Below, one piece after another: positions 1 to 33,303 of a stretch of DNA of 33,303 nucleotides. Source of the DNA: Clostridia bacterium (GTDB lineage Bacteria; Bacillota; Clostridia; Lachnospirales; Lachnospiraceae); the NCBI GenBank assembly GCA_029101305.1, contig JAQXQS010000038.1, forward strand, positions 1 to 33,303, written 5' to 3'. Every line of letters begins with the position of its first letter. Positions within the stretch are counted from its first letter, which is position 1. The notes under the pieces were generated by a model that did not search any database, had not been told where the DNA came from, and saw nothing but the letters and a program-made list of their open reading frames with translations. Both the position numbers and the translations under genes were made by a program.

Positions 1-454
1 GATCCTCTTCTTTTATCTCACGCTCGATCACCTTGCAGGCAAACTCCAGTGCCATGCCGCCGAGCTCATTTTTCACTTCATTGACAGCTTTACGTTTCTC
101 CTGGGCAATATCGCTCTCAGCCTTCTCCTTCATGGCACGGGCTTCCTGCGCTGCGCTCTTCAGGATCTCCTCACTCTGAAGGGATGCTGTCTTCTGTGCC
201 TCTGTCACAATGTCACTGGCCTTCGCTTTGGCCTGCTGCATATTCTGCTCATACTCTGTCTTCATGGCAATTGCCTCTTCCTTTGCCTTCGTAGCGTCCT
301 GAATCTGGGCATCTGCCATCGCTCTTCTCTTCTGAAGCATTTCATTGACAGGCTTGAACAGAAATCTTTTTATCAGATACATCTGGAGAAAAAGGTTGCA
401 GATCTGTGCAACAAACGTCCACGGCACAATTCCTACAAGTTCCTGTACCTGCAT
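1..454 (-). CDS. atpF: ATP synthase F0 subunit b (C-terminal end cut by window edge)
   Basis: Subunit b is the peripheral stalk that links the membrane sector to F1. 151 residues are visible from an ATG at 454, preceded by AGGAGGT (461-467) six bases upstream. The N-terminus has one membrane segment (about residues 10-28), ending in the family-like LIKRFLFKPVNEML. A long charged, alanine/glutamate/lysine-rich heptad-like helix then runs to the window edge, as expected for the dimeric stalk. The C-terminal delta-contacting part is missing because the window starts inside the gene. It lies 30 bp downstream of atpE, in the usual order a-c-b. Family membership is clear from both the sequence and the operon position. 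Confidence 0.95.
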   Translation of the reverse strand, partial: MQVQELVGIVPWTFVAQICNLFLQMYLIKRFLFKPVNEMLQKRRAMADAQIQDATKAKEEAIAMKTEYEQNMQQAKAKASDIVTEAQKTASLQSEEILKSAAQEARAMKEKAESDIAQEKRKAVNEVKNELGGMALEFACKVIEREIKEED

Positions 455-484
455 GTTCTAACCTCCTGTTGTAACCCTCATTTA

Positions 485-778
<294 letters not shown>

Positions 779-895
779 TTATTTATTATTTCTCTTTCTT
801 TTTAATACAATTTCAGCTGACGGTTTCTAACAAAATTCTTTTACCATCAGAACAACCTGCCAGAAAAGTGAATTTCCTTTCAGGTTTTCCCTGCA

Positions 896-1654
896 TTACT
901 CTTCTGCTGCATTCGCAATATACATCACCGTCAGCATACAGAAAATAAACGCCTGCATGATTCCGGAGAACCAGTCAAAATAAACTGACAGAATTGCCGG
1001 AATACCAACATCCAGGAATGGGATCTTCGCCAATACATCGCCTACAATACCCGGAATCAGTCCGAACAGCTTGGAACTGGCCAGTGCCAGTGCCGCATAG
1101 ATCAGACCATTGATAACCACACCGGAAAGGATATTTCCGAAATGTCGGCATGCCATACTGATCGGCGTTGCGATTTCAGAAAGAATATTAAACGGTGTCA
1201 TGATCGGGATCGGGGTCGTAAATCCCTTCATATATCCACCAAGACCGTTTGTCTTGATCTTCTGTGCTGTGATCATGGTAAACACCACGATTGCCCATGC
1301 AGCCTCTGTGGAAAGATCTGCTGTGGGGCTTCGAAGTCCCACAAGACTGATCAGGTTGGATACCACACTTGTAGCAAACAATGCTGCCACAAAAGGAATC
1401 ATATACCTGAATTTTTCGCCCATATTGCCAATAACAAATTTATCGGCTGTCTCCACCAGAAGCTCGGCTACCGCCTGCCTTTTGGATATCTTCTCCACCT
1501 TCAGGTCATGTGTCAGCCAGATGCAGAGCCCTGTGATCAGAAGCATGACCAGCCAGCTTACCACCAGTGTCTCCGTGATCTGAAATTTCCCCAGGATGGG
1601 AACCTCAAAGGGAAATGTATAGAATATCCTGCCACCGGTTATTTCTATGTCCAT
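896..1654 (-). CDS. atpB: ATP synthase F0 subunit a
   Basis: Subunit a provides the two ion half-channels next to the c ring. It has 252 residues and several hydrophobic segments. The essential stator arginine is Arg170 in SMACRHFGNILSG, and the C-terminal helix FIFCMLTVMYIANAAEE is family-typical. The start ATG at 1654 has a strong GGAGGTG site just upstream (about 1662-1668). It sits between the AtpI-like gene and atpE, and a 132-bp gap separates it from atpE, where a short spacer is usual before the highly expressed c gene. Nothing is broken or missing. The motif and gene order make the assignment secure. Confidence 0.96.
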   Translation of the reverse strand: MDIEITGGRIFYTFPFEVPILGKFQITETLVVSWLVMLLITGLCIWLTHDLKVEKISKRQAVAELLVETADKFVIGNMGEKFRYMIPFVAALFATSVVSNLISLVGLRSPTADLSTEAAWAIVVFTMITAQKIKTNGLGGYMKGFTTPIPIMTPFNILSEIATPISMACRHFGNILSGVVINGLIYAALALASSKLFGLIPGIVGDVLAKIPFLDVGIPAILSVYFDWFSGIMQAFIFCMLTVMYIANAAEE

Positions 1655-1755
1655 GTACTCTCACCTCCTGTCGCTATATATTTTGTTATCTGTTCAGAGC
1701 CAGCTTCCAAAATGCTACGCATTTCGTCGGTATGGCATATCTGCCAAATAGATTT

Positions 1756-2181
1756 CTATGCAGCCCGCTTTCCTCCGATTATTCCCACTGTCTTGATCAC
1801 AATGTTCGGAAAAAGTAATGGAAGAAGGCCTGCCACAAACTGAAAGCAAGGAACTGCGATTGCCAGAATGCCCCAAAGGATCTGAAACGTCATTCTCTGG
1901 GTATAACTGGTCTTCATCTTCGCTGCTGCCTGCTTATCATCCTCCATGGATACCACCTTCTGTACAGTAAGTCCCATAAGGAAAAAATTCAGTACTGCTA
2001 CGATGCCTCCCACAAAGCCTCCAAGAATCACTGTATAATCAAACGGAATCTGCTCCGGTGATATCAGATGTCCGATTCCAAATACAGCCCACATCAAAGC
2101 TACACATACAAATGTACCAATGGCAACCTTCCTGGTCTCTTTTTTCACCGCTGGCTGCACATCTGCAAACATTCTGCTCAT
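1756..2181 (-). CDS. AtpI-like ATP synthase accessory membrane protein
   Basis: This is a 141-residue protein with four predicted membrane segments (about residues 20-42, 47-71, 94-114 and 116-134) and a short charged loop (MEDDKQAAAKMKTSY) between the second and third. It lies between the AtpZ-like gene and atpB, where clostridia normally carry an ATP synthase subunit I family protein. Members of that family help assemble the c ring and may affect Mg2+ supply; no catalytic residue is known. The start ATG at 2181 follows GGGAG about 7 bases upstream. Identification rests mainly on topology, length and position, because the sequence of this family is poorly conserved. Confidence 0.75.
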   Translation of the reverse strand: MSRMFADVQPAVKKETRKVAIGTFVCVALMWAVFGIGHLISPEQIPFDYTVILGGFVGGIVAVLNFFLMGLTVQKVVSMEDDKQAAAKMKTSYTQRMTFQILWGILAIAVPCFQFVAGLLPLLFPNIVIKTVGIIGGKRAA

Positions 2182-2192
2182 ATAAGTCTCCC

Positions 2193-2232
2193 TTCTAATG
2201 ATGTCGGTTATCTCTTCTAATGATGCCGGTTA
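2193..2232 (-). repeat. 22-bp tandem duplication at the atpZ-like/atpI-like junction
   Basis: An 18-bp sequence occurs at 2193-2210 and again at 2215-2232 with a single mismatch. On the minus strand it contains the last codons and stop of the AtpZ-like gene in one copy and the untranslated stretch before the AtpI-like ribosome-binding site in the other. It looks like a local duplication of the gene end. Confidence 0.8.
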
Positions 2233-2480
2233 AATGAAACTTTATTCTTTTTTTTCTCCTTTTTCTGATGGCTGGTTACAGAAAGATAAAGTTTATAGGC
2301 TACTGTAAAGGAGCCACCCAGTCCGAAAAAAAAGCCAGGAAGGAAAATCCATTCCCCAATTCCCAGATTCGTGCTCATCCACCAGCAGATCAGAAGACAC
2401 AGAAGAAGAGGAGTAATAAAAGACAGGCTAAATTGACTAAGGAGCGTCAAATTCTTGATGATATCTCCCCATTTTTTCAT
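2217..2480 (-). CDS. AtpZ-like small membrane protein, first gene of the ATP synthase operon
   Basis: This protein has 87 residues with two membrane helices (about residues 14-34 and 42-66) and a lysine-rich C-terminal tail (HQKKEKKKNK). Small two-helix proteins of the AtpZ/AtpI type commonly open the atp operon in Firmicutes and are thought to act with AtpI in c-ring assembly or Mg2+/Ca2+ handling. The ATG at 2480 follows GGAGG by 5 bases. It is the first gene after the promoter at 2517-2545 and ends 35 bp before the AtpI-like start. The assignment is by position and topology, since there is no sharp sequence motif. Confidence 0.7.
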   Translation of the reverse strand: MKKWGDIIKNLTLLSQFSLSFITPLLLCLLICWWMSTNLGIGEWIFLPGFFFGLGGSFTVAYKLYLSVTSHQKKEKKKNKVSFNRHH

Positions 2481-2516
2481 AAATCCCTCCTATCTAAAGT
2501 CTCATTTTATAGACAG

Positions 2517-2545
2517 ATTTTAACACAATTTGCCGTGGATAGCAA
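2517..2545 (-). promoter_or_regulatory. Sigma-A promoter of the atp operon
   Basis: On the minus strand there is TTGCTA (-35, 2545-2540), a 17-nt spacer and TAAAAT (-10, 2522-2517). The predicted start lies about 30 nt upstream of the first ATG at 2480. The rest of 2481-2760 is very AT-rich. It also holds a perfect 8-bp hairpin (AAAAACCA/TGGTTTTT, 2567-2585) just upstream of the promoter. Confidence 0.6.
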
Positions 2546-2756
2546 CTTTTATTGTGAAAATTGTTTAAAAACCAGTGTGGTTTTTATAGCATATCGTCAA
2601 TTTTTTCACATTTTCAAAAACAACTTTATGCTAACAGATTTCTCTTTTTTTGTCTTTATACAATATTTTCGAATTGACTAAAATTTAGGCATTTTATGTT
2701 GCTTTGTCTAGAATCTGGTTAAAAAAGGTTCTAAATGACAAACAAAAAATTCTTAT

Positions 2757-2819
2757 AAAAAAACTGCTCTGTATCAGCATTCCCATTCTTTGGTAAAATC
2801 ATGCCATACAAAGCAGTTT
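2757..2819 (-). terminator. Rho-independent terminator downstream of the binding-protein gene
   Basis: A 14-bp stem with one wobble (2806-2819 with 2761-2774) and a long 31-nt loop is followed on the minus strand by seven T. It ends transcription from the gene at 2932-4032 before the atp promoter. Confidence 0.75.
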
Positions 2820-2890
2820 CTCTTTTGTAAATTATCAATTCCAATACGAGTCAGCAGTCGACTAGTTTTTATCTGTTAACCTTTTTGCAT

Positions 2891-2930
2891 TAGAGTCTGT
2901 TTAAAAAAAACATTCCTGCAATCTGCACAC
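2891..2930. repeat. 40-bp dispersed repeat, copy 1
   Basis: TAGAG-TCTG, then an A-rich stretch, then CATTCCTGCAATCTGCAC (2911-2928). A second copy in the same orientation is at 14466-14504, with the last 18 bases identical. Here it lies directly after the stop codon of the binding-protein gene. Confidence 0.75.
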
Positions 2931-2931
2931 T

Positions 2932-4032
2932 CTAGTTCGCATACAGATAAGCGCTATATGCCGGATCATCAATGGTGGAAGCATCAATCCAGGCTGGATC
3001 AATCCGCACATTTCTGGTAATCTCCACACTTTTCTTCGGTGCAGTCGCCATAAGTGCAGTCCAGATGGTCTGATATCCCATAGCATAAGGCTGCTGGGAA
3101 ACCACGCCTACCTCTTTATTATTGCGGATAGCTTCCTGCTGTTTCGCAGTCCCGTCAACACCAACCATCACAATCGGATCCTTGGTCTCATCTTTCGCCA
3201 TATCCAGATACAGATCAGAAATATCTGCATTGGTGCAGAACACACCGTCCAGCTGTGGATTCTTATCAAGTACTTCCTGCATTGCCGCTACCATATCATC
3301 TACCTGATCCTGGTAAATTATGTCAACCACCTCAATATCCGGGTAATTGGCGATGTAATCTGTAAAGCCCTCTACACGCTCCTGCACACTCTGGGTTTTC
3401 TCCTGAGCGGAAAAGACAACAACTTTCCCCATTTTTCCAATGGCAGATGCCAGCCTGTATGCTGCGATTTCTCCTACTCTTGTATTGTCTGTTCCTCGAA
3501 AAGCGCGGATCATCTTACTGTCACTTACGCCGGAATCAAAGGCTACAACCGGGATTCCATTTTCTTTGGCAGCTTCCAGCTGTGCCTGAAGGGAATCCAT
3601 GTCACTTGCTGAAACACACAGAACATCCGGATTCTCTGCAATTACAGCATCCAGGGTATTTACCTGGCTCTCCACGTCCTTCTCATCGCTGGCTCCTTCG
3701 AAGGTCATTGTCACCTGATCGTCCTTCTCGAAACCATATGCCTGATTTACATCTGCAATCGCCTGCTCCATTCCCTGTCTTACCAGATTCCAGAATTCTC
3801 CGCTGGTGCTCTTGCTCACAACTGCCACACGGGCTCCTGTCTGGATTTCTACAGATGTATCAATTTCAGGAATAATGGGATCCTTTTCTTCCTGTGCTTC
3901 CTCTGTGGATTCTGTAGTCTGTTCATCTGCAACCAATGGTGCGATTACTTTCTCCACCTCTTCCTTCTTACATCCGGTCATCGTGCATAATGCAGCCAGA
4001 AGAACAACAGGTATCACTGCTACTTTTTTCAT
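2932..4032 (-). CDS. Sugar-type ABC substrate-binding lipoprotein (periplasmic-binding protein family 4), orphan
   Basis: This is a 366-residue lipoprotein: basic start MKK, a hydrophobic signal and a lipobox ending in Cys21 (MTGC), followed by an acidic, threonine/glutamate-rich linker (about residues 22-60). The mature part has the ribose/galactose-binding fold pattern: VAVVSKSTSGEFWNLVRQGM at the start, then ENPDVLCVSASD, GIPVVAFDSGV, DGVFCTNADI and VGVDGT at the expected spacings. It should bind a sugar or similar small ligand outside the cell. I chose ATG 4032 because GAGGAG lies 8 bases upstream; the longer GTG at 4041 would overlap that site. No permease or ATPase gene is adjacent, so it may serve a distant transporter or signal to a sensor. 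The ligand is unknown. Confidence 0.88.
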   Translation of the reverse strand: MKKVAVIPVVLLAALCTMTGCKKEEVEKVIAPLVADEQTTESTEEAQEEKDPIIPEIDTSVEIQTGARVAVVSKSTSGEFWNLVRQGMEQAIADVNQAYGFEKDDQVTMTFEGASDEKDVESQVNTLDAVIAENPDVLCVSASDMDSLQAQLEAAKENGIPVVAFDSGVSDSKMIRAFRGTDNTRVGEIAAYRLASAIGKMGKVVVFSAQEKTQSVQERVEGFTDYIANYPDIEVVDIIYQDQVDDMVAAMQEVLDKNPQLDGVFCTNADISDLYLDMAKDETKDPIVMVGVDGTAKQQEAIRNNKEVGVVSQQPYAMGYQTIWTALMATAPKKSVEITRNVRIDPAWIDASTIDDPAYSAYLYAN

Positions 4033-4132
4033 TTCATTCACTCCTCATCTGAATGCTTAAAGGCATTCTGCTCTCAAATACCTATACCAAACAATTTTCG
4101 CAGTCTTAATCTCAGTTTAATCTTGCTTTTAC

Positions 4133-4160
4133 ATTATACACATTTTCCGCTCCGCGTCCA
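4133..4160 (-). promoter_or_regulatory. Promoter of the binding-protein gene, with leader hairpin
   Basis: On the minus strand: TGGACG (4160-4155), a 16-nt spacer and a perfect TATAAT (4138-4133). The leader of about 95 nt ends in a GAATGC/GCATTC hairpin (4051-4068) immediately before the GAGGAG site, which could modulate translation. Confidence 0.6.
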
Positions 4161-4176
4161 TAGTTTTCATTATTTT

Positions 4177-4917
4177 TTAACAAAATGATGTCAGAGCGTG
4201 TTTGAAAAAGTCAGCAAATTCAGCTCCTTCAGGTCTGGTTTCAAACTTCATCTCCTTACCGGTAACCGGATGGGAAAAGGTCAGGCTTGCTGCACACAAA
4301 GCCAGACCACCAGCCCCAATTGCCCCGTCGGTTCCGGCGCCGTACTTCCGGTCACCAGCCAGTGGCATTCCTGCATGAGCCATCTGCACCCGTATCTGGT
4401 GGTGGCGTCCTGTGTCCAGATGAATCCTCAATAACCATTTCTTGCTATCCGTTATTCTATCCCGGGCTTCATCCAGAACCTCATAGGAAAGCCGGGCACA
4501 TTTCGCTCCTGGCGTATTTTTATCAACTACGGCAGAAGTATTGGATTTTCCGTCTTTTTTCAGATAATTTTCCAGAACCGTACAGTCATCTCCCAATGCT
4601 GGCGGCATCCCATAAGTTACCGCCAGATAAATCTTTTCCATTTTTCCCGCAGTAATCTGTGCACTTAATCCCTTTGCGGCTTTCGGCGTTTTGCCAAATA
4701 CCAGTATTCCCTCTACCGGCTGATCCAGTCTGTGGATTACCGCAAGATAGGGAATACTCCTTCCCCCTGCTTTCACCGCCAGATAATTCTTAAGGCAGCT
4801 TTCCATATCCATTGCACCGATTCTGGCATTCTGTACTGCCAGTCCTGCTGGTTTCCGGCAGACAATAATATCTTTATCTTCAAAAAGAATATAATCTTCT
4901 ATCTTTCCACTGAACAT
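4177..4917 (-). CDS. RluA-family RNA pseudouridine synthase
   Basis: The 246-residue enzyme isomerises uridine to pseudouridine in rRNA or tRNA. The catalytic motif is HRLD at residues 62-65 (Asp65 is the nucleophile), in HRLDQPVEGILVFGKT. The downstream family block TGRHHQIRVQMAHAGMPLAGD is also intact. There is no S4 domain at the N-terminus, as in short RluA-type enzymes. The frame is open upstream to 5016, but that part is the 73-bp repeat at 4969-5041 read as protein; ATG 4917 has AAAGG about 8 bases upstream and begins the domain. The last codons overlap a dispersed AGCGTGTTTGAAAAAG repeat (4195-4210), so the C-terminus FFKHALTSFC is repeat-derived. The target site cannot be told from sequence. 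Confidence 0.9.
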   Translation of the reverse strand: MFSGKIEDYILFEDKDIIVCRKPAGLAVQNARIGAMDMESCLKNYLAVKAGGRSIPYLAVIHRLDQPVEGILVFGKTPKAAKGLSAQITAGKMEKIYLAVTYGMPPALGDDCTVLENYLKKDGKSNTSAVVDKNTPGAKCARLSYEVLDEARDRITDSKKWLLRIHLDTGRHHQIRVQMAHAGMPLAGDRKYGAGTDGAIGAGGLALCAASLTFSHPVTGKEMKFETRPEGAEFADFFKHALTSFC

Positions 4918-4968
4918 ATCAATAACCTTTCTGTTCCTTCTAATTATTATGAGTGTTCCATGAATGAA

Positions 4969-5041
4969 AGCCTGAGCAATATCCATAAATCCGCCATGCA
5001 AGCATAGTGAATTCATGGCTGCCGCACAGGACTTTCATAGT
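4969..5041 (+). repeat. 73-bp palindromic dispersed element, copy 1
   Basis: It begins AGCCTGAGCAATATCC and ends GGACTTTCATAGT. It matches the reverse complement of 11485-11557 at about 66 of 73 positions by hand alignment. The element is an imperfect inverted repeat centred on ATGCAAGCAT. It lies upstream of the RluA-family gene and generates a spurious N-terminal extension there. Confidence 0.85.
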
Positions 5042-5074
5042 AATTATAGAGGATGCCTTCTTTTTTTACAACAG

Positions 5075-5118
5075 AAAAAGACGGTCATCACTCTACTTAT
5101 CTTCAAATGATGACCGTC
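5075..5118 (-). terminator. Strong terminator ending the 5075-5888 transcript
   Basis: A perfect 11-bp stem, GACGGTCATCA/TGATGACCGTC (5080-5090 with 5108-5118), with a 17-nt loop, is followed on the minus strand by five T. No protein gene lies between it and the promoter at 5895-5923, so it must end that transcript. Confidence 0.8.
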
Positions 5119-5888
5119 CTAAAACTCTTCAGTATCCAATGGTCTCTACCTCGTTTTTCAAATTGTTTTCAATTTAATATTTACGTGGTCTATATTCAGT
5201 TGTTCTATATTTAGTTGTTGATTTTATTTAAAATATCTTATCTTATTCCCTGCTCATAAACGATATGATGTTTATCATTCGGTTTATTTAGAAGTTCTAT
5301 AGATGGAAATTACAATTTCACTTATTATAATCTCATTTGCAGAAATACCGAATACACTTCTTAATGCCCTGAATCATTGATATAAACAATTTCAAACTTA
5401 AGATATTAAATCCAAAACCACTTACTGGTTCATCTGCTCTCTCATATATGATATATGATAAAAAGTATGGGCGGAAGTTCCTGATATATTTCTGACTGGA
5501 ATATCAGATCTGATATTCATCTAATGCAAAGCTTCGATTCATATTCTAAAGGTTCAATATGGATCTCAAAATATCGTTCTTATCTAAGATAAGGGTTATA
5601 TTCTCTGAAGAAATGTTTCTTTACACAAGTTTCAGATCTTTGTATTAGTGGTGGACAGTTATTCAATATAAGTAATCGCTTCTATATACCTTTGATACGT
5701 TTCTTAAGTATCAGCTGAATCAAGTGATACTTGCATTTATAGGAATCGAATCTTCGTATCAGGTCTTCTTGCAGGAAACGCGATTCCTGTCTCTCTTATA
5801 TTGATTAGGAAAATTCTATGTTCCCATCGGAATCACTAAGCTCCTTTCTTTATGAAGTTGTTTGGTTTTTCTCTTGTTTTCTTTTGAT
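5075..5888 (-). ncRNA. Candidate large structured noncoding RNA (about 810 nt)
   Basis: A promoter at 5895-5923 and a terminator at 5075-5118 bracket about 810 nt with no open frame of gene length on either strand. Local inverted repeats are dense: 5781-5788/5741-5748 (8 bp), 5725-5732/5706-5713 (8 bp), nested 5598-5602/5570-5574 and 5588-5593/5579-5584, 5556-5561/5540-5545, a perfect 20-bp palindrome at 5499-5518, 5426-5430/5416-5420, 5347-5353/5277-5283, 5270-5275/5256-5261 and 5170-5175/5160-5165. A 15-nt tandem repeat lies at 5189-5218 with a weaker third unit at 5175-5189. Near the 5' end AAGGAG precedes a six-codon GTG frame (GTG to TAG), which is probably not meaningful. Large ornate RNAs such as OLE, ROOL and GOLLD are known in Firmicutes; I cannot assign this to any of them. 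A decayed gene remains possible. Confidence 0.55.
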
Positions 5889-5894
5889 GTGTTT

Positions 5895-5923
5895 ATATTA
5901 CCATTTCGCTTTCAATTTGTCAA
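5895..5923 (-). promoter_or_regulatory. Near-consensus sigma-A promoter facing a noncoding region
   Basis: On the minus strand: TTGACA (5923-5918), exactly 17 nt, then TAATAT (5900-5895). It is one of the best promoters in the window, yet no protein gene follows for more than 970 nt. It implies high expression of the 5075-5888 transcript. Confidence 0.8.
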
Positions 5924-6095
5924 TGCTTTTCTGTGCATTTTTCATTTTATTTCTGTTTTATTTTCTATTCATGCGTATTAATTCTGTTTTTTTGTATTAA
6001 TTATTTTAATTATTCAGAATATTTATTTTATCTTAATTCGCACAGACATTGCACATTTTTGAAAAAAGTATGACGTAAGTAACGCAATACAAGAA

Positions 6096-6227
6096 AGAAT
6101 CCTGCTTTGCAGGATTCTCTGCCTGCGGCGGGTCGCTCCATGCGACATCTACCGCTCCGCCGCAGTGCGATCCTGCCCGGCAGGGCTTTTTGTGTAATAG
6201 GAGATTCCAACGGAATTTCCTATTACA
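6096..6227. repeat. GC-rich compound palindromic element
   Basis: Three consecutive hairpins plus a small palindrome: AGAATCCTGC/GCAGGATTCT (6096-6118, perfect 10 bp); CTGCGGCGG/CCGCCGCAG with inner GTCGC/GCGAC (6123-6165); CCTGCC/GGCAGG (6172-6184); and TGTAATAGGAGATTCC with GGAATTTCCTATTACA (6193-6227, 16 bp, one wobble). It is far richer in GC than the AT-rich DNA to its left and probably belongs to a dispersed intergenic family. The remaining DNA (5924-6095) is AT-rich and shows nothing further. Confidence 0.7.
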
Positions 6228-6228
6228 T

Positions 6229-6266
6229 AAAAAATCAGGCCACTCTTTTTTGAAAGAATGACCTGA
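6229..6266 (-). terminator. Terminator of the hydratase gene
   Basis: The 14-bp stem (6253-6266 with 6235-6248, two wobble pairs) has a 4-nt loop and is followed by six T on the minus strand. It begins about 25 bp after the hydratase stop codon. Confidence 0.85.
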
Positions 6267-6290
6267 CCTTAATTTTCTTATTCTGTTATA

Positions 6291-8549
6291 TTATTTTCTG
6301 TTATAGTTGATAAGGCAACCCTTCAGAATGATTTCCCGCTCATCATCTGTCAGTTCCCCAAGTGTTACAGTAAATGGTACCATTCCACTCTCTTTCACCA
6401 CATAGCCGGTAATGCTGTCAGCTTTTTCCTCAACGGCCTTGCGTATTTCCGGGAAAAACAGGTAATCACCGTTTGCAAACGGAAGGTCGCCTGACGGGAT
6501 CAGGAATGGAAGCATTCCCCAGTTGATCAAGTTGGAGCGGTAACGTTTGGTAGCGTACTCATTGGCAATGTTTGCCCATCCGCCAAGTACCTTCTGACAG
6601 GAAGCAGCCTGTTCACGGGCGGAACCATCCCCTGGCTTCACGGCAAAAATCGTACTTCCTATGCCAAGATTTCCCTTTCCAACCTCAGGGTAATCCTTAT
6701 GTACAATTTCCATAACTGGCTTTAACTCTGGAACTGCTTCTACCGGACATTCCCCATTCTCAATAGCATGCTCGGCCTTCTGAATCTCCTTAGCGCGTCC
6801 AACATAAGCCGGATCCTTTCTGGACAAAGTAAACTCAGCCAGACCAAGCGGATTGGAGCGGTAAGAAGAAGTCTCACCTGATGGGATCAGTTCATCTGTA
6901 GTCGTTACCGGATCATGAATCTCAGAAACTACTTTCAGCACCAGATTCTCAGCAAGTGCCGGCATCTTCGGCCAGTCCTTGATATTCGGGCCAAACTGGA
7001 TCTCAACAGACGGATCTGCCACACCTTTGCTGTCAAATACACGGTTTGCGTAGATTGTTTTGTCAAAGAAATATTTCTGGCCTGTGTATTCACCGGTAAA
7101 ATTCTCCGCAGATGTAAGGAAGCCTTTGTTTGCCGCAGTAGCTGCAATAGAACGGGCATCCATAAGCGCAACAGAGGAAATCTGTCCATTCTGAATCTTA
7201 GAGCCCTCACGGTTCGGGAAGTTTCTTGTGGTATGGCGGATACTGAATGCATTATTTGCAGGAGTATCACCTGCACCGAAGCACGGTCCGCAAAATGCAG
7301 TCTTCACAACAGCACCTGTAGCCAGCAGATCTGCCAGGACACCATTCTTAGCCAGTTCCATATAGATCGGAGTACTTGCCGGATATACACTTAATGTAAA
7401 CGCATCTGCTCCGATACTGCTGCCGCGGAGAATGTCAGCAGCTGCACAGATATTTTCAAAGCCGCCGCCTGCACATCCTGCAATGATTCCCTGATCCACA
7501 TAAAGTTTTCCATCTATTACTTTATTCCGGAGAGTAAACGGAATCTTGCCATCCAGACTTACCTGGGCTCTCTTCTCAACATCCGCAAGAATGTCGTCCA
7601 GATTTGCATTCAGCTCATCGATCGTATAGGTGTTGCTTGGATGGAACGGCATTGCGATCATTGGCTTGATCTCGCTAAGGTCAATTTCCACACATCCATC
7701 GTAATATGCCACATCGCCAGGCTTCAGCTCTTTATAGCTCTCTGCCCTTCCATGAATCTCATAGAACTCCTGAATCTTCTCATCCGTCTGCCAGATAGAA
7801 GAAAGGCAGGTTGTCTCAGTGGTCATAACGTCAATGCCAATACGGAAATCCGCACTTAAATTGGCAACGCCAGGTCCTACGAACTCCATTACTTTATTCT
7901 TCACATAGCCGTTTGCAAATACCTTGCCAATGATCGCAAGGGCAACGTCCTGTGGACCAACGCCCGGGCGTGGTGTACCTTTCAGGTAAATGGCAACAAC
8001 CCCTGGCATATTAATATCATAAGTCTGGGAAAGCAGCTGTTTCACCAGCTCCGGTCCGCCTTCACCCATAGCCATGGTTCCAAGAGCACCATAACGTGTA
8101 TGACTGTCCGAGCCAAGGATCATCTTGCCGCATTCTGCAAGCATTTCACGGGCAAACTGATGGATAACAGCCTGATGAGGCGGAACATATACCCCACCAT
8201 ATTTCTTCGCACAGGTAAGTCCAAACATATGGTCATCTTCATTGATGGTTCCGCCTACTGCACAAAGGGAATTGTGGCAGTTTGTCAGAACATATGGCAC
8301 TGGGAAACGCTCCAGTCCTGAAGCACGTGCAGTCTGGATGATTCCTACAAAAGTGATATCATGAGATGTCAGCTTATCAAATTTAATCTGAAGCTTTTCC
8401 ATATTGCCGGAAGTATTATGGGCACTCAAAATAGAATACGCAATGGTGTTTTTCGCTGCTTCTTCTTTCGAAACTGGAAAATTGGCATCAGCTTCAGGAA
8501 TGATGGTCTGTCCGTTCTGCAGATACACACCGGTATCATATAATTTCAT
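6291..8549 (-). CDS. Aconitase-superfamily hydratase (YbhJ-like)
   Basis: A 752-residue [4Fe-4S] hydro-lyase. The three cluster cysteines are Cys359 (GCAGGGFEN), Cys420 and Cys423 ([10 protein letters not shown]), with spacing like aconitase Cys358/421/424. GSDSHTRYG (146-154) is the conserved active-site block, and a C-terminal swivel domain is present ([13 protein letters not shown]). It is shorter than AcnA or AcnB (about 870-900 residues) and, by recollection, closest in layout to the uncharacterised E. coli YbhJ type, so the substrate may be citrate/isocitrate or another hydroxyacid. No citrate synthase or isocitrate dehydrogenase gene is nearby. ATG 8549 has AGGAGG about 10 bases upstream. 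It is a single-gene unit with its own promoter (8605-8633) and terminator (6229-6266). Confidence 0.9.
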
Positions 8550-8604
8550 AACAAAAGATCCTCCTCATCTAAACGTAATTTATAAGTGACAAATATTACC
8601 GTTA

Positions 8605-8633
8605 ATTATAGTAGATTTCTATGGAAGAATCAA
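8605..8633 (-). promoter_or_regulatory. Promoter of the hydratase gene
   Basis: On the minus strand: TTGATT (8633-8628), a 17-nt spacer and a perfect TATAAT (8610-8605). The leader before ATG 8549 is about 50 nt. Confidence 0.8.
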
Positions 8634-8688
8634 GCTAAAACGCTTTAGTGTGCTAAAAACTGTTGCAACTTTTCCCAATCAGTGTTAA

Positions 8689-8701
8689 GGTAAACTTTAC
8701 C
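8689..8701. promoter_or_regulatory. 13-bp palindrome upstream of the small protein gene (possible operator)
   Basis: GGTAAA-c-TTTACC is a perfect inverted repeat flanked by TGTT and AACA. A weak plus-strand -35 (TTGCAA, 8663-8668) lies just upstream, so the palindrome falls where a -10 region would be. An operator role is a guess from position only. Confidence 0.35.
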
Positions 8702-8731
8702 AACAGCCACAATAAGAGGAGGTGTTCTAAA

Positions 8732-8998
8732 ATGTTTCGACTTTGGGGCCGGATCTGGAAAGATAACCATATGCTAAAAGATACCGTAGTCTGTGATGAC
8801 CGCCAGGAAACCAGGACTCATAAAATTTTTTACTGCCTGGAGCAGATCTGTTATGAACTGGATCTTGGAAATCCCATCTGGCTGGACACTACAGTCCGGG
8901 ATTTTAAGAAACACAGCAAAACACGGTTTTACCAGGATAATTTCATTGAAGAAATTGACTTTGATTATCTGGAAATACAGGTACTTGAAGAAGATTAA
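8732..8998 (+). CDS. Small uncharacterised protein, 88 residues
   Basis: I cannot assign a function. The 88-residue protein has no signal or membrane segment. It is acidic towards the C-terminus (NFIEEIDFDYLEIQVLEED) and has a basic middle (DFKKHSKTRFY). It looks like a compact soluble protein of a type common in Lachnospiraceae. ATG 8732 follows GAGGAGGTG by about 7 bases, a very strong site, so the frame extending upstream to 8663 is not used. It stands alone on the plus strand, divergent from the hydratase and convergent with RNase H, with a shared terminator 35 bp after its stop. Confidence 0.75.
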   Translation: MFRLWGRIWKDNHMLKDTVVCDDRQETRTHKIFYCLEQICYELDLGNPIWLDTTVRDFKKHSKTRFYQDNFIEEIDFDYLEIQVLEED

Positions 8999-9032
8999 AT
9001 ACTTTATTTTCCCCTTCTCTTACTATAGTTTC

Positions 9033-9075
9033 AAAAAGCTCCCGGAATCCCTTTACAGGATTCCGAGAGCTTTTT
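9033..9075. terminator. Bidirectional terminator shared by convergent genes
   Basis: The 18-bp stem (9033-9050 with 9058-9075, one A/C mismatch), with a 7-nt loop, is flanked by A-runs on the left and T-runs on the right, so it can work in both directions. Its right arm is the last codons of the RNase H gene. Confidence 0.85.
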
Positions 9076-9691
9076 TTGCGAGCTGGTCAGCCATATCATT
9101 GTATTTATCATTGGAATGGCCTTTCACTTTTACGAAATGTACCTTTATTTTTTTTATTGCATCCTGGTAAAAAGACTGGTAGCCCTGGGTTCCCGCTTTA
9201 TTTGCTTTCCATGCACCAGTACACCACTTGGCAATCCCCTCATAATCATGGTAGATCACGATCTCCGGGATATTATGATCCAGGGCATACTGCATAGCCG
9301 CTTCAGAGCCTTTGATCTCCCCGGCCACATTGTGCATCTGTGCCAGTTCCTTATCTGTCATTTTCTGGCCAAAGCAATGCTCCTCGCCATTTTGAAGGAT
9401 TACCATTCCATAAGAGAATTCCCCGGTGTCAGAACGGTAACTGCCATCCACATAAGCGATCACATTTGCAGCTTCGGGCACAGTCCCCGAAGCGGGAGCT
9501 TCTTTACTGTTTTGATCTTCTGGTGCAAAAGTCTCTGTGCCAGTGCCAGAAAAAGCCCGGGCTTCTTCCATGGTAGGAAAGCTTTTAAACTCTGCCCCGG
9601 AAAATCCGGTCACCTGTTTCTGACATTCTGCCCAGGTCAGAAATACTCCTGTTTTTCTTCCTTTTCGTACTGCATAGTATTTTTTTGCCAT
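9053..9691 (-). CDS. Ribonuclease H with N-terminal viroplasmin (Cauli_VI) domain
   Basis: A 212-residue RNase H that cleaves the RNA strand of RNA-DNA hybrids, for example in R-loops and primers. Residues 1-45 (MAKKYYAVRKGRKTGVF) are the RNA/DNA-hybrid-binding viroplasmin domain, followed by a low-complexity linker (about 46-76). The catalytic domain has the four acidic residues Asp82 (YVDGSY), Glu125 (AGEIKGSEA), Asp149 (IYHDYEG) and Asp202 (NDMADQLA), with His192 in GHSND. ATG 9691 follows AGAGGAG. The stop lies inside the terminator stem shared with the 8732-8998 gene, so gene end and terminator overlap. The 9692-9784 gap shows nothing definite. Confidence 0.93.
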   Translation of the reverse strand: MAKKYYAVRKGRKTGVFLTWAECQKQVTGFSGAEFKSFPTMEEARAFSGTGTETFAPEDQNSKEAPASGTVPEAANVIAYVDGSYRSDTGEFSYGMVILQNGEEHCFGQKMTDKELAQMHNVAGEIKGSEAAMQYALDHNIPEIVIYHDYEGIAKWCTGAWKANKAGTQGYQSFYQDAIKKIKVHFVKVKGHSNDKYNDMADQLAKKALGIL

Positions 9692-9784
9692 GTAGTCTCC
9701 TCTTTATCTTATTCTTGCGAGACAGTCCGTCCCGGCTGATATCCCTATAAGGAGAAGTCCGTCTATCTGCGGCTTTCCACACTC

Positions 9785-9826
9785 TGCCGACTGTATCTGT
9801 AATCCTGGGTAATACTGGCTATCGCC
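9785..9826 (-). repeat. Partial copy of the dispersed element found at 11578-11607
   Basis: Read on the minus strand it contains GGCGATAGCC, then GGATTAC and ATACAGTCGGC. The same three blocks, about 11 bases closer together, occur on the plus strand at 11578-11607. It lies immediately after the stop of the dehydrogenase gene. Confidence 0.6.
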
Positions 9827-9827
9827 T

Positions 9828-10784
9828 TTAATATACCCTGTTTACAGAATCTCCCTTTTGGAAACGCTGAATATTTTTCACCACCTCGTCTACCACACGG
9901 AACCGGGTTTCTTTCGCAGCCCAGGCAATATGAGGGGTAATGATCAGCTTGTTACTGTCCTGAATCTTAAGCAAAGGATTATCCTGATCCATCGGTTCTT
10001 TGCACAGAACATCCAGACCTGCACCAGCAATAGAGCCCTCTGTAAGAGCCGTATACAGATCCGCTTCATTTACAATGGCGCCTCTTGCAAGATTCAGAAA
10101 AATAGCTGTTCTCTTCATCTTACGGAATTTATCCAATGTCATCAGGTTCTCCGTATATTCATTCAATGGTGCATGCACGGACAGAATATCGGAACGTGAA
10201 AGAAGCTCATCCATACTTACCTGCTCATATTCTGTATCATATTTCTTTCCAGAAGCAGAATAGCAGATGATTTTACAGCCAAAAGCCTGCGCGATCTGGG
10301 CTACCTTGCGCCCAATCGCACCAAGGCCGATAATTCCCCAGGTCTTTCCATCCAGTTCAAAGAAATTCTGCCCAAAATGGGAAAAGCAGTTTCCTCTTGC
10401 ATATTCTCCTGATTTTACATAATTATCGTAATAATTCAGTTTTTCCAGAACATAGAAAAGAAGGGCAAATGTATGCTGGGCTACTCCATTTGTGGAATAT
10501 CCGGCAACATTGTAGGCTGCAATCCCACGTTTTTTCAGATAGTCACCATCCAGGTTGTTAAAACCGGTTGCAGTCAGGCACACCAGCTTCAGATTCCGGG
10601 CTTTTCCAATGGTGGACTCGCAGATCGGAACTTTATTCGCTACGATCACATCTGCATCCTTTGTCTTCTCTTCCATTTCTTCCGCAGTCGTAGTACGGTA
10701 GATCACAACCTCTCCAAGTGCTTCAAATGGTGTAAATACCATATCCTGGCCAAGACTGTCAGCCTCCAGAATTACAATCTTCAT
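9828..10784 (-). CDS. D-2-hydroxyacid dehydrogenase (NAD-dependent)
   Basis: A 318-residue D-isomer-specific dehydrogenase that interconverts 2-oxoacids and D-2-hydroxyacids. The Rossmann motif is GLGAIG (153-158). The catalytic triad is Arg234 (NLARGAIVNE), Glu263 (LCKEPM) and His285 (ITPHIAWAA). The sequence style resembles hydroxypyruvate reductase/glycerate dehydrogenase members, but the substrate cannot be fixed; D-lactate or another D-hydroxyacid is possible. ATG 10784 has GAGGAG 6 bases upstream. A longer frame running back to 11018 is only the neighbouring gene in another frame. It starts 37 bp after the 211-residue membrane protein gene, so the two are probably co-transcribed. Confidence 0.88.
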   Translation of the reverse strand: MKIVILEADSLGQDMVFTPFEALGEVVIYRTTTAEEMEEKTKDADVIVANKVPICESTIGKARNLKLVCLTATGFNNLDGDYLKKRGIAAYNVAGYSTNGVAQHTFALLFYVLEKLNYYDNYVKSGEYARGNCFSHFGQNFFELDGKTWGIIGLGAIGRKVAQIAQAFGCKIICYSASGKKYDTEYEQVSMDELLSRSDILSVHAPLNEYTENLMTLDKFRKMKRTAIFLNLARGAIVNEADLYTALTEGSIAGAGLDVLCKEPMDQDNPLLKIQDSNKLIITPHIAWAAKETRFRVVDEVVKNIQRFQKGDSVNRVY

Positions 10785-10821
10785 AATGTTCTCCTCGCTT
10801 TCTTCTGTGCCATTTCCCCCA

Positions 10822-11457
10822 TCATGCCATAAATTCCCGGATGATCTCCCGCATGATTTTTTCTTCCTCAGGTGTAAGCATTTTACTAAAATGACTTCCT
10901 GCTGCAGCGGTCTGCCGGATACTGCTGGTGATCTTGTCCACCACTTCCTCCTGCAGGACCGGATCCGTTTTCTTAGATACCGGAATTTCTTCCACCCATG
11001 TCCGCATCTGCTCCACATAATCTGCCAGAGTATCCATAATCAGTTCCTCTTTGTAGGAAAAATCCAGCACCTGACGCAGCAGCAGAAGAGCTACCGGAAC
11101 AGCTGTCCCTACATACAGATATGTCAGTGGAAGCCCTTCTTCCATTCTCAGAACTACAGAAAAATAGATAGCGCATCCCAGAAGCACCGTGGACAAAAGT
11201 GCCGGATACCACACCAGTCTGTTCATCCTGTGAAGAAGCCTGTCCCTTGTTTTCCACAGATTCAGCCATTTTTCTTTCAGGTTGACTTTTGGGCTGCCTG
11301 TCCCTTTATTGATCTTGGTGCCGGTTATCTTACTTCCAGTACTTTTCAGCATTCTTCTGTAGGTGAGGTGTGTGGCTAGCATTCCAATTGCTCCCAAGGC
11401 CCCAAGGCCCGCCATACTGTAGAGCAATATATGCAGGTTCATGATTTTCTCCAGCAT
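10822..11457 (-). CDS. Uncharacterised membrane protein, 211 residues
   Basis: I do not recognise the family. One membrane helix lies near the N-terminus (about residues 8-30), followed by a basic stretch (residues 33-76), two closely spaced helices (about 80-120), and then a long soluble, mostly helical C-terminal region with many acidic and basic residues ending in TPEEEKIMREIIREFMA. The basic segment between helices suggests that it faces the cytoplasm. ATG 11457 follows GGGAGG by about 6 bases. The open frame running upstream to 11712 is translated palindromic repeat and should not be annotated. It probably shares a transcript with the dehydrogenase downstream. Confidence 0.7.
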   Translation of the reverse strand: MLEKIMNLHILLYSMAGLGALGAIGMLATHLTYRRMLKSTGSKITGTKINKGTGSPKVNLKEKWLNLWKTRDRLLHRMNRLVWYPALLSTVLLGCAIYFSVVLRMEEGLPLTYLYVGTAVPVALLLLRQVLDFSYKEELIMDTLADYVEQMRTWVEEIPVSKKTDPVLQEEVVDKITSSIRQTAAAGSHFSKMLTPEEEKIMREIIREFMA

Positions 11458-11484
11458 AATGTCCTCCCATATTTCTGAACTTTT

Positions 11485-11557
11485 ACTATGAAAGTCCTGT
11501 GCAGCAGCCATGAATCCAGCATGCTTGCATGTTGGATTTATGGATATTGCACAGGCT
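11485..11557 (-). repeat. 73-bp palindromic dispersed element, copy 2
   Basis: Reverse complement of the element at 4969-5041. This copy is the better palindrome: CCTGTGCA pairs with TGCACAGG at the ends, and the centre is ACATGCAAGCATGC. It lies 28 bp upstream of the start of the 211-residue membrane protein gene. Confidence 0.85.
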
Positions 11558-11558
11558 A

Positions 11559-11770
11559 GACTGTATGAGTAAGTGGGGCGATAGCCCGGATTACGAATAC
11601 AGTCGGCGATTGTGGGAGCGCCATAGGCGCGGAGCAATCGACTTTCATTTACGCGAGCAACGAGCCAAAGTTCGTGCTTGCACGAAACCTTGGCGACTGC
11701 CGCGATAATCATAAGAAACTCGCAATGCGTGTTTCTTATGATTTATGGTGATGTCTGCGTAAGCAGACAT
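11559..11770. repeat. Cluster of five hairpins (composite intergenic repeat)
   Basis: In order: GACTGTAT/ATACAGTC (11559-11604); CGATTG/CAATCG with inner GCGCC/GGCGC (11607-11640); GCCAA..TTCGTGC/GCACGAA..TTGGC (11664-11693); a perfect 13-bp stem AATCATAAGAAAC/GTTTCTTATGATT (11707-11743); and ATGTCTGC/GCAGACAT (11751-11770). With the 73-bp element this fills most of the 377-bp gap between MurF and the membrane protein. None has a T-run like a terminator. Positions 11771-11834 show nothing further. Confidence 0.7.
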
Positions 11771-11834
11771 GTCCGTTTAAGAACATTATACTGCGGTATT
11801 ATCTTATAGGAAACAGAAATCGTTCGTCAAATTC

Positions 11835-13202
11835 TTACATCTCCTGCAGCTTTGCAACAACCTTCTCAAACTGCATAAAATGAGATGCCTTTACCAGAAT
11901 CGTATCTCCTGTCCGGACATAAGAATCCAGATGCGCCAGAAGACTGTCACGGTCTGGTTCTTCTATAACGGTAAGCTCTGGATTCTTTCTTGCCATCTTC
12001 GCTATATTGGCAGAAAGTGTGCCTGTGCAGATACATACATCAATTCCACATCCGGCAGCATGCTCTCCAACCTCTTCGTGAAGCTGTACTTCATTTTCGC
12101 CAAGTTCGCCCATGTCTCCCAGGATTGCAACTCTTCTGCCAGCACCATCCTTCAATACATCAAGTGAAGCTTTCATAGACATTGGATTGGCATTGTAGCA
12201 GTCATCTACGATAAGGAAACGGTCCGTTTCGATCATATGAAATCTTCCGCTGATTGCCTCCAGTGTCTCAATTCCGTGACGGATCTGCTCCAGAGTAAGA
12301 CCATAAATACGTCCCACAGCAGTAGCGGCCAGGGCATTGTACACCATGTGTCGGCCAGGCATTGGGATATCAACGGTAAAAGAGTCCCCGCCCGCATGAA
12401 TACGGCAGGTCATTCCTTTTAAGCCTCTGCTTACGATCTCATCTGCATAAATATCCTGATTCTCTTCCATGCCGAAAAAGACAGGCTTAATGCCTTCATA
12501 TTCTTTTACGGTACAAAGTTTGTCGTCGTCTCCGTTTAATACAATGTGTCCATCTTTTTTCAGATACTTAAAGATCTCTGTTTTGGCCTTCAGCACCCCA
12601 TCCCTGTCTCCCAGATTTTCCAGATGGCAGGTACCGATATTGGTGATCACACAGGTATCTGGTCTTGCGATCTTCGCCAGACGGGTCATTTCGCCGAAAT
12701 CACTGATTCCCATTTCCAGAACTGCAATTTCGTCCTCATCCCGAAGGCGGAAAACGGTAAGCGGTAGTCCCAGCTCATTATTAAAGTTCCCCTGTGTCTT
12801 CAAAGTACGGTATTTTTCTTTTAGGACAGAGGCAATTACCTCTTTTGTACTTGTTTTTCCAACACTTCCGGTAATTCCCACAACCGGAATCTGAAGCTGC
12901 TGAAGATAAAACTCCGCGATGTCTTTCACCGCCTGAAGGGAAGACTCCACTTTGATATATGGGAAATCTGCATTCTCCAATGTACGCTCAGATAAAGTTG
13001 CCAATGCTCCTGCTTCCATTACCTGCGGGATAAATTTGTGTGCATCTACACGTTCACCCACAATGGGAACAAACAAGGTTCCTGCTTCTGCTTTCCGGCT
13101 GTCCGTTGTAATAGATGCGATTTCCTGATTCAGTTTCTCAGATGGTCCAAAATAAACACCACCACATGCCTTGGTCAGGTTTTCCAGAGTCAGATTTTTC
13201 AT
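11835..13202 (-). CDS. murF: UDP-N-acetylmuramoyl-tripeptide--D-alanyl-D-alanine ligase
   Basis: MurF adds D-Ala-D-Ala to the UDP-MurNAc-tripeptide in the cytoplasm, using ATP; this completes the pentapeptide. The 455-residue protein has the Mur ligase order: N-terminal substrate domain (about 1-105), P-loop GITGSVGKTSTK (109-120), GNFNNELGLPLT (MurF type), EMGISDFGEM, TNIGTCHLENLG, and the C-terminal domain with VDDCYNANPMSM. ATG 13202 lacks a good ribosome-binding site: the nearest is AAAGGA about 13 bases upstream, so expression may be weak or coupled. It follows ddl on the same strand, separated by a 205-bp gap filled with a palindromic repeat. The product of Ddl is its substrate. Confidence 0.95.
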   Translation of the reverse strand: MKNLTLENLTKACGGVYFGPSEKLNQEIASITTDSRKAEAGTLFVPIVGERVDAHKFIPQVMEAGALATLSERTLENADFPYIKVESSLQAVKDIAEFYLQQLQIPVVGITGSVGKTSTKEVIASVLKEKYRTLKTQGNFNNELGLPLTVFRLRDEDEIAVLEMGISDFGEMTRLAKIARPDTCVITNIGTCHLENLGDRDGVLKAKTEIFKYLKKDGHIVLNGDDDKLCTVKEYEGIKPVFFGMEENQDIYADEIVSRGLKGMTCRIHAGGDSFTVDIPMPGRHMVYNALAATAVGRIYGLTLEQIRHGIETLEAISGRFHMIETDRFLIVDDCYNANPMSMKASLDVLKDGAGRRVAILGDMGELGENEVQLHEEVGEHAAGCGIDVCICTGTLSANIAKMARKNPELTVIEEPDRDSLLAHLDSYVRTGDTILVKASHFMQFEKVVAKLQEM

Positions 13203-13250
13203 TTTTATTTTATGATCCTTTTACTATTTTTTATTTCTAACTTGTGGCAC

Positions 13251-13394
13251 GGATTGTTCCGCAGCTACGCTGCTCCCACAATCCTTCAAACATTCGGAAT
13301 CTGCTGATTTACTATGTAAATCGCTGCTTCCTCATATTTGGCGGGTTCCAAGGTCAAAAGCCTTATCGTGCAGGCACGAACAGCTTTCTGACCT
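13251..13394. repeat. Palindromic repeat between ddl and murF
   Basis: Three hairpins: GGATTGT/ACAATCC with inner GCAGC/GCTGC (13251-13284); GATTTAC/GTAAATC (13306-13322); and AAGGTCA..AAAGC pairing with GCTTT..TGACCTT with inner CGTG/CACG (about 13350-13395). The motif GCTCCCACAATC is shared, in reverse complement and with minor changes, with 11606-11620, so it appears to belong to the same repeat group. There is no T-run, so read-through from ddl to murF is likely. Confidence 0.65.
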
Positions 13395-13407
13395 TTTAAC
13401 CCTGGCA

Positions 13408-14442
13408 TTATTCATATTTTTTAAGGGAAATACGGATCAGTTCCTCACAAAGTGTAGGGTAATCCATTCCCAATACCTTGGCTTCCTGTGGAATCAGGCT
13501 GGTAGGCGTCATTCCTGGAAGGGTATTCGCCTCCAGACAGTACATGTCACCATTTTCCTTCATCATGAAGTCCAGACGGCTGTAGCCGGTAAGTCCCAGT
13601 GCTCTTGCCGCTTTTACTGCATTTTCCTGCATTTTCGCGGTAAGCTCAGGAGAGATCTCTGCCGGACAGGTTTCTACAGTAGAACCTGCCTGGTATTTGT
13701 TCTTATAATCATAAAAGCCCTGAATCGGCGCGATCTCAATGATCGGATATGCTTTGTCATCTACTACTGCAACGGAAAACTCCCGTCCTTTAATATATTC
13801 TTCCACTACAATATCTGCACCATACTGGCACGCATCAGCAAGGGCATCCTCATATTCCTTCTGGTCATTTACAATGTATACGCCTACACTGGAACCTCCA
13901 CAGCTGGTTTTTACAACTACGGGGAACAAAAGACCATGGCTGGTAATATCCTTCTCCAGATTCTCTCTTGTCATCGTAAAACCGCCTGGTGTAGGGACAT
14001 GGTTCATCAGGAAAACTTCCTTTGTGATACGCTTATCCATAGCCATGGCACTGCTGAGATAACCGGTTCCTGTGTAACGGATTCCCATCAGGTCAAATGC
14101 AGCCTGCACCTTGCCATCCTCACCGTTCGCACCATGGAGTCCAAGAAATACGATATCACATTTCTCACACAATTCCAGCACATTAGGACCGAAAAAGCTT
14201 CTTCTGGTCTTCTCCATCTCTTTGATCTGTGGATTAAAGCTCTTCATATACTCTGCTGCTTTCTCTACATCATACTCAGCAGGAAATGGGTTCTCCCAGT
14301 CAACATTCTCTACTCCGCAAAAAATATCTACCAGTATCGCCTCATGGCCCCTCTGCCGCAATGCGCCACAGATTCCTGTACCGGATACAATGGAAATCTC
14401 TCTCTCCGTACTGGTTCCTCCAGCCAAAACTACTATTTTCAT
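13408..14442 (-). CDS. ddl: D-alanine--D-alanine ligase
   Basis: A 344-residue ATP-grasp ligase that makes the D-Ala-D-Ala dipeptide used by MurF. Key residues are visible: Glu15 (STEREISIVSG), HGANGEDG (103-110), the ATP-binding KTSCGGSSVGV, the omega-loop FYDYKNKY (243-250), and Arg289, Asp291, Glu304 and Asn306 (RLDF, LEANTLPGMT). The Tyr at position 250 matches Tyr216 of E. coli DdlB, which favours D-Ala over D-lactate as second substrate, so a vancomycin-sensitive type of wall is inferred. ATG 14442 follows AAGGAG by 10 bases; the frame upstream to 14502 runs into the 40-bp repeat. It lies between the L,D-transpeptidase and murF. Confidence 0.95.
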   Translation of the reverse strand: MKIVVLAGGTSTEREISIVSGTGICGALRQRGHEAILVDIFCGVENVDWENPFPAEYDVEKAAEYMKSFNPQIKEMEKTRRSFFGPNVLELCEKCDIVFLGLHGANGEDGKVQAAFDLMGIRYTGTGYLSSAMAMDKRITKEVFLMNHVPTPGGFTMTRENLEKDITSHGLLFPVVVKTSCGGSSVGVYIVNDQKEYEDALADACQYGADIVVEEYIKGREFSVAVVDDKAYPIIEIAPIQGFYDYKNKYQAGSTVETCPAEISPELTAKMQENAVKAARALGLTGYSRLDFMMKENGDMYCLEANTLPGMTPTSLIPQEAKVLGMDYPTLCEELIRISLKKYE

Positions 14443-14465
14443 AATTTTATCTCTCCTTGCTGCGC

Positions 14466-14504
14466 TAGAGCCTGCCCCCAAAATCATTCCTGCAATCTGC
14501 ACGC
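14466..14504. repeat. 40-bp dispersed repeat, copy 2, with adjoining TGTTTGAAAAAG motif
   Basis: TAGAGCCTG followed by CATTCCTGCAATCTGCAC (14485-14502), identical over 18 bases to 2911-2928. At 14531-14551 the reverse complement of the AGAG-TGTGTTTGAAAAAGG motif follows. The remaining part of the ddl/L,D-transpeptidase gap holds a GTGTG/CACAC hairpin near 14600-14622 without a T-run. Confidence 0.7.
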
Positions 14505-14660
14505 CCCACTTTGCGGGATATTTTGCTGAAAGCCTTTTTCAAACACACTCTAAGCACGTTTTTTCTATGTTAATATTTTTATACACTTGCAACAATTCAG
14601 TCTGTGTGAATCCATCACACTGACAAAATGCCAGGCACTTTGGATGCTTCCTCTGGCCTC

Positions 14661-16061
14661 CTATTCGTATACAACAACCGGCATGCCAACCTCTATGTTC
14701 GCATAAATAGCCGCAGCCTTGTCATATGGAACATTTACACATCCGTGAGACCCTTCCCACAGATAAAGATTCCCGCCAAACTCGGAACGCCAGGAAGCGT
14801 CATGGATTCCCACATTTCCGGCAAAAGGCATCCAGTAAGTCACATTTGCCTCATAATCTTCCCCAGTAAGAACTGCCGGGGATTCCTTTGCATCCAGCGC
14901 ATAGCACCCGGTTGGTGTGCCGCAGCCCTCTATATCCGGATTGCCGCTTACAATAGGGGTATCCACAATAGGAGTTCCTTTCTGGTAAAAAACAAGTCGC
15001 TGGTTTGTCAGATCTATCTCCACATAAGTGGAGCCAATATCATTGGTACCACGGCTGTAGCCTGAATACAGATAAACAGGCTCACGTACCTGGGTAACAC
15101 CACTTTCAATGGCACTGATCAGGGCTTTTATTTCCTCATCCTGATCAATTACCCAGCCGTAATCGCCGCCTTTGATTTCCACTTCACGATTGTCATAGGT
15201 CAGAAACGTTCTTGTCTGTCCCATGGTATCATATTTCAGCCCAAGGTCTGCCACATACTGGCGTACCAGATTTTCATCCAGGATCACATTTCCATCCTCA
15301 TCATAGCCGAACCAGTTCTTGATCACAGTCCGGTCTACTGTCTCTGTACGGTCTGCAAAGTCATAGGTTATGATCACCTTGCAAAGCTGATTCATTTTTT
15401 CACAATTGGATTTCAGCTGTTCATCCGTGCTGTATACAGTCGGCTTCCGGTAACAGCTCTCATCCTCCAGATTTACGGAAGTTCTTCCACGGAGCATTGC
15501 TGCCCCGATCACTTCTTCAGTCTTCGTACGATCCAGGGCATTTCCCACCACTTCCGGAATGATCTCAAAGGAATCTCCTGTATCCTGGATCTGTGCATCT
15601 ACAGGCTGGACAATATTCTCTGCCTGCATACATTTCAGATCATCTACTGCCTGCTGCAGCATCTCCACGTTATAGCTGAGGGATTCTGAAATATCATAAT
15701 TCTTTTCCTGGTTAAAAGCAAGAAACCAGGTAAAACGGTCCTGATCCTTGATCAGCTTTTTTACAATGCCTGTGGACACGTAGGAAAGATCCACATCCGC
15801 TGCAGAAATGGCTTCCTGTCCATTTTTCATAGTCTCCACAGCAAGAACATAAGCTCCCACACGCTGATTCAGAAGATCCTCTGTATCCTCAGACGTCATA
15901 TAGGAACAATTGAAACCATTTACCATGGAGCCAGGAAGAAAATGTGCAGAAAAATAATAAACACCATACCCATATGCTCCTGCTGTAAGGAGCAGCAGCA
16001 AAACAACCAGCGAAATAACGATAATCCTTCCTGCACCTGCTTTTTCTTTATTTTTTGCCAT
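14661..16061 (-). CDS. L,D-transpeptidase (YkuD domain) with peptidoglycan-binding region
   Basis: A 466-residue membrane-anchored enzyme that makes L,D-peptide cross-links or attaches proteins to peptidoglycan outside the cell. One N-terminal membrane helix (about 13-35) follows a basic start. The middle (about 45-330) resembles the paired peptidoglycan-binding domains of clostridial enzymes (NGFNCSYMTSEDTEDLL; EIIPEVVGNALD). The C-terminal YkuD domain starts near STYVEIDLTNQRLVFYQKG and has catalytic His420 (GIHDASW) and Cys441 (SHGCVNV). ATG 16061 follows GGGAGG. It precedes ddl and murF on the same strand, so three cell-wall genes stand together. A direct operon is uncertain because of the 218-bp gap. 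Confidence 0.92.
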   Translation of the reverse strand: MAKNKEKAGAGRIIVISLVVLLLLLTAGAYGYGVYYFSAHFLPGSMVNGFNCSYMTSEDTEDLLNQRVGAYVLAVETMKNGQEAISAADVDLSYVSTGIVKKLIKDQDRFTWFLAFNQEKNYDISESLSYNVEMLQQAVDDLKCMQAENIVQPVDAQIQDTGDSFEIIPEVVGNALDRTKTEEVIGAAMLRGRTSVNLEDESCYRKPTVYSTDEQLKSNCEKMNQLCKVIITYDFADRTETVDRTVIKNWFGYDEDGNVILDENLVRQYVADLGLKYDTMGQTRTFLTYDNREVEIKGGDYGWVIDQDEEIKALISAIESGVTQVREPVYLYSGYSRGTNDIGSTYVEIDLTNQRLVFYQKGTPIVDTPIVSGNPDIEGCGTPTGCYALDAKESPAVLTGEDYEANVTYWMPFAGNVGIHDASWRSEFGGNLYLWEGSHGCVNVPYDKAAAIYANIEVGMPVVVYE

Positions 16062-16186
16062 AGATTCCTCCCTGCTTCTGCTGATTTCCTGTGGTTAGCG
16101 GTACAATACACCTCTGACTTCCTGTTATTTTTGCAACAAACGGGTAAAAACAACAAAAAGCAGATGTACTCTGCCTCTTTTTATAT

Positions 16187-16217
16187 ATGCCAGGTCAGAA
16201 AACGCCTGACCTGGCAT
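16187..16217. terminator. Perfect 12-bp hairpin after the aminotransferase gene
   Basis: ATGCCAGGTCAG/CTGACCTGGCAT with a 7-nt loop, about 95 bp after the aminotransferase stop. The T-tract expected on the minus strand is missing (the sequence after it is TATATAAAAAG). It is either a weak terminator, a processed hairpin or a protein-binding site. Confidence 0.45.
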
Positions 16218-16312
16218 GATTCCATTTTATGCTGGATTCCTGCTGTTATTGAACGGAAATCATAATACTTCATCCAGACAGTAACTGTACCGGTCTGATA
16301 AAGTACCAGCCT

Positions 16313-17593
16313 TTAGCCGAGAAGTTTTTCTACACTGACAAGCTTTACACAAAGTACGAATACCTGTGCTGCCTTGCCAAGGTCCTCAAGTGTAGGGAAT
16401 GAAGGTGCAATACGGATGTTGGAGTCTTTCGGATCTTTTCCATATGGATAAGTAGCACCGGCTCCTGTCAGTACAACACCTGCCTCTTTTGCCCTGGCCA
16501 CAATTGCTTTCGCGCAGCCTTCCATGGAATCAAAAGAGATAAAGTATCCGCCGTGAGGCTTTGTCCACTCGCCAATTCCCAGTCCGGAAAGTTCTTTATC
16601 CAGAGTATCCAGTACAAGTTCAAATTTCGGACGAAGGATATCTGCATGTTTTCTCATGTGTGCGTGAAGTCCGTCAAGATCCTTGAAGAATCTTACATGG
16701 CGCAGCTGATTCAGTTTATCATGTCCAATTGTCTGAATCTGCATGTATTTGCGGAAATCATCCAGGTTCGCCTTGGAAGCTGCTACTGCTGCAATACCAG
16801 AACCTGGGAAGCTTACCTTGGAAGTAGATGTGAATTTATAAACCAGATCCGGGTTGCCGGCTTTCGCACATTCACCAAGGATCTCAACCAGGAAGTCCTG
16901 ATTATCATCATAAAGGTGATGGATACTATATGCATTATCCCAGTAAATACGGAAATCCGGTGCCGCTGGTTTCAGTCTCGCAAAGCGCTCTACAGTCTCC
17001 TGGGAATAAGTATATCCCTGTGGATTGGAATATTTCGGTACACACCAGATACCCTTAATAGCAGCATCTTCACTTACCAGCTTCTCTACCATATCCATAT
17101 CCGGTCCTTGTGGAGTCATAGGAACATTGATCATCTCAATTCCGAAAAATTCCGTAATCTTAAAGTGACGGTCATATCCCGGTACCGGACAGAGGAATTT
17201 CACCTTATCAAGCTTGCACCACGGAGTATTTCCCATTACTCCCTGAGTCATGGAGCGTGCGATACTGTCAAACATAACATTCAGGCTTGAGTTTCCATAG
17301 ATAATAATGTGTTCCGGATCTACCTCAGACATTTCCCCAAGAAGGCGCTTGGCTTCCGGAATACCATCGATCACACCGTAATTACGACAATCTACGCCAG
17401 TTTCACATTTCAGATCAGAATCTCCATTCAGGACATCCATCATTTCCATGGACAGATCCAGCTGTGCTGCACTTGGCTTTCCTCTTGACATATCAAGTGC
17501 AAGTCCCTGTGCCTTAATTTCTTCAAATTCTTTATCCAGCTCTTTTTTCAGCGCCAGAAGCTCTTCATGATTCATTTCGGTATATTTTTTCAT
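16313..17593 (-). CDS. PLP-dependent aminotransferase, MocR-type aspartate aminotransferase family
   Basis: A 426-residue fold-type I aminotransferase. PLP contacts are visible: Lys259 as Schiff base (TSTSKVSFPGSG), Asn190 (YSNPQG), Asp219 and Tyr222 (DNAYSIHHL), and the C-terminal Arg in SNIRIAPSFP that would hold the substrate carboxylate. The pattern SRGKPSAAQLDLS near residue 36 and the overall length fit the group annotated as aspartate-type aminotransferases of the MocR C-terminal kind, without the DNA-binding domain of true MocR regulators. It probably uses aspartate or alanine. ATG 17593 follows AAAGGAGG by 5 bases. An in-frame ATG at 17650 overlaps the -10 element and cannot be used. 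Confidence 0.9.
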   Translation of the reverse strand: MKKYTEMNHEELLALKKELDKEFEEIKAQGLALDMSRGKPSAAQLDLSMEMMDVLNGDSDLKCETGVDCRNYGVIDGIPEAKRLLGEMSEVDPEHIIIYGNSSLNVMFDSIARSMTQGVMGNTPWCKLDKVKFLCPVPGYDRHFKITEFFGIEMINVPMTPQGPDMDMVEKLVSEDAAIKGIWCVPKYSNPQGYTYSQETVERFARLKPAAPDFRIYWDNAYSIHHLYDDNQDFLVEILGECAKAGNPDLVYKFTSTSKVSFPGSGIAAVAASKANLDDFRKYMQIQTIGHDKLNQLRHVRFFKDLDGLHAHMRKHADILRPKFELVLDTLDKELSGLGIGEWTKPHGGYFISFDSMEGCAKAIVARAKEAGVVLTGAGATYPYGKDPKDSNIRIAPSFPTLEDLGKAAQVFVLCVKLVSVEKLLG

Positions 17594-17648
17594 AAGTTCC
17601 TCCTTTGGCTTGTGCCTTTTTGGTGTATCCTCCTCGTATATCTTTTCC

Positions 17649-17678
17649 ATTTTAGTATGCTAAAGTGCAGGTTGTCAA
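17649..17678 (-). promoter_or_regulatory. Promoter of the aminotransferase gene
   Basis: On the minus strand: TTGACA (17678-17673), an 18-nt spacer and TAAAAT (17654-17649). The expected leader is about 50 nt. The longer gene start at 17650 would lie inside this -10 box, which settles the start at 17593. Confidence 0.75.
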
Positions 17679-17802
17679 GTGTTTGACTGTATTTTACTTA
17701 TTTACTTTTCTTTTGTTATTTGTTCTGTTATTTATTCTGTTATTTCTAATGCCTTTATTGTGCATAACATCCCTGCAAATGTCAAGCAGGATAAAGACAA
17801 AA

Positions 17803-17831
17803 TTGACGTGATTACTGTTTTCTGCTATCAT
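17803..17831 (+). promoter_or_regulatory. Promoter of the methyltransferase gene, with leader hairpin
   Basis: TTGACG (17803-17808), a 17-nt spacer and TATCAT (17826-17831). The leader is about 140 nt and contains CAGAGCC/GGCTCTG (17855-17878). The rest of the 383-bp divergent region is AT-rich, with repeated TTATTT runs at 17700-17760. Confidence 0.7.
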
Positions 17832-17976
17832 AAGAATATATGGCTGCTCAAAGCCAGAGCCCTGACCTTCCGGCTCTGAATGGCCACCTAATATTATTCT
17901 GTATTTTTAATATATCAGAGCTAACTATCCTACAACATTTACATTACAAATACTATAAAACGAGGTTAATATTACT

Positions 17977-18837
17977 ATGTGGATTGCAAATGGCTGGAAA
18001 GAATACGAAGTAATTGACACTTCCTGTGGCGAGAAGCTGGAAAGATGGGGGAAATATCTCCTTGTCCGTCCAGATCCGCAGGTTATCTGGGATACCCCCA
18101 AAACAGAGCCGGGATGGCGTAAGATGAATGCGCATTACCACCGCAGTTCCAGAGGCGGCGGTGAATGGGAATTCTTTGATCTCCCGCAGCAATGGGATCT
18201 TCATTATAAAGAACTTACCTTTCATCTGAAACCATTCAGCTTTAAGCACACCGGTCTTTTCCCTGAACAGGCAGTAAACTGGGACTGGTTCAGTGACAAG
18301 ATCAAAAAGGCTGGAAGACCAATTAAAGTGCTGAATCTCTTTGCCTATACCGGAGGCGCCACACTTGCAGCCGCAGCTGCCGGTGCTTCTGTGACACACG
18401 TAGATGCTTCCAAGGGCATGGTTACCTGGGCAAAGGAAAACGCTGCTGCCAGTGGTCTCTCCGATGCTCCGATCCGCTGGCTTGTAGATGACTGCGTAAA
18501 ATTTGTAGAACGTGAGATCCGTCGTGGCAATCACTATGATGCCATCATCATGGATCCTCCCTCCTACGGCCGCGGTCCCAAAGGTGAAATCTGGAAAATC
18601 GAGGATGCGATTCATCCACTGATCAAACTTTGTACCCAGATTCTCAGTGATAGCCCTTTATTTTTCCTGATCAATTCCTATACTACAGGGCTCGCACCTG
18701 CTGTACTTACTTACATGCTCTCAACAGAGCTTAAGAACTATAAAGGACATGTAGATTCCCAGGAAATCGGACTTCCGGTGAAATCCAACGGACTTGTACT
18801 TCCCTGCGGTGCTTCCGGAAGATGGGAAGCTGATTAA
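17977..18837 (+). CDS. Class I SAM-dependent methyltransferase, RlmI/RlmK-like
   Basis: A 286-residue methyltransferase of the group that modifies bases in rRNA. The SAM site is VLNLFAYTGGATLAAAAAGA (118-137), with the acidic residue in HVDAS (141-145). Motif IV is MDPPSYGRGPKGE (192-204), with the DPPSY form typical of the RlmI/YccW and related 23S rRNA enzymes. There is no PUA domain at the N-terminus, unlike E. coli RlmI, so the substrate is uncertain. ATG 17977 has only GAGG about 11 bases upstream, a weak site. It is the only gene in its transcription unit; the next plus-strand gene has its own promoter. The 102 bp after its stop show no terminator. Confidence 0.85.
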   Translation: MWIANGWKEYEVIDTSCGEKLERWGKYLLVRPDPQVIWDTPKTEPGWRKMNAHYHRSSRGGGEWEFFDLPQQWDLHYKELTFHLKPFSFKHTGLFPEQAVNWDWFSDKIKKAGRPIKVLNLFAYTGGATLAAAAAGASVTHVDASKGMVTWAKENAAASGLSDAPIRWLVDDCVKFVEREIRRGNHYDAIIMDPPSYGRGPKGEIWKIEDAIHPLIKLCTQILSDSPLFFLINSYTTGLAPAVLTYMLSTELKNYKGHVDSQEIGLPVKSNGLVLPCGASGRWEAD

Positions 18838-18885
18838 CAAGCAAAATAGCTAAAAATCGCCCCTGCTTTTTTCAGATATTTCCCA

Positions 18886-18914
18886 TTGAACCATATATTT
18901 TTTCGCATTATAAT
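18886..18914 (+). promoter_or_regulatory. Promoter of the cysteine-rich protein gene
   Basis: TTGAAC (18886-18891), a 17-nt spacer and TATAAT (18909-18914). The start is predicted near 18921, giving a 19-nt leader that carries the AAAGGAG site. Confidence 0.8.
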
Positions 18915-18939
18915 CACATTAAAAAGGAGCGTGATCTTA

Positions 18940-19128
18940 ATGTCTGAAAAAAAAGCTGATAACAAGCTTCCTTATACCTGCACCTCCGCCTATGACCGTG
19001 AAGCCTGTAAAGGGTGCGTCTGTTCCACCTGTTACGAGCAGGAATTCTGTGATCGCTGCAGTACCTGCGATAACCAGTCCAGGCGCAAAGAGCGTTGCAA
19101 TGCTTATGAAGGAGCTTACAACTACTAA
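18940..19128 (+). CDS. Small cysteine-rich protein (62 residues, nine Cys)
   Basis: Function unknown. Nine of 62 residues are cysteine: positions 14, 23, 26, 28, 31, 37, 40, 43 and 53. The core is CKGCVCSTC followed by CDRCSTC, that is C-x2-C-x-C-x2-C and C-x2-C-x2-C, a pattern suited to zinc or an Fe-S cluster. There is no signal peptide, and the ends are charged or tyrosine-rich. ATG 18940 has AAAGGAG about 9 bases upstream; a GTG at 18931 would be too close. It has its own strong promoter and shares a terminator with the radical SAM gene that converges on it. Whether the two work together is only a suggestion from position. Confidence 0.8.
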   Translation: MSEKKADNKLPYTCTSAYDREACKGCVCSTCYEQEFCDRCSTCDNQSRRKERCNAYEGAYNY

Positions 19129-19138
19129 TTTCTATTGC

Positions 19139-19187
19139 AAAAAACGAGCTGGGCATGCACTGATTTCGTGCATGTCCAGCTCGTTTT
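19139..19187. terminator. Bidirectional terminator between the Cys-rich and radical SAM genes
   Basis: A 20-bp stem (19141-19160 with 19168-19187, one wobble) with a 7-nt loop is flanked by six A on the left and four T on the right. It works best on the minus strand. Confidence 0.9.
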
Positions 19188-19211
19188 CTTATAACCTGTT
19201 CTATTTTACGA

Positions 19212-20585
19212 TCAACAGCCCGCTTTCGCAGCCTTCTCTTTCAACCTCTCATCCCACAGCTGATCTGCTCTTTCTTTCCAGCAGGCAGCATACTTATCAC
19301 ATTTGCCGCAAAGATGATCTGCACTCTCAGGTGACTGCAGGTCTGTAGATTTCGCGCCAGTTTCTTCTACCAGTCTGCGGAGGATTTCCGGATTTTCCAG
19401 CATTGGACATGGACGGAACATATTTTCATTGAATGGCTGATTGTCATGGTATGCCTGGAAAATCGGGCTCTTCAGTGCATCCAGAAGAGAAGTATCCTTA
19501 ATGTTGCAGTTTGAATAATGGATAAATACACAAGGCTCCACATCACCGTTTGCATTGATATGCAGATAATGTCTTCCACCTGCAATACATCCATGTACAA
19601 ACTCCGCATCATTCTGGAAATCAAGTGTGAAAATTGCTTTGGAGCTTCTGTACTGGCGGATCGCACGATACATTTTCTCACGCTGGTCTGGTGTCAGAAG
19701 CAGTTCCGGAGAAGCATCGTTTCCAACTGGCATGTAATGGAAGAACCATGCAAATAATGCACCACAGTCAACCAGCTTGTCGAAATACTCCTCGCTGCTT
19801 ACACTGTCCACATTTACGCCTGTGTAACAGGTAGAAACACCAAATGGAAGACCTCTGTCTTTTAACAGCTTCATAGCGTGCATAACTTTCTGGTAGATTC
19901 CCTCACCACGACGTCCGTCATTGGCTTCCTCTGAGCCTTCCAGACTAAATGCAGGAACGAAGTTCTTTACTCTTAAAATCTCATCACAGAATTCCTCATC
20001 AAAAAGGGTTCCGTTTGAGAAAGAAAGGAACTCGCAATCCGGATGCATTTCGCAAAGCTTGATCAGGTCTTTCTTACGGACAGTTGGTTCACCGCCTGTA
20101 TAAATATACATATAAACACCAAGCTCTTTACCCTGTCTGATAATGGAGTCGATGGTCTCCAGATCCAGATTCAGTTTGTGGCCATATTCTGCTGCCCAGC
20201 AGCCTGTACAGTGAAGGTTACATGCACTTGTAGGATCCAGAAGGATTGCCCACGGAACATTGCAGTTATTTTCAGCTGAAACCTCTTCCTGTCTTGCGCT
20301 GCCCTTCAGGCTTGCATTTACGATAAAGTTCTGGAAAAAGGTTTTACGTACACCCGGATCCAGTCTGTAAAGATTCATGATCAACTGATACCAGTTGCTG
20401 TTTTTATCCTGAATCGCATTACGAATCGCATCCCTCTGACTCTTATACCAGTCCTCTGGAGTGAATTTATCAACCAGCTCCATCAGCTTCGGAATGTTTG
20501 TCTCCGGATCTTTCTCCAGATATTCTAATGCTTTTGTTACTGCACCTTCCATAGCGGCCTGTTTTGCCTTGTCAATCAGTTTCAT
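19212..20585 (-). CDS. Radical SAM protein with SPASM-like C-terminal cysteines
   Basis: A 457-residue radical SAM enzyme. The 4Fe-4S site that binds SAM is CNLHCTGC (Cys122, 126, 129), followed by the GGEP motif (YTGGEPTVRK). The C-terminal part holds further cysteines (GCIAGG, VEPCVFIHYSNC, FRPCPM, CGKCDKYAAC), as in SPASM auxiliary-cluster domains. About 100 N-terminal residues are helical and not part of the radical SAM fold. Substrate unknown: SPASM proteins often modify peptides, but no precursor peptide is obvious here except possibly the Cys-rich 18940-19128 product. ATG 20585 follows AAAGGAGG. It is preceded by a DUF308 gene on the same strand with a 99-bp gap. Confidence 0.9.
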   Translation of the reverse strand: MKLIDKAKQAAMEGAVTKALEYLEKDPETNIPKLMELVDKFTPEDWYKSQRDAIRNAIQDKNSNWYQLIMNLYRLDPGVRKTFFQNFIVNASLKGSARQEEVSAENNCNVPWAILLDPTSACNLHCTGCWAAEYGHKLNLDLETIDSIIRQGKELGVYMYIYTGGEPTVRKKDLIKLCEMHPDCEFLSFSNGTLFDEEFCDEILRVKNFVPAFSLEGSEEANDGRRGEGIYQKVMHAMKLLKDRGLPFGVSTCYTGVNVDSVSSEEYFDKLVDCGALFAWFFHYMPVGNDASPELLLTPDQREKMYRAIRQYRSSKAIFTLDFQNDAEFVHGCIAGGRHYLHINANGDVEPCVFIHYSNCNIKDTSLLDALKSPIFQAYHDNQPFNENMFRPCPMLENPEILRRLVEETGAKSTDLQSPESADHLCGKCDKYAACWKERADQLWDERLKEKAAKAGC

Positions 20586-20684
20586 AATGCTCCTCCTTTG
20601 TTTAAGCTATGATACAAATCCCATGAAGATGTTTCTTTTACATGGAATCTATTTCCTTATATTTTTTATGATGATTATCTTTTC

Positions 20685-21269
20685 TCACACTTCTCTATAT
20701 TCATCCTCACAGACAACACTGCTATTCTCCCGGATCTTAACCGTATAAATCGCTACACACAGTTTCAGGATTCCCTCCAGAAGGAAACCGATTCCGGTGA
20801 ATATTACAGTCAGCTTCGCACCGCCTGCCGGATCGATGAGAAGAATCATCCCGAAGATTCCGGTTGCAATTGCAACAATAAGAATTGCCCACCAGAGATT
20901 TAAACCAAATTTTCTTGCCTCTACCGACATCTGAATCCGAAGCAATGCATCTGCCAGAATCAGCAATCCAAAGATTACAAAGATCAGCCTGAGAATGGAT
21001 TCCCTTTTTACCAGGATCAGAATTCCCATAGCGATCATAAGAATTCCAAAGCCCAGATCAAACTGAAACGCCAGACAATAGAAATCCCTCGAAAAATATC
21101 CGATTATCTTTATGATTCCATCTGCTATAAATAACAATCCGGCGATTACGCAGATTACTTTCATCGCCCCAGCCGGATCTGCCATCAGGAAAATGCCTAG
21201 TCCGCAAAAGATAACAGCCATTACGATATAGCCGTTTCGTGCGATTTTCAAAGCTGTTGACGCATTCAT
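20685..21269 (-). CDS. DUF308/HdeD-like membrane protein
   Basis: A 194-residue integral membrane protein with six hydrophobic segments arranged as three helix pairs, each with a glycine/alanine-rich, repeated pattern (ADPAGAMKVICVIAGLLFIADGIIKI near the first pair; DPAGGAKLTVIFTGIGFLLEGILKL in the third). That internal repetition is typical of the DUF308/HdeD family, some members of which relate to acid stress; the role here is unknown. ATG 21269 has GGGAG about 7 bases upstream. The longer frame to 21305 starts at the predicted transcription start and lacks a binding site. It may share a transcript with the radical SAM gene downstream. Confidence 0.8.
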   Translation of the reverse strand: MNASTALKIARNGYIVMAVIFCGLGIFLMADPAGAMKVICVIAGLLFIADGIIKIIGYFSRDFYCLAFQFDLGFGILMIAMGILILVKRESILRLIFVIFGLLILADALLRIQMSVEARKFGLNLWWAILIVAIATGIFGMILLIDPAGGAKLTVIFTGIGFLLEGILKLCVAIYTVKIRENSSVVCEDEYREV

Positions 21270-21312
21270 ACAGATTCTCCCTTCTGTCTTACCTCGCCTT
21301 TTCATGTTCTAT

Positions 21313-21318
21313 ATTATA
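21313..21318 (-). promoter_or_regulatory. -10 element of the DUF308 gene
   Basis: Perfect TATAAT on the minus strand, about 44 bp upstream of ATG 21269. The -35 region (TTCCTT at 17 nt) is poor, which would fit regulated expression, for example by the neighbouring TetR-like protein. Confidence 0.45.
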
Positions 21319-21346
21319 ATGAGAAAAATTACCAAAAGGAACGGAC

Positions 21347-21382
21347 AAAAAAAGGACTGTGTCCAAAATTCAGACACAATCC
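21347..21382 (-). terminator. Terminator of the TetR-like gene
   Basis: GGATTGTGTC/GACACAGTCC (10 bp, one wobble; 21373-21382 with 21354-21363), with a 9-nt loop, is followed by seven T on the minus strand. It separates the regulator from the DUF308 gene. Confidence 0.9.
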
Positions 21383-21451
21383 ATAATTTGTCTAAATGCT
21401 GTCAGCATTCATCCTTATCCGGTTCCATTACATTCCAGAGTCTGTCACAGC

Positions 21452-22033
21452 TCACATCAGCTTCAGTGTTGCCGGCTTTTCACCGGCTGCCTTCTCCAAA
21501 GCCTTCTCAAAGGAATTTCCGTGGAGATCACGAAGCTTATTGGCATATTCGGTAAGATCATAGGACATTCTATGATCCATCCAGTCCAGAATGATTCCTG
21601 TCATCACACATTTATAAAAATGCATGAGAATCTTCATCTCTTCTTTTTCCAGGATTCCTTTGTCGAAATTATGCTCTACATACTGCCGCACAATGTAATC
21701 ACACATTTTATCCAGTGCATTGGTAAAAACATCTCTTTGCACGGAGCAATATATATGAAGCATGGCTTTCTTATTCTCTCCCATAAGATTCACCAGGACT
21801 TCCAGACCTTCCAGCACAGAGCCAACATCTACCTGGCTTTCAAAAACATGGTCTACTTCCCGCAGCAGGGCATATTCCACAACATCTGAAATATCCCGGA
21901 AATGATAATAGAACGTATTCCGGTTCACACCACACCGCTCTACGATATCTTTTACTGTGATCTTCCCAAGAGCCTTCTCATTCAGCAGTTCAAATAATGT
22001 TTTGATAATAATTTCTTTTGTAAAACCAGACAT
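21452..22033 (-). CDS. TetR/AcrR-family transcriptional regulator
   Basis: A 193-residue regulator. The N-terminal helix-turn-helix spans about residues 24-46 (KITVKDIVERCGVNRNTFYYHF), with the NTFYYHF block typical of TetR proteins. The rest is an all-helical ligand and dimer domain rich in Met and aromatic residues. I chose ATG 22033, with AGGTG 5 bases upstream; ATG 22051 lacks a site. It is followed by a terminator and then the DUF308 and radical SAM genes on the same strand, which are plausible targets. The ligand is unknown. The upstream gap to the GGDEF/EAL gene (22034-22175) holds a CCGGAAT/ATTCCGG inverted repeat overlapping that gene's end. Confidence 0.88.
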   Translation of the reverse strand: MSGFTKEIIIKTLFELLNEKALGKITVKDIVERCGVNRNTFYYHFRDISDVVEYALLREVDHVFESQVDVGSVLEGLEVLVNLMGENKKAMLHIYCSVQRDVFTNALDKMCDYIVRQYVEHNFDKGILEKEEMKILMHFYKCVMTGIILDWMDHRMSYDLTEYANKLRDLHGNSFEKALEKAAGEKPATLKLM

Positions 22034-22175
22034 CTTCTCACCTGTTGTCATTTGCGACTTGTTAAGTTATTATCACAGATTATGCCACAAACTATTTTAA
22101 AATGCAAGAGCTGAAACCGCCCCCTGCTAAACACTACCAGGAAGCAGTCATTCATACCGGAATAACACAGTCTCT

Positions 22176-24293
22176 CTATTTTTCTTCATTCCGGCAATTC
22201 ATCATTCTCTGGAACTGATTCATCTCATGGGTCATATCCCTGACCGCGCCATAAAACGTCTTATGCCCATCCTGCTCCCTCAGGAAAAAGGCCTTGATCT
22301 TGATCCACATATATTGGCCATCTTTTCTTTTGCGGCGCACAGTCCCCTCTGCTCCCTCTGCCAGTCTTTGGAACGAACGTCGGAAAATATCCTGCATCTT
22401 CTTCCTGTCCTCTGGATGTATTTCCTCCAGCACCTGGACATTTTCTGCAAGGTCTACTGGATCCTGTCCGATCAGAAGACAATACTTGTCATTCACCTGA
22501 ACCAGTTCCACATTATCATTATATACATCGTAAATAGCGATCGGTCCAAGAATATTATTCAGGATTCCATCGCTTGCCAATTCGGACTGGAACAACTCCT
22601 TGAAACGGACATGTTCGATCTTTCTTGCCTGAATGCCACGGTAATCCACATTATTTTCATCCAGAAGAAGTTCCTTTACCTCCTCTATGGGAAGTGGTTT
22701 ATAAAAGAAATAACCCTGGCCATAGATACAGCCCATATTCAACAGGTAATTAATCTGATCCTCCGTCTCAACTCCCTCAGCGATCATACGAAGTCCCATA
22801 ATATTAGCCATTCTGGTAACTGCCTCCAGAATTCCCATACCCTTTCCCATGGTATTTTCATCCATCTTCAGGAACTTCATATCAATCTTCAGAACATCCA
22901 CATTCACATCCTTCAGCATATTCAGGGAGGAATATCCACTTCCAAAATCGTCCATCAAAACGGTAAAACCTGCATTACGAAGCTCCTCAGCGATACCAGT
23001 GATCACCTTATATTCTTCCACATAAGCACTTTCTGTGATCTCAAGCTCCACATATTCAGGCGGAAGCCCGTATTTGTGTACCAGCTTCTTAAAATAGTCC
23101 ACTACGTCGATTGCATAAATATCCACGCTGGAAACATTTACAGAAATAGGAATCACCTTATGCCCTGTCCGGATCCACTCCTGGAGCGTCTGACAGACCT
23201 GCTCCCAGACCTTCTTATCCAGTTCTGTAACCAGACCGTTACTTTCCATGATCGGAATAAAATAGCCAGGTGCTACGATTCCTTTAGTAGGATGTTTCCA
23301 GCGGACCAGTGATTCCAGTCCTACGATCTTGCCTGTATTTAAATTGCACTTGGGCTGAAGGTAATAGATAAATTCATCCCTCTCAAGACCTGCCTGCACC
23401 TGCGCCAGCAATACATGATTATTCTCCAGTCTGGTCTTCATATCAGAACTGTAATAAGCAGAACGGACTGCATAATTTCCCTTCACAGTCTCCTGGGCAA
23501 GGATGGCCCTATCATACATCTGCGAAGCACTAAGCCAGATATCATCGATCACATAGAAACCAAATGCTGGTAAAAATCCGGTATGTCCTCCATATGCACG
23601 CACAAAACCAGTGATCTGGTGCTTCATGCTCTCAAGCATTTCCTTATCATTTGGAAGAACGATCACGAAATCATCTCCGCCCATGTAACCTGCAATTCCC
23701 CCGGATTCCTGACGCAGCCTGGTAAGGTGGGAACCAATTTCCCCCAGCAGCCTGTCTCCAGCCTTCTGTCCATACCATTCATTAAAAAGTTTAAAATGCT
23801 CAATATCAATGGCTACCAGGCAATATTCTCCTCCCTGGATTCCATTTATCCTGAGAAAAGCTTCTGTCTGTCTGAAAAATGGCTCTCTTGCAAACAATCC
23901 CGTAAGCTTATCCGTCTCAACAGCTGTACAATTCCGCTTCTCCAGAATTTCTTTTTTCATATTTACAAAGCGGCACATTTCATCCAGATCATGCTCACTG
24001 ATATCTCTTGTAAGAATCACGTGGCAATTCTCGGCTCCTGGCCACTGGATCTCGCCTGCATTGATTTTCAGCCAGGTCTGCTCATCCTCATTATAGAACA
24101 TATCTGTCTTACGATTCTTATGCAGCAACGGACAATTACGGCATGGCAACTCTCTTTTACGGAACTTCTCATAGCAGGTGTCTCCTATTTTTATCTCGGG
24201 AAACAATCGGGTCAGCCCCTGGCTGATATACTGAAGTCTGTATGCCCCATCAACTATGTATGTATTTGTCTCAGTACTCTTTTCCTGTTTCAT
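22176..24293 (-). CDS. c-di-GMP turnover protein: PAS-like + GGDEF + EAL + PAS
   Basis: A 705-residue soluble protein. Residues 1-100 are PAS-like with a CRNCPL cysteine motif (51-56). A GGDEF domain (about 125-290) has GGDDF at 205-209 and DIEHFKLFN, but no RxxD inhibitory site. The EAL domain (about 295-545) carries ESL (327-329), Asn386, Glu418, Asp448/449, Lys469, Glu506/509 and QGYFFYKPL, so phosphodiesterase residues look complete. A C-terminal PAS domain (about 565-695) ends RDMTHEMNQ. The EAL part probably degrades c-di-GMP; the GGDEF part could be active or only bind GTP. ATG 24293 is preceded by a weak GAGAG site. It is divergent from the response regulator gene. Confidence 0.92.
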   Translation of the reverse strand: MKQEKSTETNTYIVDGAYRLQYISQGLTRLFPEIKIGDTCYEKFRKRELPCRNCPLLHKNRKTDMFYNEDEQTWLKINAGEIQWPGAENCHVILTRDISEHDLDEMCRFVNMKKEILEKRNCTAVETDKLTGLFAREPFFRQTEAFLRINGIQGGEYCLVAIDIEHFKLFNEWYGQKAGDRLLGEIGSHLTRLRQESGGIAGYMGGDDFVIVLPNDKEMLESMKHQITGFVRAYGGHTGFLPAFGFYVIDDIWLSASQMYDRAILAQETVKGNYAVRSAYYSSDMKTRLENNHVLLAQVQAGLERDEFIYYLQPKCNLNTGKIVGLESLVRWKHPTKGIVAPGYFIPIMESNGLVTELDKKVWEQVCQTLQEWIRTGHKVIPISVNVSSVDIYAIDVVDYFKKLVHKYGLPPEYVELEITESAYVEEYKVITGIAEELRNAGFTVLMDDFGSGYSSLNMLKDVNVDVLKIDMKFLKMDENTMGKGMGILEAVTRMANIMGLRMIAEGVETEDQINYLLNMGCIYGQGYFFYKPLPIEEVKELLLDENNVDYRGIQARKIEHVRFKELFQSELASDGILNNILGPIAIYDVYNDNVELVQVNDKYCLLIGQDPVDLAENVQVLEEIHPEDRKKMQDIFRRSFQRLAEGAEGTVRRKRKDGQYMWIKIKAFFLREQDGHKTFYGAVRDMTHEMNQFQRMMNCRNEEK

Positions 24294-24339
24294 ATGCACT
24301 CTCTTCCGTTTCTAAGTGTAAAAATCCCCATTTAAAATC

Positions 24340-24368
24340 ATTATAATTCATTTTTATTCAATCCGCAA
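24340..24368 (-). promoter_or_regulatory. Promoter of the GGDEF/EAL gene
   Basis: On the minus strand: TTGCGG (24368-24363), a 17-nt spacer and perfect TATAAT (24345-24340). Confidence 0.75.
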
Positions 24369-24412
24369 CATTTCAATATGCGAAAGTTTTTTCTGTTTTT
24401 TTGGTGATTGTG

Positions 24413-24441
24413 TTGCATTTGTCCAGCCTTTCTTTTACACT
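24413..24441 (+). promoter_or_regulatory. Probable promoter of the two-component operon
   Basis: TTGCAT (24413-24418), a 17-nt spacer and TACACT (24436-24441). The leader to ATG 24582 would be about 135 nt and includes the inverted repeat at 24462-24502. Confidence 0.5.
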
Positions 24442-24461
24442 CATAAAGATAATAAACCATA

Positions 24462-24502
24462 AGAATTTCTTAAGATTTTCCCCCTTTCATCTTAAAAATT
24501 CT
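24462..24502. promoter_or_regulatory. Inverted repeat in the two-component leader
   Basis: AGAATTTCTTAAGA (24462-24475) pairs with TCTTAAAAATTCT (24490-24502) across 14 nt. It could be a binding site for the response regulator (autoregulation) or an RNA hairpin. There is no T-run. Confidence 0.4.
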
Positions 24503-24581
24503 CTGATACCTTATTAAATAGATGCCAGAGACAAACGTTCTTTTTGCCCTGCATCTTAAATACAAGGAGGTGAAAAAGAAA

Positions 24582-25277
24582 ATGGCCACAATTCTGGTTT
24601 GTGATGACGACAAAGATATCGTAGAGGCAATCGGCATTTATCTGGAGCAGGAAGGGTACCAATTCTTGAAAGCCTATGACGGGCAGATGGCACTTTCCAT
24701 TATGGAAAAAGAAAAAGTGGATCTGCTGATCATAGATATCATGATGCCAAAACTTGACGGCATACGCGCAACTTTAAAAATACGGGAAGAGCATGCCCTT
24801 CCGATCATCATTCTTTCTGCAAAATCAGAAGATGCAGATAAGATTCTGGGATTAAACGTAGGTGCAGATGATTATGTCACTAAGCCCTTCAGTCCACTTG
24901 AACTGATTGCAAGAGTACGCTCCCAGCTTCGCAGGTATACACAGCTTGGCGCGGCTGTTTCCAAGGAAAGCCTGCATATTTATACAACCGGCGGGCTTCT
25001 GGTAAATGATGACCAAAAAGAAGTTCAGGTGGACGGTGAAATTGTAAAACTTACACCAATTGAATACAATATTCTGCTCCTTCTCATAAAAAACCAGGGA
25101 CGGGTATTTTCTATCAATCAGATTTATGAAAGTATCTGGAATGAAGAAGCAATTGCAGCAGATAATACAATTGCCGTACATATCCGGCATATCCGGGAAA
25201 AAATTGAGATCACTCCCAAAGAGCCCAGATATTTAAAAGTAGTCTGGGGACTTGGATATAAACTGGAAAAAATATAA
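24582..25277 (+). CDS. OmpR/PhoB-family response regulator
   Basis: A 231-residue two-component regulator. The receiver domain (about 1-118) has Asp8/Asp9, phosphorylation site Asp52 (LLIIDIMMP), Ser79 (ILSAKS) and Lys101 (VTKPFSP). The C-terminal winged helix (about 135-231) has the standard VKLTPIEYNILLLL and HIRHIREKIE-RYLKVVWGLGYKL blocks. ATG 24582 follows AAGGAGG by about 10 bases; an in-frame GTG at 24570 overlaps that site and is less likely. The sensor kinase follows 51 bp downstream. The spacer contains a GGAGCCTGTCTGAAAAGGGC sequence related to the dispersed repeat at 28196-28218. Confidence 0.95.
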   Translation: MATILVCDDDKDIVEAIGIYLEQEGYQFLKAYDGQMALSIMEKEKVDLLIIDIMMPKLDGIRATLKIREEHALPIIILSAKSEDADKILGLNVGADDYVTKPFSPLELIARVRSQLRRYTQLGAAVSKESLHIYTTGGLLVNDDQKEVQVDGEIVKLTPIEYNILLLLIKNQGRVFSINQIYESIWNEEAIAADNTIAVHIRHIREKIEITPKEPRYLKVVWGLGYKLEKI

Positions 25278-25328
25278 AATCACTGCATATTGGAGCCTGT
25301 CTGAAAAGGGCTCTGGAAAGGGGTTAAA

Positions 25329-28079
25329 ATGAAAAAGAAAAAATGGCAGCGCAGCACTGGGATAAAAGGGCTTCTGCTTATCCTGCAATATCTTCTTCTG
25401 GGAACCGGTATCTTCCTGGGTTTATTTTTGCTTACTTTGTGTACTCACGGTCTGAGGCTTTCCGATTCTGGAAAAGATTACCTGGATTCCAAAGCTTTCG
25501 CAAACACATTTTATGACGCAACTTATGATGTCACACATGCGATCTCATGCACATTCCCATATACAGATTCCCTAAAGGAGGATATCCCTGGAACTGTCAT
25601 CGATCTGAATGAAATCGCAACAGACGAAAAGATTTCCTTTCATAACACATCTGGTCTGGCCTATTCTCTTTCCGATCTGGAAAAATGGGCAAAGGATTTC
25701 GATACTTCCAGTGGAAATCCCATTGTAATCTGCCACCTTGCGTCTTCTGATGCAACAGACTCTCTTTTCTGGTGCTATTACTATGTGGATGATTTTCTGA
25801 AAAGAATCGACAACGGGGAATTCACTTTCTCCGTGAATCCGGATTATTATGGATATGATTCTGAAGTCTTTTCCACCGACGAGGCATCCACAGAAGAAAC
25901 AGGTACTAACCAGATTATTTCACAGATCAGAGAAGACCTGCATTATGGAGTTGCCGATGATCTCTCCGGTATTCAGATAGAAGCTTCAGATGGAAAAGTG
26001 CTTTTTGATTCCATTTCCCTTTATCAGGGATATTATGAACCTACAGAAGCTTATTCTCCCCAAGGCGCAGACAGTGTCCTGGCTGTATTAAACTCAGATA
26101 GCCGTTGGAACAGCCGCATTGAAGAGGCTTTTGAATCCCTTTATAATCTTCTGTGCCAGGTGGAATTTTATACCCAGCAGAAGCAGGTACTGGAAAGCTA
26201 TTCTCAGGGACATTCCAACATGAGTTACGTTTACATCAATGAAGAGACCGGACAGGTTCTTTCCAATGACAGCAAACTGGCGGACAGATTAGAGAATGAT
26301 TCGATTTCCAAGGATACTGTCTCCAACAGACTATCCGGAAAATCCCCCTACATTCTTATTCAATCGGGATCTGATGACTTTACCAGCAATCTTAACGGAC
26401 TGGACAATCAGAACACTTTCCCTGGAAATGATATCACCTATAGTTCCTGGAAAGAATCAGTCGGCTCCATGCTGTCTGGAATCAATGGCAATTTTGTTTT
26501 TGCAGCCTGTGTAGATCAGACCTTTCCTGTTTCTGACACCTTTTCTACCGGCAAAACATTTTTTGACAGCTATTCCAGATATCCGCAGCCTGTATTCTTC
26601 TTATTTCTGCTATGCATTTTGCTTTTCCTTGCTTCCTTTGTGTGGCTTACAACCGTTGCCGGAAGAAAAAGCACAGACGAAGAACTGCACCTTTGCTTTT
26701 TTGATTGCTGGCCTACCGAACTAGCTGCCGGATTTGTCCTATTTTCCTGCTTTTCTGTTGCCAGTCTGTTTTTACGATGCCTTTCTTTTGCTGACTATCA
26801 GATTGCCAAACTACAGGCATCCCTTGTGGATGCATCTCTGCTGTTTACGCTTTTGTTGCTCGGACTTCACACTCTGTTCTGGTTCCAGATCGGCTACCTG
26901 AGCCTGGTACGGCGGATAAAGGCAAAACAGCTTTGGAAAAACAGCTGCCTGAGATGGCTTCTTCGCCTGCTTGTTAAAATAACCCGCAAAACCAGTCACA
27001 AGCTCCACTCTCTGGCTGATTTTTATTCCAGAAACACAGCTGCCAGACTGAAGGTAACCTTTGCCTTTCTTGGCTTTGTTTTCTTCAAATATGTGATCTT
27101 TGGTCTTTTCCTTGGTAATATACAGTTGTTCTTTTTGTTCAGCTTCTGCGCAGACCTATTGCTTCTGTTTTTCTGCATAACAAAGGCCTATCACAGGGAA
27201 CAGATCATAAAAGGGTTAAAGGAAATTTCTGATGGAAACCTTCAGTATAAAATTTCTCTGGAAAGGCTTTCCGGTGATGATAAGCGCATGGCTGAATACA
27301 TCAATAATATAGGAAGCGGACTTGATGCAGCTGTGGAAAACAGTGTAAAAAATGAGAGGATGAAGACGGAACTGATCACCAACGTTTCCCATGATCTGAA
27401 AACCCCCCTAACCTCCATTATCAGCTACATTGATCTTCTGAAGCGGGAAAATTTCACAGATCCGAAAGTATTGGAATATCTGGATATCCTGGAAGCAAAA
27501 GCCTCACGGCTGAAAATTCTCACAGAAGATGTCGTGGAAGCATCCAAAGCCAGTACTGGTAATCTTACACTGAACATGACCAATATTGATTTCGCAGAAA
27601 TGCTTCACCAGGTAATCGGGGAATTTGAAGAATGTTTGGAAGCTCACCATCTGACCATGATGGTACAGTTTCCAGATGAACCTTCCATAATCTATGCAGA
27701 CGGTCAACGTCTGTGGCGTGTACTGGAAAATATCTTCGGCAACGTAACAAAATACGCCATGGAAGACACCCGGGTCTACGCCGAAGTAAGAAACTCCCGT
27801 GATCATGTAATCTTCACCTTAAAGAACATCTCTTCCCAGCCTTTAAATTTCGCAGCCGAAGAACTTACCGAACGCTTTGTCCGCGGTGACGTGGCCCGCA
27901 ACACAGAAGGCATCGGACTTGGGCTTAGCATTGCAAAAAGTCTCACAGAACTCCAGGGTGGCAAATTCCAGCTTTACCTGGACGGCGATTTATTCAAGGT
28001 AACCATCACGTTTCAGGCGCAGTCCACCAGAAAAGCTGACGGGAAAGTGCCTGCACAGCCAGAGCCAGAAGTGCGATAA
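25329..28079 (+). CDS. Large membrane sensor histidine kinase
   Basis: A 916-residue kinase, partner of the upstream regulator. After one N-terminal helix (about 14-38) comes a very large extracytoplasmic region (about 40-418) of unknown fold. Then about five further membrane segments follow (roughly 421-442, 465-483, 498-520, 575-597, 600-618). The cytoplasmic part has a HAMP-like stretch (about 622-670), the phosphoacceptor His688 (NVSHDLKTPLTS), N box ENIFGNVTKYA (800-810) and G box GIGLGLS (861-867). The C-terminal tail is proline- and charge-rich. ATG 25329 follows AAAGGGG. Length and the multi-helix membrane block are unusual compared with ordinary two-helix sensors. The signal is unknown. 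Confidence 0.92.
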   Translation: MKKKKWQRSTGIKGLLLILQYLLLGTGIFLGLFLLTLCTHGLRLSDSGKDYLDSKAFANTFYDATYDVTHAISCTFPYTDSLKEDIPGTVIDLNEIATDEKISFHNTSGLAYSLSDLEKWAKDFDTSSGNPIVICHLASSDATDSLFWCYYYVDDFLKRIDNGEFTFSVNPDYYGYDSEVFSTDEASTEETGTNQIISQIREDLHYGVADDLSGIQIEASDGKVLFDSISLYQGYYEPTEAYSPQGADSVLAVLNSDSRWNSRIEEAFESLYNLLCQVEFYTQQKQVLESYSQGHSNMSYVYINEETGQVLSNDSKLADRLENDSISKDTVSNRLSGKSPYILIQSGSDDFTSNLNGLDNQNTFPGNDITYSSWKESVGSMLSGINGNFVFAACVDQTFPVSDTFSTGKTFFDSYSRYPQPVFFLFLLCILLFLASFVWLTTVAGRKSTDEELHLCFFDCWPTELAAGFVLFSCFSVASLFLRCLSFADYQIAKLQASLVDASLLFTLLLLGLHTLFWFQIGYLSLVRRIKAKQLWKNSCLRWLLRLLVKITRKTSHKLHSLADFYSRNTAARLKVTFAFLGFVFFKYVIFGLFLGNIQLFFLFSFCADLLLLFFCITKAYHREQIIKGLKEISDGNLQYKISLERLSGDDKRMAEYINNIGSGLDAAVENSVKNERMKTELITNVSHDLKTPLTSIISYIDLLKRENFTDPKVLEYLDILEAKASRLKILTEDVVEASKASTGNLTLNMTNIDFAEMLHQVIGEFEECLEAHHLTMMVQFPDEPSIIYADGQRLWRVLENIFGNVTKYAMEDTRVYAEVRNSRDHVIFTLKNISSQPLNFAAEELTERFVRGDVARNTEGIGLGLSIAKSLTELQGGKFQLYLDGDLFKVTITFQAQSTRKADGKVPAQPEPEVR

Positions 28080-28135
28080 CCAAGGCTTCCATGGCAGGCT
28101 TCGGGAAGATACGATAAAGTTTTATATATGCATAT

Positions 28136-28178
28136 AAAAACAGCAACAGAAGTAAGCAATTTGTTTACTTCTGCTGCT
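28136..28178. terminator. Terminator between the kinase and opp operons
   Basis: A 14-bp stem (28142-28155 with 28165-28178, one mismatch) with a 9-nt loop. On the minus strand it is followed by G and five T, ending the opp operon; on the plus strand ATTTT follows, so it may act weakly for the kinase gene too. Confidence 0.75.
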
Positions 28179-28195
28179 ATTTTGCAAAGCCGCCC

Positions 28196-28218
28196 AGAGC
28201 GTGTTTGAAAAAAGCTCT
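28196..28218. repeat. Dispersed AGAGC-GTGTTTGAAAAAA-GCTCT element
   Basis: A small hairpin (AGAGC/GCTCT) around GTGTTTGAAAAAA that overlaps the oppF stop codon. Related sequences occur at 4194-4210, 14531-14551 (reverse), 25284-25312 and, more divergent, 2892-2910. Confidence 0.6.
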
Positions 28219-29170
28219 AGTATTCCAGCTTCGGCATATTCTTAAATTTCTCAAACTCCGCATCTGTGCATTTTACATAATGTGTACCGCCAATATGATG
28301 ATAAGTTCCTTCATTATAATTGATTCCGGAAGTTTTATAATCATAGGTCTCCGCTACACGGTTCTTCTCCACTGCCGGGTTCGGCGACGGGATCGCGGAA
28401 AGAAGGCTTCGTGTATATGGATGCATCGGATTCTCGAAGATTTCCTCTGTAGTACCGGTCTCAAGCAGATGGCCCAGATGGAGAACACCAATACGGTCAG
28501 AGATATATTTTACCATGGAAAGATCATGGGCGATAAACAGATATGCAGTTCCTGTCTCCTGCTGGATATCCTTCATCAGATTGACTACCTGTGCCTGGAT
28601 GGACACGTCAAGAGCAGAGATACATTCATCTGCAATGATCAGCTTCGGATTCATGATCAGCGCACGGGCAATTCCAACACGCTGTCTCTGTCCACCGGAA
28701 AACTGGTGGGGATATCTTGCCGCATGCTCCGGAGCCAATCCAACCTTCGCCAGAATGGCTTTGATCTTCTCCTCACGTTCTTCTTTCGTCTTATACATAT
28801 GATGAATGTCCAGGCCCTCACCAAGGATATCCCTTACCTTTTTACGGGGATTCAGGGATGCCATAGGGTCCTGGAATATCATCTGCATCTGTATCCTCAG
28901 AGCCTTATTCGTCTCTTTATTCATCTTGCCGCTGATATCCATACCATTAAACTTAATAGTTCCTGCGGTAGGATCATAAAGACGGATCACGCTTCGTCCG
29001 ATGGTGGATTTACCGGAACCGGATTCTCCAACCAGTCCGTAGGTTTCCCCAGGGTAGATTTTGAAGGAAACATCTTCTACTGCATGTACGGTAAAGCTGC
29101 TGCTCACCTTAAAGTACTGTTTTAATCCATCCACAGTAAGGATCGGCTCGGCATCATAATTTACAGCCAT
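28217..29170 (-). CDS. oppF: Oligopeptide ABC transporter ATP-binding protein OppF
   Basis: A 317-residue ATPase of the peptide importer, acting on the inner face of the membrane together with OppD. Walker A is GESGSGKST (48-56), the signature is FSGGQRQR (157-164), Walker B is LIIADE (177-182) and the switch His is 215 (IAHDLS). The C-terminal oligopeptide/dipeptide extension (HPYTRSLLSAIPSPNP) is present. Its start overlaps the end of oppD by 17 bp (ATG 29170, with GGAGG about 9 bases upstream), which suggests translational coupling. The C-terminus is followed directly by the small repeat at 28196-28218 and the operon terminator. Confidence 0.93.
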   Translation of the reverse strand: MAVNYDAEPILTVDGLKQYFKVSSSFTVHAVEDVSFKIYPGETYGLVGESGSGKSTIGRSVIRLYDPTAGTIKFNGMDISGKMNKETNKALRIQMQMIFQDPMASLNPRKKVRDILGEGLDIHHMYKTKEEREEKIKAILAKVGLAPEHAARYPHQFSGGQRQRVGIARALIMNPKLIIADECISALDVSIQAQVVNLMKDIQQETGTAYLFIAHDLSMVKYISDRIGVLHLGHLLETGTTEEIFENPMHPYTRSLLSAIPSPNPAVEKNRVAETYDYKTSGINYNEGTYHHIGGTHYVKCTDAEFEKFKNMPKLEY

Positions 29171-30242
29171 GTTCTTCTGCCTCCTTCTTCATTCTTTCGA
29201 TTCGGTTCTTTAACTCTTCCGGCATTTCCACCTTCGGAGCTCTTGGATCCAGAAGCCAGGTTGCAGCGAAGTGATCCTTTGTAATCTGGAACATTGGCGG
29301 CTCCAGCTTATCATCGATCTCAAGTGCATAGCGGTTACGAGGTGCAAAAGCATCTCCTGGCTTCTCATGAAGCAGGTTTGGCGGGGATCCCGGAATGGTA
29401 TACAGTCTCTCATCATCTGTATCAAGATCCGGCATGGAGGAAAGAAGTCCCCAGGTATATGGATGACGCGGATCATAGAAGATTTCGTTTGTAGTTCCTC
29501 TCTCCACGATTTTTCCAGCATACATAACATTAATAAAATCAGCAACTTTGGCAACTACGCCAAGGTCATGTGTAATATAGATAACAGAAATTCCACGTTC
29601 CTTCTGGACCTTTTTGATCAGCTCAATGATCTTTGCCTGGATGGTAACGTCAAGGGCTGTAGTCGGCTCATCACAGATCAGAAGATCCGGGTTGCAGGCA
29701 AGAGCAATGGCAATGACAACACGCTGGCGCATACCACCTGAAAGCTGGTGTGGATAGTTCTTCATACGCTTTTCAGCATCTTCGATTCCAACCTCTTTCA
29801 GAAGCTCAACTGCACGGTTCCAGGCTTCTTTCTTCGGGGTTTTGAAGTGCCAGCGCATCCCTTCCATGATCTGTTTTCCAATTGTCATGGTAGGATCCAG
29901 ACTGGTCATTGGATCCTGGAATACCATGGCGATTCTTTTTCCATTAATATGTCTGCGGATCCATTTTTTATCTTTTTTCAGGATATCTACCGTCTCCGGT
30001 GTGCCATCTGCATGATGATAGCTGAACTCAATAGTACCTTTCTCCACCTTTGCGTTGGAAGCCAGGATTCCCATTGCAGCTTTCATGGTAACAGATTTAC
30101 CGGAACCGGACTCTCCTACGATAGCAACGGTCTCCCCTTTGTAAAGATCAATGTTGATACCGCGGATAGCATGTACCGTTCCTGCAGTTGTGGAAAAGGT
30201 GATATCCAGGTCTTTGATATTAAGAATTTTTTCATCTGACAT
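29154..30242 (-). CDS. oppD: Oligopeptide ABC transporter ATP-binding protein OppD
   Basis: A 362-residue ATPase, partner of OppF. Walker A is GESGSGKSV (43-51), signature LSGGMRQR (167-174), Walker B LLICDE (187-192), and His225. The C-terminal domain of many OppD/DppD proteins carries four cysteines for a 4Fe-4S cluster in a C-x-F-A-P-R-C pattern; here the matching stretch [13 protein letters not shown] and the following HFAATWLLD contain no cysteine, so no cluster should form. ATG 30242 follows AGGTGA. It lies 11 bp after oppC and overlaps oppF. Confidence 0.93.
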
Positions 30243-30253
30243 TGAAAATCACC

Positions 30254-31318
30254 TCACATTTCTTTCAATTTCGGGTCGAGAGCCTCACGAAGGCCGTCAG
30301 CCACCAGGTTAAAGCTAAGCATCAAAAGCGCCATAACAACGATCGGCGGAATGATCTGATACGGATGAGTGGTAAAGAAGTTAAATCCTTCGGAAATCAA
30401 TGATCCAAGAGAGCACTGCGGTACCGGAATACCAAGACCTACGAAGCTTAAGAATGCCTCTGTAAAAATAGCGGTCGGAATGGAGAACATAACCTGTGTG
30501 ATGATCGGTCCGATAATATTCGGAAGGACTTCTTTGAAAATAATGAAGAAGCTGCCTGCACCAAGTGTTCTGGAAGCGAGCACGAACTCCTGCTCTTTTA
30601 ATTTCAGCATTTCAGCACGGGCAATACGGCTCATACCGATCCATTCCGTCAGCATCAGGGCAATGACGATAGTTACCATACCAGGTTTCAGGACCAGAAG
30701 AAGCAGTGTTACGATAACAAGTCTTGGGATACCGTTTGCTACCTCCAGGATACGCTGCATGATCATATCTACTTTTCCGCCGAAATAACCGGAGATCAGA
30801 CCATAGCTCATACCGATGAGCATATCAATGATCGCTGCTGCAATGGCAATGATCAGGGAAACACGGGCACCTGACCAGGTTCTTGTCCAGATGTCACGTC
30901 CCAGGTTATCACTTCCGAACCAGTAGTATACATCAGTAAGACCTTTGTCCTCATAATTGTTTATGGTCTTGGAGCCTCTTGATGTCTTGAAATTTTCACT
31001 TCCATCAAAGATACCGAATTTCTCTAAAGCTTTTACACGAGGTGCAAAGTTCTTTTCACTTAAGTTCTGACCGGAATAGGTGTAATCATTCATGCCAGGA
31101 CCGATTGCTGCCATTATGGTGATCAGGATGATCAGAACCAGACCAACGATGGCACTTGTTTTTTTCACGAAGCGGAGCAGGACATCTTTCCAGAAGCTCT
31201 GTGCCGCAAAGTTGGAATCAATGCCGATCTCTTCTGCATTGTTTTTCAGGCGGAAATCAGACTCTACCGGAACGTATGCCGGTGCTGTCTCCACCACTGC
31301 TGCGGTGCTTTTTTTCAT
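30254..31318 (-). CDS. oppC: Oligopeptide ABC transporter permease OppC
   Basis: A 354-residue permease. A cytoplasmic N-terminal tail (about 1-52) leads to the first membrane helix (about 54-74), then an extracytoplasmic loop of about 70 residues, and five further helices. The coupling (EAA) loop lies near FIIFKEVLPNIIGPIITQ. The family-typical ending NLVADGLREALDPKLKEM is intact. ATG 31318 follows AAAGGAG. Only 4 bp separate it from the oppB stop, so the pair is translated together; the OppB/OppC heterodimer forms the pore. Confidence 0.93.
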   Translation of the reverse strand: MKKSTAAVVETAPAYVPVESDFRLKNNAEEIGIDSNFAAQSFWKDVLLRFVKKTSAIVGLVLIILITIMAAIGPGMNDYTYSGQNLSEKNFAPRVKALEKFGIFDGSENFKTSRGSKTINNYEDKGLTDVYYWFGSDNLGRDIWTRTWSGARVSLIIAIAAAIIDMLIGMSYGLISGYFGGKVDMIMQRILEVANGIPRLVIVTLLLLVLKPGMVTIVIALMLTEWIGMSRIARAEMLKLKEQEFVLASRTLGAGSFFIIFKEVLPNIIGPIITQVMFSIPTAIFTEAFLSFVGLGIPVPQCSLGSLISEGFNFFTTHPYQIIPPIVVMALLMLSFNLVADGLREALDPKLKEM

Positions 31319-31322
31319 GATG

Positions 31323-32258
31323 TCAGTCTCCTTTCTTTGCCAGTCGGATTCTCGGGTCGATCACACCATAGAGAATATCTACAACCAGCATGATTACAAT
31401 ATACATTGCGGAATAAATAAAGCTTAAAGCGATTACTACATTATAGTCATTGGACTGAATGGCATTGACCAGAAGACTTCCAACACCTGGGATAGCGAAA
31501 ATTTTCTCTACTACCAGAGAACCAGTCATCAGGTCTACGATCAATGGTGCCAGAACAGTGATGATCGGGATCAGGGCATTACGAAGTGCGTGACGGAAAA
31601 TCAATGCAGATCCGGAAATACCTTTACTCTCTGCCAGAAGCATGTAATCACTGCCAAGTACCTCCAGCATCTCGCTTCGGGTAAAACGGGCGATGGATGC
31701 CATGGTAAACATGGAAAGGGCGATACTTGGGAGCACACTGGACATTCCTGCATTGTTCGCTTTGTACAGCATTGGGAACCACTGGAGACGGAAACCAAGA
31801 CTGTAGCTGAGCCCAAGGGCAAATACATAGGACGGCACCGACACACCGATAACCGATATGACCGTGGCCAGCGAATCCCATATGGTGTTATGCTTCAATG
31901 CAGCCAATAGTCCCAGAAGCAGCCCGACTATGGCTCCAATGGTAACGGCAAGGCCTCCGATTCCAATAGAAATAGGAAGTCTGGTCTGAATCATCTGGGA
32001 AATGGGGGTATTCTTGGAAATATTGTAGCTGACACCAAGATCACCTTTTAACATGTTCTTTGCATAATTTGCGAACTGGACAACTACCGGTTGGTCCAGA
32101 CCATATTTCACATACAGCGCAGCACGCTGGTCATCATTTAACTTCTCATCATTGAACGGGGAACCCGGCATGAGCTGCATCAGGATAAACAGCACCAGCA
32201 GAATTACCAGCAATGTAAAGAAAGAAGTCAAAACTCGTTTTAACGTATACTTCTTCAC
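31323..32258 (-). CDS. oppB: Oligopeptide ABC transporter permease OppB (GTG start)
   Basis: A 311-residue permease with six membrane helices. The N-terminal helix MKKYTLKRVLTSFFTLLVIL and the MPGSPF motif are typical of OppB/DppB, as is the EAA loop IFRHALRNALIPIITVL and the C-terminal DILYGVIDPRIRL. The start is GTG 32258, with GGAGG about 7 bases upstream; there is no better ATG nearby. It follows oppA after a gap of 258 bp containing a hairpin terminator, so oppA should be made in excess of the membrane parts. Confidence 0.93.
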   Translation of the reverse strand: MKKYTLKRVLTSFFTLLVILLVLFILMQLMPGSPFNDEKLNDDQRAALYVKYGLDQPVVVQFANYAKNMLKGDLGVSYNISKNTPISQMIQTRLPISIGIGGLAVTIGAIVGLLLGLLAALKHNTIWDSLATVISVIGVSVPSYVFALGLSYSLGFRLQWFPMLYKANNAGMSSVLPSIALSMFTMASIARFTRSEMLEVLGSDYMLLAESKGISGSALIFRHALRNALIPIITVLAPLIVDLMTGSLVVEKIFAIPGVGSLLVNAIQSNDYNVVIALSFIYSAMYIVIMLVVDILYGVIDPRIRLAKKGD

Positions 32259-32420
32259 AACAGTTCCTCCTTGGACATTCGTCCGCTGCTATCCACAGAA
32301 CGAACAGCAATATTACAGCTTTGTTACTGTACCTCTGGTGTACGGCAACGTTGTTGTGCGTTCTGTAGGCAGCAACGGCAGTATGATCTGTCACTGGACA
32401 GCCAGCAAACAGTAATTATT
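32259..32420. other. Unexplained oppA-oppB spacer sequence
   Basis: Beyond the oppB ribosome-binding site this stretch contains the inverted repeat ACAGAACG (about 32295-32302) / CGTTCTGT (about 32359-32366), and one plus-strand frame stays open from the oppB region to a TAA at 32413-32415 with protein-like composition (VTVPLVYGNVVVRSVGSNG). No start or binding site supports a gene. It may be leader RNA structure or a decayed fragment. Confidence 0.3.
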
Positions 32421-32458
32421 ACTTCAAAAGCCGCACCGGGTAAAACCCTGGTGCGGCT
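32421..32458 (-). terminator. Hairpin terminator/attenuator between oppA and oppB
   Basis: AGCCGCACC/GGTGCGGCT plus GGGT/ACCC with one bulge and a 3-nt loop (32429-32458); the stem can extend through ACTTC/GAAGT. On the minus strand only four T follow, so partial read-through into oppBCDF is expected. Confidence 0.8.
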
Positions 32459-32516
32459 GAAGTTATTCAATTCTGTAACCGCTTCCTGCTTTCGCTTCAC
32501 AGTTACCAATCAGAAC

Positions 32517-33303
32517 TTATTCAGATTTTACTGCATTTTTGTATACACGGTTCAGTGCGCATGGATGGAAGTCAACGCCTGTTACTGCGCTGGACATCAT
32601 CTCTGCATTTGCCTGTGTGTAAAGTGGGAAGATTACAGCGTCATCCATAACAAGTTTCTCTGCGTCATACATTCTAGCCCAACGTCCCTCAGCATCTGTG
32701 CAAAGGTCACCAGTTGTGCACTCTGCGATGATGGAGTCATAATCTGCATTGCTCCACAGACCATAGTTGTTGGAGTTGTCTGTAATCCACATTCCAAGAT
32801 ATGTCATCGGGTCTGCATAGTCTGGTCCCCAACGGGTAAGAGCTACCTCGTAGGTTCCGTTCTGCATATCCTCAACACGCTGTTTCTTAGGCTCTACTGT
32901 AAGGTTTACAGTTAATCCTGGAAGAGCTGTCTCCCACTGCTCTTTCAGAACCTGTGCAACTTTCTGAGGTGCATCATCAGCGTCAACGATCATATCAAGC
33001 TCGATCTCTGTCTCGCCAAGTTCCTCAAGACTTTTTGCCCAGTAATCAGCAGCTTTCTCTGTGTCATATGCGCAAACATCGGAGAATTTCTCCTTATCTG
33101 CGGAGAAGTCAGATCCGTCAGGACCTGCTGCAAACTGCATAGGAACTGCTGTATAAGTCGGAAGGGAACCATCTTTCAGAACGTCTGTTGTGATGGATTC
33201 ACGATCGATTGCCATTGTCATTGCCATACGGATATTTAAATTTGCAAGCTCTGGAACAGCTGAGATGTTAGGGCTTACATACCAAAGATATCCAGCACCG
33301 ATT
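32517..33303 (-). CDS. oppA: Oligopeptide-binding protein OppA (C-terminal part; N-terminus beyond window)
   Basis: The last 261 residues of a family 5 extracellular solute-binding protein are visible; the signal peptide and N-terminal half lie beyond the window end. The frame is open to the edge without a start being needed. Recognisable family features are NIRMAMTMAIDRESI (the helix after the first lobe), the peptide-site region ALTRWGPDYADPMTYLGMW and the C-terminal block DDAVIFPLYTQANAEMMSSAVTGVDFHP. The lipoprotein binds peptides outside the cell and delivers them to OppBC. It is the first gene of oppABCDF and is followed by an intraoperonic terminator. Confidence 0.92.
   Translation of the reverse strand, partial: IGAGYLWYVSPNISAVPELANLNIRMAMTMAIDRESITTDVLKDGSLPTYTAVPMQFAAGPDGSDFSADKEKFSDVCAYDTEKAADYWAKSLEELGETEIELDMIVDADDAPQKVAQVLKEQWETALPGLTVNLTVEPKKQRVEDMQNGTYEVALTRWGPDYADPMTYLGMWITDNSNNYGLWSNADYDSIIAECTTGDLCTDAEGRWARMYDAEKLVMDDAVIFPLYTQANAEMMSSAVTGVDFHPCALNRVYKNAVKSE

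Follow-up and report, generated by a model that had tools for sequence, protein, structure and literature searches.

A structured RNA family of Lachnospiraceae with a putative ribosome entry site just upstream of its pseudoknotted core

Does a stretch of a Blautia genome (family Lachnospiraceae) that holds no gene-length reading frame encode a large structured RNA, and would such an RNA be simply noncoding? The question is raised by positions 5075–5923 of the DNA analyzed here, a stretch of 33,303 nucleotides referred to below as the window. A first-pass annotation had proposed a large noncoding RNA on the minus strand, reading from a promoter TTGACA-17-TAATAT at 5923–5895 to a terminator with an 11-bp stem. 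The promoter is present as described, and the stem is perfect, with arms at 5118–5108 and 5090–5080 followed by T5 at 5079–5075. No ORF longer than 60 aa overlaps 5075–5923 on either strand, as the annotation had also stated; 13 ORFs of 20–60 aa were found, and 10 of them gave no credible Pfam match (best E 0.91). The predicted transcription unit is delimited by the following features.

5918–5923, minus strand: −35 box TTGACA, perfect in 78 of the 82 loci with enough upstream sequence
5895–5900, minus strand: −10 box TAATAT behind a spacer of 17, a 17-nt spacer being found in 77 of those 78 loci
5075–5889, minus strand: transcribed RNA of ~810 nt, predicted from the promoter and terminal hairpin, with the conserved start region CATCAAAA
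5075–5118, minus strand: terminal hairpin GACGGTCATCA...TGATGACCGTC plus T5, conserved in relatives

Both sites are thus real, but the promoter/terminator pair that had served as the main argument is weak evidence when taken alone. Nine promoter-like sites occur in 4100–6400 as compared with 7.8 (sd 2.8) in shuffled sequence, which is the chance level, and the terminal hairpin is absent from the terminator-scan list because its 17-nt loop exceeds the scan's loop limit of 8. A single-sequence fold of the element gave −176.8 kcal/mol against −148.5 kcal/mol (sd 7.7) for 20 dinucleotide shuffles, a z of −3.7. Since the sites are weak on the window alone, the case rests on comparison with relatives, and it is the conservation of the promoter, the hairpin and the predicted helices among them that lifts the element above chance.

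The core of the element was found in 34 of 37 Blautia genomes, the window's own included, by a covariance model (R1), which detected it in the window and in 33 further same-genus loci. Two of the three remaining genomes (G010 and G017) yielded fragments only, and the third (G019), which was outside the R1 search, is known by a weak DNA match alone. A DNA search found the element in same-genus genomes; in 24 genomes of other families its matches were weak at most (E 0.0013 for the best). When named genomes were scanned with a core pattern, 50 stretches were obtained, 33 of them in Blautia genomes; R1 confirms 44 of these at E 1e-10 or better, and the remaining six, one of which reached E 0.008, are chance matches in other bacteria. 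Blautia genomes that carry the RNA include luti, wexlerae, schinkii, massiliensis, glucerasea and caecimuris. In a family-wide sample, R1 had matches in 53 of 397 genomes and 44 of 334 genera, with one match listed per genome. A second covariance model, R2, was constructed from 50 cores; it matched 30 of 392 genomes in a sample of the order and 3 of 391 in a sample of the class, every one of them in Lachnospiraceae; the share of other-family genomes in these two samples is known only in part. The family, order and class counts are lower bounds because Infernal was run with stricter filters. There were no exact matches to the core pattern in viral contigs and no blastn matches in phage and plasmid records, and a phage or plasmid element was rejected on these grounds.

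One genome (L188) contains two full-length cores, at 229–454 and 3074–3300, ~2.6 kb apart; it is the sole two-core case among the loci searched alongside it, and the family scan listed one. Three loci with two R1 matches each (L047, L048 and L053) were each read as a single core split by a long insert. The Blautia counts given below for ORF1, ends and 16S duplexes refer to 33 sequences and leave out L042, in which the core is present but the terminal hairpin was missed by the search pattern, and L070 and L072, which are fragments without a core match. The best promoter score reached at least 10 of 12 in 77 of 82 loci as compared with 27 of 80 control stretches downstream of the core. The predicted RNA is 810 nt long in the window and has median lengths of 920 nt in Blautia and 754 nt in other genera, the longest values including mis-called ends such as that of L062.

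Base pairing was evaluated in two alignments. Alignment A1 contains 24 of the 33 Blautia cores (the 25 cores shorter than 260 nt, with L067 left out) and covers helices A, B, C, E and F. Alignment A4 is a sequence-only alignment of 50 sequences (16 Blautia and 34 from other genera) in which sequence ends were cut at helix B with the aid of the model alignment A3; it retains 50 of the 60 sequences of A3, five having been dropped by script and five by hand (L041, L177, L185, L196 and L198). The helices and the evidence for each are as follows.

5795–5804 with 5663–5672, minus strand: helix A, 5′ and 3′ strands, covariation in A1 and A4
5787–5791 with 5654–5658, minus strand: helix B, 5′ and 3′ strands, forming the pseudoknot, covariation in A1 and A4
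5780–5785 with 5674–5679, minus strand: helix C, 5′ and 3′ strands, A1 covariation and unguided scan
5771–5778 with 5246–5253, minus strand: long-range helix D, 5′ strand TTTCCTGC and 3′ strand GCAGGGAA, permutation matching test
5756–5763 with 5689–5698, minus strand: helix E, 5′ strand CCTGATAC and 3′ strand GTATCAAAGG, A1 covariation
5612–5629, minus strand: hairpin F with the conserved loop GTGTAAAGAAAC, A1 covariation
5537–5564, minus strand: hairpin CATATT...AATATG, covarying in the unguided scan

Helix A pairs TCAATATGAG with CTCATATTGA, and helix B pairs GTGACA or GTGGTA with TGTCAC or TACCAC. The strands are ordered A, B, C, D, E, E′, C′, A′, B′, such that helices A and B cross to form a pseudoknot. 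In A1, 93.5% of cells are paired as compared with 82.8% after shuffling and 28–39% when the strands are slid, and both sides have changed in 25 of 34 base pairs. For helices A and B in A4, the corresponding values are 98.5%, 87.8% and 27–48%, with changes on both sides in 12 of 16 base pairs. Helix A was among the paired elements of the search models, but helix B was absent from the structures of both R1 and R2 and so provides the more independent evidence. A covariation scan run without a proposed structure on 33 Blautia sequences (847 columns), which ignored kinship, placed B, A and C at the top ranks and returned 11 antiparallel stacked neighbors against 1 in a parallel control.

Helix D pairs TTTCCTGC with GCAGGAAA, ~520 nt apart in the window, and also crosses helix A. 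With cruder segments picked by regular expression, 26 of 49 sequences outside Blautia matched better than when segments were swapped, which is weak. A second test, which took its segments from A4, was clear: among 34 non-Blautia sequences the own match averaged 16.56 against 14.56 (sd 0.35) for permuted partners, a value reached in 0 of 2000 permutations. Helix D thus rests on the second test, in which several single sequences, such as L178 and L194, match poorly. The first-pass annotation had held that a lack of homologues with compensatory changes would count against a structured RNA; homologues are instead found across Lachnospiraceae and their helices covary. Compensatory changes in homologues, by which membership among large structured RNAs was judged, are present by statistics that ignore kinship, and the element is almost certainly a real structured RNA family.

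A search of Rfam 15 that included OLE, ROOL, GOLLD, raiA and HEARO found no match at the element, in line with the annotation's suggestion of a possibly undescribed RNA. Elsewhere in the window it returned only two Clostridiales-1 RNAs (RF01699), at 11489–11647 on the plus strand and 13242–13410 on the minus strand, which flank a Mur-ligase gene (11835–13202) in opposite orientation. Among 18 other-genus loci the Rfam 15 matches were limited to two tRNAs, both in L178, and permissive scans of three elements gave only matches far below gathering scores. A known Rfam RNA is ruled out by the absence of matches at or above the gathering cut-off. ARAGORN detected no tmRNA in the window, and Rfam gave no tmRNA match at the element. 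The window's own draft genome (G000) lacks a tmRNA over the cut-off, but a canonical tmRNA is present elsewhere in all nine tested relatives that carry the RNA, and a tmRNA substitute was rejected on these grounds. The 16S 3′ end was likewise not found in the draft; assembly gaps are the most likely explanation for both absences. No report of this RNA was found in literature searches of openly licensed papers.

One part of the proposal that calls for amendment is the word noncoding. A long structured RNA with its own promoter and terminal hairpin was correctly recognized, but noncoding is too simple a description, since toward each end of the RNA lies a mini-ORF whose start and stop codons are conserved. 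The first lies at the 5′ end.

5829–5849, minus strand: extended Shine-Dalgarno region of ORF1, AGAAAGGAG..GTGATTCC, forming a 16S-tail duplex of −20.4 kcal/mol
5816–5827, minus strand: mini-ORF1, ATG GGA ACA TAG, start codon present in 82 of 84 sequences

A Shine-Dalgarno sequence followed by an NTG codon is located upstream of helix A in 82 of 84 sequences, with T in 41, A in 23 and G in 18 at the first codon position; CTG was permitted by the search pattern yet never occurs. The distance from this site to helix A is narrow (20–30 nt). The mini-ORFs were spotted by eye prior to counting, and the sequences counted are not independent. Duplexes of the ORF1 leader with the 16S tail have median energies of −19.7 kcal/mol in Blautia and −15.6 kcal/mol in other genera, as compared with −5.3 kcal/mol for random 27-mers; at 20 checked gene starts of the window the median is −11.65 kcal/mol and the strongest −18.0 kcal/mol. 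The 16S tail sequence used was found in three of four relatives. Accessibility predicted by folding is mildly supportive over 22 sequences, in which the ORF1 Shine-Dalgarno appears slightly more open than average (0.51 against 0.44; 16 of 22 above), and contrary for the window itself, where a fold without pseudoknots leaves the Shine-Dalgarno and start mostly paired (0.20 and 0.03 unpaired).

The reading frame of ORF1 behaves differently in the two groups. In Blautia, ORF1 has 2–4 codons in 31 of 33 sequences, and 32 of the 33 reach a stop codon ahead of helix A. Only L062 remains open, and it is out of frame (29 nt). In other genera ORF1 is open into helix A in 38 of 49 sequences, and in 37 of these 38 the start-to-helix distance is a multiple of three (21–30 nt), L181 being the exception (25 nt). 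Among the ORF1s of both groups that end earlier, the distance is a multiple of three in 25 of 43. Overall lengths range from 2 to 34 codons, with peptides such as MGPINSLTQYESGKA or MDTLNHNLQYESGMA (start read as M). As the QYESG segment is also RNA helix A, the amino acids alone prove little; the kept frame does. The start and the frame of ORF1 show strong constraint, but the peptide is not conserved across the family. The RNA thus carries a very strong Shine-Dalgarno sequence and a start codon just 5′ of a pseudoknot and is not simply noncoding, and the sequence comparisons indicate that ORF1 is probably a true site of ribosome entry.

Taken together, the locus contains a free-standing RNA gene of Lachnospiraceae without a match among Rfam families, and comparison among relatives establishes that its promoter is conserved, that its core is built of crossing helices (A, B and C, plus the long-range D) and that a predicted ribosome entry site is kept upstream of helix A. 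We favor, by a modest balance, the reading that the working of this structured RNA involves a ribosome at ORF1. In normal function a ribosome or 30S subunit would dock at ORF1. The leading edge of a ribosome lies ~15 nt past the P-site. In most Blautia sequences, where the stop is at codon 3–5, the leading edge of a terminating ribosome would extend just as far as helix A. The ribosome of most other genera would translate across the 5′ strands of helices A and B, opening the knot, and once at the ORF1 stop it would sit over the 5′ strands of A, B and C. Given these stop positions, a docked ribosome and the knot would touch in Blautia and exclude each other in most other genera. RNA folding and ribosome occupancy would then be coupled, such that the state of the RNA would report translation, and the RNA, either within an RNP or through base pairing, might act in trans in a translation-dependent way. 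That a ribosome-gated switch is the purpose of the RNA is a tentative proposal drawn from sequence patterns. Slightly more speculative is its fullest form, a stand-alone translation-sensing RNA that docks one ribosome through its long 16S 3′-end complement, switches fold with ribosome occupancy and acts in trans instead of controlling a gene in cis. A single mechanism for both groups is an assumption, because the gate differs: translation of ORF1 would end short of the knot in Blautia and enter it in most other genera.

The main rival is protection of the 5′ end alone. The same structured RNA would use its ribosome entry site merely to shield the 5′ end from RNases, and translation would carry no regulatory meaning. 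STAB-SD elements, which are known in Firmicutes, provide the model: in cry mRNAs a strong Shine-Dalgarno sequence near the 5′ end is thought to hold a 30S subunit. The unusually strong complementarity to the 16S tail would suit the holding of a ribosome over the making of a peptide, as would the 2–4-codon ORF1 in 31 of 33 Blautia sequences and the TTG start in 41 of 82. Pure protection would not, however, need the frame kept into the helix in 37 of 38 open ORF1s of other genera, nor the narrow distance to helix A. This explanation is a possible one, and a trans-acting RNA or RNP with an occupancy-dependent fold appears the most likely role.

The second mini-ORF is found at the other end of the RNA, directly ahead of the terminal hairpin.

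5148–5154, minus strand: weak Shine-Dalgarno of ORF2 (GAGG), read from the sequence
5119–5139, minus strand: mini-ORF2, TTG GAT ACT GAA GAG TTT TAG, counted in relatives

ORF2 has about six codons, as in the relatives' TTG AAT AAC GAA GAA TTT TAA. By reading, it is present in 32 of 33 Blautia sequences (L062 is without it) and in 26 of 51 sequences from other genera, the latter comprising 23 outright picks plus L178, L181 and L193, in which the start is six bases upstream of the pick. Its stop codons among 53 six-codon picks are TAG (20), TAA (17) and TGA (16), although the picking rule itself demanded a stop and at least 2 of the 53 picks (L062 and L192) are wrong. Duplexes of its Shine-Dalgarno with the 16S tail have medians of −8.0 and −8.3 kcal/mol, weaker than those of the window's genes. 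Neither mini-ORF peptide is universal, because ORF1 spans 2–34 codons and ORF2 is missing or unrecognized in about half of the non-Blautia sequences.

These observations bear on a second rival, in which the ORF1 and/or ORF2 peptides are products in their own right. RNAIII, which encodes delta-haemolysin, and SR1, which encodes SR1P, are structured regulatory-type RNAs that also bear a short ORF, as is VcdRP. The kept frame of ORF1, with QY[EV]SG, would fit a dual-function RNA of this kind, and so would an ORF2 that mostly reads N-x-E and in which three stop codons interchange (under a picking rule that demanded a stop). We consider it unlikely given that ORF1 has only 2–4 codons in most Blautia, that QYESG coincides with helix A and can be explained by RNA pairing, and that ORF2 is unrecognized in about half of the other-genus sequences.

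The terminal hairpin and the neighboring genes bear on a third rival. The annotation's terminator holds insofar as the hairpin is conserved; the U-tract is weak in about half of the relatives, at least five T residues in the eight bases after the hairpin being found in 16 of 33 Blautia sequences and in 15 of 33 from other genera (those of 51 that passed the promoter and ORF2 filters). Among 35 fetched same-genus loci, aconitase lies upstream in 24 and a co-directed RluA-type pseudouridine synthase downstream in 29, both assignments having been made by Pfam on the window's copies. Most same-genus loci without these flanks are cut by contig ends; four (L040, L060, L061 and L068) have ~4 kb of upstream sequence without aconitase, and in two (L055 and L065) downstream sequence is present and no rluA was found. 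In other genera an aconitase ORF is among the two nearest upstream in 17 of 51 loci, and the downstream genes vary. This neighborhood is taken as an inherited position and not a functional link.

Several side features were noted around the RNA. A GC-rich palindromic stretch at 6094–6237 lies between aconitase and the RNA promoter, and its core is single copy in the window; a AGGATCGCACTG-like part of it is also found 3′ of the RNA in L178, so the palindrome may be a mobile repeat. In one clade (L184, L195 and L197) the RNA is directly preceded by two genes, one of which looks by eye like a sigma-factor gene. Downstream, many Blautia loci have, by eye, a TATACT box and after it TCTCC...GGAGAG, which as a hairpin would mask the rluA Shine-Dalgarno.

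In this third rival the RNA would be an unusually long 5′ leader of the downstream gene, which in Blautia is RluA-type. Control would be exerted at the terminal hairpin, where ribosomes translating ORF2 would prevent termination. The co-directed RluA-type gene in 29 of 35 same-genus loci is in keeping with such control, as are an ORF2 stop that abuts the hairpin and the often weak U-tract. A leader would, however, be expected to precede the same kind of co-directed gene in all members; the downstream gene differs in other genera, and the nearest gene faces the RNA in L163, L200 and L201 (an NYN-domain protein, an ABC transporter and an integrase, respectively). No rluA was found downstream in L055 and L065, and the RluA-type gene has, in the region ~5071–4918, its own promoter-like site, TTGTAA-17-TATAAT, after the hairpin, as relatives also appear to by eye. 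A leader of rluA was rejected on these grounds, and control of a downstream gene is very improbable. Chance, or a decayed protein gene of the kind that the annotation had named as its refutation, would draw on the AT-rich sequence and on the chance-level frequency of promoter-like sites when the window is taken by itself, and can be dismissed in view of family-wide compensatory changes, the conserved promoter, the lack of any ORF longer than 60 aa and the lack of a credible Pfam match for ten of the shorter ORFs.

The reading favored here is thus a trans-acting structured RNA with a ribosome at ORF1. Bacterial RNA classes this large and complex are rarely newly found, and the present one occurs in common gut bacteria, named Blautia included. 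One discovery pipeline examines GC-rich intergenic regions (PMC11109978); because the RNA is AT-rich and seen in one family only, a pipeline of this kind would tend to miss it. A large microbiome survey gives 3161 main candidates of 27–219 nt (PMC8040213). Should a ribosome take part in its working cycle, the RNA would represent a class that couples folding to translation outside the mRNA of any normal gene.

The RNA resembles OLE, ROOL and related classes in size and complexity and is somewhat dual-function-like, which is a likeness and not evidence of membership. With OLE, ROOL, GOLLD and raiA/ModT it shares the character of a long, ornate RNA with covariation; the functions of the first three are described as poorly understood (PMC12286853). 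It differs from these classes in having no Rfam match, in having no phage or plasmid copy found and in being seen in one family only. A candidate further difference is its conserved, putative ribosome entry site set against a pseudoknot. tmRNA likewise combines a pseudoknotted structure with a short reading frame; unlike tmRNA, the present RNA ends in a terminator-like hairpin and coexists with a canonical tmRNA in 9 of 9 relatives tested. With RNAIII and SR1 it shares a structured RNA plus a short ORF, but its ORF1 varies from 2 to 34 codons, overlaps the helices in most other genera and specifies a peptide that is not conserved in Blautia. It resembles STAB-SD elements in its strong Shine-Dalgarno sequence near the 5′ end, to which it adds start and stop codons and a tightly limited spacing from a covarying pseudoknot.
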